A program made the translations under genes and the position numbers. Shown piece after piece: positions 1 through 64,000 of a stretch of 64,000 nucleotides of DNA (within the stretch, counting starts at the first letter, position 1; each line of letters opens with the position of its first letter). The notes under the pieces were generated by a model. The model saw nothing but the letters and a program-made list of their open reading frames with translations, searched no databases and was not told the DNA's origin. The DNA is from Synechococcus sp. WH 7803 (GTDB lineage Bacteria; Cyanobacteriota; Cyanobacteriia; PCC-6307; Cyanobiaceae): NCBI GenBank assembly GCA_000063505.1, contig CT971583.1:2139918-2203917 (forward strand), in the 5' to 3' direction.

Positions 1-332
1 CCCTGCACCCCACACCGGCGGTGGCCGGTCTGCCCAGACGTCAGGCCATGGGCTGGCTGCGCAGCCTTGAACCCTTCGAGCGCGGAGGGTATGCCGCTCC
101 CATCGGCTGGATCGACAGTGCCGGTGATGCCGAACTGCGGGTTGCCATCCGCTGCGGCCATGCCCACGGCTCTCAACTCGACCTCACCGCTGGAGCCGGA
201 CTGGTGAGGGGTTCGGTGGCGGAGCGAGAGCTGCAGGAAGTTGCGCTCAAACTGACCGTGCTGGCCGATCAGTTGGACCTGCAGTCAGGATCCGGAGCGC
301 GGGAGCGCCCGTTGCCGCCACTGCATGGATGA
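1..332 (+). CDS. menF: Isochorismate synthase, C-terminal fragment (5' cut by window edge)
   Basis: The frame is open from the left edge (in frame from base 3) to a TGA at 330-332. It encodes the last ~110 residues of a chorismate-binding enzyme. Visible family features are the segment FERGGYAAPIGWID, the following AIRCGHAHG strand and the GAGLVRGS stretch that closes the active site in isochorismate/anthranilate synthase-type proteins. In cyanobacteria this enzyme feeds phylloquinone synthesis by turning chorismate into isochorismate. The 3' end overlaps the convergent S9 peptidase gene by 48 bases. MenF rather than TrpE or PabB is inferred from the HPTPAVAGLPR-type lead-in, so some uncertainty remains because most of the protein is outside the window. 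Confidence 0.75.
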   Translation, partial: LHPTPAVAGLPRRQAMGWLRSLEPFERGGYAAPIGWIDSAGDAELRVAIRCGHAHGSQLDLTAGAGLVRGSVAERELQEVALKLTVLADQLDLQSGSGARERPLPPLHG

Positions 333-2306
333 CTGATCGAGCACCGTTCCGAACGGCTGCGCCCGTCCGCCGAGATGCTCGCTGAGGAAAGCTTCCACCA
401 GAGCGGTTAGCGCCAGAGCATTGCGCGGATTCGACAGACCATGGCCTTCATCAGGGAACACCACGAAATCAACAGGCAACTGCCGAGCGACCATCGCCTC
501 AGCGATGGTTTCGCTTTCGCTGAGCTTCACCCTGGGGTCGTTGGCGCCATGCACAAGCAGGAGTGGGCGCTGAATCCGATCCACATGACGAATCGGTGAA
601 ATGGCATCGAGATCAACGGATCCCACCCCGATCATCCGTTCGAAGATGACGCGGGCCGACTCCCAGTAGGGAGGGATCGATTCAAGAAGGGTGCGCACAT
701 TGGAAGGTCCCACCTCCGCAATCGCAGCCGCGAAGAGCTCGGGATCCCGCGTCAGTCCCGCCAATGACGCATAACCGCCATAGGAGGCACCCATGATGGC
801 GATGCGATCAGGGTCGGCGATGCCTTCTGCAATGGCCCAGCGGACGGCATCAACCAGATCGTCTTGCATGCGGCCATACCACTCGCCCTCACCCGCGAGG
901 AGATGGGCCTTGCCGAAACCGGTTGATCCTCTGTAGTTCACGCTGAGCACGTGGTAACCACGATTGGCCAGCAATTGATGGGTGGGATTCAGTCCCCAGT
1001 AATCCCTGGCCTGGGGACCTCCATGCACGAGCAACACCAGAGGGCGCGGGCCTTGATCGGGACCCAAGGCCGTGCGGGTGAGATAGCTGGGTAAACGCCG
1101 GCCGTCGCGAGCCTGGAGGTTCAGACTCTCCATCGGGCGAAGCGTGTAATCATCCAACCGCGGCTGCACGGAAAACAAGCGCCGACTCTGTTGGAGGTCG
1201 CGATCCCAGAGCAGGTATTGCGGACCCCGATCATCGGAGCCGACCACCACCAGCCAGCGGCGATCGTTCAGGTCCTGATCCACCACACCGAAGTCATTGG
1301 TCCCTGCCAGCCGCTTCAGCTGATCGATATCCGGCTGAATGGATGGATCCAGCACCACGAGACGGCGGCGCAGATCCACCTCATTCAGGGCAACGGGCCG
1401 ACCGCTGTCTGGATCACTCAAGGCACCACCAAGGGCACCCGCTGAAGCGCGATACACCAGCTCTGGCGTGCAGGTGTCCCCACAGGTCTTGAGGTGATCC
1501 CGACTCCAGCGCACGAGACGGGGAATCTCCTCATTCGTGCTCAAGATCCCGTAGAGCCACTGACCGTTCCGGGTGAACGCACTCGGTCCCGACCCACTGA
1601 TCGTGTCCTCGAAATTGAACTTGAGAAAGGGCCTCCAGTCGGCCTCACCCGGCGGCCGCAATTCCCAGGCACTGCCACCGTCTGGAAGCACCTGGGAGCG
1701 CAACACCGGCTGCCAGACGCCGTCGATCCAATCCACCGACACATTGCGTCCGTCGTCGGTGGAGCGATAGAGCAAACGGCGCTGGCCGTTGTTCACATCG
1801 ATCACATAAAGATCGTGAAACCGGGGGTCGCGGTCATTGAGACCGACCACAAGCTCGGAGGGAGCGTCCTGATCACCAGCCACCAGGATTGCTTTTACGC
1901 CTTTGGCAGGCGTGAGGTCGGTGGCTTCGCCGGTTTTGGGATCGATACGAACCAGCACGGTGTTCTCATCGCCCTCAGCGTCGCGGGATGAGATCAGGTA
2001 GCGACCATCCGCCGTCCAACTGGCAGCGCGTTGTGGTCGATCCCGTTGCTGGGTGAGAACCCGGGCCGGAGCGTCGCCATCGAGATCTCGGACCCAGAGA
2101 TTCAGCACACCACCGGAGGGCGCCAGGTAAGCGATGCGCTGGCCGTCAGGGCTGAGCGAGACGCCGGCGATCTCAGGATTCCCGAACAACACCTCCCGGG
2201 GAATGAGAGGCGGGGGAGATCCGGCCAACACCGGACGCAGTGGGGAGGAGAAGGTTCCGATCGCTCCCATCAAAAGAACGGTGCCGAACAGACATCGCTT
2301 GTTCAC
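285..2306 (-). CDS. S9 family prolyl oligopeptidase-like serine peptidase, exported
   Basis: This 673-residue protein has an N-terminal hydrophobic signal-like segment (residues 5-29), a beta-propeller-like region with WD40/TolB-type repeats (about 40-390) and a C-terminal alpha/beta-hydrolase domain (about 400-650). The catalytic triad is visible: Ser508 in GASYGGYA, Asp590 in HGANDPRV and His622 in DEGHGLSNP. Such enzymes cleave short peptides, often as acylaminoacyl or dipeptidyl peptidases; the exact specificity cannot be read from sequence. The signal segment suggests a periplasmic location. It lies 35 bases after gshB on the same strand and its 3' end overlaps the convergent isochorismate synthase gene. 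Confidence 0.9.
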   Translation of the reverse strand: MNKRCLFGTVLLMGAIGTFSSPLRPVLAGSPPPLIPREVLFGNPEIAGVSLSPDGQRIAYLAPSGGVLNLWVRDLDGDAPARVLTQQRDRPQRAASWTADGRYLISSRDAEGDENTVLVRIDPKTGEATDLTPAKGVKAILVAGDQDAPSELVVGLNDRDPRFHDLYVIDVNNGQRRLLYRSTDDGRNVSVDWIDGVWQPVLRSQVLPDGGSAWELRPPGEADWRPFLKFNFEDTISGSGPSAFTRNGQWLYGILSTNEEIPRLVRWSRDHLKTCGDTCTPELVYRASAGALGGALSDPDSGRPVALNEVDLRRRLVVLDPSIQPDIDQLKRLAGTNDFGVVDQDLNDRRWLVVVGSDDRGPQYLLWDRDLQQSRRLFSVQPRLDDYTLRPMESLNLQARDGRRLPSYLTRTALGPDQGPRPLVLLVHGGPQARDYWGLNPTHQLLANRGYHVLSVNYRGSTGFGKAHLLAGEGEWYGRMQDDLVDAVRWAIAEGIADPDRIAIMGASYGGYASLAGLTRDPELFAAAIAEVGPSNVRTLLESIPPYWESARVIFERMIGVGSVDLDAISPIRHVDRIQRPLLLVHGANDPRVKLSESETIAEAMVARQLPVDFVVFPDEGHGLSNPRNALALTALVEAFLSEHLGGRAQPFGTVLDQSSMQWRQRALPRSGS

Positions 2307-2341
2307 CAGAGTCCATCCACCGTTGCGTGGATTGTGGACGT

Positions 2342-3265
2342 TCAGCCGAGTTGCTGCAGCCGCTCGATCACCTGATCAGCGAGGGGCTGCTGCATCAGCC
2401 GTTCCACCTCCCGAATCCCGGTAGGGCTGGTGACATTGATTTCACTCAGCATCCCGCCGATCACATCGATGCCAACAAAGAACAACCCCTCAGCGCGCAA
2501 AGCAGGCGCCAGCGCACTGCAAATCTGCCGTTCCCGTTCGCTGAGTTCGGTGGCCTCCGCTTGCCCCCCCACAGCCAGGTTGCTGCGGAACTCCCCGGCA
2601 GCGGGACGACGATTGATCGCTCCCAACGGCTCACCATCCACCAGAAGAATGCGCTTGTCGCCTTCGGACACCGAGGCAAGAAAACGCTGAGCCATCACAG
2701 GAAGCCGTTCCTGCTCCGTGACCAGTTCCAGCAGGGCACCCAGCCCCGGCGCTTGCGCTGACACGCGAATGACCCCAAGACCAGCCCTGCCGCCCAGAGG
2801 CTTGAGCACGATGTCACCCTGATCCTCGGCAAAGGCCTGCAGTTCTCCAACCCGACCTGAGACCAGGGTGGGGGCCATCCAGCGGCTGAACCGCAAGGCA
2901 CCGAGCTTTTCATTCCAGCTGCGCAGAGAGGATGGCCTGTTCAGCACGCACACCCCCGCCCGTTCAGCCACATCCAACAAGTGGGTGGCATAGAGGTAAG
3001 CCTCATCCACGGGCGGATCCTTCCGCATCCAGATCACCTTGAAGGTGTTGAGAGGCAACCGCTCGGGCTCGCCGGCCCTCACCCAGGGATCGGGCTGGAC
3101 CGGGGCTGCCATCGCCAGAGGCTCATCACCGAGAGCAATGAGATCGGCAGGCGTGCAGGCCCAAACCTCCAGGGAGGCGCGAAACGCCGCCTGCATCAGC
3201 GCCGCTGTGGAATCCTTGGCGGGGTTGATCCGCTCCAGCGGATCGAGCACGAACAGATGGCGCAT
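2342..3265 (-). CDS. gshB: Glutathione synthetase
   Basis: This 307-residue ATP-grasp enzyme joins gamma-glutamylcysteine and glycine to make glutathione in the cytosol. The N-terminal opening [18 protein letters not shown] is typical of GshB. The ATP-grasp core includes [16 protein letters not shown], and the C-terminal metal/ATP site contains GIDVIGG followed by [12 protein letters not shown]. Length matches the bacterial family (300-320). It lies 23 bases downstream of a glutaredoxin gene on the same strand, a functionally sensible pair since glutaredoxin uses glutathione as its reductant. The two are probably cotranscribed. Confidence 0.95.
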
Positions 3266-3288
3266 AACCAGATCGCTGAATCCTCGGC

Positions 3289-3543
3289 TCAGGAGAGCAG
3301 GGCATCGAGTTTCCCGGCCCGTTCAAGAGCATGGAGTTCATCGCAACCGCCGATGTGCTGATCCGCAATGAAGATCTGGGGCACACTGCGGCGACCATTA
3401 CCCCGTGCTGCCATGGCATCGCGGGCCGGCTCATCACCATCCACGGAGTACTCGGTGTAGGTGACACCCTTGCGATCCAGCAGCTGCTTGGCGCGCACAC
3501 AAAACGGACAGGTGCGCCAGGTGTAGATCTCGACGCTCGGCAT
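3289..3543 (-). CDS. grxC: Glutaredoxin 3 (dithiol, CPFC)
   Basis: The 84-residue protein has a thioredoxin fold with the dithiol active site CPFC near residue 12-15, a cis-proline motif SVPQIFI and a GGCDEL glutathione-binding stretch. It reduces disulfides and glutathionylated proteins using glutathione. It is first in an apparent grxC-gshB operon. The start at 3543 overlaps by two bases the open frame reading the other way, but the true start of that FUSC-like gene is further in at 3596, leaving a 52-base divergent promoter region. Confidence 0.95.
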
Positions 3544-3595
3544 GGAGCACTCATCATGGACCCGAATCTTATGCAGGGCTGACCGGTTCGGAGCG

Positions 3596-4390
3596 ATGGC
3601 GATTCACCCACCATCCGCCCGGCAGATCCGCAACGCCCTGCAGGTGGGGTTCGCGGGCTTCCTGGCCACCGGTCTCTTCTTGCTTGCAGGGCCTGAAGCC
3701 ACCCGAATCGATGCGTTCTATCTGGTGTACGGCGTGGCCCGCAGCCTGCTGCCCACCCCGGAGGCCTCGTTGAAGGCAGCACGGGCAAGGGTTGTGGGCA
3801 CCCTGTTCGGCGGCCTCGTGGTGATGATGCTGATCCAAGCGTTGAGCAACTGGCTCGCCGTCGGCATCGGCTACGTGCTGGTGAAACTGCTGGGTCGGCG
3901 TCTTGGGCTTGATCAAGCCACCTTGATGAATGCGGTGCTCATGGCGGTGCTTCTGGTGGCGATTCCCGATTACCGGGACTTGGGCGGCCTCTATGTGCTG
4001 TACCGCACCGGGTGGCATCTGGTTGGGTTGATGCTCGGAATGGCGGTTGAACGGCTGTTCTGGTTTACACCCCTGTTGCAACGCCTTGAGCGCAGTGAAT
4101 CCGCTCTGATCGCCCAGCTGCAGGATCTCCTGAATCAGGAGCCGGCAGAGCGGGCTCCTGAGTTGATCAGTGCCTATGCATCCCACTGCAGCCTGCGCAG
4201 CATCGTGCTGAAGAGTGATCAGGCCGCCATGCTCGGCACCCCCGAATCCCAGCAGCGGCAGGAATGGCTGGAACGGGCCGTGCGCCACGGCGTGGCCCGG
4301 CAGCGGGTCCCGCTGCAGCTGGCCTCGATTGATGCGGATGGCTGCCGAGACGCACTGCGCCAGCTCGCCTCGATTGGAGGGGTTGCATGA
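3596..4390 (+). CDS. FUSC-like / aromatic acid exporter-type membrane protein, first of a pair
   Basis: This 264-residue membrane protein has about six hydrophobic segments between residues 10 and 165, followed by a soluble C-terminal helical tail. The layout resembles half of an FUSC/ArAE family efflux protein. The open frame extends upstream to 3542, but the ATG at 3596 begins the natural start MAIHPPSARQIRNALQVGF and leaves room for a divergent promoter with grxC. It overlaps the next gene by ATGA (4387-4390), so the two are translationally coupled and likely form one hetero-oligomeric complex. Substrate is unknown. Confidence 0.7.
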   Translation: MAIHPPSARQIRNALQVGFAGFLATGLFLLAGPEATRIDAFYLVYGVARSLLPTPEASLKAARARVVGTLFGGLVVMMLIQALSNWLAVGIGYVLVKLLGRRLGLDQATLMNAVLMAVLLVAIPDYRDLGGLYVLYRTGWHLVGLMLGMAVERLFWFTPLLQRLERSESALIAQLQDLLNQEPAERAPELISAYASHCSLRSIVLKSDQAAMLGTPESQQRQEWLERAVRHGVARQRVPLQLASIDADGCRDALRQLASIGGVA

Positions 4391-5418
4391 CCACAACGCC
4401 GCAACTGGCGCTGGTGCTGCGCAACGGACTGTTGCTGATGCTGTCCCTGGCAGCTGTGGACAGGCTCGGCCTTCCCGAAGGCTTGTTTTTAGCCCTCGCC
4501 ATCCTCGTGGTTCTCGAAGCGGATCTCGGCGGTGGAGTGATCGCTGGCCGAGAGCGGGTGATCGGATCGTTGATGGGCTTGTTGGCCGTGGTGATCACCG
4601 CAGGGATCACCCTGATCCTGCCCCTGCCGGCCAGGGTGTTCAGCGGCCTGCTCCTGGTGCGCCTGTTTGGCTTCGCGGCGGGCTTGAGCAGTGGATTCAT
4701 CGTGGGCGGCCACGTGGTGGCCGGCAGCTTGCTCCACCATCCCGACAACTGGTGGTACTACGCCTTCTGGCGCACCGCCATGACCATCCTCGGCGTTCTG
4801 ATCGGCGTCTACATCTCGCGGCATCTCTACAGCCAGCGGTCGGTGAGCCGTTGGCGAGAGCAATGCTGCAGCTGGACCGGGGATCTGGCCGATGCCCTTC
4901 GCCACCTCAACGACATCCCTGAGAGGGAGCGGTTGTTCCTGGACCTTCGCGAGCGCCGCAATGCGCTGCGCCGCAGTCTCCCCCAGCTGATCGCCGAACA
5001 ATCCGTGACCCGCAGCAGGCAGGACAGCGTGCGCTGGGCCCAGGAGGTGCTGCAGCACTGCAGCACCGTGATGAGCTGTTGCAGAGACCTCAGCGCCCTG
5101 CTTCAGCACCAACCCGTGCTCACACCGGCCCTGCGTGAATCCGTGCAGGGATTGCAGCGCCTGGGCAGCGAGCGCCTGACAACCCTGGGACAGACCATCG
5201 CCATGCAGACCAGTGCACACCACGATGCCTGGTCTCGACTGCGCCTTGCCCTCAACGATGCCGTGGAGGACCTGTTGCAGACGCCGGCCGGCACAGAGTC
5301 TGGATCCGACAACTCGGAGCACCAGCAGCGACGGTTGCTGGCCAGCCGCCTGCTGCTGCTCAGCGATGCCCTGGAGCGGATGCCTTGTTCACCACCGAAT
5401 CGAGGCGTCGCTCACTGA
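4387..5418 (+). CDS. FUSC-like membrane protein, second of a pair
   Basis: This 343-residue protein starts inside the stop of its upstream partner (ATGA overlap). It has about six hydrophobic segments in its first 150 residues, followed by a ~190-residue soluble helical region. The overall plan matches FUSC/aromatic-acid-exporter proteins in which the membrane half precedes a cytoplasmic half. Its similarity in plan, though not in detailed sequence, to the upstream gene suggests an old duplication that now gives a two-subunit transporter. Transport substrate cannot be told from sequence. Confidence 0.7.
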
Positions 5419-5451
5419 GATAGGGTCTGAAAATCTTGCCTTAGAGCAGCT

Positions 5452-6580
5452 TTGCTCGATCTCACCGACTTCAAACGCGACCTCTCCGAGCTCACTGACC
5501 GCCTGGGCCATGCCCAGGACTGTCTTTGACGTTCCTGCACTGAACGCTCGGCAGCAGGACCTCGAACAACTCGCGGCGCAGCCTGACTTCTGGGACGACC
5601 AGCAGAACGCGCAGAAGCAGATGCGGCGCCTTGATGAGGTGAAGGCGATGCTGCAACAGCTCGACACCTGGCAGGGGGCGGTCTCTGATGCTCAGGCCAC
5701 GCTTGAGCTTTACGACCTAGAGCCCGACGACGACATGCTGGGCGAGGCCCAGAGTGGCCTGACCCAGTTGCGCCGCGACCTGGATCGCTGGGAACTGGAA
5801 CGTCTGCTCAGCGGTGAGTACGACAAAGAGGGAGCCGTGCTCTCCATTAATGCCGGTGCTGGCGGAACCGACGCTCAAGACTGGGCCCAGATGCTCCTGC
5901 GCATGTACACGCGCTGGGCTGAAGACCGTGGCATGAAAGTGACGGTGGACGAACTCAGCGAAGGAGAAGAAGCGGGAATCAAGAGCGCCACGATCGAAAT
6001 TGAGGGGCGTTACGCCTATGGCTATTTGCGCAACGAAAAGGGGACCCATCGCCTGGTGCGCATCTCTCCGTTCAACGCGAATGACAAGCGCCAGACCAGC
6101 TTTGCCGGTGTGGAGGTGATGCCCAAGCTTGAGGAGGATGTCGATATCGACATTCCCGACAAGGATCTGGAGGTCACAACCTCACGCTCTGGAGGTGCTG
6201 GCGGTCAGAACGTGAACAAGGTGGAAACCGCTGTGCGCATCCTGCATGTCCCCACGGGCCTGGCCGTGCGTTGCACCCAGGAGCGCTCCCAACTTCAAAA
6301 CAAAGAAAAAGCCATGGCCCTTCTCAAGGCCAAGCTGCTGGTGATCGCCCAGGAGCAACGTGCTGCTGAGATCGCCGATATCCGCGGCGACATCGTGGAA
6401 GCCGCCTGGGGCAACCAGATCAGAAATTACGTGTTTCACCCTTACCAGATGGTGAAGGATCTGCGCACCCAGGAGGAAACCAACGATGTGCAGGGCGTGA
6501 TGGATGGCGACCTGGACCCCTTCATCCAAGCGTTGCTGCGCCAGGGTGTGGACAGTCCCGGACAGGAGGAAGACAACTGA
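5452..6580 (+). CDS. prfB: Peptide chain release factor 2, with programmed +1 frameshift
   Basis: RF2 releases the peptide at UGA and UAA codons. The body is recognised by the GGQ motif in [13 protein letters not shown] (around 6190-6225). The gene is read in two frames: a short 25-codon frame begins with TTG at 5452 and ends in CTT TGA at 5524-5529, then the ribosome shifts +1 after CTT to GAC at 5528 and continues to 6580. An in-frame TGA at 5428 and the lack of ATG/GTG between leave TTG as the start. An AGGA at 5516-5519 lies four bases before the slip codon, as in the classical RF2 autoregulatory site. Confidence 0.93.
5515..5530 (+). promoter_or_regulatory. RF2 autoregulatory frameshift site
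   Basis: The slip sequence CTT TGA C is at 5524-5530 with a Shine-Dalgarno-like AGGA at 5516-5519. When RF2 is scarce, the UGA is read slowly and the ribosome slips +1 to continue into the main frame. When RF2 is plentiful, translation stops at residue 25. Mechanism is established for E. coli prfB; its use here is inferred from the conserved layout. Confidence 0.9.
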
Positions 6581-6582
6581 CC

Positions 6583-6756
6583 ATGCCCGAGCAGGAAGGA
6601 TCCACCACCCCACCCCCGAGTTTCGTCAAACAGGCGATGCGCAACATGGTGCGCAAAGGAAGCAAAAGCCTCTTCCACTTCGGACTCACCGCTGCCGGCT
6701 TCATCGGATTCATCCTGGTGGTGGCCTGGCTGGGACGGCCAACCCTGCCGCAATGA
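6583..6756 (+). CDS. Small DUF3285 membrane protein
   Basis: This 57-codon gene begins two bases after the prfB stop. The protein has a Pro-rich start, a basic stretch (KQAMRNMVRKGSKS) and one C-terminal hydrophobic helix (about residues 32-50), typical of the cyanobacterial DUF3285 family. Function is unknown. Its TGA overlaps the ATG of ybeY (ATGA, 6753-6756), so prfB, this gene and ybeY form a coupled translation-related operon. Confidence 0.85.
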   Translation: MPEQEGSTTPPPSFVKQAMRNMVRKGSKSLFHFGLTAAGFIGFILVVAWLGRPTLPQ

Positions 6757-7355
6757 GTGCACGTCAGTGCGATCCGGTCGTTCTCGACCTGGCCTTCACG
6801 GGGGCTGACGACGCGCAAGTGAACAGCCTTGGGAGATCGGCCTCAACGCAGCGGCTGCAGAACCCTGAGCTCTGGCAGAGCGACCTCTGTCGTTGGCTCG
6901 AGACGCTGCGCGAGAACCGCGTCGATCCAACAGTGCCTGAACTGACGGCCTGTGAGGAGATCAGCCTCGGCCTGCAATTCACCGGAGATCAAGAGATCGC
7001 CGAGCTCAACGGCCGCTGGCGAGGTCTGCCCCAACCCACGGATGTGTTGTCTTTTGCAGCACTTGAATCGGAGATGCCGCTCCAGCAGACGACAACCCTG
7101 GAACTCGGGGACATCGTGGTGTCCGTGCCCACGGCCGCGCGCCAAGCGCTGGAGCAGGGGCACAGCCTGGAACGAGAGCTGCAATGGCTGGTCAGTCACG
7201 GGCTGTTGCATCTCCTGGGCTGGGATCACCCCGATGAACCAACGCTGAACGCGATGATCGCCTGTCAGGAGCGCCTGCTTGCCATGGCCGGTAATGTTCA
7301 ATCCCACGGTGAGATCAACTGTGAAAGAGCAGATGAAATCACTGCTGAACCCTGA
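6753..7355 (+). CDS. ybeY: Endoribonuclease / rRNA maturation factor YbeY
   Basis: YbeY is a zinc-dependent RNase involved in 16S rRNA 3'-end maturation and ribosome quality control. The metal-binding signature HGLLHLLGWDH (HxxxHxxxxxH) is present near the C-terminal third, preceded by the family motif LSFAAL and a GDIVVSVPTA strand. The chosen ATG at 6753 overlaps the upstream DUF3285 stop and gives 200 residues. A short C-terminal tail overlaps the beginning of the diacylglycerol kinase gene. Confidence 0.93.
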   Translation: MSARQCDPVVLDLAFTGADDAQVNSLGRSASTQRLQNPELWQSDLCRWLETLRENRVDPTVPELTACEEISLGLQFTGDQEIAELNGRWRGLPQPTDVLSFAALESEMPLQQTTTLELGDIVVSVPTAARQALEQGHSLERELQWLVSHGLLHLLGWDHPDEPTLNAMIACQERLLAMAGNVQSHGEINCERADEITAEP

Positions 7356-7806
7356 AGACGGAGCACCGTTGTCCGAGGAGATCAGCCAACGCAGCACCCA
7401 CCAGGCCCATCGCGCTGCCCAACGAGGCGCCTGGCGCATTGCTGGCGACCTGCCGGCCAGCTTCCGCTACGCCGCCCAGGGACTGGCCTACGGATTTGTC
7501 AGTCAGAGGAATTTCCGGATCCATGTGGGCATCGGTTCGGTGGTCTTTGGCCTCGCGCTCTGGCTTCAACTGCCGGCCATTCAGCTGGCCGTCCTCGTGC
7601 TCACCGTGGCCGCTGTCTTGGTACTTGAGCTGCTCAACACGGCGATCGAATCGGTGGTGGATCTGGCCATCGGTCGTCGCTTCCATCCTCTGGCGCGAAT
7701 CGCCAAGGACTGCGCTGCTGCGGCGGTGTTGGTGGCGGCCATCAGCTCGCTGCTGATCGCCCTGTTGCTCTTGCTTCCTCCTCTGACCCTTCGCCTCAGT
7801 CTTTGA
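7333..7806 (+). CDS. dgkA: Diacylglycerol kinase, prokaryotic DgkA type
   Basis: The small integral membrane kinase phosphorylates diacylglycerol or undecaprenol. About 110 residues of core contain the signature ELLNTAIESVVDL, followed by HPLARIAKDCAAAAVLVAA, and three membrane helices. A ~35-residue hydrophilic N-terminal extension precedes it. The ATG at 7333 is preferred; a GTG at 7321 and an ATG at 7279 are also in frame, and all overlap the end of ybeY. It is followed three bases later by the amidotransferase gene, so it is part of the same transcript. Confidence 0.9.
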   Translation: MKSLLNPEDGAPLSEEISQRSTHQAHRAAQRGAWRIAGDLPASFRYAAQGLAYGFVSQRNFRIHVGIGSVVFGLALWLQLPAIQLAVLVLTVAAVLVLELLNTAIESVVDLAIGRRFHPLARIAKDCAAAAVLVAAISSLLIALLLLLPPLTLRLSL

Positions 7807-7809
7807 ACG

Positions 7810-8418
7810 ATGCTCCTCGTTATCGATAACTACGACAGCTTCACTTACAACCTGGTGCAGTATTTCGGTGAGTTGGCGGCCCAGCATCCTCTGGCCGCCG
7901 AACTGCGGGTGGAGCGCAACGACGCCCTCAGCGTTGCAGCGATCAGCGCGCTCAAGCCCGATGCCATCCTTCTGTCCCCTGGGCCCGGAGATCCCGATCA
8001 GGCTGGCGTTTGCCTGGATGTGCTCAGGCAGCTGTCTCCGCAGATCCCAACCCTGGGGGTGTGCCTGGGCCATCAGGCCCTGGCTCAGGCCTACGGCGGC
8101 CGCATCGTCCGTGCGCCTGAACTGATGCATGGCAAAACATCCCCGGTGCAGCACCGTGGGGAAGGGGTGTTCGCAGGCCTGCCGCAACCACTCACGGCCA
8201 CGCGCTACCACAGCCTGATCGCGGAACGCAGCAGCCTGCCGGCCTGCCTTGAGATCACCGCCGAACTGGAGGACGGCACCGTGATGGGCCTGCGCCACCG
8301 CGACCACCACCATCTGCAAGGGGTTCAGTTCCACCCTGAAAGCGTGCTCACCGAAGCCGGCCACAACCTGTTGGCCAACTTCCTGCAGCAAGCGGAAAGT
8401 CGCGGGCAGCACTGCTAG
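7810..8418 (+). CDS. trpG: Glutamine amidotransferase, anthranilate/aminodeoxychorismate synthase component II
   Basis: This 202-residue class I glutamine amidotransferase supplies ammonia for anthranilate (tryptophan) or 4-amino-4-deoxychorismate (folate) synthesis. It has the N-terminal [14 protein letters not shown], oxyanion motif LLSPGPGDP, nucleophile Cys in GVCLGHQAL, and catalytic His/Glu in VQFHPES. TrpG and PabA cannot be separated from this sequence alone, and in many cyanobacteria one subunit serves both. The start lies 3 bases after the dgkA stop. Confidence 0.92.
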
Positions 8419-8444
8419 CTTCCAAAGCCCTCCGGTACGCCCCC

Positions 8445-9188
8445 ATGACCGATCTCCTGCACCAACGGAGTGCCGGCCGCATGGCCTCGGCACTGGCGGC
8501 GACGGCCCTGCTCAGCACACTCGCCATCCCTGCGGCCCGAGCCGCAGGGGTGACCATCACCAGCTACGGCCACAGTGCCCTGCTGATCAACGGAGGGGGC
8601 CGCTCAGTGCTGGTGAACCCGTTCAAGGCCGTTGGCTGTGCCAAAGGACTGCGCGAACCGCGCGTGAACGCCACCGTGACGCTCGCCAGCTCAGAGCTGC
8701 CCGATGAAGGGGCTCGGATCGGGGGAGGGACGTATCTGGTGAAGCCCGGCTCCTATCGGGTTGGGGGGCTCAACCTTGAAGGATTTTCAGCGCCCCATGA
8801 CCGTGTCGGAGGCCGACGGTTCGGCAACGCCACCATCTGGCGCTGGCAGCAGGGTGGCCTGAGCTTCGCCCATCTCGGTGGTAGCGCCGCTCCCCTGAGC
8901 GGGGAAGACAAGGTGCTTCTCGGCCGCCCCGATGTGCTGATCATCGGCGTGGGCGGCGGCGGCAAGGTGTACGACGGCAAGGAAGCCGCCGAGGTGGTGA
9001 GGCAGCTGAACCCACGGCGCGTGATTCCTGTGCAATACGTCAGCGGCGATGCGCCCCAGGGTTGCGACCAAGGAGGCGTGCAGCCCTTCCTCGATGCCAT
9101 GGGGGGAACAAAAGTGCGACGCGTTGGCACAACGCTGTCCCTTCCTGGGACCTTGGGCGACAACACCGTGATCGATGTGATGCGCTGA
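8445..9188 (+). CDS. Exported MBL-fold (UlaG-like) protein lacking the metal motif
   Basis: The 247-residue protein has a signal-like N-terminus (about residues 12-35, ending ARA) and the overall strand pattern of an UlaG/MBL-fold hydrolase: YGHSALLING near the start, FSAPHDRVGG in the middle and a terminal KVRRVGTTLSL strand. The HxHxDH zinc motif expected after the second strand is absent; that place reads LASSELPDEG. It is therefore probably not a classical metallohydrolase. It is last in the apparent prfB-ybeY-dgkA-trpG run, 26 bases behind the amidotransferase. Confidence 0.75.
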   Translation: MTDLLHQRSAGRMASALAATALLSTLAIPAARAAGVTITSYGHSALLINGGGRSVLVNPFKAVGCAKGLREPRVNATVTLASSELPDEGARIGGGTYLVKPGSYRVGGLNLEGFSAPHDRVGGRRFGNATIWRWQQGGLSFAHLGGSAAPLSGEDKVLLGRPDVLIIGVGGGGKVYDGKEAAEVVRQLNPRRVIPVQYVSGDAPQGCDQGGVQPFLDAMGGTKVRRVGTTLSLPGTLGDNTVIDVMR

Positions 9189-9201
9189 GGCTGAGCCTGG
9201 A

Positions 9202-10314
9202 TCAGGCGCAGATGCTGCTGTAAGCCCGCCAGAACCGCTGCATCTGCTCGAGGGTACCGATGCTCACCCGCAAGGCACCCTCGAGCTGGGGCTTGCCGGT
9301 CATCGAGCGCACGAGGATTCCCTGAGAGCGCAGAGCCTGCTCCACCGCATCAGCAGGCCGCTCTGGCCAAACCAACAGATAATTGCCCCCGTCGCAGTGA
9401 AAAACAACACGCGAACGCGTCAATACAGACACGAGCCAGTCACGCGCGCGTAACACTTCCCGCACATAGTGGTCGGTGTAGGCCTGGTCCTCCAGGGCCG
9501 CAAACGCCGCCGCCACCGCCAGGCTGTTCACGTCATAGGGACCGGTGACGCGGCCAACTCTGTCCACCACGCCAGGGTGGCCAATGGCAAAGCCCAGTCG
9601 CAGCCCGGCCAGACCTGCTGTCTTGGCGAGAGACCGCAGCACCAGCACATTGGCCTGCGTCTGGAAATCGACGACGGGCAGCACGCTATCTCCGGTGAAC
9701 GCTTCATAGAGCTCATCCACCACCACCAGCGTGTCCGGGGCAGACGCTGCGAGGGCCAGCACCTGATCCGCAGCCAGGCGGGCGCCGGTGGGATTGTTGG
9801 GGTTGCAGAGCATCAGAATCCGCGGCTTGCGCGCCAGGGCCGTGCGCAGCGCATCCAGAGGAACCACGAACCCCGGCATGCCATGGGGAATCGCCTCGAG
9901 CGCCATCCCCTGCATGGCGGCGCAAGGGGCGTAGTACCCGAAGGTGGGACTCGTGGTGAGCAGGGTGTCCCCGGGAGACCCATAGGCGTGAATCACGGCA
10001 TGGATGGCCGCATCCACGCCGTTGAACACCCCCACCTGCTGCGGATCCAGGGGATGGGCAAGGCTCGCTTTCGACGCCTTCAGATTGGCGATCAACGCCT
10101 CGCGCAGTCCGTCGTATTCCGGATAAACGGCGATGAGTTCCTCAGGGAATGATCGGATCGCCTCCACCACCTTCGGGCTGGGGCCCAGCGTGTTCTCGTT
10201 GAAATCCAGGCGCAACAGACCGCGACGCCCTTCCAGGGGAGCGCTGTAGCCCTTGAGGCGTTCCACCTCGGGCCGGGAGTCAGGGGGCGGGAAGGGTGGA
10301 GTTGATCCGGTCAT
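9202..10314 (-). CDS. hisC: Histidinol-phosphate aminotransferase family protein
   Basis: This 370-residue class I/II PLP aminotransferase has the HisC-like N-terminal DFNENTLGPSP, the ligand motif NPNNPTG, and the PLP lysine in RSLAKTAGLAGLRLGF. It converts imidazole-acetol phosphate and glutamate to histidinol phosphate if it is the true HisC. A second HisC-like protein, closer to CobD, is encoded at 42038-43171, so there is some ambiguity in roles. It lies 15 bases downstream of a PGM1-like ATP-grasp gene on the same strand and is probably cotranscribed with it. Confidence 0.8.
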   Translation of the reverse strand: MTGSTPPFPPPDSRPEVERLKGYSAPLEGRRGLLRLDFNENTLGPSPKVVEAIRSFPEELIAVYPEYDGLREALIANLKASKASLAHPLDPQQVGVFNGVDAAIHAVIHAYGSPGDTLLTTSPTFGYYAPCAAMQGMALEAIPHGMPGFVVPLDALRTALARKPRILMLCNPNNPTGARLAADQVLALAASAPDTLVVVDELYEAFTGDSVLPVVDFQTQANVLVLRSLAKTAGLAGLRLGFAIGHPGVVDRVGRVTGPYDVNSLAVAAAFAALEDQAYTDHYVREVLRARDWLVSVLTRSRVVFHCDGGNYLLVWPERPADAVEQALRSQGILVRSMTGKPQLEGALRVSIGTLEQMQRFWRAYSSICA

Positions 10315-10329
10315 AGCCTCAGCAACGCG

Positions 10330-11808
10330 TCACATCTCCAGCAGCCGGGCCCGCGTGCGGGCATCCACCTCCCGGGCCTCCGCCAGGGTGGTGCCGATGC
10401 AGGTCATCCCCAGCTTGCCGTGTTCTGAAAGACAACCGAGAAGGTGAAACACGCTTCCGCTCTCCTTGAGGGCGTCGTAATGCAAACCGGCCTCAGCCAC
10501 AGCATCGATCAGATCCATGGGCAGCAGACCCCGGAGTTGGGGGTGCATGAAGTTGTCTGTGGCCAGGTAATGCAGCTCACTGCCCTGGGGAGACAGGAAG
10601 GCACCGGTGGTGGCATCCATGTGGCCATTGCTGAGAAAGCGCAGCACCTGATGGGGATGGGTGGTGCCGCCTTTGCGCAGGTTGATCTCAATGGCCTGGA
10701 GATCCCAGCGATCGCCGAACCGTCGGGCCAGTCCATCCACCGAGAAATGATCCAACGCCCCCAGCGCAGCCAGAGCCTCGCCAACCGCCTGCCCCCAGCG
10801 CTGCAACTCGAGCCGGTAGGCCGGATCGGCCGGGAACTGACAACCGAGATACACCTGGCCGGACTCACCGCCGAGGTGCTGCTCATGGGTGGAGAGCACC
10901 TCCACGCGGCCGCCGGGATGGATCACCCCCTGCACGCTGGGGGAGGAGATCGCCTCACCACCCTCCAGCCATTCCTCCACCAGTGCCCCCTGATCCTGGA
11001 GCTGGCTGCGCCATCCAGCCGCAGGCATGGGCAGGGTCTCCAAAGCCAGCCTGAGGCGATCACGGCGTTCCTGGGGTGAACAGTCGTGAAGCTGCAGCGG
11101 CTCGAGCTCAAGCCGGGCATTCCCCTCACCACTGAAGCCCTGATTGAGCTTCACCACCGCCCGGCGCAACCCTGGCTTGCGCTCCAGCAGATCCAGGCAG
11201 GCGTCAAGCAGGCCGTCGAAGCTAAACACCAACTCCGATCCATCCGGATGGGGGAGCCCGCAGCGACGGAACAAGGCGCGACCACCGGCCTTGTGGCCCC
11301 AGCTGGACAGCTGCGGATCACACCCCATCAAGGGAAGCTGCAACGCCTCGGACAGGCGGCATTCGAGATCGCCGACGTTGTAACAACTCAGGTAACTGCG
11401 CCCTGGCCGCAGGCTGTCGCGGATGCGGCTGAGCAGCCGCGGTCGCTCCAGCAACTTGGCGGCCAGGGGGCGGGGGCTGGCGTCATCGGTGTCGAAGAGC
11501 TGCAGGCGCTGACGGGCATGGGAAATCGGCACCCCTTGCAGCAACTCCAGGACGGAATCCACCACCAGATCAGGCAGCAGCTTGCTGGTGACAAACACCA
11601 TGCGCGCCCGCGGCTGGCGCAAGCGGATCAGCTCGAACAGCTGGCGTTCCTCGTAGTGATGCGCCCCCTCCACAAGCGCCATCTGCTCCCGGCTCACGTT
11701 GAGGGACGGCATCACCAACACATCCCAGGGGTCGCTCCCTGGTCCCACCTGAGCGATATCGGGTTGCAGCTGGCGCTGCAGATCCTGGAAGGACAACGTC
11801 AACCCCAC
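10330..11808 (-). CDS. PGM1-related ATP-grasp peptide ligase-like protein
   Basis: This 492-residue protein resembles the 'peptide ligase PGM1-related' group common in cyanobacteria. The N-terminal 150 residues form a Rossmann-like pre-ATP-grasp domain. The middle carries ATP-grasp features such as VVKLNQGFSGEGNARLEL (ATP-binding Lys and flexible loop, about 235-252), VEEWLEGGE, and the metal site EINLRKGGTTHP (about 395). A ~90-residue C-terminal region follows. PGM1 of Streptomyces joins a nonproteinogenic amino acid to peptides; activity here is inferred and its substrate is unknown. It is divergent from selO and precedes a hisC-like gene. Confidence 0.75.
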   Translation of the reverse strand: MGLTLSFQDLQRQLQPDIAQVGPGSDPWDVLVMPSLNVSREQMALVEGAHHYEERQLFELIRLRQPRARMVFVTSKLLPDLVVDSVLELLQGVPISHARQRLQLFDTDDASPRPLAAKLLERPRLLSRIRDSLRPGRSYLSCYNVGDLECRLSEALQLPLMGCDPQLSSWGHKAGGRALFRRCGLPHPDGSELVFSFDGLLDACLDLLERKPGLRRAVVKLNQGFSGEGNARLELEPLQLHDCSPQERRDRLRLALETLPMPAAGWRSQLQDQGALVEEWLEGGEAISSPSVQGVIHPGGRVEVLSTHEQHLGGESGQVYLGCQFPADPAYRLELQRWGQAVGEALAALGALDHFSVDGLARRFGDRWDLQAIEINLRKGGTTHPHQVLRFLSNGHMDATTGAFLSPQGSELHYLATDNFMHPQLRGLLPMDLIDAVAEAGLHYDALKESGSVFHLLGCLSEHGKLGMTCIGTTLAEAREVDARTRARLLEM

Positions 11809-11877
11809 ACCTCCACAGACACCTGACCACTCTGATCCTTCAGGTTCCGCATTTCATGATGGAGCGGTGTCGGGGCC

Positions 11878-13587
11878 ATGCCCATGGGAGCCAGCTCCAA
11901 ATTCTCAAACTCAGCGACGACCGCAACGTTCCGTGCATTCGCAGAGAAAGCGGACTACTCGCTGCTGTCCCAGCTGAAGGCGGATCCCCAGTCCACAACG
12001 GACGGACGCGATCACCGGCCCCGGCAGGTGCACTCCGGGCACTACGTGCCGGTGCAGCCGACCCCGCTCCCCGACCCGGCCTACGTCGCCCACAGTTCCG
12101 CCCTGTTCGATGAGCTTGGGCTGAACGAATCGCTGGTGCATGACGAGGCTTTTCGCAGGCTGTTTTCCGGAGACCACTCAGCGGCCACCGATCCCATGCG
12201 CCCCTGGGGCTGGGCCACTGGTTATGCCCTGTCGATCTACGGCACCGAGTACACCCAGCAGTGTCCGTTCGGGACCGGCAACGGCTACGGCGACGGCCGG
12301 GCCATCTCCGTGTTTGAAGGCGTGTTCAACGAGCAACGCTGGGAGATGCAACTCAAGGGCGGCGGACCGACGCCCTACTGCCGCGGTGCCGACGGCCGCG
12401 CCGTTCTGCGCTCGAGCGTGCGCGAATTCCTGGCCCAGGAGTTCATGCACGCCCTCGGTGTGCCCACCTCGCGCTCATTAACGCTGTACCTCTCCCAATC
12501 CGAAACGGTCGCCAGGCCCTGGTACTCGGAGAACTCGCGCTCCTTCGATCCGGACGTGATGGTGAGCAATGCCGCCGCGATCAGCACCCGCGTGGCCCCC
12601 TCCTTCCTGCGGGTGGGGCAGATCGAACTGTTCGCACGCCGTGCCCGCAGCGAGGCCCACCCGGAAGCACGCCGGGAGCTGCAGCTGATCGTGGAGCATC
12701 TGATCGAAAGAAATTACCGGCCGGAGATTGATCCGGGCCTGCCCTTCCACCAGCAGGTCATTGCCTTGGCACGCCTCTTTCGCGGACGGCTCACGTCGCT
12801 TGTCGCCCACTGGATGCGCGTGGGCTACTGCCAGGGCAACTTCAACAGCGACAACTGCGCCGCCGGCGGCTACACCCTCGACTACGGCCCCTTCGGATTC
12901 TGCGAACTGTTCGATCCCCGCTTCCAACCCTGGACCGGTGGCGGGACCCACTTCTGTTTCTTCAACCAGCCCGTGGCCGCAGAAACGAACTTCAAGATGC
13001 TCTGGGCGTCGCTGCGCACGCTGCTGGATGGCGACACCCAGGCCCAGGAGGAGCTGGACGCACTGCACGACGGTTTTTCCAGGGCGATGCAAGCGGAGAT
13101 GGAGGTGATGTGGAGCAACAAGCTGGGCCTGAGCGCCTACGACGAAGCCCTGGTGACGGAACTGTTGCAGCTGCTGGCATCAACCCGAGCGGACTACTGC
13201 CGGGCCTTCCGCATCCTGTCGACGCTTCCCAGGGACGTCTCCGAGCTGGATCCCAGCTTCTACCTGCCCCGTTCTGATGCGCTCACAGACCAATGGCAAC
13301 GCTGGCTGCAGCGCTGGCGCAGCCGCCTGGAAGCCCAGGGTGACCTCCACCAGACGGCCGCGCTGATGCAGCGCGTCAATCCCGCCATCACCTGGCGCGA
13401 ATGGTTGATCGCTCCGGCTTACCAGCAAGCAGAACGCGGAGACATGCGCCTCATCCATGAGCTGCAGGCGGTGTTCAAAGATCCCTACTCCCCACTCTCA
13501 GCAGACCTGACAAGCCGCTACGACCAGCTGCGACCCCGGGAACTCTTCAACGCTGGAGGGCTGTCGCACTACAGCTGCTCATCCTGA
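11878..13587 (+). CDS. selO: Protein adenylyltransferase SelO (YdiU/UPF0061 family)
   Basis: The 569-residue pseudokinase-fold protein transfers AMP to Ser/Thr/Tyr of target proteins. Family marks include GYGDGRAISVFE, the nucleotide loop QLKGGGPTPYCRGADGRAVLRSS, the conserved HALGVPTSRSL, and the metal/catalytic block NFNSDNCAAGGYTLDYGPFGF (residue variation from the usual NMNTDN is notable). The C-terminus ends SCSS, with Cys at the position occupied by selenocysteine in eukaryotic SelO. Its last 9 bases overlap the convergent asparaginase gene. Role in redox stress is inferred from the family. Confidence 0.9.
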   Translation: MPMGASSKFSNSATTATFRAFAEKADYSLLSQLKADPQSTTDGRDHRPRQVHSGHYVPVQPTPLPDPAYVAHSSALFDELGLNESLVHDEAFRRLFSGDHSAATDPMRPWGWATGYALSIYGTEYTQQCPFGTGNGYGDGRAISVFEGVFNEQRWEMQLKGGGPTPYCRGADGRAVLRSSVREFLAQEFMHALGVPTSRSLTLYLSQSETVARPWYSENSRSFDPDVMVSNAAAISTRVAPSFLRVGQIELFARRARSEAHPEARRELQLIVEHLIERNYRPEIDPGLPFHQQVIALARLFRGRLTSLVAHWMRVGYCQGNFNSDNCAAGGYTLDYGPFGFCELFDPRFQPWTGGGTHFCFFNQPVAAETNFKMLWASLRTLLDGDTQAQEELDALHDGFSRAMQAEMEVMWSNKLGLSAYDEALVTELLQLLASTRADYCRAFRILSTLPRDVSELDPSFYLPRSDALTDQWQRWLQRWRSRLEAQGDLHQTAALMQRVNPAITWREWLIAPAYQQAERGDMRLIHELQAVFKDPYSPLSADLTSRYDQLRPRELFNAGGLSHYSCSS

Positions 13588-14577
13588 GAGGGTTTTGAGC
13601 CGGGCTGCCAAAGCATTGCGATCATCTCCTGCCATCAAGGCCAACAGCAACAGCACTCGCGCCTTCTGAGGACTGAGATCACCGGCGGGGAGCAAGCCAA
13701 GCTTGGCGTGGTCCTCACAGCGGTGCACCGGCCCCGAACCGCAACGGTTCGCGCGCAGCATCAGGGGCGGTTGACCATCCCACTGCGCCAGGGCATCCCG
13801 CTCCACAACCGACAGCTGCCCAGCTCCAGTACCTGTGAACACCAGACCCTGCACCCCAGCGGAGAGCAACGCTGGGATCAACGCCTGGGGAGGCTCCACA
13901 CATCCATGCAGGATCACCACCTGGGGCCAGACCCTCGGGAGGGACAGACCGGCAAAAAGTGCGGGCTCACTCCGTTCCACTTCAGGCAAATGAACACCGA
14001 GATCATCCACCCAGCCCAGGGGGCCTCGACCCGAACTGTGAAAGGCCCCTACCCCCTGGGTGGCGCGTTTGCTGACCGCTCGGGCGCAGTGGATCTGGCC
14101 ATCCATCACCACCAACACGCCGCGGCCGCGCGCCTCCGCACTGATGGCCACCTGAACAGCCTGGTAGAGGTTGAGAGGGCCATCGGCACTGAGAGCGGAG
14201 GCAGGCCGCATCGCTCCCACCAGCACCACCGGCCGAGGGTCATCGATCAGGAGGTGCAGCAGCCAGGCCGTTTCCTCCAGGGTGTTGGTGCCATGGGTGA
14301 TCACCACCCCCGCCAGGCCAGGATCAGCCGCCAGGGACTGGCGGATCCGTTCCACCAGAGAGCGCCAGTGGCTGAAACCAAGGTCGGCGCTGTCCACATT
14401 GGCGATCTGCTCCACCTGGATCTCGGCGAGCAAAGCCAGCTCCGGCAAGGCGTCCAGCAGGCCCTCGGCAGCAATCACCCCCGCGGCGTAGCGGTTGAGC
14501 TGCGTTGATTCAGGCGCTGTTCCGGCGATGGTGCCACCGGTGCCAAGCAGGAGGAGCCGAGGATGTTGCATGGCCAT
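13579..14577 (-). CDS. L-asparaginase (bacterial type I/II)
   Basis: The enzyme hydrolyses asparagine to aspartate and ammonia. Motifs present are the N-terminal catalytic LLGTGGTIAG, the second catalytic block THGTNTLEETA and the Lys-lacking but family-like VGAMRPASALSADGPLN. The ATG at 14577 is favoured over a TTG at 14580 because it sits in a TGATG overlap with the stop of the upstream membrane protein gene, implying translational coupling. No signal peptide is seen, so it is probably cytosolic. Length is 332 residues, normal for the family. Confidence 0.9.
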   Translation of the reverse strand: MAMQHPRLLLLGTGGTIAGTAPESTQLNRYAAGVIAAEGLLDALPELALLAEIQVEQIANVDSADLGFSHWRSLVERIRQSLAADPGLAGVVITHGTNTLEETAWLLHLLIDDPRPVVLVGAMRPASALSADGPLNLYQAVQVAISAEARGRGVLVVMDGQIHCARAVSKRATQGVGAFHSSGRGPLGWVDDLGVHLPEVERSEPALFAGLSLPRVWPQVVILHGCVEPPQALIPALLSAGVQGLVFTGTGAGQLSVVERDALAQWDGQPPLMLRANRCGSGPVHRCEDHAKLGLLPAGDLSPQKARVLLLLALMAGDDRNALAARLKTLSG

Positions 14578-16085
14578 CAATCAGGGCGGGCTGGAAACGC
14601 GGGAGGGCGGCTCAGCTGGGCATCCGCGGGAGGCTCCCCGTTGAGCAGCGGGGCATCGAGCAAGGCACATTGGGCATAGGGAGAGCGCGGGAACCACTGG
14701 TCATTGCGCTGCACCGGCACACCGGCATCCGCACCGCTGCGGTAAGCAGCCAGGTCTGAAAAGAAAGCCTGCAGCACCAACCGTCTGGCGGCCACGGGTC
14801 TGAGCTGCGCCGACGGACCCAGCAGCAGCACGATCACCAAGACCGATCCGGCCAAGACAACGCTGCACTGGGTGACACGTCGCTCGCTGCGCTTGAGCGC
14901 TGCCGCGAGTTCTGGGATGAGGCGTTCGAGGGTGTGCGCCATGCACAGCAGCAGGAACGGCAGCAACACCATGCCGGCGTACACATGGAACACAAACAGA
15001 TTTTTCATCAGCACCACCCAGAGGACAGCGGTCCCCCCGGTACTCCAGAGCATCTGGCGACGGAAGGTCAGCGCCTGCTCAGGCAGGGCAGGGGGGATTG
15101 GGCCAGCAGCCGGGGAGAGCCGTCTGCGCCTTGCCACGAGGCGCGTCAGCACGAGCACCGCCGCGACCAGCAAGAGCGGCAGCATGAACTCCGTGCTGTA
15201 AGCGATCAGTTTGGGCAGCGCCCCCCCCAACCAGCGGGTGCGCTCCAGGGCTCGCTCGGAAAACCCATTCCCGCTGAGGCCAAGTCTGCGCAGAGCTGAC
15301 TGCACCACCGTGGTGCTGGTCCAGCTCACAGCATTGAGGCGGGCTTCCCAAACGATGTTGTAAGCGGTTGCGACGCCAACGGTTGCGAAGGCGATCGGCA
15401 CGCCCAGCCACAACCCCCTGCGCCGGCCGGCCAGACCCCGCTGCAACGGCAACACCAGGGAGGCGATCAGCACGACCGCAGACCGACCGCTCAGGGCGGC
15501 CAGGCACAGTGCCGCCGAGTACCAGCGCAGATCAGGCTGATCAGGAAGAACCTTGCGCACCACCACGAGCAGCAGCAGCCCGTAGGCCAGCAACGCAGGC
15601 TGGTCGAAGTGGAACATGTTGCGGTACTGCAGCACCACCGGAGCGGAGAGCGTGAACAGCAGGGAGGCCATCGCCACCGGCCGGGAGAAACGCAGGGCCC
15701 GAAGCCACCACCACAGCACCAGAGCTGTGGCGATAAACATCACATTCATCCACTGCCGAGCCGCATACAGCCAGGCCGCTCCATCGCCGGCCCAGGGCAA
15801 CAGCAGCCAACGGCTCAAAACCGCGAAGACGATCGGGTAGCGATTGAAGTACTCGAGGTGCGTGGAACCATCTGAAGTCAGCCACTTACAGGAATAACCA
15901 ACGCCGCCATTGGCCAGGCTGCTGTGACGGGCGATGGCCAGGGAGTGCAGCGACACCCAGTTGAAATGCCCTTTCTGAAAGAAATCGACGATGGCCGGCT
16001 CTGACAGAACGAGCACGGCCGCGAGCACCATGGCGATGCCGATTGGCCAGTGCCGGGTCCGCAGAGCTTGCAGCCGTCGATGCAT
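14577..16085 (-). CDS. Polytopic membrane protein, possible GT39/GT83-like glycosyltransferase
   Basis: From the ATG at 16085 ([16 protein letters not shown]) this gives 502 residues with roughly ten hydrophobic segments. The first extracytoplasmic loop contains FQKGHFNWVSLHSLAIARHS and a FNRYPIVFAVLSRW stretch, and the fifth region has FHFDQPALLAYGLL, all reminiscent of lipid-linked-sugar glycosyltransferases of the GT-C fold. No single catalytic motif is decisive. The start overlaps the argS stop (TGATG) and its own stop overlaps the start of the asparaginase gene (TGATG). Confidence 0.6.
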   Translation of the reverse strand: MHRRLQALRTRHWPIGIAMVLAAVLVLSEPAIVDFFQKGHFNWVSLHSLAIARHSSLANGGVGYSCKWLTSDGSTHLEYFNRYPIVFAVLSRWLLLPWAGDGAAWLYAARQWMNVMFIATALVLWWWLRALRFSRPVAMASLLFTLSAPVVLQYRNMFHFDQPALLAYGLLLLVVVRKVLPDQPDLRWYSAALCLAALSGRSAVVLIASLVLPLQRGLAGRRRGLWLGVPIAFATVGVATAYNIVWEARLNAVSWTSTTVVQSALRRLGLSGNGFSERALERTRWLGGALPKLIAYSTEFMLPLLLVAAVLVLTRLVARRRRLSPAAGPIPPALPEQALTFRRQMLWSTGGTAVLWVVLMKNLFVFHVYAGMVLLPFLLLCMAHTLERLIPELAAALKRSERRVTQCSVVLAGSVLVIVLLLGPSAQLRPVAARRLVLQAFFSDLAAYRSGADAGVPVQRNDQWFPRSPYAQCALLDAPLLNGEPPADAQLSRPPAFPARPD

Positions 16086-17878
16086 CACATGCGGTCCAGG
16101 GTGGGGATGCCCAGCAGGCCGAGGCCCGATTTGAGCGTGTCGGCGGTCAGCCGGCACAGCGCCAGGCGGGAGGGGAGGGCCTCCGCGTCAGCCTTGAGCA
16201 CCGGCACCTGGTCGTAGAAGCGGTTGAACACCTGGCTGAGCTCGAACAGGTAGCTGCAAAGGCGGTTGGGCAAGAGCTCCTCCTCCACCTCGGCAATCAC
16301 GGCATCGAACTTGAGCAGCTCGCGCACAAGGGCCCATTCCTGGGGTTCGCTGAATTGCAGCTGGCCCGTCAACACCTCCAGGTCACCCCCTTTGCGGGCG
16401 ATGCCGGCGATGCGCACCACCGCATAGAGCAGGTAAGGGGCCGTGTTGCCCTGCAACGCCAGCATCCGATCGAAGGAGAACTGGTAGTTGGTGATCCGGT
16501 TCTGGCTGAGGTCGGCGTATTTCACCGCCGCCAAACCCACGGTGCCTGCCACATGCTGGATGAACTCCTCCGACTCGCTGCGTTCCTCCTCATTCAGGCG
16601 TGAGCGCAGATCGGTTTCGGCGCGCTCGACGGCTTCATCGAGCAGATCCCGCAACCGCACGGTGTCACCGGCGCGGGTCTTGAGCTTCTTGCCGTCCTCC
16701 CCCTGCACAAGCCCGAAGGGCACATGCTCGAGGCGAGCGCCCTCCGGGATCCAACCGGCCCGCTGCGCCACCTGGAACACGCCGGCGAAATGATTGGCCT
16801 GGCCGGCATCGGTCACATAGATCACCCGGCGTGCGTCATCCCCATCCGGCGCCGCTCCAAAGCGGTAGCGGATCGCCGCCAGGTCGGTGGTGGCGTAATT
16901 GAAGCCGCCATCGCTCTTCTGCACGATCACCGGCAGGGGCTTGCCGTCCTTGCCCTGAACGCCTTCGAGGAACACGCACTGGGCACCGTCGTCGGTGACC
17001 AGCAGCTCGGCGTCCTTCAAGCCATCGATCACCGCGGGCAGGAAAGGGTTGTAAAACGACTCACCTCGCTCATTGAGGCGAATGTCGAGCCGGTCGTAGA
17101 TCTTCTGGAACTCCCGCCGCGACTGGTCGCAGAGCAGTCCCCAGGCCTTGAGCGACACCGGATCGCCTCCCTGCAGTTTCACCACCTCCTCCCGGGACGT
17201 GGTCTGGAAGGCCTCATCGTCGTCGAAGCGTTTCTTGGCTTCGCGGTAGAAGGCCACCAGATCGCCCAGATCCACTGCATCGGCGGTGTCCAGGGCGTCC
17301 GGCGCCACCTGCTTGAGATGAGTAATCAGCATGCCGAATTGGGTGCCCCAGTCACCCACGTGGTTGAGACGCAGCACGGGGTGGCCGCGGAACTCGAGCA
17401 CCCGCGCCAGGGAGTCGCCGATGATCGTGGAGCGCAGATGGCCCACATGCATCTCCTTGGCGATGTTGGGGCTGGAGAAATCCACCACCACCGGCGCCGC
17501 CTGCTCCACTGCAGGCACACCGAGTCGCTGATCTCCCAGCCGTGCTGACACCTCGGCCGCCAACCGCTCGGGCCGGACCGTGAGGTTGATGAACCCAGGC
17601 CCGGCGATCTGGGGCTCCAGGCACAGGTCTGTGAAAGCAGGATCAGCCTGCAGTTGCGCAACGATCGCCGTGGCGATCTGGCGTGGCGCCTGCTTCAAGG
17701 GTTTGGCCAGGGCAAGCGCACCGTTGGCCTGGAAGTCACCGAATTCGGGTTTGCTCGCTGGCGCCAGCTGGGGGTCGAGCGGTTGCGAAGCCTGTCGGGC
17801 GGCCGCTGCCTGCTCCGGAAACGCCCGGTCCATGGCCGCACGCAGCTGAAGATCCAAACGATGGGCGATGCGCAGCAT
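16085..17878 (-). CDS. argS: Arginyl-tRNA synthetase
   Basis: This 597-residue class I synthetase charges tRNA-Arg. The N-terminal additional domain has [18 protein letters not shown], the HIGH-type signature appears as [16 protein letters not shown], and the C-terminal DALR anticodon-binding domain contains RSYL-type sequence around [19 protein letters not shown]. Length and motifs are normal for the family. It lies 30 bases behind nadC and is coupled by TGATG to the downstream membrane protein gene. Confidence 0.97.
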
Positions 17879-17908
17879 GGAAGAAGCGTTGGGCTTGGCG
17901 GGCTCTGA

Positions 17909-18784
17909 TCATCCCGCGGCGCCGGCAAAGCGCATGCTCAGATCAAGCCAGCTGCTGCGCGTGACCGGAGCACTGGTGGAAATCAGATCAATGCCGGTGG
18001 CGGCATAGGCAGCAAGGGCATCCGGATGAATCCCTGAAGCCTCCAGCACCACAGGTGCGGCATGGTCACGGCCGCGCGCTTGATCCCGCAGTCTGGGCAC
18101 CAGCACCGCCAGCTCCTGTGGGCTGAACTCATCGAGCAGCACACCATCAGCTCCTGCCTGCACCGCGGCCATCGCCTCCGCCTCGGTTTCCGCTTCAACG
18201 ATCACCCGGGCCGGCCAAGGCGCAGAGGCTCTCACCGCTGTGATGGCCGCCTCCACGCCACCGGCCCAGGCCAGGTGGTTCTCCTTGAGCATGGCGGCAT
18301 CATCCAAGCCAAGCCGGTGATTGATCCCGCCTCCGCAGCGGACGGCGTACTTCTCGAGCTGCCGCAGGCCAGGCGTTGTTTTGCGGGTATCCGCGAGCCG
18401 CACACCAGTTCCATCCAGCCCAGCCACCAGGGCTGCGGTGGCCGTGGCGATGCCCGACAGCCGCATGGCCAGGTTGAGGGCCGTGCGCTCAACAGCGACC
18501 AGCGCCGTGGCCGCACCCTCCAACTCCAGCACCCGCTGCCCTGAAGCAACCCGCTCTCCTTCAGCCACCAGCAGCCGGACCTGAGCCAACGGATCAAGCG
18601 CACGCACCATGGGTTCCAGAAACACCCCACCACAGAACTGTCCGTCTGCTTTGGCGATCCAGTGAGCCGCCCCATGGCAGCCCTGAAGTGCTGATGCTGT
18701 GAGATCGCCGCGGCCGAGATCCTCCTGCAACCAGGCCTCCAGCTGCCGTTGGAGCTGAGGTGTGATCGGCAAGGAAACCACCAT
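17909..18784 (-). CDS. nadC: Nicotinate-nucleotide pyrophosphorylase (quinolinate phosphoribosyltransferase)
   Basis: NadC forms nicotinate mononucleotide from quinolinate and PRPP in de novo NAD synthesis. The ATG at 18784 gives 291 residues beginning MVVSLPITPQLQRQLEAWL; a longer frame upstream is not needed. Motifs: EDLGRGDLT, DTRKTTPGLRQLEKYAVRCGGG and HRLGLDDAAMLKENH, all lining the active site. The start overlaps the stop of the TerB-like gene (TGATG). Confidence 0.95.
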   Translation of the reverse strand: MVVSLPITPQLQRQLEAWLQEDLGRGDLTASALQGCHGAAHWIAKADGQFCGGVFLEPMVRALDPLAQVRLLVAEGERVASGQRVLELEGAATALVAVERTALNLAMRLSGIATATAALVAGLDGTGVRLADTRKTTPGLRQLEKYAVRCGGGINHRLGLDDAAMLKENHLAWAGGVEAAITAVRASAPWPARVIVEAETEAEAMAAVQAGADGVLLDEFSPQELAVLVPRLRDQARGRDHAAPVVLEASGIHPDALAAYAATGIDLISTSAPVTRSSWLDLSMRFAGAAG

Positions 18785-19290
18785 CAGAGCCAACTGGTCC
18801 CGGAGGCTTCCAGTGCGGCCACGGAAGGCCAGGCGCCCCAGCCAAACAGAAGCTGATTGAGACGGTCGATGAGAGCGGGGGTCTCCTTCAGGGCCTGGCG
18901 AGCCGCCCATTCAGCCTCCTGAACCTGAGCGTCAGGCAGGTCGAGCGCATCGAGAAGGCGCCGGTAGGCCACACGCTCAGCCGCATTGATGGCACTGTCA
19001 TCCTCCTCACCCTGGCTGCTGCAAGCCATCTGGAAGGCCAGGGACACCAGGGCCATGCGCTCGTCACTGCCTTGAAGCTGCGCCACCCAGGCTTCGACGT
19101 CTGTCTCCTGCTCAGCCTGCAACGCGGCCAGCGCATCCTGCGGATCCTCCAGCGGCAGCAGGCGCGCCGAGAGCTTGCTGAGCAGCGCCCGCTCCTCCGC
19201 AGCCACATCACCATCCACACTCGCCACCCAGCACAGCACTTTCAGCTGGGCCCTCTGCGAGGGCTTGAGAGCAGCCAGTGGATCAATCAC
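18784..19290 (-). CDS. TerB-like domain protein
   Basis: The 168-residue, mostly helical, acidic protein has a TerB/DjlA-like start LKVLCWVASVDGDVAAEERALL, the usual metal-binding type motif of this fold (A.VDG.....E...L). A tail of about 60 residues has no recognised domain. TerB proteins are associated with membrane stress and metal response, but no specific role can be assigned. It is first in the TerB-nadC-argS-membrane protein-asparaginase run. The gene is divergent from def. Confidence 0.7.
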   Translation of the reverse strand: MIDPLAALKPSQRAQLKVLCWVASVDGDVAAEERALLSKLSARLLPLEDPQDALAALQAEQETDVEAWVAQLQGSDERMALVSLAFQMACSSQGEEDDSAINAAERVAYRRLLDALDLPDAQVQEAEWAARQALKETPALIDRLNQLLFGWGAWPSVAALEASGTSWL

Positions 19291-19377
19291 AGGAGGTTCC
19301 GATCGAGACCTTCATTCTGAGGGAGCTGCGGCGCAACAAGACCGACGATGGAGGCAGCCTTGCTCCCCAACGCTGCC

Positions 19378-19911
19378 ATGACCATCCGCGCCGTGCTCCG
19401 GCTTGGCCACCCGGCCCTGCGCCAACGAGCCCGTGACATCGAAGACGAGGTGTTCGGAACCCAGCAGCTGCAAACGCTGATCGACGACCTCCTCGAAACG
19501 AAAGCAGCCCGTTCCGGCGCCGGGCTGGCGGCACCGCAGATCGATGAGCCCTGGAGGGTGGTGGTGGTGGGCATGGGAGCCAACCCCCGTTACCCCGAAG
19601 CACCACCAGTGCCGGAGCGGGTGCTGATCAACCCAGAGATCACACCCCTGAGCGAGGCAACCAGCGCCGGCTGGGAAGGCTGCCTGAGTGTGCCCGGGCT
19701 GCGGGGGGAGGTGGAGCGCTGGCAGCGGATCCACCTGAGCTGGCGCGATCCGAACGGTGGCTGGCACCACGAAGAGCTGGAAGGTTTCCATGCCCGTGTG
19801 GTGCAACACGAATGCGACCACCTCGATGGCGTGCTGTTCCCCGATCGGTTACGCGATCCCACGGCCTTTGGCTTTGAAGCCGAACTGCAATCGGACGGAC
19901 GGATCCCCTGA
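19378..19911 (+). CDS. def: Peptide deformylase
   Basis: Deformylase removes the formyl group from nascent proteins. All three catalytic motifs are visible: GAGLAAPQI, EGCLSVP (metal Cys) and QHECDHLDG (metal His residues and catalytic Glu). The ATG at 19378 gives 177 residues, a typical size; a more upstream ATG at 19348 would add ten residues with no conserved content. Marine cyanobacteria often carry more than one deformylase, so this may be one of two. Confidence 0.95.
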   Translation: MTIRAVLRLGHPALRQRARDIEDEVFGTQQLQTLIDDLLETKAARSGAGLAAPQIDEPWRVVVVGMGANPRYPEAPPVPERVLINPEITPLSEATSAGWEGCLSVPGLRGEVERWQRIHLSWRDPNGGWHHEELEGFHARVVQHECDHLDGVLFPDRLRDPTAFGFEAELQSDGRIP

Positions 19912-19915
19912 GCCG

Positions 19916-21298
19916 TCACTTGCCGATGCAAAAACGGGAGAAGATCCGATCGAGCACCGATTCCGTGAGCTCCTCCCCAGTGATTTCACCGAGGCTGTGG
20001 ATCGCCTGACGCAGATCGATCGTCCAGAAGTCCCAGGGCAAGCCGTCAGCCGCCACCTGCGCACTGCGGGCCAGGGCATCGGCGGCCTGCTGCGCCAAAT
20101 CACCCTGGCGCTGGTTGAGGGAGAGCAGCAGGGAGCCATCGGCGAGGGCGCCACAACGCTCCAACACGGCTTGCACCAGCTCAGCCTCCCCAGCTCCGGT
20201 GCTGGCACTGAGGCGAATGTCGGCAGCAGAGCCGCTGGTCCCCGCGCGCGCATCTGAGACCGCAACATCCACTTTGTTGCCCACCAGCAGATGGGGCACA
20301 GCGGCGGGGATGCGCTGCCGAAGGGCTTCATCGTCAGGCGTCCAGCCCACGCTCAGATCAAAGAGAAGCAACACCAGATCGGCACTGGCCAGGGCGTCAT
20401 GACTGCGGGCAATGCCGAGCCGCTCCACCGCATCGCTCGTCGCCCGGATCCCCGCGGTATCGAGAAGGGTGATCGGCACGCCTTCCAGCACGATCTCGCT
20501 CTCCAACAGATCACGGGTGGTCCCGGGCAGGTCGGTCACAATCGCCCGCTCACGCCGGCTGAGCCGATTGAGCAACGAACTCTTGCCCACATTGGGGCGT
20601 CCCACCAGAGCCACCCGCAGCCCCTGGCGCAGTGCGGCACCAACCTGTCCGTCCTTCACAAGCTGCTGCAACGCACCACGCACCCTTTGCAACTCCTCGA
20701 GCAGAGCTGCTCCATCCAGCGCTGGCAGGTCCTCCTCGAAATCCACCCGGGCCTCCAGCTCACTGAGCTGATCGAGCAGACGGTCACGCAGGGCGGTGAT
20801 CCGTTTCTGAATTCCCCCATCCACGCCGGCCATCGCCAGCTCTGCAGCACGCTGACTGCGCGCCGCCACCAGATCACTGATGGCCTCCGCACGGGTGAGA
20901 TCAAGACGACCGTTGAGCACAGCACGCTGGCTGAACTCTCCCGGCAGCGCCCGGCGCACCCCGGGCTGATCCAGCACCCGGGCCAGCACCCGTTGCACGG
21001 CGATCACCCCGCCATGGCAGTGAATTTCCACCACGTCTTCCCCCGTGAAACTGCGCGGCGCCAGCATCAACAGCACCAGCACCTCGTCAATCCGCTCGCC
21101 GCTCTCCCCCGCCAAAACGTGGCCATAAAGCACCCGATGGCTCTCCCAGGACTGCTGGCCAGGAATGCGCGTGACGGACTGCACGGCAGCCTGCGCCTGG
21201 GGACCGGAGAGACGGATCACGGCGATGCCTCCCTGCCCAGGAGCCACCGCGGTGGCCACGGCAGCGATCGTCTGCGCGTCTCGATTGATCTCCTGCAT
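19916..21298 (-). CDS. mnmE: tRNA modification GTPase MnmE (TrmE)
   Basis: With MnmG, MnmE makes 5-carboxymethylaminomethyl-type wobble uridines in tRNA. The N-terminal folate-binding domain begins with GQGGIAVIRLSGP; the inserted G domain has Walker A GRPNVGKSSLLNRL, switch DLPGTTRD, DTAG and NKVD; the protein ends in the catalytic FCIGK. The ATG at 21298 (MQEINRDAQ) gives 460 residues. A start four codons upstream (21310) is also possible. Its stop lies four bases from the convergent def stop. Confidence 0.96.
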   Translation of the reverse strand: MQEINRDAQTIAAVATAVAPGQGGIAVIRLSGPQAQAAVQSVTRIPGQQSWESHRVLYGHVLAGESGERIDEVLVLLMLAPRSFTGEDVVEIHCHGGVIAVQRVLARVLDQPGVRRALPGEFSQRAVLNGRLDLTRAEAISDLVAARSQRAAELAMAGVDGGIQKRITALRDRLLDQLSELEARVDFEEDLPALDGAALLEELQRVRGALQQLVKDGQVGAALRQGLRVALVGRPNVGKSSLLNRLSRRERAIVTDLPGTTRDLLESEIVLEGVPITLLDTAGIRATSDAVERLGIARSHDALASADLVLLLFDLSVGWTPDDEALRQRIPAAVPHLLVGNKVDVAVSDARAGTSGSAADIRLSASTGAGEAELVQAVLERCGALADGSLLLSLNQRQGDLAQQAADALARSAQVAADGLPWDFWTIDLRQAIHSLGEITGEELTESVLDRIFSRFCIGK

Positions 21299-21375
21299 CG
21301 AGCAGCTCACCAGCCCCTGCGCTCCTTCCTACGATCACACTCTCCTTCGCGGTGCAGGGGCCGCAGCCAACTCCC

Positions 21376-21825
21376 ATGGGCCGGATGCTGATGGAGGCAC
21401 GCCAACGCGTGCAAGATGCCCTGCAATGGCTGTGGCAACAGGAGGGCACACCTGGCCAGCGCGCCCGCGGACTGGCTGCGGGGATCTTCTGCGGCTGCTT
21501 TCCGATCTTTGGCTTCCAGACCCTTCTGGGCATCGCCCTGGCCAGCGTGGTGCGCGGCAATCACCTTCTGGCCGCAGCCGGCACCTGGATCAGCAATCCT
21601 TTCACCTACGTGCCCCTCTACTGGTTCAACTTCAGAGTGGGATCGCTGGTGCTGGGTCCGGGGCGCCCCTGGCCAGGGTTCGACGCGGTGCGCCAAGAAG
21701 GCTTCAGCGATGTGGGCTGGAGCGTTCTCACCCGGCTGCTGCTGGGCTCGGCCATCACCGGTGCGGTCTGCGCCGCACTGGGGTGGTGGTTGAGCATTCG
21801 CTGGCTGCAGCGCGCAAAGCCATGA
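21376..21825 (+). CDS. DUF2062 domain membrane protein
   Basis: This 149-residue protein has the DUF2062 signature: a cytosolic N-terminal helix, then GIFCGCFPIFGFQTLLGIALA, a TWISNPFTYVPLYWFNF stretch, and a final hydrophobic helix. Members are found with lipid and envelope enzymes but lack a defined role. ATG 21376 is used; a GTG at 21352 would add eight residues. Divergent from mnmE. Confidence 0.85.
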   Translation: MGRMLMEARQRVQDALQWLWQQEGTPGQRARGLAAGIFCGCFPIFGFQTLLGIALASVVRGNHLLAAAGTWISNPFTYVPLYWFNFRVGSLVLGPGRPWPGFDAVRQEGFSDVGWSVLTRLLLGSAITGAVCAALGWWLSIRWLQRAKP

Positions 21826-21907
21826 CCGTGGACGCCGTGCTGCCTGCGGCCCTGATCGCCTCAACGCTGGCTCCCCAACCGCTCAGCCGACTTCCCGCCG
21901 ATTTACA

Positions 21908-21931
21908 ACCTCTGTGCAAACCTTGCAGAGC
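21908..21931. terminator. Weak convergent hairpin between DUF2062 gene and relA
   Basis: An imperfect stem (CTCTG-T-GCAA against TTGCAGAG, loop ACC) lies at 21910-21930 in the 113-base gap between two converging genes. No T-run follows on either strand, so its function as a terminator is only a guess. I see nothing else in this gap. Confidence 0.3.
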
Positions 21932-21938
21932 AAGGGAC

Positions 21939-24272
21939 TCAGCTCTGGCCCGTCCGGGCGATATCGAGAACATCCGCCATCGAACGGATTTGATCCATGG
22001 TGCGCTGCAGCAGATCTGCACTGGCCAGCTCCACGCGCAGGTCAATGCGGGCCGGTTGTCCGAACGCCGTTTTCACGCGGGCGTCACTGACGTTGATCGA
22101 TCCATCCGAGAGGCGCATCAGAATGTCTTTGAGAATGCCCACCCGATCGATCACTTCGATGCGCAGCTGCACGGGAAAACGCTGACCGCTACCGGCGTTC
22201 GCCTGATTCCAGCGCACCGGCAAGCGCCGTTCACTCGGGATCGACTCCACATTCGCGCACTCTTGCCTGTGAATGGTGATGCCATGGTTGCCGAGTGCCA
22301 CCGTGCCCACAATGGCTTCGCCGGGAAGTGGACTGCAGCAACCGCCCAGGCGGTAATCCAGCCCCTCCATACCGAGAATCGGCACGGTGTCTCCTGGATC
22401 CTGCCGAGCTGGCGCTGATTCGGCCTGCGCCACCAGCTTGCGGGCCACATCTTCATTGCTGAGGGGCTTGACCGCCGCGTCGGATTGCAAACGGATTTCT
22501 TCCCGCAGCCGGTTGAGCACCTGATGGAGAGTGAGCGCACCGAAACCGAGAGCCGCAAGCAGATCATCGGTGCAATGCATGTTGCAACGCTCAGACACCC
22601 GGGTCATCGCTTCGCTGTTGAGCAATGCGTCAAAACCGCTGCGCCCCAACTCGCGCTCGAGCAGTTCCTTGCCGCGTTGAATCGTTTCATCGCGATGGCT
22701 GCGTTTGTACCACTGACGGATGCGATTCCGTGCTGTTGGCGTAGCCACGAAATTGAGCCAATCGAGGCTGGGGTGAGCGGTTTTGCTCGTGAGGATGTTG
22801 ATGAAGTCGCCGTTCTGCAGCGGCGTGGACAGCGGACAGAGACGATCATTGATCCTGACGCCGTGGCAATGATTACCAACCTCGGAGTGGATGCGATAAG
22901 CAAAGTCCACAGCCGTTGACCCCTTCCTCAAACCGACAACATCACCTTTGGGAGTGAACACGAACACCTCCTCATCGAAGAGATCTTCCTTAATCGACGC
23001 GAGATAATCGTTGTGATCATCAGAGCCGCCCTCCTGCTGCCAATCAACCAGCTGCCTGAGCCAGTTGAAGCGTTCGGTGTCGCCCCCCGCGGCGGGTGAA
23101 CCTCCTTCCTTGTATTTCCAGTGCGCCGCAATCCCGAATTCCGACACCTGGTGCATCTCCAGGGTGCGGATCTGCACCTCGATGGGCCGATGCCGACCAA
23201 TCACCGCCGTATGCAGCGATTGGTAGCCGTTGGGCTTGGGCAAGCCGATGTAGTCCTTGAATCGGCCGGGAATCGGCCGGAAGGTGTCGTGCACCACGGC
23301 CAGGGCCCGATAACAGGCTTCCACGCTTGGAGTGAGGATGCGCAGGGCCGCCACGTCGTAGATCTCGTGGAAGGCTTTCTGCTGACGTTGCATCTTGGTC
23401 CAGATGCCATAGAGATGTTTGGGGCGTCCATTCACCTCGCAGTTCTCAAGACCTGCCGCCGCCAGCCGATCGCTCAGCAGCTGCACAGTGACCCCAAGAC
23501 GCTCCTCCCGCTCGCTGCGTTTGGTGGCCACCTCCTGCTGCATCTCCCGGAAAGCCTCCGGCTCGAGCAGCTTGAACGAAAGGTCCTCCAGCTCCCACTT
23601 GAAGCGGCCGATCCCGAGGCGATTGGCGAGGGGTGCATAGATCTCGCGGGTTTCACGGGCGATGCGCTGCCGCTTCTCCTCACGCAAGGCCCCGAGGGTG
23701 CGCATGTTGTGGAGTCGGTCCGCCAGTTTCACCAGCACAACGCGGATGTCGCTGGCCATGGCCAGAAACATCTTGCGCAGATTCTCCGCCTGAGCTTCGG
23801 TGCGATTGGTGAAATGCAAGCCTCCAAGCTTGGTGACGCCCTCCACCAGCTCCCTCACTTCCGGGCCGAAATGACTTTCCAGTTGCTCTGGGGTCACATC
23901 GGTGTCTTCCACCACGTCGTGGAGGAAGCCAGCTGCGATCACACTGGCGCTGGCGCCGATGTCGCGCAGCAGATCAGCCACCGCCACAGGGTGAACGATG
24001 TAGGGATCGCCACTGGCGCGGAACTGCCCTTCGTGAAGCTGGAACGCGAAATCAAAGGCCGCAGCCAGCAGGGCTTCGGAATCAGTGGGGCAGCTATGGC
24101 CGATTCCCGGGGGAACGTGATTGATGCATTCACGCAGCCAGTGCGGCAGCTCGATGCCGTAATCGTCGGGAGAGCGGATCTGACGGTCGCGTAACGCCAC
24201 CAAACCGCAAGCGGGGTGAGCCGGTCGTGGGTCGATCGGCTGAACATCCGGTGCGGAGGTGGCGTTGAGCAT
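21939..24272 (-). CDS. relA: Bifunctional (p)ppGpp synthetase/hydrolase (RelA/SpoT)
   Basis: This enzyme makes and degrades the stringent-response alarmone. From ATG 24272 it is 777 residues: HD hydrolase domain with HPVAVADLL and AGFLHDVVEDT (catalytic HD pair), synthetase domain with YDVAALRIL and GLPKPNGYQSLHTAV, a TGS domain, a conserved-Cys/zinc-finger-like region with GCCSPLPGE and a C-terminal ACT domain. Both catalytic halves look intact. A start at 24332 would overlap the divergent ABC gene by 2 bases, so the internal ATG is preferred. Confidence 0.94.
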   Translation of the reverse strand: MLNATSAPDVQPIDPRPAHPACGLVALRDRQIRSPDDYGIELPHWLRECINHVPPGIGHSCPTDSEALLAAAFDFAFQLHEGQFRASGDPYIVHPVAVADLLRDIGASASVIAAGFLHDVVEDTDVTPEQLESHFGPEVRELVEGVTKLGGLHFTNRTEAQAENLRKMFLAMASDIRVVLVKLADRLHNMRTLGALREEKRQRIARETREIYAPLANRLGIGRFKWELEDLSFKLLEPEAFREMQQEVATKRSEREERLGVTVQLLSDRLAAAGLENCEVNGRPKHLYGIWTKMQRQQKAFHEIYDVAALRILTPSVEACYRALAVVHDTFRPIPGRFKDYIGLPKPNGYQSLHTAVIGRHRPIEVQIRTLEMHQVSEFGIAAHWKYKEGGSPAAGGDTERFNWLRQLVDWQQEGGSDDHNDYLASIKEDLFDEEVFVFTPKGDVVGLRKGSTAVDFAYRIHSEVGNHCHGVRINDRLCPLSTPLQNGDFINILTSKTAHPSLDWLNFVATPTARNRIRQWYKRSHRDETIQRGKELLERELGRSGFDALLNSEAMTRVSERCNMHCTDDLLAALGFGALTLHQVLNRLREEIRLQSDAAVKPLSNEDVARKLVAQAESAPARQDPGDTVPILGMEGLDYRLGGCCSPLPGEAIVGTVALGNHGITIHRQECANVESIPSERRLPVRWNQANAGSGQRFPVQLRIEVIDRVGILKDILMRLSDGSINVSDARVKTAFGQPARIDLRVELASADLLQRTMDQIRSMADVLDIARTGQS

Positions 24273-24330
24273 CCGTCCTGGCAGATGAATCCATGGTATG
24301 TAGCCATCAGCCCCAGCGCCTCCTTCTGCC

Positions 24331-25935
24331 ATGACCGACGCACCTGGGGCCGTTCTGGAACTACGGCAACTGCGCCTGCGTTATCCGGGCAGTTCCGCCT
24401 GGACCCTCGACGGCTTGGATCTCCGCCTGGAAGCCGGCGAGCGTCTGGCGCTGGTGGGCCCTTCAGGCTGCGGTAAAAGCACCGTTGCCCGCGCAGCCCT
24501 ACAGCTGTTGCCCCAGGGAAGCCGCTGCGAAGGAGGTCTCTCGCTCAACGGCCGTGATCCGCGCCACCTGGCGATCCCTGATCTGCGTGCCCTTCGGGGA
24601 GACTCGGTTGGCCTGGTGTTCCAGGACCCGATGACCCGGCTCAACCCTCTGATGACAGTGGGGGGGCATCTGCTGGACACCCTGCGGGCCCACCGCCCGG
24701 ACATGAAGGCTTCAGCGCGGCGGGAACGGGCCGAAGCGCTGCTGGAACAGGTGGGCATCGGTGCTGAACGTTTCAAGGCCTATCCCCATGAATTCAGCGG
24801 CGGCATGCGCCAGCGCCTCGCCATCGCCTTGGCCATCGTTCTGCGCCCACCCCTGGTGATCGCTGATGAACCCACCACCAGTCTGGATGTGGCGGTGGCC
24901 GGTCAGGTGATGGCTGCCCTGCGCGACCTCTGTGAAGACCTCGGCAGCGCCCTGCTGTTGATCACCCACGACCTGGCGATGGCCCACCGCTGGTGTGAAC
25001 GCATGGCGGTGCTGGACGGAGGCCAGGTGGCGGAAATCAATCGCAGCGATGTGGTGCTCACCTACCCAAGTTCGCGGGTGGGGCAGCGACTGCTGGCAGC
25101 GGCCCGAGCCCGGGAGGGGGGCACAACCCCGGCAGCCCCTGCAGCCACCACCGTGCTGGACGTGCAGGAGCTGCGCTGTTGGCACAACCTGGGGGGACCG
25201 CCCTGGGCCCCCAACTGGTTGAAGGCGGTTGATGGGGTCAGCTTTCAGCTGCAAGCGGGAGAAACCCTGGGCGTGGTGGGCGGATCAGGCTGCGGCAAAA
25301 GCACGCTCTGCCGCGCTCTGATGGGGTTGACACCCATTCGCGGCGGACGGGTCCAGCTGTTCGAACGCGACCTGTTGCAGTCCCGCGGACGGGAGGCGAC
25401 AGCGATGCGTCGCTCGATCCAGATGGTGTTTCAGGACCCCCTGGCCTGCCTCAATCCCGCCATGACCGTGGCGGATGCCATCGCCGACCCTCTGCTGATT
25501 CATGGCTTGGCGTCCCGAGCCTCAGCGAGAGAACGGGCCCGAGAGCTTCTGGAACGGGTGGGTTTAGGACCAGCGGAACGTTTTCAGAACCGCCTGCCTC
25601 GCCAGCTGTCTGGGGGCCAGCAGCAACGGGTGGCCATTGCCAGGGCGCTCGCCCTGGACCCAAAGGTGCTGATCTGCGATGAGAGCGTCAGCATGCTGGA
25701 TGCAGAAATCCAAGCCGACGTGCTGGCTCTGCTCCGTCAACTGCAGCAGGAGCTGGGACTGGCGATGATCTTTGTCACCCACGACCTCTCGGTGGCCAGC
25801 GGCTTCTGTCACCGCCTGATCGTTCTGGATCGCGGCCACATCGTCGAGAGCGGTCCAGGGGATCAGCTGCTGAGCACCCCCCAAGCGGACATCACAAAAA
25901 TCCTGGTGGATGCCTGTCCGCGGCTGCCGGTCTGA
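24331..25935 (+). CDS. Double ABC ATPase of oligopeptide/nickel transporter type (DppD-DppF fusion-like)
   Basis: This 534-residue protein joins two nucleotide-binding domains. The first has Walker A GPSGCGKST, signature FSGGMRQR and Walker B VIADEPTTSLD. The second has GGSGCGKST, LSGGQQQRVAIARAL and LICDESVSMLD. The spacing and the phrases VFQDPMTRLNP and VFQDPLACLNP match Dpp/Opp/GsiA-type peptide importers. No permease or binding-protein gene is adjacent, so partner subunits must be elsewhere. Divergent from relA. Confidence 0.9.
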   Translation: MTDAPGAVLELRQLRLRYPGSSAWTLDGLDLRLEAGERLALVGPSGCGKSTVARAALQLLPQGSRCEGGLSLNGRDPRHLAIPDLRALRGDSVGLVFQDPMTRLNPLMTVGGHLLDTLRAHRPDMKASARRERAEALLEQVGIGAERFKAYPHEFSGGMRQRLAIALAIVLRPPLVIADEPTTSLDVAVAGQVMAALRDLCEDLGSALLLITHDLAMAHRWCERMAVLDGGQVAEINRSDVVLTYPSSRVGQRLLAAARAREGGTTPAAPAATTVLDVQELRCWHNLGGPPWAPNWLKAVDGVSFQLQAGETLGVVGGSGCGKSTLCRALMGLTPIRGGRVQLFERDLLQSRGREATAMRRSIQMVFQDPLACLNPAMTVADAIADPLLIHGLASRASARERARELLERVGLGPAERFQNRLPRQLSGGQQQRVAIARALALDPKVLICDESVSMLDAEIQADVLALLRQLQQELGLAMIFVTHDLSVASGFCHRLIVLDRGHIVESGPGDQLLSTPQADITKILVDACPRLPV

Positions 25936-25939
25936 CGTC

Positions 25940-26632
25940 ATGGCCGATAGCGCATCTGTAGCGAGTGATCTGGAGCGTGTGCGTTCGATCCGGGCATTGA
26001 TCGCAGATCAGGATCTTTTGATCTGCCTGTACCCCCATCTATTCGCCGTGAAACAGATGGCACGCCTGGCTGGAATACACAGCCGGCGGCAACGGGTGTT
26101 TGTTGAGAGTAGAGCCGACGCTCTGGGCCACCTCCACACCATGACCACGGTTCCTTGGCTTCTGGTGTCCGAGCGCTTGAGCGACAGCTCGGGACTGACG
26201 CTGCTCAGCGACTGTCGACGGCTCATCCCCAGCCATCGCAGTTTGCTGCTGCTGAACCGGCCCAGCGCTGAAACCCTGAAGATCGCCCGCCAGCTTGGTG
26301 TTGATGCTCTTCTGGATGAGCGCAGTGTGGAGAAGCGTTCCGGTGCACTGATTCAGGCTCTGGCTGCCCTTCAGGAGGGTTCGCGCTACGAAGATCCACG
26401 GCTGCAAGACGAGCATCAAGCGCCGCACACCAGCAACAAGACTCTTTCAGGCCGGCAACTCGAGATTCTTGCTCTCGTTGCAGAAGGTCTTAGCAATCGG
26501 GTGATCGCGCAACAGCTGCAGATTTCAAGCAACACCGTGAGAGATCACCTGAGCGAGATCATGCTGCGACTGGACGTGAACAATCGCGCCAGCGCGGTGT
26601 CATCGGCCTTGCGGCGAGGGCTGATGCCCTAA
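25940..26632 (+). CDS. LuxR/NarL-family regulator with degenerate receiver-like domain
   Basis: The protein has a C-terminal LuxR-type helix-turn-helix (about residues 165-228): LSGRQLEILALVAEGLSNRVIAQQLQ and SSNTVRDHLSEIM. The N-terminal ~140 residues look like a receiver fold, but where the phosphoacceptor Asp is expected the sequence reads WLLVSERLSDSSGL, so phosphorylation control is doubtful. ATG 25940 begins four bases after the ABC ATPase stop; a longer frame from 25910 would overlap it. It lies just upstream of the CBM2-like protein gene and could control it. Confidence 0.8.
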   Translation: MADSASVASDLERVRSIRALIADQDLLICLYPHLFAVKQMARLAGIHSRRQRVFVESRADALGHLHTMTTVPWLLVSERLSDSSGLTLLSDCRRLIPSHRSLLLLNRPSAETLKIARQLGVDALLDERSVEKRSGALIQALAALQEGSRYEDPRLQDEHQAPHTSNKTLSGRQLEILALVAEGLSNRVIAQQLQISSNTVRDHLSEIMLRLDVNNRASAVSSALRRGLMP

Positions 26633-26823
26633 ACCAGACGGCCGATGCGCAAACCCCCCGTTTGGAGGATGGTGAATCACGTCCTTTCTGATCTGAATGG
26701 GTAAGCCGAAAGACCCCATTCAGTGCGCATCAACATTGCTTCTGGTCACACAAAGGTGGCGGCCGGTTGCATTTGCTGCATCTCTTCTCGCTGCACTGAA
26801 ACGGTTGCCTACCCGTTCAACCC
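26633..26823 (+). promoter_or_regulatory. Intergenic region with perfect inverted repeat
   Basis: This 191-base gap holds a perfect 9-base inverted repeat CTGAATGGG (26693-26701) and CCCATTCAG (26715-26723) with a 13-base loop. No T-run follows, so it could be an operator or mRNA hairpin as easily as a terminator of the LuxR gene. A promoter for the downstream CBM2-like gene is expected between the repeat and 26823, but no convincing -10/-35 pair was recognised. Confidence 0.4.
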
Positions 26824-28413
26824 ATGACTCCCTCCAACACCCTGCAGATCTCCGTCAACGGAAAGCTCTGGTGGGGTGGTTTCACCGCCGAAATCGCCGT
26901 ACGCAATGCCTCGGACCAGCCATTGGAGAGCTGGAGCACCAGTTTCATCAGTGCCCATGACCTGGACCCTGAGGCCTGGGGAGTGGAGATCACCCGTGAA
27001 CCCCTGGGAGAAGGCCTCAGCCGCTACACACTCAGAGGAACCTCCTGGGGACAGAGCATTCCCGCCGGAGGGGAGATTCGCGTGGGATTCAATGGCCGCC
27101 AGGGCGTCGATCTCGGCAGAGATGGCGCCTTGAGCGAAGCCATGCTGATGACGGAAAGACCACTGGGCGAATCGGTGATGGCCGACGCCGACGCCCACAA
27201 CCACGCTGCTGAACACACCGCCGAACGCCCTGCTGAACAGGCCTCACCGTCCCATGGCCACAGCACCATGCCTGGCTCTTACACCGACATCACCACCTGG
27301 GGGAGCTTCCATGGCGCCAACCACAACTCCGAGCACAACGAACTGGTGGGGGGCCGCACGGCGATCACCACTGAAGCGATGGAGGCCTACAACGACTTAC
27401 GCGCCTTTGCTGGACTGGAGGCCGTTTCGCTGGAGGATGTTGGTGCGTGGGCTTATGCCCAGGGTTTGACCAACAACGCGCAGGCCTGGGGCGATGACCG
27501 CAAAGGCGTTGGCCTCTGGTATGCGATGCAGGGCGCAAAGGTGGGCTGGATCGCGGATGAGACCTACAACCCGCAGATCCTGGCGGACATTCAACGCACC
27601 GCCCGCCAAGGCGACACCGACGCGGTGATGGCCATGGTTGAACGCTTCGGCCACGAGGGCTTCGCCAGCTATCTGCGCAGCAATGCGCTCGTGGACACCT
27701 TCACCAACACCCTGAAGATGGAGCCCCACTACGGCGGCTGGATGCACGGCCGCACCCATGGGTTCCTCAGCATCGAAGGCGTGGCGATCAACCACGACAT
27801 CAACCACCTCACGGTGCTGGGCTGGGATCAAAACCAACCGTTCATGAATGACACCTTCGACTACCCGCAGTGGCCTGCGTTGGAGGTGAGCGATGACACC
27901 GTGATTAACTACTTTCAGTCGATCGTGACGCTGGGAGACCCGCTCAGCAGTCAACTGGAGAGCCTGGGGGTACCGAACGGGGCTGGGGCGAACGCGACGC
28001 CATCTGTTGCGAGCACGCCCTCTGCCTCAGCGGAGACAGGGTCCACAACCGACGACCCAATCACCGGTGAATCGCTCGCTGTGGAGATCAGTGGAGACCG
28101 CTGGTGGGGAGGCCTAACGGCCTCACTGGCGCTGACCAACGTGGGCGACCAACGCACAGACAACTGGAGACTGAACTTCATCAGCCCCCATCAATTCACT
28201 GGAGAGAGCTGGGGCACGACGATCGAGACCGAGACACTGGCCGATGGTCTGTACCGTTACCAGCTCACGGGTGCTGACTGGGGACAGTCCATCGAGGCCG
28301 GAGCAACCATCCGCGTGGGCTTCAACGCTCAATCGGCAGACGCAAGCGAGAGCGGGGGTGTCCTGACCCCTGACATGCTGCTGGCAGTGAACAGCGAGCT
28401 GGTGGTGGTCTGA
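26824..28413 (+). CDS. Protein with two CBM2-like domains flanking an unrecognised His-rich domain
   Basis: In this 529-residue protein residues ~7-108 and ~417-522 are clear copies of one another: both have the core W-W-G-G-(F/L)-T-A, N-x-(S/G)-D-Q, the F-I-S-(A/P)-H turn, W-G-Q-S-I and I-R-V-G-F-N strands, typical of family 2 carbohydrate-binding modules. Between them are a His/Glu-rich linker (~120-150), an unrecognised domain (~151-375) with HGRTHG and NHDINH clusters, and a Ser/Thr/Ala/Pro linker (~386-415). No signal peptide is seen at the N-terminus. Binding to cellulose or chitin is inferred from the fold; enzyme activity is unknown. Confidence 0.7.
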   Translation: MTPSNTLQISVNGKLWWGGFTAEIAVRNASDQPLESWSTSFISAHDLDPEAWGVEITREPLGEGLSRYTLRGTSWGQSIPAGGEIRVGFNGRQGVDLGRDGALSEAMLMTERPLGESVMADADAHNHAAEHTAERPAEQASPSHGHSTMPGSYTDITTWGSFHGANHNSEHNELVGGRTAITTEAMEAYNDLRAFAGLEAVSLEDVGAWAYAQGLTNNAQAWGDDRKGVGLWYAMQGAKVGWIADETYNPQILADIQRTARQGDTDAVMAMVERFGHEGFASYLRSNALVDTFTNTLKMEPHYGGWMHGRTHGFLSIEGVAINHDINHLTVLGWDQNQPFMNDTFDYPQWPALEVSDDTVINYFQSIVTLGDPLSSQLESLGVPNGAGANATPSVASTPSASAETGSTTDDPITGESLAVEISGDRWWGGLTASLALTNVGDQRTDNWRLNFISPHQFTGESWGTTIETETLADGLYRYQLTGADWGQSIEAGATIRVGFNAQSADASESGGVLTPDMLLAVNSELVVV

Positions 28414-28479
28414 GCCAAAGCGCGGCATGGGGAGGGGCACCAGCATGGACTTGACTGGTGTCCCCAGGACGAGCGCGTC

Positions 28480-29592
28480 ATGCATCCCATGCTCAGCCGG
28501 AGTGTCCGTCTGACGATTGGGGCACTTTGCAGCGCCCTGCTGACAGCTGAATGCATTCCGATCAGCCAAGCCCAGGACCTCACGGCTGAGGCCACCGATC
28601 CGGTGGATGTGATCTGGTTCCCGAACCCTCCCTACGCCCTCAACGAGAAGGGGATCCCCGCAGGCTTTGAAATCGATCTGTGGCGGATGATTGCTGAAAG
28701 CCGGCAGATCCCTTACCGCATCCGCAAAGCCGACAGCTTTGAAGATCTCCTCGCCGCGATCAGCAGCAACCAGGCCGACTTAGCGATCTCAGGCGTGTTG
28801 ATCAATGAAAACCGCAGCAAAGCCTTTCGGTTTTCCTTTCCCACCGCGAGCAGTGATCTCAAGATCTACACCGTTAACAACGAGGAACCAACAGCCGTCA
28901 AATTACTTCGGGTTTTGTTGTCCAGGGAAGTGCTCCTGATCTTCCTGGGCTTGATCCTGATCGCCTGCATCTTTGCGCTGCCTGTTTGGATGATGGAGCG
29001 TCACCGGCCAGACCTGGCCGACGAACAGAAGCGCCATCAATTGGTTCTCATTCTTCAGAAAACCCTGTTGCTCTCTACAGACCACACAAAACGCACAAAA
29101 ACACGCCTCATCTCCATCGCATCACTGTTTGCCAGGGTTCTATTAACAGCCTATTTCGCCTCCTACATCCTCAAAGTCGCCAGCAGCGAACAACTGACCA
29201 AAAAACAAAACTTGATCGAAGAGATTAACTTTGAAACCCTTAAAGACACAACGTTTGCAGCGATTCCAGGCTATATCTAAACTTCAATCCTGAAAAGCAA
29301 CGGTGCCAAAACCATCGAATGCGATGTCGCAGAAACATGCATTCAGCTGCTCAAAACAGGACAGGCTGATGCCAGCCTCGACGACATGCTGACCATGCAA
29401 ACAACCTTGCCCCTGATGCAGGGAGCGAAGGTCTCCGCTGCTTCAGAGAAGCTCATGACGTTGTTCATGGCCTTTGCATTCTCAAAAAACTTCAGCAAAG
29501 ATCAGCGCGCTCTCGCCATCAATGACGCGATCGCCAGGAGCTATTACGACGGCACTCACGCGAAACTGAGCAGGATCTGGCTGCGGCCATGA
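28480..29592 (+). pseudogene. Ionotropic-glutamate-receptor-like / periplasmic-binding-protein channel, broken by in-frame TAA
   Basis: The frame encodes a signal peptide, substrate-binding lobe 1 (about residues 42-132, with SGVLINENRSKAFRFSFP), a membrane helix (150-171), a second helix (209-231) and the first part of lobe 2. It stops at TAA 29278-29280 (codon 267). The same frame continues without further stops to 29592 for another 103 residues that complete lobe 2. The plan is that of prokaryotic GluR0-type receptors, but the expected selectivity filter between helices is not seen: it reads TLLLSTDHTKRTK. Base composition here is AT-richer than in neighbouring genes. Probably a decayed gene. 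Confidence 0.8.
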
Positions 29593-29619
29593 GCCACGAG
29601 TCACGAGTCACTCATGGCC
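29585..29619. terminator. Inverted repeat between converging genes
   Basis: A perfect 9-base inverted repeat, GGCCATGAG (29585-29593) and CTCATGGCC (29611-29619), encloses a short tandem repeat of ACGAGTC. It lies between the receptor-like gene and the converging pseudouridine synthase. There is no T-run, so termination is only one possibility. Confidence 0.35.
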
Positions 29620-29637
29620 ATCCATTGACCTTGGCGC

Positions 29638-30639
29638 TTACGGGAACGACGATCGCCGCCTCAGCACCGCCAGCAGTTTGTCCATCACTGGTGGCAGCGG
29701 CGCTTCAAACAGCATCCGTTCCCGTGTGATCGGGTGATCCAGGCCCAGCTGAAACGCATGGAGGGCCTGTCCAGGCAGCTCAATGGGCAGCTTGCGGCAA
29801 CGGCTGTAGGTGGGGTCCCCCACCACCGGATGGTTCATATGCGCGCAATGCACGCGGATCTGATGGGTGCGGCCAGTATCGAGCTTGAAGCGCAGCAACG
29901 AGTAATCACCGAGTCGCTCCTGCAAGCTCCAGTGGGTGCAGGCGTAACGACCGTTCTCGCCACTGACCACCGCATATTTTTTGCGATCGGCGGGATGACG
30001 GCCGATCGCCCCCACGATCGTGCCGCTGTCTCCGGCCGGCACCCCATGCACCACGGCCAGGTACTCCCGTGAAGCGATGCGCTTTTGGATCTGCACCTGC
30101 AGCTTCACCAAGGCCTCCTGGGATTTAGCGATCACGATGCAGCCCGTGGTGTCTTTGTCGAGGCGGTGCACGATGCCTGGCCTGAGCTTGCCGCTGATCC
30201 CCGGCAAGTCGGGGCAGTGATGCAACAGGCCGTTCACCAGGGTGCCGTCCTTGTTGCCGGGGGCTGGGTGCACGGTGAGGCCGGCCGGCTTGTTGATCAC
30301 GATCAAGTGCTCGTCTTCGAAGAGCACATCCAGATCCATGGCCTCAGGCTTTAGGTAGGGCAGGGGCTCGGGTGGAGGCATCCAAAGCTGCACTTCATCG
30401 CCCTGGCGCAGGGGGGTTTTGGCTTTGCCGGTGTTGCCGTTCACCCGCACATAGCCGGCATCGATGAATTTCTGGATGCGGGCGCGGCTCTGCTCACTGC
30501 GCTGACTCACCAACCAGCGGTCCAAGCGCATCGGCAGTGGTTTGGGGTAGATCAGCGTCACCAGCTCGCCTTCCCCTTCACCGAAACTGCTCGTGAAGGT
30601 TTCCTCCGGCAGCGGCGGCCTGCGCCAGACAGGGCTCAT
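29638..30639 (-). CDS. RluA/RluD-family 23S rRNA pseudouridine synthase
   Basis: This 333-residue enzyme has an N-terminal S4 RNA-binding domain (about residues 38-95, LDRWLVSQRSEQSRARIQKF) and the RluA catalytic domain with the signature HRLDKDTTGCIVIAKS carrying the catalytic Asp. It isomerises uridines in 23S rRNA; the exact sites cannot be told. The start overlaps the ylqF stop (ATGA on the minus strand), implying coupled translation with that ribosome-assembly GTPase. Confidence 0.92.
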   Translation of the reverse strand: MSPVWRRPPLPEETFTSSFGEGEGELVTLIYPKPLPMRLDRWLVSQRSEQSRARIQKFIDAGYVRVNGNTGKAKTPLRQGDEVQLWMPPPEPLPYLKPEAMDLDVLFEDEHLIVINKPAGLTVHPAPGNKDGTLVNGLLHHCPDLPGISGKLRPGIVHRLDKDTTGCIVIAKSQEALVKLQVQIQKRIASREYLAVVHGVPAGDSGTIVGAIGRHPADRKKYAVVSGENGRYACTHWSLQERLGDYSLLRFKLDTGRTHQIRVHCAHMNHPVVGDPTYSRCRKLPIELPGQALHAFQLGLDHPITRERMLFEAPLPPVMDKLLAVLRRRSSFP

Positions 30640-31502
30640 GCCGGCAGCTCCAGGGCAATGCTGCCCAGGGCAGATTTCCGGAAATCATCGAGCAAGCGCT
30701 GAGCCATCCGCGCGGTATCTCCTGACGTGTGGCGCTCCGCCACCGCCTCCAGCCAAAAAACCGGATCCTGGGTGGCCCCTTCCAAAGGAACGCCGTAGCG
30801 GCTCTCCAGGAGGGCCAAGCCCACTCCTGAGGCCTCCTGCGGCTGTAAAGCCATCAGAAGATTCAGAAAGGCCTGGGCCACGAGCTCACCGTCATAAGCG
30901 GCCTGGCCGATGTCGTCACACAACGCCAGATGCAGCGCCGCTTGCTGGTCATCCAACCGCGGCGGCAGCACCCCGGGCGCATCGAGCAGGTCGAGGTCTT
31001 GGCCAAGACGCACCCAGCGCAGGGTGCGCGTCACTCCGGCACGCCGGGCACTGGCCACCACCTTCTGCTTCACCAAGCGGTTGATCAATGCCGACTTGCC
31101 CACATTGGGGAACCCCAAGGTGAGGGCCCGCACCGGCCGGGGGCGCATGCCGCGGTTGCGCCGCCGCTCGTTGAGCTGATCGCCGGCGCGAATCGCCGCC
31201 TGCTGCACCTGCTTCACACCGGTGCCGGCCTTGGCATCGCACCACACGGTGCGCTGGCCGCGGGCTTTAAACCAGGCTTCCCAAGCAACCCGAGCAGCCG
31301 GCGTGACCATGTCACGCCGGTTGATCACGAGGAGATGCTGCTTACCGCTGATCCAACGATTGAGGTGGGGATGCCCCGTTGCCAGGGGAATGCGCGCATC
31401 GCGCACCTCGATCACCAGATCCACCTTGTCGAGATTGCGCTTGAGCTGCTGCTCCGCTTTGGCGATGTGGCCCGGGTACCACTGAATCGGCGGTGAACTC
31501 AC
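30636..31502 (-). CDS. ylqF: Ribosome biogenesis GTPase YlqF/RbgA
   Basis: A circularly permuted GTPase of 288 residues that helps assemble the large ribosomal subunit. Order of motifs is permuted as expected: IEVRDARIP first, then NRRD (G4-like), then the P-loop GFPNVGKSALINRL and the DAPGVLPP G3. Start is GTG at 31502, which overlaps the stop of the universal stress protein gene (GTGA). The three genes USP-ylqF-rluD-like are thus coupled. Confidence 0.94.
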   Translation of the reverse strand: MSSPPIQWYPGHIAKAEQQLKRNLDKVDLVIEVRDARIPLATGHPHLNRWISGKQHLLVINRRDMVTPAARVAWEAWFKARGQRTVWCDAKAGTGVKQVQQAAIRAGDQLNERRRNRGMRPRPVRALTLGFPNVGKSALINRLVKQKVVASARRAGVTRTLRWVRLGQDLDLLDAPGVLPPRLDDQQAALHLALCDDIGQAAYDGELVAQAFLNLLMALQPQEASGVGLALLESRYGVPLEGATQDPVFWLEAVAERHTSGDTARMAQRLLDDFRKSALGSIALELPA

Positions 31503-31882
31503 GGCACCACCAACACAGGGCAGGGGGCCAACTGGATCACCCGCGACGCCGTGCTGCCGCTTTCAGATTGCAAATTCACACCCCGCGTTCCCATCACAAT
31601 CACATCCACATTCAACTCGTCGGCCACATCGCAGATCACGAACGCCGGCTTGCCTTCACGCTCCACCACATCGCAGGCGACCCCCGCCTGTTCGAAACGG
31701 GTTCTGGCCTCAGCCAGCAAGGTGGCCACCGCCTGATGGTCGTGCATCTCCGGCCGCTCGGGCTGAACCACCGACAGCACCACCAATCGGCTGTTGTGAC
31801 TGCGGGCCAACTCAAGGGCCTTCGCGGCGGTTTCCGCAGCCTCCCGGCTCTGATCAATCGGGAACAAAACGGTTTCAAACAT
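31499..31882 (-). CDS. Universal stress protein (UspA family)
   Basis: From ATG 31882 the protein is 127 residues, the normal size for a single Usp domain. It opens with [14 protein letters not shown] and closes with [23 protein letters not shown] followed by PCPVLVV; the G-2x-G-9x-G(S/T)-type nucleotide-binding signature is approximately present. An open frame further upstream runs into the pgk promoter region and the pgk coding region and is not needed. It is divergent from pgk with 100 bases between them. Confidence 0.9.
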
Positions 31883-31982
31883 CGCGACGGCCTCCTGTAG
31901 ACAGCGCTCTATCAGTCCTAGCGCCGAGGGCAGGGAACTCGGGTTAACCTCACCCCGTTTTCCTACCGCACGACACAACCCC

Positions 31983-33191
31983 ATGGCGAAGCGTTCCCTG
32001 GCCAGCCTCAACGCCGGCGACCTGAGCGGCAAACGCGTTCTCGTGCGGGTTGATTTCAACGTGCCCCTGAACGATGCCGGTGCGATCACCGACGACACCC
32101 GCATCCGCGCCGCCCTGCCCACGATCAACGACCTGATCGGCAAAGGCGCCAAGGTGATTCTCTCGGCTCACTTCGGCCGTCCCAAGGGTCAGGTGAACGA
32201 CGCCATGCGCCTCACCCCCGTGGCCGCCCGCCTGAGCGAACTGCTGGGTAAGCCCGTGGCCAAGACCGACAGCTGCATCGGCCCTGACGCTGAAGCCAAG
32301 GTGGGCGCCATGGCCGATGGCGATGTGGTGCTGCTCGAGAACGTGCGCTTCTTTGCCGAGGAAGAGAAGAATGAAGCCGGTTTCGCTGAAAAGCTGGCTG
32401 GTCTGGCCGAGGTGTACGTGAACGACGCCTTCGGCGCCGCCCACCGCGCCCACGCCTCCACCGAGGGCGTGACCAAGTTCCTCAAGCCCGCCGTGGCCGG
32501 CTTCCTGATGGAGAAGGAGCTCCAGTACCTCCAAGGTGCTGTGGATGAGCCCAAGCGTCCCCTCGCCGCCATCGTGGGTGGCTCCAAGGTGAGCTCCAAG
32601 ATCGGCGTGCTCGAGGCCCTGATCGACAAGTGCGACAAGGTGCTGATCGGCGGCGGCATGATCTTCACCTTCTACAAAGCCCGTGGCCTCTCGGTGGGCA
32701 AGAGCCTGGTGGAAGAGGACAAGCTGGAACTGGCCAAGGAGCTGGAAGCCAAGGCCAAGGCCAAGGGCGTTGAGCTGCTGCTGCCCACCGATGTGGTGCT
32801 GGCCGACAACTTCGCCCCCGATGCCAACAGCCAGGTGGCTGATGTCACCGCCATCCCCGACGGCTGGATGGGTCTGGACATCGGTCCTGATGCGGTGAAG
32901 GTGTTCCAGGCCGCTCTGGCCGATTGTCAGACCGTGATCTGGAACGGCCCCATGGGCGTGTTCGAATTCGAGAAGTTCGCCACTGGCACCAACGCCATCG
33001 CCACCACCCTGGCGGAACTCAGCGCCAAGGGCTGCTGCACGATCATCGGCGGCGGTGACTCCGTGGCTGCTGTGGAGAAGGCCGGTCTGGCCGAGAAGAT
33101 GTCCCACATCTCCACCGGTGGCGGCGCCAGCCTCGAACTGCTGGAAGGCAAGGTGCTGCCCGGTGTGGCCGCCCTCAACGACGCTGCCTGA
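31983..33191 (+). CDS. pgk: Phosphoglycerate kinase
   Basis: This 402-residue enzyme phosphorylates 3-phosphoglycerate in the Calvin cycle and runs in reverse in glycolysis. Landmarks include [10 protein letters not shown], the substrate-binding HFGRPKG, ENVRFF, a nucleotide loop NGPMGVFE and the C-terminal GGGDSVAAV and [13 protein letters not shown]. Codon use is strongly biased to GC-ending codons as expected for a highly expressed gene. Its last 195 bases are duplicated, with two synonymous differences, at 38515-38710. Confidence 0.98.
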
Positions 33192-33238
33192 TCCCGAGCT
33201 AGCAGACGGTTTCACCCCCTCCCAAACAAACCCAGGTC

Positions 33239-33265
33239 AGCCGCTCCCTCGGGGGCGGCTTTTTA
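33239..33265 (+). terminator. Rho-independent terminator of pgk
   Basis: An AGCCGCTCCC/GGGGGCGGCT stem with a tiny loop is followed by TTTTTATT, 48 bases after the pgk stop. It differs from the terminator (38733-38758) that follows the duplicated pgk tail. Confidence 0.85.
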
Positions 33266-33284
33266 TTGAGCGACATCACGGGGA

Positions 33285-33833
33285 TCAAGCTTTCAGCAAC
33301 AGGCCGAGCGACATCAACCCCGCGGCAGCGATCCAGCTGCCCGCCACACGCACCGCAATGCAAAAACTGGTGCTGCGGGTTGCCGCCACCTGAGCGCTGA
33401 TCAACACCGACAGCAGCGCGACGGCACTGACCACCCCCAACACATCCAGGGGCAACCCGCTCGACGCGGAGGGCATCGTGAACCCATTGATCAGACCGAA
33501 GAGCAATCCTGAGCCCGCCACAGTGAAGGCCAGCACCTGAACAGACAGGCGCAATGACAAGGCCACCAGCACACCCACCGAGGTGAACAACACGGTGGAG
33601 AGCAACGCCAGCGTGAGATCCAGGCCCCAACGCTGACCCACGGCAAGCCCAATCCACCAACTCAACGGCAGAAGCGTCAGCAGCAGGCGACCTCCCTGGG
33701 GGCCCTGTTGACCCGCGAGCAACGCCAGCCCAAGCACGAGCAACAGATCCGACGGCGTCAGAAACAGGTGAGCGATGCCGTCATAAAAGCCGCCGAATCC
33801 GGTCTGCATTAAGTGAGCGAAGAGCAGCGGCAT
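33285..33833 (-). CDS. HupE/UreJ-like membrane protein, last gene of cluster
   Basis: From ATG 33833 the protein has 182 residues and six hydrophobic segments. It opens with MPLLFAHLMQTGFGGFYDGIAHLFLTPSDLLLVLG; the GFYDGIAH motif is like the HP(V/L)(T/S)GxDH motif of HupE/UreJ proteins. The family is linked to nickel or cobalt uptake but also occurs in other settings. The start lies in a TGATG overlap with the stop of the upstream hupE. It is fifth of five coupled genes on this strand. Confidence 0.72.
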   Translation of the reverse strand: MPLLFAHLMQTGFGGFYDGIAHLFLTPSDLLLVLGLALLAGQQGPQGGRLLLTLLPLSWWIGLAVGQRWGLDLTLALLSTVLFTSVGVLVALSLRLSVQVLAFTVAGSGLLFGLINGFTMPSASSGLPLDVLGVVSAVALLSVLISAQVAATRSTSFCIAVRVAGSWIAAAGLMSLGLLLKA

Positions 33834-34432
33834 CACGCCCCTCCCACTTGAGCCAAAGACCAAACACCCACCACTGCGATCACGGCACCGACGACCTGAA
33901 GCAGGCGATGCCCCCAGGCCAGACGACGGGCTTCACCTAGGCCGATCCCCACCAGATGCAGCAAACCCGTGGCCCCGACAAACGCCAGGCTGAACAGCAG
34001 CGCATCGGCACCCTCCGGAAGCTCCACGCCATGGGCGTAACCGTGAAACAACGCAAACAGACCTACGAGCATGCCAGCTACCGCGAGCGGCAGGCGTTGC
34101 TGCAGCATCACCAACACCCCCAGCACCAGGGCCGACAGGGCAATGCCGGTCTCCACTCCTGGCAACGGCAGATCGAGCAGTCCCATGACGCCACCGAAGG
34201 CCATCACCATCGGAAAGGCCACGGGCAGCAGCCAGATCGCCGGCGCTCCCAACACCGCGCCCCAGAGTCCGACGGCCACCATCGCCACCACATGATCGAT
34301 GCCGGTCACGGGATGGAGCAGGCCAGCCATCACGCTGCCAGCTCCGCCTTCCGGCACGTGGGCCAAGGCAGCAGACGGGAGCAGTGACAGCAGAAGAGCC
34401 AGCAGCAACCAACGCCAACGCATCTCAAACAC
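33833..34432 (-). CDS. HupE/UreJ family protein (putative Ni/Co permease)
   Basis: The 199-residue protein has a signal-like first helix ending in ALAHVPEGG, then six hydrophobic segments. The family motif HPVTGIDHVVAM is near residue 41, and HGYAHGVELP is near residue 130. HupE and UreJ are believed to move nickel or cobalt for hydrogenase or urease maturation; nickel would also serve the Ni-superoxide dismutase of marine cyanobacteria, an inference. The start overlaps the previous gene by 8 bases. Confidence 0.8.
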   Translation of the reverse strand: MFEMRWRWLLLALLLSLLPSAALAHVPEGGAGSVMAGLLHPVTGIDHVVAMVAVGLWGAVLGAPAIWLLPVAFPMVMAFGGVMGLLDLPLPGVETGIALSALVLGVLVMLQQRLPLAVAGMLVGLFALFHGYAHGVELPEGADALLFSLAFVGATGLLHLVGIGLGEARRLAWGHRLLQVVGAVIAVVGVWSLAQVGGA

Positions 34433-35441
34433 CTCCTTTGATCAGGGACACCGTGGTCTCGATCGTCCAGTAAGCACCGGCACAACCGATAGTCCAGGCG
34501 GGCACGCGCCGGACCCAAACAGGCCAGCGGATCTGCAGCTGTCGGAACGCACGCTCAAGCGCGAGAACCAACACCACAAAAACGTCTTGACCAATCTCGA
34601 TGCCCACATTGAACAGCAACAGGGCAAGCAGTAGTTCGTGGTGCGGCAAGCCCAGCTCCGCCAGGCCTCGGGCATACCCGAAGCCGTGCAACAACCCGAA
34701 ACCACAGGCCACTACCCAAGGATGGCGGAGCGTGAAACTGGTCTGTCCACGCATAAAGCGCACCACTTCCGTACCGATAAACAAAATCGACAAGGCAATG
34801 GCCGCATTCAAGGGAGCGGCAGGCATCTGAACGATGCCGACGGCAGACACCGAAAGGGTGATGCTGTTGGCGAGTGTGAACGCCGTGACCGTTTTCAGCA
34901 GCATCCAGCCGTCACGAACAATCAGCACAAGACCCAGCAGCAGCAGCAGGTGGTCCACACCCAGCAGGATATGTTCGATGCCAAGGCGCAGATATGACCA
35001 GACCCCTGGCTGCTGATCGGCCTCGGAGGCGGTGGGAATGACCGCTTCGGGCTGCTCCGGCTGGATCAGCAGGGTCTGCAGGGCTTCCGTCTGCCACGGG
35101 CGCACCCGCAGCAGCACCTCCGTGCCGGCGGATGCCAACCCATCGATGCTGATCACGCGACCTTCCAAAGGCTCACGGCAGCTGAGCTTGGCCTTATACA
35201 CAAGGGCCGTTGCCTCCTGGCGGCTGACGGGTGCACCTTGCAGCGCACAGTCGTCTGGGAAGCGTGGTGCGATCGGAAGCCGTTGCCCCTGCAGCAGCGG
35301 CAACTTCCAGAGCACCTGATACGTGCTGGCACCGGTGGCCTGAAGTTCGAGAAACCCAGGGAAGAGGTCATGAGCTGAAACCAACCGCGGCATCAAGAGG
35401 GCCGCGACCATCAGCAATGGCAAGAGCACACGACGCACCAC
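34425..35441 (-). CDS. HupE/UreJ_2 family protein with N-terminal extracytoplasmic domain
   Basis: This 338-residue protein begins with a signal peptide (about 1-23, ending SAHDLFPG), has an extracytoplasmic beta-rich domain (about 25-145) and a membrane domain with six helices that starts at YLRLGIEHILLGVDHLLLLL. The HxxxGxDH motif in that helix and GLLHGFGYARGL further on are the HupE/UreJ_2 signatures; both contribute histidines that could bind metal. It lies two bases after the PpiC gene. Confidence 0.82.
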   Translation of the reverse strand: MVRRVLLPLLMVAALLMPRLVSAHDLFPGFLELQATGASTYQVLWKLPLLQGQRLPIAPRFPDDCALQGAPVSRQEATALVYKAKLSCREPLEGRVISIDGLASAGTEVLLRVRPWQTEALQTLLIQPEQPEAVIPTASEADQQPGVWSYLRLGIEHILLGVDHLLLLLGLVLIVRDGWMLLKTVTAFTLANSITLSVSAVGIVQMPAAPLNAAIALSILFIGTEVVRFMRGQTSFTLRHPWVVACGFGLLHGFGYARGLAELGLPHHELLLALLLFNVGIEIGQDVFVVLVLALERAFRQLQIRWPVWVRRVPAWTIGCAGAYWTIETTVSLIKGGV

Positions 35442-35443
35442 GG

Positions 35444-36316
35444 TCAGAACTGGGGCAACCGCACGCTGTATCGAGCCAGCAGATTGCGGTAATAGCTCTC
35501 TTTATGGTTTTGCCGCTGCACGTCTTGCCAGTCACGCAAGACGCCCTCGCGCACCTGATCCAGAGGCGGAAGCTCACCGGGGGTGATGGACGACACACGC
35601 ACCAGATGCATGCCGTAGGCCGAACTGATCGGACCGACCCAGCGGCCCTGAGGCTGTTGCTGCAGAGCGTCGGTGAAGGTAGTGCCGAACTGCGCCAGTA
35701 ATTCGCTGCGGCGCTCGCCTTGCCAACTCGCTGAGGCCATCGCCAGGGGATCCCCTAAGGAGGACGGATCAGCTGCCGCATCAGCCTGATTGAGCTCAAC
35801 CACCAACGCCTCGGCATCACGATTCAGCCGCTCACCCCGCCTGGAGGGATCGAGGAACACCTGCTGAAAGCTGAAGCGAGGCTCGCTGCTGAAACGTTCC
35901 GGGTGGGCCTCGAGATGCGCCTGCAGTTGCTGATCGCTGGGGGGTGTCAGTGGCTGCTCGCCATGGCTGACAAATTCCATTTTCTGGCGCAAACGGCGAC
36001 GCACGATCGTGTCGTTGCGATCCAACCCCAGGGCCATCGCCTCACGCACAAACACTTCCGTGCGCACGTGTTCATCGAACAAGCGCTCCAACTCCTGCTG
36101 CGAGGGGGGGCGTTGCCAGGTGCGGGCGAACGTCTGCACCATCGCCACCGCCTGGTCGTTGCTGACGACGATCTCCCTGTCCCCCTTGGGAGCCATGGCA
36201 TCCAAGACTCCCTGCAGGCCAAACAGGCCAGCACCGATGATCAGAAACGGAACGATCGGTTCCTGAACCAGCGTGCGCAATCGATCAGACCAACCCATCA
36301 GGAGGGGTTGTACCAA
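35444..36316 (-). CDS. Membrane-anchored PpiC-type peptidyl-prolyl isomerase (parvulin/SurA-like)
   Basis: The 290-residue protein has one N-terminal membrane anchor (about 18-40, EPIVPFLIIGAGLFGLQGVL), a SurA-like helical region (45-120) and a parvulin-like domain (about 140-250) with FSFQQVFLDPS and WVGPISSAYGMHLVRV. It probably folds proteins outside the cytoplasmic membrane. The gene overlaps the end of the DUF3604 gene by 19 bases and precedes the HupE/UreJ_2 gene by 2, so it likely serves the products of this cluster. Confidence 0.82.
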   Translation of the reverse strand: MVQPLLMGWSDRLRTLVQEPIVPFLIIGAGLFGLQGVLDAMAPKGDREIVVSNDQAVAMVQTFARTWQRPPSQQELERLFDEHVRTEVFVREAMALGLDRNDTIVRRRLRQKMEFVSHGEQPLTPPSDQQLQAHLEAHPERFSSEPRFSFQQVFLDPSRRGERLNRDAEALVVELNQADAAADPSSLGDPLAMASASWQGERRSELLAQFGTTFTDALQQQPQGRWVGPISSAYGMHLVRVSSITPGELPPLDQVREGVLRDWQDVQRQNHKESYYRNLLARYSVRLPQF

Positions 36317-38205
36317 ATCGGGCTGGTGTAAGCCCGCTCCTGACTGGTGTAGGGAGCCGTTTCAGGCATCTCGTCGTACAGGTTGTAGTTCTTGCGGTCA
36401 TAGGCGAGCCAGGTCGGCGTGGGGATCTCCAGGACACGGACGTAATAGAAGGCCTTTTGCGTGGGGTCAAAAGCTGGATCCTTCCAATACCCGGTCAAGG
36501 TGGGAGCGCCAATGGTGTTGGTGTAGGTGGCCTCACGCTCGTTCACGCTCGAGCCAACGGATGGCACCTTGCCATCGGCACGAGGCTTGCGCTGACCCGG
36601 ATCACTCCAGGAAACATCGAACACCTGTTCTTGAGTTTCACCATCGGCATCCAGCCAACCCTTGACCACCTGAATCCGATCGAGATTGGCGCCATCCGGA
36701 TCTTTCCGGGCCTGAATCAGCAAGGAGGGAATCTGCCCCTCGCTGGCCGCCATCAGATCGCCACCCATCGGCACACCCTTGGCACAGACCCGCTTGGCCC
36801 AGTCCGCCGCCTTGAGCTCATCACCGGTGTAGTCGTAACCGCCGTACACACGGACGGTGAGCCGGGTGCCGCTGGTGCCGAACACCTCCTTACGGTTCAT
36901 GGCATCCCAGAGCGCCGTGCGGGTGTTGCCCGAAGCCCACACCCCCGCCAAACCGGATGCACCGAGCTGAAGCGCCGTGAGGTCAAGGGACGGATCTTTC
37001 GACGACTTGATCAACACATCCTTCCAGCGTTCAGGGCTGGGCTCAAGCGCCGGGGACTTGCCCCACCAGTTATCTTCCGCTGTGGAGGGAAGGCTGGAGT
37101 GGGAGTCGGTGGAGCCGATCAAACCAAATTTGAACGGGTTCACACCGAGTTGCTGCTCCAGCTGAAGGCCCCGACGCAGAGCGGCACGGGTGTACTCGTA
37201 GGGGAGCATGTCCGGCGTCGTGGGCTTGATCCCGCCGAGATTGGAGTTATCAACAATGTTGAACCCGGCGAATTCATCTTCCGGCGAAAGCATCGGATGG
37301 GTTTCGCCGGTGCCCTTGGCCTGCGTCACCTCCACCAGAGGCTCAAAGCGATGGCGCATGCGGGCGTAGTCGGCATCAATCGGTTCGCCAGTTTTTTGGT
37401 GCCGCGGCAGAAACATCGTGCCGCTTGAGAGGTTGCCGTTGTGAGGGATGGCCAACACCCGCCCACCAGTTTTCTCCTCGTAGAAGTTCATGAAGCGCCA
37501 GAGATCCTCCACGTTCTCGGAATCGAAATTGGAGAACGGCAGGATCTGATCCACCAGTGCTTTGTTGTCGCGGAAGACAACCACCCGGTGGAGATTGCCG
37601 CCGCCGGGCTGACTCGTCCACTCGTAGCCGATCAGCGCTGTGAACTTGCCGGGATCGTTAAACCGCTCCGCCACCTCGGTGTTGTATTTCCAGACGTTTT
37701 GCATGAAGGACTCGTTGGAGATCTTCGCTTCCGATCCCTTGGCCATCTTTTGCACCAGCAGATAGAAAGCCTCGCGGCCCTGGCCAGCTTTGAGCATCTC
37801 GTTGAGCTGCTGGCCGAGAGACGACTTGAGCAGTTCAGGGTCGGAGTCCGCCAAGCCCTGAGCAAGGCCGAGGTTTTCGGCATGGTCTGCCACCACAAGA
37901 AAGTCGAGCGGTCGCTTTAAAGCCGCCTTCTGACCGGAATTGCTGGTGACCGTCTCACCCTTGGCAAAGCGATAGGCTTCCTCCAGCCCCAGCTTCGTCC
38001 CCGCCAGACCGGCGTCAGGCGACAACGCCGTATGGAGGTGGGTGTCACCGAAGTAAGCGCGGTTGCCACTGGCACACTGTGAGTCCTCGATTACCGCCGA
38101 TGCCGCGCCCTTGGACTCCAGGGGAGTGCCAGGTCCACTGGCGCAAGAGGAAAGCCCGGAGGCCAGAGCCATCACCCCCGTCAGTGCCAGAGCACGAATA
38201 CGCAT
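36298..38205 (-). CDS. DUF3604 lipoprotein, PHP-like metal enzyme of unknown role
   Basis: This 635-residue protein begins with a lipoprotein signal (LSSC lipobox, Cys at residue 21). The DUF3604 family has PHP-like metal sites: here YFGDTHLHTALSPDAG near residue 52, VVADHAENLG near 103, IPHNGNLSSG near 255 and GLIGSTDSHSSLPSTAEDNW near 365. Function in this family is uncharacterised; a metal-dependent hydrolase is inferred. It is the first gene of a five-gene cluster, and the sequence upstream is followed by a duplicated fragment of the neighbouring dehydrogenase gene. Confidence 0.83.
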   Translation of the reverse strand: MRIRALALTGVMALASGLSSCASGPGTPLESKGAASAVIEDSQCASGNRAYFGDTHLHTALSPDAGLAGTKLGLEEAYRFAKGETVTSNSGQKAALKRPLDFLVVADHAENLGLAQGLADSDPELLKSSLGQQLNEMLKAGQGREAFYLLVQKMAKGSEAKISNESFMQNVWKYNTEVAERFNDPGKFTALIGYEWTSQPGGGNLHRVVVFRDNKALVDQILPFSNFDSENVEDLWRFMNFYEEKTGGRVLAIPHNGNLSSGTMFLPRHQKTGEPIDADYARMRHRFEPLVEVTQAKGTGETHPMLSPEDEFAGFNIVDNSNLGGIKPTTPDMLPYEYTRAALRRGLQLEQQLGVNPFKFGLIGSTDSHSSLPSTAEDNWWGKSPALEPSPERWKDVLIKSSKDPSLDLTALQLGASGLAGVWASGNTRTALWDAMNRKEVFGTSGTRLTVRVYGGYDYTGDELKAADWAKRVCAKGVPMGGDLMAASEGQIPSLLIQARKDPDGANLDRIQVVKGWLDADGETQEQVFDVSWSDPGQRKPRADGKVPSVGSSVNEREATYTNTIGAPTLTGYWKDPAFDPTQKAFYYVRVLEIPTPTWLAYDRKNYNLYDEMPETAPYTSQERAYTSPIWYNPS

Positions 38206-38355
38206 TCAGTTGTCTTTGATCTAACCCCCTAATCCTGATCAGGGGGACAAGTCAGAGCAACAAGACAACGGCCAATGGCGCCCAAACTCTGCACTCCTGG
38301 GATCACCCACGACATTCCGACGCCGCCTGATTCGTTTCCACCCCCCCTGATATTA
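38206..38355 (-). promoter_or_regulatory. Upstream region of the DUF3604-HupE cluster
   Basis: This 150-base stretch should hold the promoter of the minus-strand cluster. The only clear structure is a six-base inverted repeat CCCCCT (38225-38230) and AGGGGG (38241-38246) with a 10-base loop, about 20 bases before the start codon. It is close enough to the start to affect translation or be an operator. No -10 element was confidently identified. Confidence 0.4.
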
Positions 38356-38514
38356 GCCGGTTCGCCAGGATCTGACTGCAATGGGCGTGAACCATGACCG
38401 GATCTGATCTCAAAGCACCCAGTCGACTCGCGTTCGTCGGCCTCGGTGCCCTTGGCCTGCCGATAGCCGCCAACCTGCACCGTGCCGGCTATTCATTGCA
38501 GGTGCACACCCGCA
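38356..38514 (+). pseudogene. Duplicated 5' end of the hydroxyisobutyrate-dehydrogenase-like gene
   Basis: The 159 bases match 39212-39370 with only two differences, both in the untranslated part just before the ATG. The copied coding part (38394-38514, first 40 codons) is identical to 39250-39370. The frame then hits a junction at 38514/38515 where pgk sequence begins in another frame, so no fused dehydrogenase-Pgk protein is made. Confidence 0.95.
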
Positions 38515-38710
38515 ATCGCCACCACCCTGGCGGAACTCAGCGCCAAGGGCTGCTGCACGATCATCGGCGGCGGTGACTCCGTGGCTGCTGTGGAGAAGGC
38601 CGGTCTGGCCGAGAAGATGTCCCACATCTCCACCGGTGGCGGCGCCAGCCTCGAACTGCTGGAAGGCAAGGTGCTGCCCGGTGTAGCCGCCCTCAACGAC
38701 GCCGCCTGAT
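38515..38710 (+). pseudogene. Duplicated 3' end of pgk
   Basis: The 196 bases match 32997-33192 with two differences: 38687 region GTG to GTA and 38703 region GCT to GCC, both silent in the pgk frame. The copy ends with the pgk TGA (38707-38709); similarity stops two bases later. The pgk frame is open back into the dehydrogenase fragment and could give a 75-codon peptide from 38482, but no expression signal supports it. Confidence 0.95.
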
Positions 38711-38722
38711 TCGCGCACAAGC

Positions 38723-39172
38723 TCATGCTGTGGCCGCCCCTGACGGGGCGGCTTTTTTGATGGGTTGCACTGTGAACTGGGGCGACCTGAGGTCCAGTTG
38801 CGGATCCAGCAGGGGAGCCAGGCCGTAGTGCGTGCGCAGGGCGTTGATGCGCTTCAGGCCTTCCAGGCGCAGCGCGAATGTCGCTTGCCGTTCCTTGCGT
38901 TTACAGGCGCGATAGGCCTCAGCCGTGAACGCAGAACGGATGCAGCGCTCCGACATCTGCAGGATGAACACCCGGCGGCTGTGGCTGTCCAGCTCCCACC
39001 GTCGTCGCACCTGGGCAAGCTCCCGTTGCTGGGCTGGTTGAAGCCGTTCCCAACCCGGCGGGTGCTGGCTGAGCTCGGCCTGCACGTGACCGACCTGAAG
39101 ACTCAACGCAACCAGCAGGGAGCAGGGAAGCAACAGAAGCCTGCGGTTGCTTCGAAGTGACGAAACACGCAT
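38723..39172 (-). CDS. Small secreted protein of unknown function
   Basis: From ATG 39172 the protein has 149 residues with a signal peptide (about 1-32, ending HVQA) followed by a basic, helix-rich mature part with a pair of cysteines (SERCIRSAF, AYRACKRKE). An ATG six codons upstream (39190) is an alternative start. No known domain was recognised. Its C-terminal codons form one arm of the terminator hairpin at 38733-38759, so it is arranged convergently with the pgk tail copy, and it is divergent from the dehydrogenase gene. Confidence 0.7.
   Translation of the reverse strand: MRVSSLRSNRRLLLLPCSLLVALSLQVGHVQAELSQHPPGWERLQPAQQRELAQVRRRWELDSHSRRVFILQMSERCIRSAFTAEAYRACKRKERQATFALRLEGLKRINALRTHYGLAPLLDPQLDLRSPQFTVQPIKKAAPSGAATA
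38733..38759 (+). terminator. Strong terminator behind the pgk tail copy
   Basis: A GCCGCCCC/CGGGGCGGC stem with loop TGA is followed by six T. It lies 24 bases after the duplicated pgk stop codon and overlaps the last codons of the converging gene at 38723. I infer it was the original terminator of pgk before rearrangement. Confidence 0.88.
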
Positions 39173-39249
39173 CTGTTCAGGGTTAGGCATGGACCGCTGA
39201 AATCTGGGTTGGCCGGTTCGCCAGGATCTGACTGAGATGGGCGTGAACC

Positions 39250-40158
39250 ATGACCGGATCTGATCTCAAAGCACCCAGTCGACTCGCGTTCGTCGGCCTC
39301 GGTGCCCTTGGCCTGCCGATAGCCGCCAACCTGCACCGTGCCGGCTATTCATTGCAGGTGCACACCCGCAGCCGCAGCGCCGAGAACGATCCGAGCCTGC
39401 ATCAAGGCGACCCAGCCGCAGCGACCCTTTGCTGCGCATCACCCGCTGATGCTGTTCAGGGCTGTCAGGCCCTCGTGCTCTGCGTCAGTGATGACGCCGC
39501 CGTGGAGGCTGTGCTCTGGGGAGACAACGGGGCTGGGCCTGCACTCGCGGAAGGGAGCCTGGTGATCGACTGCTCCACCATCAGCCCATCCACATCCCAG
39601 CGCATGGCACGACGCCTGGCGCACCGTGGCGTGCGCTATCTCGACGCCCCCGTGACCGGAGGAACGGAAGGAGCCAAAGCCGGCACGCTCACCGTGCTCT
39701 GTGGCGGCAGCGACGCCGATCTGGATCGCGCCATGCCAGTACTGGAGACGATCGGTGGCTCGATTCACCACTTCGGCGCTGTTGGCAGCGGCCAACAGGT
39801 GAAAGCGGTGAACCAGGTGCTGGTGGCCGGCAGCTATGCCGCTGTGGCCGAAGCCATCGCCCTCGGGCAGCACCTGCAGCTGCCAATGCAGCAGGTGGTG
39901 AATGCTCTCCGGCACGGCGCCGCCGGATCCTGGGCCTTGGAGCACCGCTCCAGCGCCATGCTCAGCGATCACTATCCCCTCGGCTTCAAGCTGGCGCTCC
40001 ATCACAAAGATCTCGGCATCGCTCTCCAAGCCGCAGCCGAGGCCGGCCTGGACCTACCGATCACCCAGGCTGTGCAGGCTCAGGAACAGACGCTGATGAA
40101 CGCAGGCCTGGGTGACGCCGATGTGTCCGCCCTGCGCAGACATCTGCCCAGGGTGTGA
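39250..40158 (+). CDS. 3-hydroxyisobutyrate dehydrogenase-like NAD(P)-dependent oxidoreductase
   Basis: The 302-residue protein has an N-terminal Rossmann motif [15 protein letters not shown], the substrate-binding DAPVTGGTEGAKAGTL and the catalytic lysine in VGSGQQVKAVNQVLVAG, all typical of the beta-hydroxyacid dehydrogenase family (HIBADH, GarR, glyoxylate reductase). The physiological substrate is unclear; glyoxylate/succinic semialdehyde reductases are in the same family. Its first 121 coding bases are duplicated at 38394-38514. Confidence 0.88.
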   Translation: MTGSDLKAPSRLAFVGLGALGLPIAANLHRAGYSLQVHTRSRSAENDPSLHQGDPAAATLCCASPADAVQGCQALVLCVSDDAAVEAVLWGDNGAGPALAEGSLVIDCSTISPSTSQRMARRLAHRGVRYLDAPVTGGTEGAKAGTLTVLCGGSDADLDRAMPVLETIGGSIHHFGAVGSGQQVKAVNQVLVAGSYAAVAEAIALGQHLQLPMQQVVNALRHGAAGSWALEHRSSAMLSDHYPLGFKLALHHKDLGIALQAAAEAGLDLPITQAVQAQEQTLMNAGLGDADVSALRRHLPRV

Positions 40159-40160
40159 GG

Positions 40161-40904
40161 TCAGGGCTTGAGCTTGCTGCTCTCGTCAACCACCTGCACC
40201 CGCTTGCTCACCGTGACGATGCCATCGGGATGCACCAGCAGAGCAGCCCAGACCTGCGATCCCGGTTGAAAGGGAGCCTGAACAGATTTGAAGAGTCCAC
40301 CGCCACCGAGAGGTTCCAACTGGATGTCGGGGCTTTTCTGCTGCAGCACTTGCTGCGGCGTCACGGAGATCAACCCTCCGGCCAGCAACGCCTTGCCGAG
40401 GGGTTGATCCACCACCACATCCACGTCGTAGCGGCTGCCGGTGAGCACGGTGTCTGGGATCAGCAATGAGATCGGCAGGGGCTTGCTGGCACTGGTGAGC
40501 ACGGATTGATCGCTGAGGATCTCCTGATCAGCGATCAGCCCGTTCTCCACAGACAGGGCAACCGTCTGTTGGGCCTGAAAGGAATAACTGAGCCCGTCCT
40601 GCTGGCGCGTGCCGCTCACGGCGAATTCCACGGTCTGGCGGCCATCGTTGAGGGGCTGACCGGCTCTGACGGCCCAACGGGTTTCCGGGAAGCGTTCGGT
40701 GAAGCGGCGGAAACGATCAGCGAAGGCGCTTGTTTGCTCTGGAACCATCAACGCTTCCAGTTGCTTGCTGCTGTCGTCGGCATTGAGCGCCTGCTGCAGA
40801 CGGCTGCTGAGATCAGCGCCCGGTTGCGCTCGCAGCGGCAGTGCGCTGAACAGCGCCGTCCCGCACATCCATGACGCCATTGCGACACGCAGGAACGGGA
40901 CCAT
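40161..40904 (-). CDS. Exported conserved protein of unknown function
   Basis: The 247-residue protein has an N-terminal signal peptide (about 5-27, ending LRA), a short helical stretch, and a beta-rich mature part. A segment that reads TRWAVRAGQPLNDGRQTVEFAVSG and another ISLLIPDTVLTGSRYDVDVVVDQPL look like immunoglobulin-like strands. I do not recognise a named family. It converges on the dehydrogenase gene with 2 bases between and is divergent from murG. Confidence 0.7.
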   Translation of the reverse strand: MVPFLRVAMASWMCGTALFSALPLRAQPGADLSSRLQQALNADDSSKQLEALMVPEQTSAFADRFRRFTERFPETRWAVRAGQPLNDGRQTVEFAVSGTRQQDGLSYSFQAQQTVALSVENGLIADQEILSDQSVLTSASKPLPISLLIPDTVLTGSRYDVDVVVDQPLGKALLAGGLISVTPQQVLQQKSPDIQLEPLGGGGLFKSVQAPFQPGSQVWAALLVHPDGIVTVSKRVQVVDESSKLKP

Positions 40905-40959
40905 GAAACTGCCTCTTGAATCGATTTAAGTTAAGCCCCGTTTTTAAGATCCGCCCTCC
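40905..40959 (+). promoter_or_regulatory. Divergent promoter region upstream of murG
   Basis: This short gap is distinctly AT-rich (…GATTTAAGTTAAG… and GTTTTTAAGAT) compared with the flanks and must hold promoters for murG and for the exported protein. A TAAGAT-like -10 candidate for murG is at about 40946-40951. No clear -35 was seen. Confidence 0.35.
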
Positions 40960-42036
40960 ATGCCCCGGCTCCTGATCGCCGCCAGCGGCACCGGCGGACA
41001 TCTCTTTCCGGCGTTGTCGGTTGCGGATGCACTTCCGGCCGGGTGGAGCGCGCACTGGCTGGGCGTGCCGGACCGACTTGAAACCACATTGGTTCCTGAG
41101 CGCTACCCACTCACCACGGTGAACGCCGGTGGACTGCAGGGGCGAGGCCTCAAGAAGGTTGTGCAACTGCTCCGCCTGCTGGCGGCCAGTCGCGACGTTC
41201 GCCGGCTGATTCGACGCAACGGCATCGATGTGGTGTTCACAACGGGGGGCTACATCGCCGCCCCGGCCATCCTTGGGGCCCGCTGGAGCGGCGTTCCGGT
41301 GGTGCTGCATGAATCCAATGCCATCCCTGGCCGGGTGACCCGGCTGCTGGGACGCGCCTGCACCCAGGTGGCGATCGGTTTACCAGCCGCCGCCAGGCGC
41401 ATCCCCGGCTGCAAGGCGATCGTGACGGGGACGCCGGTGCGCAACAGCTTTCTCCAGACCCAGACCCTGCCTGACTGGGTGCCGCAAGGGCCCGGCCCAC
41501 TCCTGGTGGTGATGGGCGGCAGCCAAGGTGCTCTTGGACTGAACCGCATGGTGCGCCCCCTGCTGCCCATGCTGCTGAGCGAAGGCTGCCGGGTGGTGCA
41601 TCTCACCGGCAGCAACGATCCCGATGTGAACAGCATCAAGCATCCCGGCTTCGCCGAACGCCCCTTCAGCGATGCCATTCCAGCGCTGTTGCAGCATGCC
41701 GATCTGGCCATCAGCCGCGCCGGCGCAGGCAGCCTGAGTGAACTCGCCGTGAGCGGCACCCCCACCGTGCTGGTGCCGTTTCCCCAGGCCGCCGATCGCC
41801 ATCAGGATGCGAATGCCGCCTGCGCCGCAGCGCTCGGTGCTGCAGTGATCGTGCATCAACACGGGCCCAGCGAACCGACTCTGCGCCAGACCCTCTGGCG
41901 CTTGCTTGGCCCGAGGCTGCGGAGTTGTGATTCAGCCGCTGACCCGCTGGTGTCGATGGCGCAAGCGATGGGCACCCTTGCCGAAGCAGATGCGGATCAG
42001 CAGTTGGCCGCGTTGCTGCAGGGGCTGGTGCGGTGA
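40960..42036 (+). CDS. murG: UDP-N-acetylglucosamine--lipid I transferase
   Basis: MurG adds GlcNAc to lipid I to make lipid II on the inner face of the cytoplasmic membrane. Signatures: N-terminal [47 protein letters not shown], and the C-terminal nucleotide-binding stretch [31 protein letters not shown]. Length is 358, normal for the family. It ends one base before the convergent aminotransferase gene. Confidence 0.97.
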
Positions 42037-42037
42037 C

Positions 42038-43171
42038 TCACCCCAGGGGCTGATGGCGAAGGGCCCTGCGCAGCGCCTGCAGGATGCGGCGATTGCCGCG
42101 GCGATCCTGAAGACCAATCCGCAGCCAACGCTCCCCCAGGCCCTCGAAAGAACGGCAATCGCGCAGCAACACCCCGCGCTGGGCCACCTGTTCGCGCAAC
42201 ACCAGCAACGACGCTTGCCCCTCCACGAGCAGATAGTTGGCGCTTGAAGGGCGTGGGTGGAGCCCAGGGAGCTGCCCCACCTGGTGCTGCAACCAGGCCC
42301 CCTCGTGGCGCACCCAATGCTGCACGCGTTGCTGCCAGCGCTCGAAGCCTTGTTGGTCGGCCAGCACAGCGGTGCCAGCGGCGAGCGCCAAACCATTCAC
42401 CGGCCAGGGATCGCGCCACTGACTCCACTGCTGAAGCCGCTCAGGCGCAGCGATGGCGTAACCCAGTCGCAACCCCGCCACCGCGAACAGCTTGGTGAGG
42501 CTGCGGATCACCACCAGGTTGGGGTGATCGGCGACGAGGGGAATCAACGACTGCTGCTCACCATTCGGCACCAATGGCAGAAAGGCTTCATCGCAGATCA
42601 CCAGGCGATGACGCGCCAAAAGCGGCTCCAGGGACGCGCGGCTCCAGAGCTGGCCGGTGGGGTTGTGGGGATTGGTGATCCAAACAACGGATGCATTCGC
42701 CAGCGAGTCCGGTGCGAGCGGCCAGGGATGGGGATCGCTCTGATCAGGCCAGGCGAGCGATAGCGGCACAGATTCACTGGCGGCGTCCCAGCAGCGCAGG
42801 GCCCGGGCGTAATCAGCGAATCCCGGCTGGGGCAGAGCACTGACCCCGAGCGCGGCCGCATCACGGGCCACCCATGTGAAGAGCTCGGCAGCACCGTTGC
42901 CGGGCAACACCTGCTCGGGCGGAACGCCATGCCAGGCAGCGATCGCTTCACGAAGCGCGGCTTGGCGGCGATCGGGATAGTCACGCAGGGCACTGCTGCG
43001 CATGGCCTCAGCAAGGGCCTGCTGCAAGCGGCGGGGTGGAGAAAACGGCACCAGTGAGGCGCTGGCATCTAGAACCCGCCCTGGATTCAGGCCAAACCGC
43101 TGCGCCTCCTGGATCAGGTTGCCGCCATGGGGAGGTGGTCTGTGGCCCAAAGCGACTGCCGGCGACACCAC
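42038..43171 (-). CDS. CobD/HisC-like PLP aminotransferase-family protein (threonine-phosphate decarboxylase-like)
   Basis: From GTG 43171 the protein has 377 residues and begins VVSPAVALGHRPPPHGGNL. The pattern HGGNL…LDASASLVPFSPP is like the start of CobD (threonine-O-3-phosphate decarboxylase, B12 side chain), followed by ITNPHNPTG and the PLP-lysine motif RSLTKLFAVAGLRLGY. The reading frame stays open another 170 codons upstream, but that is antisense to the pentapeptide gene and has low-complexity composition, so it is excluded. HisC activity is an alternative. Confidence 0.78.
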   Translation of the reverse strand: MVSPAVALGHRPPPHGGNLIQEAQRFGLNPGRVLDASASLVPFSPPRRLQQALAEAMRSSALRDYPDRRQAALREAIAAWHGVPPEQVLPGNGAAELFTWVARDAAALGVSALPQPGFADYARALRCWDAASESVPLSLAWPDQSDPHPWPLAPDSLANASVVWITNPHNPTGQLWSRASLEPLLARHRLVICDEAFLPLVPNGEQQSLIPLVADHPNLVVIRSLTKLFAVAGLRLGYAIAAPERLQQWSQWRDPWPVNGLALAAGTAVLADQQGFERWQQRVQHWVRHEGAWLQHQVGQLPGLHPRPSSANYLLVEGQASLLVLREQVAQRGVLLRDCRSFEGLGERWLRIGLQDRRGNRRILQALRRALRHQPLG

Positions 43172-43244
43172 TCCATCCTGCCCAGCGAGACTCGACGACG
43201 GGTGCAGACACCGATACAACCCGGTTGCTCGCTGAGCCCGCGTG

Positions 43245-44069
43245 ATGACTCGATCCTCCTGCCAACTTCGCTGGGCACCATGGGCCCTGATGCTGGGCAC
43301 CGCGCTGTTGGTGAATACAGGAGCACACGCCAATGAGTCCCTGATCAAAGTGCTGCATGAGCGCAGTTGTGAGGGCTGCCGCCTCGCCGATGCCGATCTC
43401 GTGCACGCCGATTTGCGCGACGCCAACCTGCGCGACGCCCAATTGATGCGCGCCAACCTGGGCCAGGCCCAGCTCGATGGGGCCGACCTCAGCCATGCAG
43501 ACCTGAGTTTCACCAGCCTGCGCGGTGCCTCCCTGCGCGGCGCCGACCTCACCGGCAGCAAGCTGTACGGCACCGACCTGCGAGACGCGGATCTCAGTGG
43601 TGCCCGCCTCAGCCCCCAAGCCCTGGAAGAAGCGCACTGGCAGGGAGCGCAGGGGATCGTTACAGGGTCGCGCAGCCACGCGGCACTGCACAACGCCGGC
43701 GTTGCAGCCTTTCAAGCAGGACGTTGGCCTGAAGCCGAGCAGTTGTTCAGCGATGCGATCCGCAGCGCTCCCAATGAACCCCTCAGCTGGGTGGCCCGCG
43801 GCATCAGCCGCAGCGAACAGGCCAAAGACGACCTGGCCGCCGCCGATTTCCGTTATGCGGCATCGCTGTATCAAGCGAGAGGATCCCAGGAGTGGGCGAA
43901 CCAGCTAACGGCTGCTGCCGACTCCGTGACCAAGCGGCGCTTCGAGAGTGACTCGGCAAATGAAGGGAAAGGGATGGGCAGCCAGTTCCTTCAAGGCGCC
44001 ATGGCAGGGCTGCGCATGCTGGCGCCGATTGCAGCCAAAGCCCTGGTTCCACTGGGGCTGGGGTTCTAA
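43245..44069 (+). CDS. Exported pentapeptide-repeat plus TPR protein
   Basis: The 274-residue protein has a signal peptide (about 8-27, ending AHA), a run of A(D/N)LxxAxL-type pentapeptide repeats (about 45-130: LADADLVHADLRDANLRDAQ and so on) forming a right-handed beta helix, then a TPR region (about 145-215: LHNAGVAAFQAGRWPEAEQLFSDAI). The role is unknown. ATG 43245 is used; the GTG before it (43242) is equally placed. It ends nine bases before the convergent pilQ. Confidence 0.82.
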   Translation: MTRSSCQLRWAPWALMLGTALLVNTGAHANESLIKVLHERSCEGCRLADADLVHADLRDANLRDAQLMRANLGQAQLDGADLSHADLSFTSLRGASLRGADLTGSKLYGTDLRDADLSGARLSPQALEEAHWQGAQGIVTGSRSHAALHNAGVAAFQAGRWPEAEQLFSDAIRSAPNEPLSWVARGISRSEQAKDDLAAADFRYAASLYQARGSQEWANQLTAAADSVTKRRFESDSANEGKGMGSQFLQGAMAGLRMLAPIAAKALVPLGLGF

Positions 44070-44078
44070 GAACGCCGC

Positions 44079-46400
44079 TTAAGAGCCGCTCATGATCTGC
44101 CGCGCGGCCGGGAGGCTGGGACGGTAGCCATAGCCATAACTTCCTCCCTGAGTGTCATCGATAATGCGTGGCGTCACAAGAATGACAAGTTCATTTTTTG
44201 TGCGATCGCCACTGGAACTCCTGAAGAACTGGCCAATGAATGGGATATCCCCAAGAATCGGCCATTTCGTGACAGCCTGAACATCAGTATCAGAAATCAC
44301 GCCCGTGAGAATGAGTGTCTGCCCATCCCGAACCCGAATCTTTCCCGTGTCGAGTGTTCGACTGTTGATAATGTTGATGTTTCCACAATTGCCAATCGTT
44401 TCAGGAACACCAACTGCCGCAGAAATCTCGGGAGACAGAGAAAAAGTAACGAATCCATTGTCATCAATTTTCTCAACCCTGGCCCCAAAAGTTAAACCTG
44501 CATTGCTAAAAACTGGTTGACAAAAATTATTGCCATTCTCATCCTGCTTCACCTCAAAAGAGGTCACAAGCTTCGTTCCAACAGAAACCAAGGCTTCGTT
44601 AGTGCGCTCGCGGCCAACCTTGCCATCAGCAGAAATCTTCGACGCATCGGAGCCTTGCGTGGACTCAGATCCCTCCTGAATAATCAACGTAGGACTCGCC
44701 AGAATTTTGGTTGAAGACGACTGAATCTGGGCCGCCAGAAAGTCAAAGAATTGATTGACCGGATACTGAAAACGCGTGGGCGACCTATAGGTGACTCGGC
44801 CATCCTCATCAATTTCGTCAATTCCAGGCTGCAAAGGATTATCAAATGTTCCAAAATCCGGCCTAAAAGGCCCTCGCTCTGTTACACCATCAGGCCCAAT
44901 ACGTGTCACTGAGCCAGGAAGGGGAAATGGCGATGTTGGACTATCAACAAATCCTTCGCCACCGTCCAAAGCGCCCGTTCCCGGAATAGGAGTTGTTCCT
45001 TGGTCAGCGTTGTATCGACCCGGCAACCCGCCCTGCTCACTACCAGGCGGCTTGTAGGCTCCGAAATTGGCCAGCAACTGGCCGTTTTCGCTGACAATGA
45101 ACGCATTACCAGAGCGAAAAGCAAAGCTATTGTTGATTTGGGAATCGTTGGACAATGCAATATCCAGTATCTTGACATTTAGAGCCACCTGTCTCTGACG
45201 CAAATCGATCTGCTTCAAATAGCCTTCAGCAATGGCAACGAGCTGAGAATCACCAACCAAAGTCACCGTTGAAAGTCGTGAATCTGTTGTCACAACAAGT
45301 CCTCTCAGAGGACCAGTGGAGGCCCCAAAACTTTCACTTTCCAATATTGTCGAATTAATCTGTGATGTCTGGTTGCTGAGTTGCGATGTCCCTGCGGATG
45401 CAGGCTCTCCAGTTGTGGTTGTAATCGTATTCGTCAGATTGAATGTGGCACCAAGGTTTCCCAGGTACTCAGCCGCTGAGCGTGCACTCACTTGATTCAA
45501 GCGAATCACCTTGGACATCTGCGGCCCGAAGGTTTTGGTTGCAGCGCCCTTGCCCACAAGCAAGGTGCGGCCATCCAACTTGCCTTGCAGGCCTGAAGCC
45601 AGCAGCACCCCATTCAGGGCACGGGCATAGCTTTCGTTTTGGAATGCCATCGACACCGTGGCCACCGAGGACGGCTCCGCTGAACCACTGGCTGCCGAAT
45701 CTTCGCCAACAAACACAAACCCATACCCGCCCAAGCGCGCCAGAGCCATCAAGGCATCCTTCGCAGGGGCGTTGTTCAAGGTGAGCGTCACCGGCGGACC
45801 GCTCACATTCACGAAGCTGCGGTTCTGCAGCACCATCGTGCCCACGGCCATGTCGCCCAGCGGTGGGGCGACGGCGCGGGGACGCAGAGGTGGGGCGTAA
45901 CGCGCCTGGGGCACACTGCCCGGGGTGTTCAGATCCAGGCGGCCCGTCTGCAGGGTGGGAGCTGTGGCCAATCCGTTGAACTGAAGGATCAGATTTCTGC
46001 CATCCGCGCTCACCACCGGTTCCTGCAGGGTCTGCCCCGGCACCGGCACCACTTCCAATTGGTAGGTCTGCCCCGATCCACTGATCGCCACCTTGGCCAG
46101 GCTCGCTCCGGGATCCGACAGTTGCTGACTGCCATTGCGCACCCCCGGCTGCCCCTGGGTTTGCAAACGCCCTTCCCAGACCCCACCATTGATGCGCTGC
46201 TGCAGCACCGGCTGGGCCCCCACACCTTCCACCACCACCTCCACACCGCTCGGGCCACGGCGAATGCGCAACGCCAGGGCACCTTGCGCCTGCACCTGAC
46301 GGGAGACGTTATTCATCAGCCCGTCGAGTGCCCCCACGTCGGCAGCCGAGAGGCCAGCTATCAACACAAGGGCCGTGAACCGGGAAGGAGAAAAGCGCAT
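44079..46400 (-). CDS. pilQ: Type IV pilus secretin PilQ
   Basis: PilQ forms the outer-membrane pore for the type IV pilus and DNA uptake. From ATG 46400 (signal peptide FSPSRFTALVLIAGLSAADV) the protein has 773 residues: an AMIN domain (about 30-130), STN domain (VTLTLNNAPAKDALMALA), N-domain (VIRLNQVSARSAAEYLGNL) and secretin core with RTLDTGKIRVRDGQTLILTG and GDIPFIGQFFRSS near the C-terminus. The part from ~44100 to ~45450 is much AT-richer than the rest, and contains a long Gly/Pro-rich insertion (PGSEQGGLPGRYN onward). It is last of pilM-N-O-Q. Confidence 0.92.
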   Translation of the reverse strand: MRFSPSRFTALVLIAGLSAADVGALDGLMNNVSRQVQAQGALALRIRRGPSGVEVVVEGVGAQPVLQQRINGGVWEGRLQTQGQPGVRNGSQQLSDPGASLAKVAISGSGQTYQLEVVPVPGQTLQEPVVSADGRNLILQFNGLATAPTLQTGRLDLNTPGSVPQARYAPPLRPRAVAPPLGDMAVGTMVLQNRSFVNVSGPPVTLTLNNAPAKDALMALARLGGYGFVFVGEDSAASGSAEPSSVATVSMAFQNESYARALNGVLLASGLQGKLDGRTLLVGKGAATKTFGPQMSKVIRLNQVSARSAAEYLGNLGATFNLTNTITTTTGEPASAGTSQLSNQTSQINSTILESESFGASTGPLRGLVVTTDSRLSTVTLVGDSQLVAIAEGYLKQIDLRQRQVALNVKILDIALSNDSQINNSFAFRSGNAFIVSENGQLLANFGAYKPPGSEQGGLPGRYNADQGTTPIPGTGALDGGEGFVDSPTSPFPLPGSVTRIGPDGVTERGPFRPDFGTFDNPLQPGIDEIDEDGRVTYRSPTRFQYPVNQFFDFLAAQIQSSSTKILASPTLIIQEGSESTQGSDASKISADGKVGRERTNEALVSVGTKLVTSFEVKQDENGNNFCQPVFSNAGLTFGARVEKIDDNGFVTFSLSPEISAAVGVPETIGNCGNINIINSRTLDTGKIRVRDGQTLILTGVISDTDVQAVTKWPILGDIPFIGQFFRSSSGDRTKNELVILVTPRIIDDTQGGSYGYGYRPSLPAARQIMSGS

Positions 46401-46490
46401 ACCCGGGCCGAACGGCCGCAAACCATGGGCGGATGGTATCGATCGCATCTCATCCCAACCAGCCCTCAATCACAAGAACTCACCAGGGGT

Positions 46491-47237
46491 TCAGGAAGGC
46501 GCTGATTGCGGCTTCGGCTCAAGCGGTTCTGCGGTTTTGTCGTAGAACGTGAGCCGCAGCTTCAGCTGGGTGCGTGGTGGCCCGGCGGGTTGTTGATCGT
46601 CTTCGTCAGACGCCTGGGAAGCAGCGTCAATAGCCACCAGTTCCAGATCGCTGGGCTGAACCAGCAATTCCAACGCCTCCATCCGCCTGAGAAAAGCGAG
46701 CAAGCCGGGATAGGGGCCCTCCGCCTGGAGCAGAACCGCCGTTTTCTGGTAGCCGAGCTTGGCCAAGGGGTCCTTTGGTGCTGTCTGCTTGTTGCCTTTC
46801 CCCTGGGTGTTTCTGGATTTGGATGCCTGGTTCGGTGCCTGCGATGAGGCATCCGCAGGAGCCGCAGGCACAGGCTCATACAGCGTGATCTCCACTCCGG
46901 TGGCAGCCGACTCGCGGCTGAGCTGAGCCAGAAACGTAGCGATCTCCCCCTGGCCAGCCACCAGTTCAATGAGCAGGTTCTGCTGCTGCTGCGCTTTCTG
47001 CAACTCCACCTGGGTTTTGGTGCGCTGCAGTTTCAACTGGGGCAGGGATGCCTCTTTGGCCTTCAAGTCGTCCATGCGCTGGCGTTGTTCTTCGATCACC
47101 CCCAGCCGCGGCCAAGCCAGCCCAGCCAACAGCGCCCCTGCCAGCACCACCCCAATGGCCGCAGGCGCACCCACCAGGATCCGCCCCCGGCTGAACCGGC
47201 GGCGCCAGACCGATTGATCCGGACTGAGGTTGGTCAC
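46491..47237 (-). CDS. pilO: Type IV pilus assembly protein PilO
   Basis: The 248-residue inner-membrane protein has one N-terminal helix (about 20-42), a coiled coil (about 45-95, EEQRQRMDDLKAKEASLPQL) and a C-terminal ferredoxin-like domain (about 150-235) that begins PGLLAFLRRMEALELLV. A Ser/Ala/Lys-rich insert (about 130-160) separates the two. PilO links PilN to the pilus base. Its start overlaps the pilN stop by 4 bases. Confidence 0.88.
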   Translation of the reverse strand: MTNLSPDQSVWRRRFSRGRILVGAPAAIGVVLAGALLAGLAWPRLGVIEEQRQRMDDLKAKEASLPQLKLQRTKTQVELQKAQQQQNLLIELVAGQGEIATFLAQLSRESAATGVEITLYEPVPAAPADASSQAPNQASKSRNTQGKGNKQTAPKDPLAKLGYQKTAVLLQAEGPYPGLLAFLRRMEALELLVQPSDLELVAIDAASQASDEDDQQPAGPPRTQLKLRLTFYDKTAEPLEPKPQSAPS

Positions 47238-47926
47238 AGCGGCACCCCCTGCTGCTCGAGCAACCGATAGCGCTCGGCCAGCCCCTCAGCCCCCAAAGCC
47301 TTCAACTGCTGGATCGACGGTCCCGCTTTGGGATCAAGCTCCCAGTCGAGACTGAAGTTCACCACCGGGCTGTCACCGTCCTCGCGGGTGAGCTTGAGCA
47401 CCTTCACACCGTCGGCCTTGGAGATGGGTAGGCGCGCCAAGGTGATCGCCAGAGCATTGATGCGCTCGAGAGGCCCCGGCGTGGTTCCCATGGCAGCTTT
47501 GCCAGACACCTTGATCCGGTCGTTTTGAACCGACACGTCCTCGAGCTGGATGCCGGCGGGAGTGACGCGCCGCAACTGCTCCAGCAAGGGCGATCCTGCG
47601 GGGACGGCCACGAGTTGCTCGGCGATCTGAAGTGTGTCCTTCTTGATGGAAGACAGCTTGCCTCTGTTCGCCTTGATCTGTCCTTCAAGCGAACGGACCT
47701 GACGTTCAAACGGCAACAACGTCTCCAGCTCTCGGCGCTGAGCAGCCTCAATCCAGCCCAGGCCAACCACAAAGGCCAAGGCAACACCCACAGCCGCCCC
47801 ACCCAGCAACGCCCCCCGCAACAGCAAGGGCTCCTTGGGCATCAGCGGTGGCGCCTGCTGGGGGAGACCAAGCTCCAAGCGCCGTTCGCGCAACAGATCC
47901 GGCAATCGCTGCTGCTGTCGGCTCAT
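47234..47926 (-). CDS. pilN: Type IV pilus assembly protein PilN
   Basis: The 230-residue protein has a cytoplasmic N-terminus, one membrane helix (about 35-58, LLLRGALLGGAAVGVALAF), a coiled coil and a periplasmic ferredoxin-like domain beginning VTPAGIQLEDVSVQNDRIKVSG. It binds PilM through the cytoplasmic N-terminus and PilO through the periplasmic part. Overlaps pilM by 4 bases and pilO by 4. Confidence 0.88.
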   Translation of the reverse strand: MSRQQQRLPDLLRERRLELGLPQQAPPLMPKEPLLLRGALLGGAAVGVALAFVVGLGWIEAAQRRELETLLPFERQVRSLEGQIKANRGKLSSIKKDTLQIAEQLVAVPAGSPLLEQLRRVTPAGIQLEDVSVQNDRIKVSGKAAMGTTPGPLERINALAITLARLPISKADGVKVLKLTREDGDSPVVNFSLDWELDPKAGPSIQQLKALGAEGLAERYRLLEQQGVPL

Positions 47927-48840
47927 CCCGGTACCTCCGCGGGCGCCATCAATGCCAGCTCCACCAGGGACATTTCGGCATCCCCAAGCAATGGCCCCAG
48001 CTTGAGCGCGTCATGGCTCTCCCCCCAGCGGCCTCGCCACGCAGCATCAGCCGTCACGTACCAGCCCGGCAGGGGCAGAGCCGCGGATCCTGGTTCGCTG
48101 TTGTGCTCCATCCAGGCCCCGACCAACCCCAGCACTTCCACGCGCAAGGCCGCCAGATCCCTGGCGTCCAGGGCAACGTCCAACTCAGGCCATCCATGCT
48201 CCAGCAGCAGGAGACGCCAGCGCCCCCCCTGCTCCACCAACCAGATCAGAGGCTGCTGCAGGTCCTGCTCGTGCAAGCAGACCAGTCCTCTCCAGGCAGC
48301 ACAAAGCAGCCACTCAGCCCGGCGCACGCTGAAGTCGGCCGCGGCCAGGGTGTCCAGCCAGGCCTGCAGCACCATGCGCTCGGCGCCCACCACCATCACC
48401 GTCTCCGTGCTGGCGTCCGGCACCAGGTCGAGGTAGCTCTCCTGCAGCGAGAGAGACCAGCCCAGGTCTGGAGCAAGCGCCCGCAGGTCATCACCGTTGC
48501 CGAGCGTGGCCGCCGCCGCTCCCTGAAGCCGCCGCCACTGGCAGCACGGCAGGGGCAACAGCACGTCCACCGCAACCTGGGCTGCCACCAACCCCTGATC
48601 CAGCAACAGATCCGCCAGGGTGTCGCCCAGCACATCGCGCTGCAAGGGAACGCCGGCGCGGACGAGATCCTGGGGAAGCGGAACGCTGATGAGCTGCGGC
48701 TCTCCTTGCAGGCTCCAGCTGAGTGTGAGGGCGTCGTCGGAAGGAGCCAGCACAACCGGCACGGGATCCAGCAGTGCCTGGGCCTGACGGATCCAGCCCT
48801 CAACCGCGGGGAAGCGCTCGTTCAGTCCGGCCAGCACCAC
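47923..48840 (-). CDS. pilM: Type IV pilus assembly protein PilM
   Basis: The 305-residue protein resembles the actin-like PilM of cyanobacterial pili in position and length. Conserved motifs are weak, as in many picocyanobacterial PilM: LSWSLQGEPQLISVPLP near the start and VDVLLPLPCCQWRRL in the middle; ATPase motifs were not clearly seen. The start (GTG 48840) is the most upstream in frame. Identity rests mainly on gene order pilM-pilN-pilO-pilQ with 4-base overlaps. Confidence 0.72.
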   Translation of the reverse strand: MVLAGLNERFPAVEGWIRQAQALLDPVPVVLAPSDDALTLSWSLQGEPQLISVPLPQDLVRAGVPLQRDVLGDTLADLLLDQGLVAAQVAVDVLLPLPCCQWRRLQGAAAATLGNGDDLRALAPDLGWSLSLQESYLDLVPDASTETVMVVGAERMVLQAWLDTLAAADFSVRRAEWLLCAAWRGLVCLHEQDLQQPLIWLVEQGGRWRLLLLEHGWPELDVALDARDLAALRVEVLGLVGAWMEHNSEPGSAALPLPGWYVTADAAWRGRWGESHDALKLGPLLGDAEMSLVELALMAPAEVPG

Positions 48841-48885
48841 ATCCCCCCCACTGGCGTCATCAACGGTCTGCCGGAAGGGTATCGG

Positions 48886-50064
48886 CTAGCGCCAAGGGGC
48901 GCCGCTCCCCACCGCCTCACTGATATGGCGGAATCCATGGCGATCGAGCTGCAGCTGCAGTCCCTCCAACACCCGGGGCACCAGATCGGGGCCTTCATAA
49001 ATCCAACCCGTATACAGCTGAATCAGGGACGCACCAGCCGTGATCCGCTCCCAGGCCGCTTCCGGTGTGCTGATTCCGCCCACACCCACAAGGGGAAGCG
49101 CAGGTCCGGCGGTGGCGCGCAGGCGCCGCAACACTTCCAGGGCCCGGCGGCGCAGGGGATCACCACTGAGGCCACCCGCCTCTTCCGCCAGGGTGCGCCC
49201 GGTCTGGGCAATCACACGCTGCTCCAGGCCCAGACGGTCCAGGCTCGTGTTCACGGCGATCACCCCCGCAAGACCCTCCTCATAGGCAAGGCGGGCCAAC
49301 CCATCGATGGCGTCATCCTCCAGATCGGGGGCGATCTTCACGAGCAGGGGCGGGCAGCCGGGCAGACGGCGCAGACGCTCCACTAGGCGCCGCAGTTGCG
49401 ACGCGTCCTGCAGATCCCTCAGGCCCGGGGTGTTCGGAGAGCTGACATTGATCACGGCGTAATCCGCCTGGGGCGCCAGCAGTTCGAGCGAGGAGGCATA
49501 GTCATCGGCCGCCTGGTCGAGGGGGGTGATTTTGGACTTCCCGAAGTTGATCCCCAGCACCGCCGGGCGCTGACCACGGGCCGGCAACGCCTGCCGCAAC
49601 AGGGTGCGGCGCAACATCTCGGCACCACCGTTGTTGAATCCCATGCGATTCAAGGCGGCCCGCTCCTGGGCCAGCCGGAACAGCCGCGGCCGCGGATTGC
49701 CTGGTTGCCCATGCCAGGTGACGGTTCCCACCTCCGAAAAGCCAAACCCGAAGCGATCCCAAACGCCGGCGGCGACACCGTTCTTGTCGAAGCCAGCAGC
49801 CAGGCCGACGGGATTGCTGAAACGGCAGCCGAAGAGCACCTGTTCGAGGCGCACATCCCGTCGTTGCAACTCAGCACTGATCCCCTCAAGGACCCCGGAG
49901 ACTCCGGGCCATCGACGCCTGAGGCTGAGCTGAGCGAGAGCCTGCAGAGCTGCACGACTGAGCTGTTCGGCATCGACGCCTTCATCGTTGGCCAGTACGG
50001 GGCCCAGCCAGCGGCGATAGAAACCTGCGGTGGACAACACCCCGGATGATGACGACTGGGCCAT
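48886..50064 (-). CDS. pyrD: Dihydroorotate dehydrogenase (quinone), class 2
   Basis: PyrD oxidises dihydroorotate to orotate in pyrimidine synthesis, with quinone as acceptor. The 392-residue protein has an N-terminal membrane-associating region, then the FMN barrel with [17 protein letters not shown], the class 2 [37 protein letters not shown] (catalytic Ser) and [28 protein letters not shown]. It lies between rnhA and pilM on the same strand. Confidence 0.96.
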
Positions 50065-50078
50065 CTGGTTTCCTGCTT

Positions 50079-50801
50079 CTATCTCGATCCTGCCTCGGCA
50101 CGCCGCAGACGCCAGCGATCAGCCTCGATCGGTTCCACCATCCAGTCACGCCACCGCCATGGCTGCTGGCGCTCGAGCACGTTGGTGAGGGGTTGTTCCA
50201 CCAACTGAGCAAGCTCGACGGCGGTGAGCGTGAAACCACCGCTGGCCAAGCGATCCGCCAACTCCAAGCGCGTGAGCAACGTGCGCAGCGGCTCCGGGGC
50301 TGGATCCGCGGGTTGCGTTGGCACAGCACGCAGGGGTGGTGTGCCCCCCTTGGAATAGGCCACAGCAATGGCATCCACCCGGTCGTTGTCGGGATCACCG
50401 CTGTGGCCTTTCACATAGGTGAGCGGCACATCGGGCAGGCGTGCCGCATCGAGAGCCTGCCAGAGATCCTGATTGAGCACGGGCTTACCGGCAGCCGTTT
50501 TCCAGCCTTTGCGTTTCCATCCGGCCATCCAGGAGCCAAGCCCATCGATCAGGTATTTGCTGTCGGTTCGCAGGGTGAGATCGGGATGACGGGGCAGTTC
50601 GGCCAAACGCTCCAGCAGGGAGAGGGCCGCCTGAAGCTCCATGCGGTTGTTGGTTGTGGCCGGGTCGGATCCACCGAACTCCTCCACACTGCCGTCTTCA
50701 AAACGGATCAACGCACCCCAGCCCCCCGGGCCTGGATTACCGCTGCAGGCACCATCGGTGGCCGCCGCCACAACCCGTCCTCTGCGATCGCTCTCCGCCA
50801 T
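50079..50801 (-). CDS. rnhA: Ribonuclease HI with C-terminal extension
   Basis: The enzyme cleaves RNA in RNA/DNA hybrids. Residues 10-150 form the RNase H domain with catalytic acidic residues in [16 protein letters not shown], the Glu in [10 protein letters not shown], Asp in TDSKYLIDG and the late Asp in [12 protein letters not shown] further ~90 residues (from about 150) form a helical extension not found in E. coli RnhA and of unknown function. It precedes pyrD by 14 bases and is divergent from the DUF3747 gene. Confidence 0.94.
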
Positions 50802-50861
50802 TTGTCAGCCCACCCTGTGTTCGGTACAACACGGTTCTTGAACACCCAGGAGGACTGGGCG

Positions 50862-51566
50862 ATGGGCCGAACCTACTTGCGCAGGACTGCCATGGCCGCC
50901 ACGGCCCTGGGGCTTGCCGGTTTGGGTGCGGCAGTTCCTGGCTTGAGCCGGGCTTTGTTCGACAGCCGGCCGCTGCAACAGGAACGCTTTGCGATCCTGG
51001 CTCAGGCGGTGGGGAACAGCCGCTGGAAACTGCTGGTGCTGGAGCAGATCAAGGCCCGTCCCCTTTGTTGGGAAGAGCGCAGGGACGGCTTGATGAAGCC
51101 ATCCTTGAATGACTTCGACTTCAGCGGGATCTGCAGCCGCTATCTCGACAGCAACGGCTATTCCCTGCGGACAGGAGGCACGGATTCCGACAAACGCTTT
51201 CGCCTGAAGCTGGAACAGAACCGCGATGGACTGCTGCTGCAGGCCATGGATCCGGTGAGAGGAGACAGCACGGTTGTGGCCCGAGCCACCCAGGTGCGGC
51301 GCGACAAGGATGCTTTTGTGAAACTGACCCTGGAGCCGGGGTGGGCGCTGGAGCGTCGGGCTTACAAGGGGCGAACGCTGAGCCACGTGTATTTCGCCAA
51401 TTCCAAGCCGATGCCCACACTCATGGCGTCGAGTCGGGGCAGCACCGCTCAAACCCGCAGCTTCTCAGCAAGTCTGCCCAGTGCTCCAGGATTGCCGCAG
51501 GCAGGACGCAGGGGGCAGGGAACACGCGGACCGATCCGATTGCAGGTGATTCCTTTCCGCCCCTGA
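50862..51566 (+). CDS. DUF3747 exported protein
   Basis: The start ATG at 50862 has a good Shine-Dalgarno AGGAGGA at 50848-50854 and begins MGRTYLRRTAMAATALGLAG, a signal peptide with a twin-arginine-like RR (up to about residue 35). The mature part (about 200 residues) has two conserved stretches typical of cyanobacterial DUF3747: RWKLLVLEQIKARPLCWEE and GICSRYLDSNGYSLRTGGTD. Function unknown. A Ser-rich tail carries repeats of weak complexity. Confidence 0.85.
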   Translation: MGRTYLRRTAMAATALGLAGLGAAVPGLSRALFDSRPLQQERFAILAQAVGNSRWKLLVLEQIKARPLCWEERRDGLMKPSLNDFDFSGICSRYLDSNGYSLRTGGTDSDKRFRLKLEQNRDGLLLQAMDPVRGDSTVVARATQVRRDKDAFVKLTLEPGWALERRAYKGRTLSHVYFANSKPMPTLMASSRGSTAQTRSFSASLPSAPGLPQAGRRGQGTRGPIRLQVIPFRP

Positions 51567-51704
51567 GGCGAGGACAGTTGAAGGAGCGCCCTGCGCAGGC
51601 GGGACAGACCCAGGATCACTTCTTAAGTTGCATTCGTGTGAGGAGTGCTAAGCGCCTCTTCAGGGTCGAAACAAGGACAGACTCCTGCAACGCGCTTCAC
51701 TTCT
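51567..51704 (+). other. Intergenic stretch ahead of a strong plus-strand terminator; possible small RNA
   Basis: This 138-base gap follows the DUF3747 gene and ends at a perfect terminator. A paired element AGGAGT (51641-51646)/ACTCCT (51681-51686) suggests a folded RNA here. Whether it is a 3' untranslated region or a separate small RNA cannot be decided from sequence. No known cyanobacterial RNA family was recognised. Confidence 0.35.
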
Positions 51705-51735
51705 GAGCTCTGCCTTCGGCAGAGCTCTTTTTTTT
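51705..51735 (+). terminator. Strong rho-independent terminator (plus strand)
   Basis: A 10-base stem, GAGCTCTGCC (51705-51714) with GGCAGAGCTC (51718-51727), is followed by eight T (51728-51735). It ends transcription from the DUF3747 direction and is back-to-back with the rplL terminator. Confidence 0.95.
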
Positions 51736-51741
51736 GCTCAC

Positions 51742-51766
51742 AAAAAAACCGACCCTGGGGTCGGTT
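51742..51766 (-). terminator. Rho-independent terminator of the ribosomal protein operon (minus strand)
   Basis: ACCGACCC (51748-51755) pairs with GGGTCGGT (51758-51765); on the minus strand the stem is followed by seven T (A-run 51742-51748 on the plus strand). It lies about 60 bases past the rplL stop. Confidence 0.93.
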
Positions 51767-51823
51767 GGTGGAATTGAAATGGGGGGAAGGGTCGCGATCC
51801 CGCAGGACACCGACCCAACACGA

Positions 51824-52216
51824 TCACTTGAGGGTGACCTTGCCGCCCACTTCTTCGATGGCCTTCTTGAGGGCTTCGGCTTCGTCCTTGGACACGCCTT
51901 CCTTGATGGCCTTGGGTGCAGCCTCGACCATGGCCTTGGCATCACCAAGACCCAGGCCGGTGGCCTCACGCACAGCCTTGAGGACCTTGATCTTGGCCGA
52001 AGCGTCAAAGCTCTCCAGCACAACATCAAATTCGGTCTTCTCTTCAGCAGCCTCGCCACCACCAGCGCCAGCAGCGCCAGGAGCAGCCATCACCACACCA
52101 GCAGATGCGGCAGCGGACACACCGAAAGCTTCCTCGATCTGCTTGACGAGCTCGGAAGCCTCAAGCAGCGAGAGAGTTTTCAGTGATTCGAGAATTTCGT
52201 CGGTTTTTGCAGACAT
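51824..52216 (-). CDS. rplL: 50S ribosomal protein L7/L12
   Basis: The 130-residue acidic stalk protein has an N-terminal dimerisation domain ([20 protein letters not shown]), an Ala/Gly hinge (about 40-57) and the C-terminal factor-binding domain with [20 protein letters not shown] and [10 protein letters not shown]. It recruits GTPase translation factors. It is last in the operon, 47 bases behind rplJ, as is normal. Confidence 0.98.
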
Positions 52217-52263
52217 GGTTGGGAATCAGCAACAGATCAGAGAAACAGTCGAGTCGAAGACGA

Positions 52264-52791
52264 TCAGCCTTCGCCGGATTCGGCGTGCTGCTTGAGCGCC
52301 CGAGCAAGGCCGGAGGGAACCTCGTTGATGCCGACAGCCACCTTGGTGGCAACGGCATTGATGGCACCGGCGATCTGTGCCATGAGTGCTTCCTTGGAAG
52401 GAAGATCACCAATGGCCTTGATCTCGTCCTGAGACAGAAGCTTGCCTTCGAAAAGGCCGCCCTTGGTTTCAGACTTTTTGGTGTCCTTCTGGAAAGCCTG
52501 AACGGCTTTCACTGCACCGCCCACATCCCCTTTGACAAGGACGAAAGCGTTGGTGCCGGTGAGAAGGGAATCAAGGTTTGACCAAGCACTGTCACCATCA
52601 ATGGCACGGCGCATCAAGGTGTTTTTGGTCACCTTGCACACACCGTTGGCTGCCTGCAGACGGGTCCGCAGATCAGACATTTCCTTGATGGAGAGACCCT
52701 GATAATCCAGGACCAGTGCCATTTCGGCCTCACCGAGGAGCTGCTTGAGCTCTTCGACGATCTGTTGCTTGCTCTCCAGAGTGCGGCCCAT
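52264..52791 (-). CDS. rplJ: 50S ribosomal protein L10
   Basis: L10 anchors L7/L12 dimers to the ribosome. ATG 52791 gives 175 residues starting [19 protein letters not shown]; an open frame further upstream is in the leader and is not coding. Motifs: [20 protein letters not shown] and [12 protein letters not shown]. The L10-L12 complex is known to repress its own mRNA in many bacteria through a structured leader (see next entry). Confidence 0.97.
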
Positions 52792-53032
52792 AGGAATTGG
52801 ATCGGTCGGGGGAACAAGCTGGACACGCGGCCGATCAGTGCTTCTCAAACGAGAAGACGAGGCCGCGTGTCGATCCAATCCCTGGAGGGAGCAAAATCGT
52901 CGCGTTTGCCTCGGCAGGGCTTATGCAATCGGGCCGGTTCGAAGGAACTGGCTGATGCAACCTGCTGTCTCAGGCCGGGCGCGTGCCCGTGGACTGGCTT
53001 TCGCCAGCCACTCAACCTACATCACAGCGTCA
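52792..53032 (-). ncRNA. L10 leader (rplJ mRNA autoregulatory structure)
   Basis: This 241-base leader between rplA and rplJ forms strong structure in the minus-strand RNA. Long stem: 11 perfect pairs between 52822-52832 (GACACGCGGCC on plus) and 52861-52871 (GGCCGCGTGTC), enclosing a small hairpin CTTCTC/GAGAAG (52841-52856). Another hairpin with a GAAA tetraloop in RNA sense is at 52994-53007. The plan, long stem interrupted by internal loop, matches the known L10 leader with its kink-turn, where the L10-L12 complex binds. Confidence 0.7.
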
Positions 53033-53740
53033 TCAGCCGTCTTTGTTGATGTCCTGCAGCGCAGCGATGTCAACTTCCACGGAGGGTCCCATGGTGGAGG
53101 TCACGTACAGGCTTTTCCAGTAGCGCCCCTTCGCGCCGCTGGGCTTGTTGCGGTCGATGGTCTCCTGGAGCGTCTTGAGGTTGTCCAGCAGGTTGCCTTC
53201 CGAGAAGCTGGCCTTGCCGAAACGCACGTGCACGATTCCCGTGCGGTCAGCACGGAATTCCAGTTTGCCGGCCTTGAATTCATTGATGGCTGCCGCCAGA
53301 TCCGTCGTCACCGTTCCCGCCTTGGGGTTCGGCATCAAACCGCGAGGACCAAGCACCCGACCCAACTTGGCGACCTTGGGCATCATGTCGGGGGTGGCGA
53401 TCAGCAGGTCGAAATCCATTTCTCCCTTGCTGATGGTTTCCACCAGATCCTCATCACCAGCGAGTTCAGCGCCGGCTGCTTTGGCCTCAGCAACCTTTTC
53501 GCCGCGGGTGATGACCGCAATCCGCACCGTCTGACCGGTGCCATGGGGCAGGGCCACCGTGGTGCGCAGCTGCTGGTCGGTGTATTTGGGGTCAATGCCA
53601 AGACGGGCGTGGGCTTCCACGGTTTCGTCGAACTTGGCAGTGGCGTTCTCCTTGACGAGCTTGATGGCTTCAAGGGGTTCGTAGGCCCGTTCCTCGATTT
53701 TGTTGACGAGGCTGGCCAGGCGTTTGGATGTTTTGGGCAT
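53033..53740 (-). CDS. rplA: 50S ribosomal protein L1
   Basis: The 235-residue L1 stalk protein has characteristic [23 protein letters not shown] and the [16 protein letters not shown] strand. It controls E-site tRNA release, and L1 also represses its own operon in E. coli. It follows rplK by 80 bases. Confidence 0.98.
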
Positions 53741-53820
53741 GGCAGGAATGGGGTGCAGGCGACCGCTGGGTCTCCCCCGTAAAAGGACAGTTGAAGCAGT
53801 GAGAACTGGCGCCTGACGCG

Positions 53821-54246
53821 TCAGTCGGTGATGGCGACGCCCATGTTGCGAGCGGTGCCTTCGATGATGCGCATGGCCGATTCAATGCTGGTGCAATTGA
53901 GATCGGGCAGCTTGGTCTTGGCAATCTCCTCAAGCTGGGAACGCTTGATGGAGCCAACACTTCCCTTGGCGGACTCGCCGGAGCCCTTCTCGATTCCGGC
54001 GGCTTTGGTGATCAGCACAGACGCCGGAGGCGTCTTGGTGATGAAGGTGAAGCTGCGGTCTTCAAAGACCGAGATCTCCACCGGGATCACAAAACCGGCC
54101 TTGTCCTGGGTACGGGCGTTGTACTCCTTGCAGAACGCCATGATGTTGACCCCGTGCTGACCGAGAGCAGGGCCCACGGGCGGTGCGGGGTTGGCTTTGC
54201 CGGCCTGAAGGGCCAGCTTGATAACGGCTGTGACTTTCTTGGCCAT
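53821..54246 (-). CDS. rplK: 50S ribosomal protein L11
   Basis: The 141-residue protein contains the L11 N-terminal block [23 protein letters not shown] and the C-terminal RNA-binding block with [11 protein letters not shown] and [14 protein letters not shown]. It binds the GTPase-associated region of 23S rRNA and is needed for RelA activation. It is separated from nusG by 110 bases with structured sequence. Confidence 0.98.
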
Positions 54247-54356
54247 CGGCGGACGGAGTTGTACATCTGCGGATCACCTGCCCCTTGAGGCAGGTGCGGC
54301 GGAGCGGAAACCACTCCTGAGGCCGCCCTCCGCAGGGAGACGGCCGCCACAACAGC
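54247..54356 (-). promoter_or_regulatory. rplK-rplA leader with hairpins
   Basis: The gap contains a perfect 8-base stem CACCTGCC (54275-54282)/GGCAGGTG (54289-54296) with loop CCTTGA, and an imperfect stem GGCCG-CCCTC…GGGAG-CGGCC at 54321-54345. In E. coli, L1 represses this operon by binding its leader; a similar use is plausible but not shown. No T-run follows, so attenuation is less likely. Confidence 0.45.
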
Positions 54357-55025
54357 TCAGTTTTGCTTGCTCACCTGGGAGAACTCGAGCTCCACAGGCG
54401 TTTCCCGGCCGAAGATTGAAAGAAGGGCCTTGAGCTTGCTGCGCTCACCCGACACTTCAATCACTTCGCCCTGGAAATCCTTGAACGGCCCAGCCGTCAC
54501 CAGGATCTGATCCCCTTCGGTGAGATCAACCTTGACGACAGTCTTCTTCTCAGCAGCCCGCTTGAAGATGCGATCCACCTCGGAACGGCTCAGCGGGCGC
54601 GGCTTGATGTGACCGCGGGCTTTACCTGTCGCGCGGCGATCCTCTGCTCCCACGAAGTTGATGACGTTCGGGGTGCTGCGCACAGCCATCATCGTGTCTT
54701 CGTCGAGCACCATGCGCACGAGCACATAGCCAGGGAAGACCTTCTCCTCCGTGGACTGGCGGCTGCCGTCTTTCTTGATCTTCACAGCGGGCGTTTCCGG
54801 AATCTCGATTTCAAGAATCCTGTTGCTCACGCCCAGGGTGACCGCCCGTTGTTCCAGGGTGGCCTTCACCTTCTTCTCGCAGCTTGAAGCCACCTGCACC
54901 GCGTACCAGCGGGCAATCCCCGTTCGCACTTCAGGGACTTCGAGCGTTCCTTCCTCGCCGTCGTTCGGGGCCGGAAGATCCAGCACTTCACTGGAATCCG
55001 ACTGGCTGAGATCGAGATCAGACAC
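54357..55025 (-). CDS. nusG: Transcription elongation/antitermination factor NusG
   Basis: The 222-residue NusG couples RNA polymerase to ribosomes and Rho. The N-terminal NGN domain has RWYAVQVASSCEKKVKATLEQR and KVFPGYVLVRM; the C-terminal KOW domain has LTEGDQILVTAGPFKDFQGEVIEVS. An acidic, Ser-rich N-terminal extension of about 38 residues precedes the NGN domain, as in other cyanobacteria. Confidence 0.97.
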   Translation of the reverse strand: MSDLDLSQSDSSEVLDLPAPNDGEEGTLEVPEVRTGIARWYAVQVASSCEKKVKATLEQRAVTLGVSNRILEIEIPETPAVKIKKDGSRQSTEEKVFPGYVLVRMVLDEDTMMAVRSTPNVINFVGAEDRRATGKARGHIKPRPLSRSEVDRIFKRAAEKKTVVKVDLTEGDQILVTAGPFKDFQGEVIEVSGERSKLKALLSIFGRETPVELEFSQVSKQN

Positions 55026-55088
55026 GGGGCAGGATGAGAAGAACAGAGCATCGATGCGACTCGACGCCGTGGGAGGCGGACCAGCCGA

Positions 55089-55337
55089 TCAACGGAACAC
55101 CTGGGACGCAGCCCAGCCGTAAAAACGACTCAGAGCAGCGATGGCAGCAGCTGACAGGCTCACCATCAGAATCACTGCGATCGATTCACTGAACAGCTGC
55201 TGCCGACTGGGCCAGACAACCAGCTTGAGCTCCTCGTAGGTCGCAGCGAAGAACCCACCTTTCTTTCCCGGCTGGTCAGAGCCGGTAGGAGCCGGTGACT
55301 TGGCTGCTGCAGTGTCCTCGGAGGTTGGCGTTGTCAC
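55089..55337 (-). CDS. secE: Preprotein translocase subunit SecE
   Basis: The 82-residue protein starts with GTG at 55337. It has a low-complexity N-terminus, the conserved FFAATYEELKLVVWPSRQQLFSES amphipathic segment and one C-terminal membrane helix. It stabilises SecY in the translocon. The secE-nusG-rplK-rplA-rplJ-rplL order is standard. Confidence 0.95.
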   Translation of the reverse strand: MTTPTSEDTAAAKSPAPTGSDQPGKKGGFFAATYEELKLVVWPSRQQLFSESIAVILMVSLSAAAIAALSRFYGWAASQVFR

Positions 55338-55430
55338 GAATCGCTGGGCACGGAGTCATTGGGCCGGTGCTGACGCAGGCTCAGATGGCACGTGACAGCA
55401 AACAAAGATCCTACCGGACGCCTTCTGCGC

Positions 55431-58196
55431 TCAAGCAGGTTCAAACCTGAAGGGTTCAGCGGGCGAAGCGCCAGCGTGGACCAGCACGGTTTGGGCACCG
55501 TGGAAGCGATCTTCGAGCAATTCCGTCGCCAGGGGGTTTTCCAGGCGGCGGCGCAACACACGGCGCAGGGGTCTGGCGCCGTACTCAGGTTCATACCCCA
55601 GGCTCACGAGGGCATCGATCACGGCGGCGTCAACCTCGAGGGAGAGTCCCTGCTCCCGCAGAAGCCTGGACAGATCAGCCAGTTGCAAGCGCACAATCCG
55701 GCTCAAATCCTGCTGATCGAGCGGTCGAAACCGAATCACCTCATCGATGCGGTTGAGAAATTCAGGCCGAAAATGGCTGTTAAGCGCTTCATCCACCGCC
55801 GCATCCAATGACGGAGATGCGGCTTGAGGGTCCGACTCCTGGCCTGATCGCGCTGCCTCAAGGATGGCCCGACTGGCGAGATTGCTGGTCATCACAACCA
55901 CCGTGTGACGGAAATCAACGGTGCGCCCCTGGGAATCACTGAGCCGGCCGTCGTCGAGCACCTGCAGCAGCACATTGAAGACGTCTGGATGGGCCTTCTC
56001 CACCTCATCAAGCAGGAGCAGGGCATAGGGACGACGACGCACGGCCTCGGTGAGCTGACCGCCTTCCTCGTAGCCGACATAGCCCGGAGGAGCACCCAAC
56101 AAGCGGGCCACGGCATTGCGCTCCATGAACTCGCTCATGTCGAGACGCACCATCGCCTCCTCTTCATCAAAGAGTTGACCCGAGAGGGCCTTGGCCAGCT
56201 CGGTCTTGCCCACACCGGTCGGCCCCAAGAAGAGGAAGGACCCCACTGGCCGGCGCGGATCCTTCATGCCGGCACGCGCCCTGCGGATCGCAGCCGCCAC
56301 GGCCTGCACGGCCTCCGGTTGCCCGATCACCCGCTCTTGCAACCGTTGATCCAGCTCCAGCAGTTTCTGGCGTTCCCCTGCCAGCAGCCGCTGGACCGGG
56401 ATCCCAGTCCAGCGCGCCACCACGTCGGCAATATCCGCGGCCTCCACCTGTTCGCGCAGCAGCGCGGTTCCAGCAGCTTGGGCATCACTGAGGGACTGCT
56501 CGAGAGCGTCGCGGCGCTGCTGGAGTCGATGGAGCTGGTCGTATTGCAGGCGCGCAGCCTCCTCGAGGTCTCCCTCGCGTTCCGCCTCGGCCATGGCATG
56601 GCGGAGATCTTCGTCCTCCTGCAGCAGCTGGCGCAGCTCCTCGAGCTGGGCGCGTTCGGCCTGCCAACGCTCCCGCAACCGGGACAAGTGCGTGGTGGCC
56701 TCCAGTCTTTGACGCTGCAGCTGAACACGTTCCGCTTCAGGCGCCTGTTCCGCCGCAAGCACCGACAACTCCACCCGGCGCAAGGCCATCTCGGCGTCTT
56801 CCACCACCTGGGGTTTGGAGGTCACATCCATCTTGAGCTGAGCGGCCGCCTCGTCGATCAGATCGATCGCCTTATCGGGCAGGCAGCGGTCGCTGATGTA
56901 GCGATCGGCGAGCCGGGCGGCTGCGGTGACCGCGGCGTCCGTGATCGTGACCCCATGGTGCAGCTCATAGCGCTCCTTCACCCCACGAAGGATCTCGATG
57001 CTGTGATCGATGGAAGGCTCCGCGATGGGCACCTGCTGAAAACGCCTGTTCAGTGCAGGGTCTTTTTCAACAGTGCGCCGGTAATCCTCGGGTGTGGTGG
57101 CGGCGATGCAGCGCAGATCGCCCCGCGCCAGCGCAGGCTTGAGCAGGCTTCCGGCATCGGCACTGCTGCGATCACTGTTCACCACCGTGTGCAGTTCATC
57201 GATGAACAGCACCACACCCGCTTCCGGATCACTCACCTCCTGCAACACCTCGCGCAGGCGCTCCTCGAATTGTCCACGGAACTTGGCACCGGCAATCAGC
57301 GCTCCGGCATCCAACGCCACAAGCCGCAGGCCTTGAAGCGATTCAGGCACTTCACCAGCCACCATCCGCTGGGCGAGCAGTTCAGCAATCGCCGTTTTTC
57401 CCACACCCGGAGCACCGATCAGCACTGGGTTGTTCTTGCCGCGGCGGGACAGCACTTTGATCAGGCTGCGAATCTCAACATCCCTTCCCACCACTGGATC
57501 CAGCTGGCCATCAGCAGCTTCCGCCGTGAGATCCCGACCAAAGCGCTCAAGGGCTGTTGCCTCAGCCGCAGGGGCCGGCTCAGGCAAGGCGTCGGTCGTT
57601 TGGGCAGGCGCCGGTGGCGCTGCGGGAGCGGGCGGCGGTGCCGGAGCAGACGGCGGGACCGGGAAGGACGGAGCCTGTGATGAAGCCCCTTGTGCGGGGA
57701 CTTGGATCGTCGCGCCAGGGCCAGGATCCGGAGCCCGGCGCAGCTCCGCCTCCAAACGGTCCGGCGTCAGCCCGAAGCGGGAGAGCAGATCTTCGCCAAT
57801 GCGCGGATCACGGCCGATCGCAATGATCAAGTGGGACAGATCGATCAGACGAGAGCCCCACAGCCCGCGCACAGCATCGGCCGACTCCAGCAAGCGTTCG
57901 AGGTCTTCCCCAATGAACAGATCCTGACCGCGGGCGGTGGGTTGCTCGGCAAGAAACGCTTCGAGCTGATCAAGGAGACGGTCGCGGGGGACTGAAAGCA
58001 CAGCCACCTCCGCCTGGTAACGAGGATCGGCGAACAGCACCTGGAGCAGGTGCTCCACATCGAGATCTCCATGACGCCAACGCCTGGCAACGTCCTGGGA
58101 ACTCAGCAACAGATCCCAGGCCTGATCGCTGAAACGCTCAGGTTCGGCAGTGAGGCTGGCTGGAGGCTGGAAGCTCCCTTCGTAGGCAGACGTCAT
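55431..58196 (-). CDS. clpB: ClpB-type disaggregase (AAA+ chaperone)
   Basis: This 921-residue AAA+ chaperone dissolves aggregates with DnaK. It has a Clp N domain (about 20-145), a Pro/Ala-rich linker (about 165-205), NBD1 with [10 protein letters not shown] and the LFIDELHTV Walker B, an M-domain coiled coil (about 425-545) and NBD2 with [14 protein letters not shown] and [15 protein letters not shown]. The long Pro/Ala linker between N domain and NBD1 makes it ~45 residues longer than typical ClpB. Two ClpB forms are usual in cyanobacteria; this one is probably ClpB2-like. It starts 11 bases downstream of gloA. Confidence 0.93.
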
Positions 58197-58207
58197 TAAG
58201 GGGTGGT

Positions 58208-58609
58208 TCAGGCAGACAGGGAACGGGACGCCAGTTCAATCAGCTCGATTTTGTATCCATCGGGGTCTTCCACGAAGGCGATCACGGTGCTGCCGTGCTT
58301 CATCGGACCTGGTTCGCGAACAACCCGACCTCCCTGGCCAGCAATTCCTGCGCAGGTTGCCTGGATATCGTCCACGCCCAAGGCGATGTGTCCATAGCCA
58401 CTTCCGAGGTCGTACTCAGCGGTATCCCAGTTGTGGGTGAGTTCAAGAACGGTGGACTCCGCCTCATCCCCGTAACCGACAAAGGCGAGGGTGAAGCGTC
58501 CGCTTGGATAGTCCTTGCGCCGCAGCAAGCGCATGCCCAGAACGTTGGTGTAGAAGGCCAGAGAACGCTCGAGATCGCCCACCCGAAGCATGGTGTGCAG
58601 CATGCGCAT
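58208..58609 (-). CDS. gloA: Lactoylglutathione lyase (glyoxalase I)
   Basis: The 133-residue enzyme converts the methylglyoxal-glutathione hemithioacetal to lactoylglutathione, which relies on the glutathione made by gshB (3265). It begins [31 protein letters not shown], with metal ligands in [25 protein letters not shown] and KIELIE. ATG 58609 is used; ATG 58603 is also possible. Located just upstream of clpB on the same strand. Confidence 0.95.
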
Positions 58610-58728
58610 CGACAGGATCAGCAGCTCCTTCCCAGCATGGTGCATTCCCTGGGCTCGGGGAAGTGCGTGCGTGGACGCTTGCCATTCGTGCCGGAGGGCA
58701 CAGCTGCAGTGAGCAGGGCGACCCATAG

Positions 58729-60048
<1,320 letters not shown>

Positions 60049-60058
60049 TTCCCAGACG

Positions 60059-60093
60059 AAGTCTGTCCTCAGTGTTGCGTTGAGGACAGACTT
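60059..60093. terminator. Bidirectional hairpin between eno and the ABC1 kinase gene
   Basis: A 13-base perfect stem (AAGTCTGTCCTCA at 60059-60071 and TGAGGACAGACTT at 60081-60093) with a 9-base loop lies between two converging genes. On the plus strand it is followed by TTCC only, on the minus strand by a similar weak run, so it acts as a shared stem-loop. It covers the last codons of the ABC1 kinase gene. Confidence 0.75.
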
Positions 60094-61751
60094 TCCAGCC
60101 GGGCATCCTTGCGCAACTTCACCTGGAGTTTGAGCCAGCCCATCCCAACAGGAACAGCTGCACCCAGAGGCAACAGCGCCCACAGCGGCCGAGCGCTCGC
60201 ACCCATCAATGCCGCGGCCACGGCCAATCCCCCGAGCAGAACCGACTGACCGATGGAGTGTTGAGCCGTCACCATGCGACGGAACTGTCTGTCGGACTCG
60301 CCCATGCGGATCTGCAGTTGCAGATCGCCCTGCTCCAGGCGCTCCAGGCTTTCATCAAGGCGCCGGGGGATCCCTACAGCACGGGAACTAAGGGCCCCCA
60401 CCTGACGGCCGAGCTCATTGAACAGATCATTGGAACCGGATCCACTGGATGTCATCAGAGGCAGCAGATAGGGCTTGGCAATCCCCACCAAACTAAAGCC
60501 AGGATCAAGGCTGCGGCCTACACCCTCAAAGGTGGAGAGTGCCCGCATCACGAAGATCATCTCCACCGGCAGGCGGAAGGGTTGGCCGTACACCAGTTCG
60601 TAGAGATCACCGGAGAGCTTGTCGATCACATTGGCGCTGAATGGAGGCGTGAGGGCATCACGGAGCATCAAACGCACCAGACGGCGCACCGGTCCCACAT
60701 CCACATCACCGGCGATCACCCCCGCAGCCTGCATCTCCTCGACCAAAGCGGCCGCATCCCTCGATGCCGCGGCACGAACCATCGCTCCAAGCCGCCGGCG
60801 CAGACGCTCGGACAGCTGCCCCATCATTCCGAAGTCGTAGTAGATCAGTGCCCCATCGGCTGCAACGGCGAGATTGCCGGGGTGGGGATCGGCGTGAAAA
60901 AAGCCGTACCGCACCAGTTGCTGGAGATAGCTGGCGGCTCCGATCTCAGCGACCTCACCAGGGTCAATTCCCGCCTGAATCAACGCCGAGCGATCGTTGA
61001 TCTTGATGCCTGGTAGGTAATCAAGGCAGAGCACCCGCCGGGTGCTCAATTCCCAGATCACACCAGGGACGCGGATCCGGGACTCATCGAGAAACTGCTG
61101 GCGGAACCGTGCCGCATGCTGCGCTTCAAGGCGGAAATCCAGCTCCCTGAGCAGCACACGCCGGCACTCCTGGGCTATCGCTACCCAATCACGACCTCTC
61201 CCCCATTGGGGGTGACGCTGCAGAACAGCCGCCACCTGTTGCATCACCTCCAGGTCGAGGCGGAACACGGACTCCAGGCCGGGGCGCTGAATCTTGAGCA
61301 CCACCTGGCGGCCGCTGCGCAAGCTGGCGCGATGCACCTGGGCCAACGAGGCCGCTCCAAGCGGCTCCACATCGAGATCGATGATCTCGGCGCAGCGGGC
61401 GCCCAGTTCCTCCTCGAGCAAGGCCTGGGCTTGATCGAAGGGGAAGGCCGGCACCTTGTCTTGAAGATCAGCCAGCTCGGCCACCCAACCGGCTGGGAGC
61501 ACATCCGGACGTGCCGAGAGCAATTGCCCCAGCTTGATGAAGGCAGAACCCAGCTCCAGAAGTTCACGAGTGAGCCAACGGGCCCGTTGCTGCTGGCGCT
61601 GTTCCCTGCGCTCCGGCGTAGGCCCACCGGCGTAGGTCCAGGCCTGTCCATCCCACCAGAGGAAGGCCAGCAGCACCACCACAGCACGCCAGATGCGCAA
61701 GGCACGGACGGCGCGACGCCAGGGCGCCAGCATCGACACCACGCGACTCAA
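60069..61751 (-). CDS. ABC1/UbiB-family atypical kinase (AarF-like)
   Basis: This 560-residue protein has the ABC1 kinase domain (about 90-400). Visible marks are KXGQ-like FIKLGQLLSARPDVLP, the Ala-rich loop LGAASLAQVHRA in place of the usual P-loop, VVLKIQRP with the catalytic Lys, and HADPHPGNLAV with YYDFGMMG (DFG). Two C-terminal hydrophobic segments (about 500-545) anchor it to membrane. Family members affect quinone or prenyl-lipid metabolism. It overlaps the small gene upstream by four bases. Confidence 0.92.
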   Translation of the reverse strand: MSRVVSMLAPWRRAVRALRIWRAVVVLLAFLWWDGQAWTYAGGPTPERREQRQQQRARWLTRELLELGSAFIKLGQLLSARPDVLPAGWVAELADLQDKVPAFPFDQAQALLEEELGARCAEIIDLDVEPLGAASLAQVHRASLRSGRQVVLKIQRPGLESVFRLDLEVMQQVAAVLQRHPQWGRGRDWVAIAQECRRVLLRELDFRLEAQHAARFRQQFLDESRIRVPGVIWELSTRRVLCLDYLPGIKINDRSALIQAGIDPGEVAEIGAASYLQQLVRYGFFHADPHPGNLAVAADGALIYYDFGMMGQLSERLRRRLGAMVRAAASRDAAALVEEMQAAGVIAGDVDVGPVRRLVRLMLRDALTPPFSANVIDKLSGDLYELVYGQPFRLPVEMIFVMRALSTFEGVGRSLDPGFSLVGIAKPYLLPLMTSSGSGSNDLFNELGRQVGALSSRAVGIPRRLDESLERLEQGDLQLQIRMGESDRQFRRMVTAQHSIGQSVLLGGLAVAAALMGASARPLWALLPLGAAVPVGMGWLKLQVKLRKDARLESLSSTQH

Positions 61752-62062
61752 GTGTGATCCTCCAAGCGGTTGTCGAGGTCTGCGACCTGGGCCCTCAAGC
61801 GATCAATGCGTTCTTGCAGCGATGCATCCGAAGCATCCGTTGGCGGTTGGGTGCTGCGGGACTCAGACGGATCGCCCTCTTGATGAAGTCGCTCGGCCTC
61901 TGCTCTCACCTCTTCCTGGAAGAGATCCCACTCCTGGCGGATCCGTTCGGGGGCATCCTGAACCGCAACCGCCATGCCAGCGGCGGCATCCGCTAACCCC
62001 TCACCAACGCGGGCAACCAGGCGATTGATGGTCGCGCGCAGCAAAGCATCTGGAGGCGTCAT
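61748..62062 (-). CDS. Small coiled-coil protein of unknown function
   Basis: The 104-residue protein has a helical N-terminal half, INRLVARVGEGLADAAAGMAVAVQDAPERIRQEW, and a C-terminal coiled coil with ERIDRLRAQVADLDNRLE. Both ends are acidic. It overlaps the ABC1 kinase gene by four bases, which suggests it is a partner of that membrane kinase. I recognise no named family. Confidence 0.72.
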   Translation of the reverse strand: MTPPDALLRATINRLVARVGEGLADAAAGMAVAVQDAPERIRQEWDLFQEEVRAEAERLHQEGDPSESRSTQPPTDASDASLQERIDRLRAQVADLDNRLEDHT

Positions 62063-62101
62063 TGCGATCTGCCGATGCGCAAACTGTGGCAGATCCCTCC
62101 C

Positions 62102-62719
62102 TCATCTGGTGAGGCTGCTCTCCGGATTGGGTGGTGCCGTGGGCGGAGTTGAAAAGGCCTGGGGATCCTCGAACGGTTGAGGATTGACCGGCCTGGCGGG
62201 GCTTTCGAACAGACCTGGATCCTGCGCATCAATCACTGAATCAGGAAGCGGTGCAACGGCGGTTTCCGCAGGCGTCTCAGGCTCCAGCTCGACTGCAGGA
62301 AGCTCAACAGCAGGGGCGGCCACGGGCGTGGCCGTCCACGCAGGCTCCGTCCAAACGGGCTCCACCAGAGCAGCCTGCTGCTCAGCCTGACGACGTTCAG
62401 CCTCGGCAGCGATCGCCGCAGCCTGCTCCTTGGCCTGCTCGAGCTTGCGTTGTTCTGCTTCCACAGCTTCAAGCGCCGCCACATCGCCCATCAACGCTTT
62501 GTCCTCGCCGTGGCGACGTCTCAAGTCCCCGAGGGTCTCGCCGGGGAAATCCTGCGGACGGAACGCTTCCTGCTGAGGCTGCTGCCAGGCGGCTCGCATC
62601 AACACAACCCGCTGGGTGATGCCGTATCCCATCGCAAAACAAGCACCGGCCACCAAGGGACCAACCCAGAACTTTGGGCGTTTGGGGCGTTGCTGCTCAG
62701 ATGCGGAGGGGGCCATCAC
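62102..62719 (-). CDS. Membrane-anchored protein with Ala/Pro-rich tail, unknown function
   Basis: The 205-residue protein has one hydrophobic helix near the N-terminus (about 18-36, FWVGPLVAGACFAMGYGIT), a DFPGETLGDLRRRHGED segment, a Gln/Glu/Ala-rich coiled coil (about 80-112) and a Pro/Ala/Glu-rich low-complexity tail. The composition suggests a membrane-tethered cytosolic or periplasmic linker protein. No known domain. It lies 39 bases upstream of the small coiled-coil gene on the same strand. Confidence 0.68.
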   Translation of the reverse strand: MMAPSASEQQRPKRPKFWVGPLVAGACFAMGYGITQRVVLMRAAWQQPQQEAFRPQDFPGETLGDLRRRHGEDKALMGDVAALEAVEAEQRKLEQAKEQAAAIAAEAERRQAEQQAALVEPVWTEPAWTATPVAAPAVELPAVELEPETPAETAVAPLPDSVIDAQDPGLFESPARPVNPQPFEDPQAFSTPPTAPPNPESSLTR

Positions 62720-62801
62720 TGGAACTCACAGGGTCAACAACACACCTGACGGTGGGCCCCATCCTCGCCCCTGAACGCCAGGAGCGCATCCAAGGCTGCA
62801 A

Positions 62802-64000
62802 TCAGGTGGTGTAGTCGGCGTTGATGCGCACGTATTGATCCGACAAGTCACACCCCCAGGCCCGGCCCTCTCCAGAGCCGGAACCAACGACAAGACGAAT
62901 CTGCACCGAGTCGTCCACTAAGTAGCGGCCATAGGCGCGCTCACTGAGATACGCCGAAGCAGCTGAGCGATCAAACACCAGGGGTTGGCCCGCTGCCATC
63001 AGTTGGTGGGGCCCGATCCAGAGGGCAACGGCGTCAGCCTCAAAGGCCACTCCGGAACGACCGGCCGCCGCCACGATGCGGCCCCAGTTGGGGTCACGAC
63101 CATGCACGGCCGTCTTCACCAGCGAGGAGCCACAGATCGTGCGCGCCATCTGCAGGGCTCCGGCCTCCGTGGAGGCTCCCTCCACCTGAACCTCGATCAG
63201 ACAGGTGGCTCCTTCCCCATCGCGGGCGATCGCCCGAGCGAGATGTTGTGCCACCAGGGTGAGTCCTTCCTCCAGCTTGTCCTCACAAAACTCCGGCAGG
63301 GACTCACCGGCGCAGAAGGCCAGCACGGTGTCGTTCGTGCTGGTGTCGCCATCGACGGTGATGGCATTAAAAGAGCGTTCCACCGCCCGCTGCACCATGG
63401 CTTTCCACGTCAGAGGGGGGACGGCCACATCGCAACTGATGGTGCCGAGCATGGTGGCCATATCGGGGTGGATCATTCCTGATCCTTTGGCCATGCCACC
63501 GATGCGCACAGTGCGGCCAGCGAGTTCGGCCTCAAAGGCGATCTGCTTCTCCACCAGATCCGTGGTGAGGATCGCCTGCGCTGCGGCGGATCCCCCCTCC
63601 GGGCTCAGCCCGTCCACCAGAGGATCCAGGCCTGCCAACAGCACCTCCATCGGGATCGGCACACCGATCACCCCCGTGGAACAGATCAACACCGCCTCCC
63701 CATCCACACCCAGGCGATCCGCCAGCGCCTGGGTGGCGCGCTGGCTGTCGATCAAACCGCGATCGCCTGTGCAGGCGTTGGCCTGACCGGAATTGATCAG
63801 CACCGCCCGCGCCTGACCACCCCCGTCCTGCAGTCGTTCAGCGCAGAGATCAACACAGGCGGCACGCACTACCGACCGGGTGAATGCCCCTGCGCACACC
63901 GCACCCTCGGGGGCCAGCACCAAGGCCAGATCAGGCTTGGCAGAAGCCTTCAGGCCAGCGGTGATCCCTGAGGCCTGAAATCCTGTCGGCGCGGTCACCC
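62802..64000 (-). CDS. argJ: Bifunctional ornithine acetyltransferase / N-acetylglutamate synthase, 5' end cut by window
   Basis: ArgJ recycles the acetyl group in arginine synthesis. The precursor self-cleaves before the nucleophilic Thr, visible in KGSGMIHPDMATMLG. Other marks are VLINSGQANACTGDRG near the start, SFNAITVDGDTSTNDTV and GRDPNWGRIVAAAGRSG. The frame stays open through the GTG at 63998; homologues usually have about ten more residues before VTAPTGFQ, so the true start is probably just beyond the right edge. Confidence 0.95.
   Translation of the reverse strand, partial: VTAPTGFQASGITAGLKASAKPDLALVLAPEGAVCAGAFTRSVVRAACVDLCAERLQDGGGQARAVLINSGQANACTGDRGLIDSQRATQALADRLGVDGEAVLICSTGVIGVPIPMEVLLAGLDPLVDGLSPEGGSAAAQAILTTDLVEKQIAFEAELAGRTVRIGGMAKGSGMIHPDMATMLGTISCDVAVPPLTWKAMVQRAVERSFNAITVDGDTSTNDTVLAFCAGESLPEFCEDKLEEGLTLVAQHLARAIARDGEGATCLIEVQVEGASTEAGALQMARTICGSSLVKTAVHGRDPNWGRIVAAAGRSGVAFEADAVALWIGPHQLMAAGQPLVFDRSAASAYLSERAYGRYLVDDSVQIRLVVGSGSGEGRAWGCDLSDQYVRINADYTT

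Follow-up and report, generated by a model that had tools for sequence, protein, structure and literature searches.

An undescribed, predicted all-helical domain of a probable chitinase helper in Synechococcus sp. WH 7803 recurs in putative polysaccharide-degrading enzymes

By sequence comparison, the central domain of a protein of Synechococcus sp. WH 7803 with a CBM2 module at each end, very probably WH7803_2345, is a recurrent and unnamed module of predicted secreted polysaccharide-degrading enzymes that goes with cellulases, chitinases, and LPMOs, and its link to polysaccharide breakdown is well supported. The gene itself has a published role as a chitinase helper; the central domain is the new part of the present analysis. 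Our preferred reading, held with slightly less than even confidence, is that 2345 would be an exported accessory factor of chitin or cellulose breakdown whose predicted metal-dependent central domain acts on the polymer. Within this reading we infer the metal, its identity as copper, catalysis, and direct action on the polymer. The window analyzed is a stretch of 64,000 nucleotides of contig CT971583.1, and the features discussed are collected in Table 1.

Table 1. Features of the window and of a second WH7803 locus (L073) considered in this analysis
Feature	Position	Strand	Basis or remark
LuxR-type regulator, upstream, possibly of WH7803_2345	25910..26632	+	PF00196
ORF: CBM2, Met/His-rich linker, central domain, linker, CBM2	26824..28413	+	529 aa, ATG; very probably WH7803_2345
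N-terminal CBM2 (residues 7-108)	26842..27147	+	PF00553 best stretch 15-94; aligns with 1exg
His-rich linker (about residues 114-152)	27163..27279	+	Predicted disordered, pLDDT under 50 for 114-150
Undescribed central domain (residues 153-386)	27280..27981	+	No family match; all-helical model
Candidate metal site H302, H308, H324, H328 (with E300, R310, D325; H312)	27727..27807	+	75-row conservation
C-terminal CBM2 (residues 417-522)	28072..28389	+	Second PF00553 stretch
GH18 protein with two CBM2 (ChiA)	L073 4923-8075	minus	CBM2 search of genome
Protein with one central CBM2 (2069), beside ChiA	L073 8361-10211	minus	CBM2 search of genome

The open reading frame was confirmed in the window with the start and length given in Table 1. 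Its identity is assigned by inference rather than by a record match. The Synechococcus WH7803 genome holds three CBM2 ORFs with five CBM2 matches, and the published CBM2 trio of this strain consists of ChiA (2068), 2069, and 2345, the last of which carries "two peripheral CBM2 domains" (Capovilla et al. 2023, PMC10651935). Because the three CBM2 proteins of the genome, one of them with two peripheral CBM2, match this trio, the window gene is very probably WH7803_2345. The main-text sections of that paper covered here treat 2345 as a chitin-binding helper and do not discuss its central domain, the relatives of that domain, or a metal site; beyond this gene-level account, we found no description of the central domain in the literature searched. 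An in-frame stop lies nine codons 5' of the ATG, which rules out a misplaced start and leaves no room in this frame for an overlooked signal peptide. An upstream signal peptide was looked for and is absent, in agreement with the initial annotation, which had reported no Sec signal.

The initial annotation had also placed CBM2 modules at both ends of the protein, around an unknown middle, and both parts of this description are borne out. PF00553 (CBM_2) matches two stretches, the protein scoring 63.4 bits against a cut-off of 24 (E 2.8e-17, Pfam); either copy alone also exceeds the cut-off, and the two share 44% identity over 104 residues (E 5e-25). The N-terminal copy aligns over 80 residues with the Cex CBM of PDB 1exg and keeps three Trp aligned with W17, W54, and W72 of 1exg, which we take to be the binding Trp of the Cex CBM. 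In a full-length model built from 24 rows, both CBM2 fold well, the N-terminal one being beta-rich with a pLDDT of about 90, and the linkers are disordered. On these sequence grounds the end modules are genuine CBM2, and binding to cellulose or chitin is predicted for them.

The central domain has no Pfam, NCBIfam, or PDB relative. It was compared by means of a 75-row alignment, made up of the window and 74 of 80 kept loci (omitted were L142, with a stop in range, L110, partial, and by choice L078, L080, L104, and L105, which resemble retained rows closely or lie on a short contig). Pfam gave no match above cut-off for the domain in WH7803_2345 or in the 75 domain members, NCBIfam gave none, and the HMM search proposed in the initial annotation thus brought no confident match to a known enzyme family. 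WH7803_2345 has no GH match at E <= 10 (Pfam), the catalytic domains of GH5, GH9, and GH18 being absent, and a known hydrolase in the middle of the protein was rejected on the lack of any Pfam or NCBIfam family match. DUF6600 was considered as the family and rejected, as 34 of the 75 members match it with a best E of only 0.0087 and the window domain scores 14 bits against a cut-off of 27. A PDB profile search with the domain brought up nothing beyond weak cytochrome P450 rows (best E 0.053).

The AlphaFold and Foldseek check suggested with the initial annotation yielded a confident model and no PDB match. From the 75-row alignment, AlphaFold2 predicts the 234 residues of the domain to be essentially all-helical (pLDDT 90.3, pTM 0.91). 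Foldseek with this model yielded no PDB hit (best E 0.92) and reached a best E of 0.69 in BFVD; a second look with VIA-align over 325 chains gave a best Z of 2.7, which is no proof of a new fold. Taken together, the modeling suggests a fold of which no example has been solved. A deep alignment is needed for the core model, because the 24-row full-length model renders residues 311-354 poorly (mean pLDDT 71), as it does the HGRTHG-NHDINH region.

Four histidines, H302, H308, H324, and H328, are invariant in all 75 sequences, as are E300, R310, and D325; H312 is kept in 70, with N in the remaining 5. These counts are to be read against 57 invariant columns among 234 overall, which include 4 of the 9 His and 4 of the 8 Arg. 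In the AlphaFold2 model, a single helix bears H324 and H328 with a spacing of four residues, while H302 lies just before, and H308 within, the preceding helix, so a shared site is plausible and the four may form a single predicted site. The earlier suggestion that the HGRTHG and NHDINH clusters could hold a metal gains weight in this way, as the clusters and the residues just before them contain all four invariant His.

Copper is favored as the putative metal because a Met/His-rich stretch often precedes the central domain, and copper proteins typically carry such stretches. The last 30 residues of the WH7803_2345 linker hold 5 His and 1 Met. Over 115 domain copies, in sets that overlap and include several identical copies, the 30 residues preceding the domain contain 10.4% His and 7.4% Met, whereas each of the two makes up 1.8% of the rest of the proteins. 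For 25 representatives below 80% identity, the values are 7.1% and 4.3% before the domain and 0.2% and 1.7% after it; among 14 upstream-downstream pairs, the upstream side is richer in His plus Met in 12, equal in 1, and poorer in 1. The leader is not universal: 17 of the 25 representatives have at least three His plus Met in it and 8 have fewer, most mycobacterial and some planctomycete copies have a leader without His, and 346 of 1,248 control windows in the same proteins are as rich or richer. ChiA and 2069 likewise hold Met-rich stretches, and 2069 has long Met-Asp repeats.

The initial proposal of a polysaccharide-active protein is strengthened by relatives fused to GH5, GH9, GH18, LPMO, and CBMs. 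Among the 65 non-cyanobacterial domain ORFs of the 80 kept loci, Pfam recorded CBM_2 in at least 48, Calx-beta in at least 15, GH5 in at least 11, GH18 in at least 6, LPMO_10 in at least 2, and CBM5/12 and RTX repeats in at least 1 each; these figures are lower bounds because the end of a contig or locus truncates 20 of the 65 ORFs. All 34 other cyanobacterial genomes with the domain, of 35 including that of the window, were fetched, and in seven of these loci the protein ends in a GH9 domain. All seven were confirmed by BLAST, with 69-100% identity over 452 residues to the Pfam-confirmed GH9 of L084; Pfam itself places GH9 above cut-off for two of the seven contigs. These cellulase-like fusions occur in planktonic picocyanobacteria (L036, L037, L054, L064-L067; genomes G029, G009, G008, G361, G307, G231, G373). 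No GH9 was found in the Synechococcus WH7803 genome at E <= 1. Three further cyanobacterial loci (L035, L048, L050) carry the central domain twice, in tandem in one chain, and both copies of L050 have the same score against the window domain.

Further insight comes from the other two members of the trio. The first ~230 residues of 2069 are a module shared with ChiA that has no Pfam or NCBIfam name. ChiA and 2069 lack the central domain, whereas 2345 lacks this module and GH18; CBM2 modules and Met-rich stretches are common to all three. The module recurs at 46-50% identity in planctomycete loci L088, L091, L100, and L102 (L088, L100, and L102 being cut at the 3' end), where CBM2, the ChiA/2069 module, and the central domain stand in one chain, to which L091 and L100 add GH18. 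L143 unites the central domain, the module, and RTX repeats. As planctomycetes join their parts in one chain, it may be argued, in the manner of a Rosetta stone, that ChiA, 2069, and 2345 form one system.

Across 400 genomes the domain and ChiA co-occur strongly (35 carry the domain, 51 carry ChiA, and 26 carry both; p 2e-19), but within the genus the association is absent (17 of 24 versus 4 of 7 genomes, p 0.65), so the wider signal may reflect kinship. Nine of the 35 domain genomes have no ChiA-type GH18, two of these nine having GH9 in the same chain, which speaks for an activity or a partner other than ChiA. In one genome that keeps the central domain, the ChiA-type GH18 frame contains several stop codons and is split (G012:C1:941457-942696).

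The domain is present in 24 of 60 related genomes, all 24 in one genus, and in 35 of 400 genomes at the level of the family Cyanobiaceae, in 4 of 59 genera; the relatives are marine Synechococcus and Prochlorococcus. A GTDB contig scan found 119 relatives, of which 80 loci were kept, in Planctomycetota, Actinomycetota (Mycolicibacterium rhodesiae, Mycobacterium), Pseudomonadota (Halieaceae, Rhodobacteraceae), Myxococcota, a Spirochaeta bin, and others. Many of these are MAG contigs whose taxon labels may be wrong; carriers that are not MAGs by title are Pan216 (a complete genome), M. rhodesiae, Mycobacterium BK086, and RCC307. The domain is rare in general genome samples: profile searches matched 5 of 244 genomes of the window's phylum and nothing besides the seed genome among 294 genomes of one phylum around Pan216, 296 of the phylum around M. 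rhodesiae, and 274 of the class of a Methyloprofundus match. Sequences of the 75-row alignment share 54-99% identity in pairs (median 66%). In the tree, the window groups with 11 of the 12 named cyanobacterial rows (support 94/84, slightly short of the starred level). Prochlorococcus MIT 0701 falls outside this group on a long branch, and in the rest of the tree the phyla intermingle. The family is thus tight and has a patchy spread, as after horizontal transfer. Picocyanobacterial chitin genes are reported as likely acquired from planctomycetes (PMC12329445). No central-domain match was found on plasmids by tblastn, nor on viral contigs by single-sequence search. A profile search of viral contigs gave one relative at 67% identity (L162 5001-5696), on an IMG/VR contig of 62,817 bases that may be cellular DNA within the viral collection.

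Of the neighboring genes, rluD has a homologue in 33 and the ABC gene in 30 of the 34 fetched cyanobacterial loci, some contigs ending before the ABC gene. Five genus members without the gene show the same neighbors. In two of them ABC and rluD abut (L172, L174); a third has a 54-residue remnant of the C-terminal CBM2 at the usual site (L175 10051-10212, genome G023), a fourth has the downstream SBP gene at the site (L171), and in the fifth the SBP gene is accompanied by two other genes and a remnant resembling a GH9 C terminus (L173, genome G011). The gene thus occupies a fixed site and has been lost on more than one occasion. The SBP_bac_3 protein of the window (28480-29280) has 266 aa with a membrane-like insertion, and this copy may be cut short, because the L173 homologue sits in a 403 aa frame. 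Homologues (E <= 1e-10) of the upstream LuxR-type regulator occur in 11 of the 34 fetched loci. A second LuxR-type regulator lies beside the chiA/2069 pair (L073 10500-11204), at 27% identity over 190 residues to that of the window; perhaps the two are a paralogous pair of regulators for the system.

Export of 2345 by a non-Sec route is likely in our analysis, because its sibling ChiA, also without a signal peptide, was nevertheless found in the WH7803 exoproteome (PMC4949707). The unusual exit route considered in the initial annotation becomes likely in the same way, and "2345" is absent from the main text of that report. By a crude hydrophobicity rule, a signal-like N terminus is seen in 0 of 14 cyanobacterial homologues intact at the 5' end and in 41 of 53 non-cyanobacterial ones. 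Pfam finds no RTX match in WH7803_2345 itself, such repeats being seen in its relative L143, and a search of the WH7803 genome for HlyD gave only HlyD-like genes below cut-off (best 109.8 versus 208.65 bits).

Comparison with known systems may help to place the central domain. AA10 LPMOs (PF03067) with CBM2 work in a similar way, as they are aimed by their CBM at chitin or cellulose and are found beside GH domains, and two relatives carry LPMO_10 and the central domain in one chain. An AA10 LPMO is a copper enzyme with a beta-sandwich core and, after export, an N-terminal His brace. The central domain, in contrast, is internal, starting at residue 153, and hence has no such brace; with no PF03067 match in any of the 75 members at E <= 1 and a helical model, it was rejected as an AA10 LPMO. 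Type-3 copper enzymes (tyrosinase, hemocyanin) have six His in two HxxxH-type copper sites, whereas the domain has four invariant His and the one kept in 70 of 75; it has no Pfam match to them and no structural match, though the latter is no exclusion. We know of no relative of the domain in the chitin-binding proteins of Vibrio and Serratia. These resemble 2345 in having binding modules and no GH domain and in affecting chitinase activity or expression (PMC10651935).

When these results are placed into the context of the published knock-out, a tentative mechanism can be proposed. Without 2345, the spent medium showed less endo- and exochitinase activity even though chiA was expressed more strongly, and growth was similar (PMC10651935). 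In E. coli, expression of these genes was lethal (PMC10651935). The assays used soluble 4-MU substrates (PMC10651935), which require no help of the kind that crystalline polymer does, and the drop in activity may therefore have another cause. In our preferred reading, the two CBM2 modules would hold 2345 on crystalline polymer, and the central domain would work there beside glycoside hydrolases and LPMOs. Its invariant His would form a metal site, with copper favored, and it would most likely act on the polysaccharide itself, oxidatively or hydrolytically, improving the work of the hydrolases. In WH7803 the partner would be the separate GH18 chitinase ChiA; in planctomycetes, domain and GH18 are in one chain. 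We counted the fusions, the knock-out effect, the clustered invariant His, and the Met/His leader in favor of an accessory, metal-dependent role, and the soluble assays, the missing within-genus link to ChiA, the nine domain genomes lacking a ChiA-type GH18, the non-universal leader, the many invariant columns, and the poor rendering of the HGRTHG-NHDINH region in the full-length model against it.

The main counter-reading, which we consider unlikely overall, is that the domain is a non-catalytic scaffold or stabilizer that binds a ChiA-like partner or the polymer and keeps the hydrolase active, stable, or well placed, its His being structural or holding a structural metal. The phenotype on soluble substrates fits such a role equally, since activity fell with chiA expression raised, as would happen if active ChiA disappeared or worked less well, and the occurrence of the domain with GH18 or GH5 in one chain in other phyla agrees with it. 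A complex was suspected by the authors (PMC10651935), which also suits a scaffold. However, clustered and strictly invariant His with Asp, Glu, and Arg resemble an active site, nine of the 35 domain genomes are without a ChiA-type GH18, and partners as unrelated as GH5, GH9, GH18, and LPMO do not suit one specific partner.

Improbable in our view is a metal-dependent hydrolase (deacetylase, esterase, or peptidase) that removes material attached to or mixed with the polymer and so clears the way for the hydrolases. A hydrolytic zinc could be bound by the H-D-x-x-H motif together with the His, Glu, and Arg close to it, and occurrence with cellulases and chitinases alike would suit a general debranching or cleaning activity. 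Nevertheless, Pfam and NCBIfam give no similarity to known esterase, deacetylase, or peptidase families, chitin deacetylation would be senseless in GH5 and GH9 cellulases, and Met/His-rich leaders indicate copper rather than zinc. Least probable is a surface adhesin tying the cell to chitin or cellulose particles, as in the surface attachment initially proposed: two CBM2, no signal peptide, and no recognizable catalytic domain would allow it, but central-domain relatives are fused to enzymes, and the published knock-out of very probably this gene attached to colloidal chitin without appreciable difference from the wild type, attachment being possibly multifactorial according to the authors (PMC10651935).

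A more far-reaching version of the accessory, metal-dependent reading, which we regard as doubtful, is that the central domain founds a new metal-dependent, presumably copper, enzyme family that attacks crystalline chitin or cellulose. It would then be a counterpart of the LPMOs without a His brace and with a fold lacking a solved example. Horizontal transfer would have distributed it among bacteria of water and soil, and even photosynthetic picocyanobacteria would carry it.

For chitin degradation by picocyanobacteria, the one-chain version of planctomycetes suggests that a single machine is built from ChiA, 2069, and 2345. With a mutant of a tractable marine cyanobacterium already available, the question is directly testable. 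Newly found accessory activities against recalcitrant polysaccharides are few, and they alter the view of chitin and cellulose turnover, and the central domain, with its clustered invariant His and its cross-phylum fusions to GH5, GH9, GH18, LPMO, and CBMs, bears what may be the genomic signature of such an activity.
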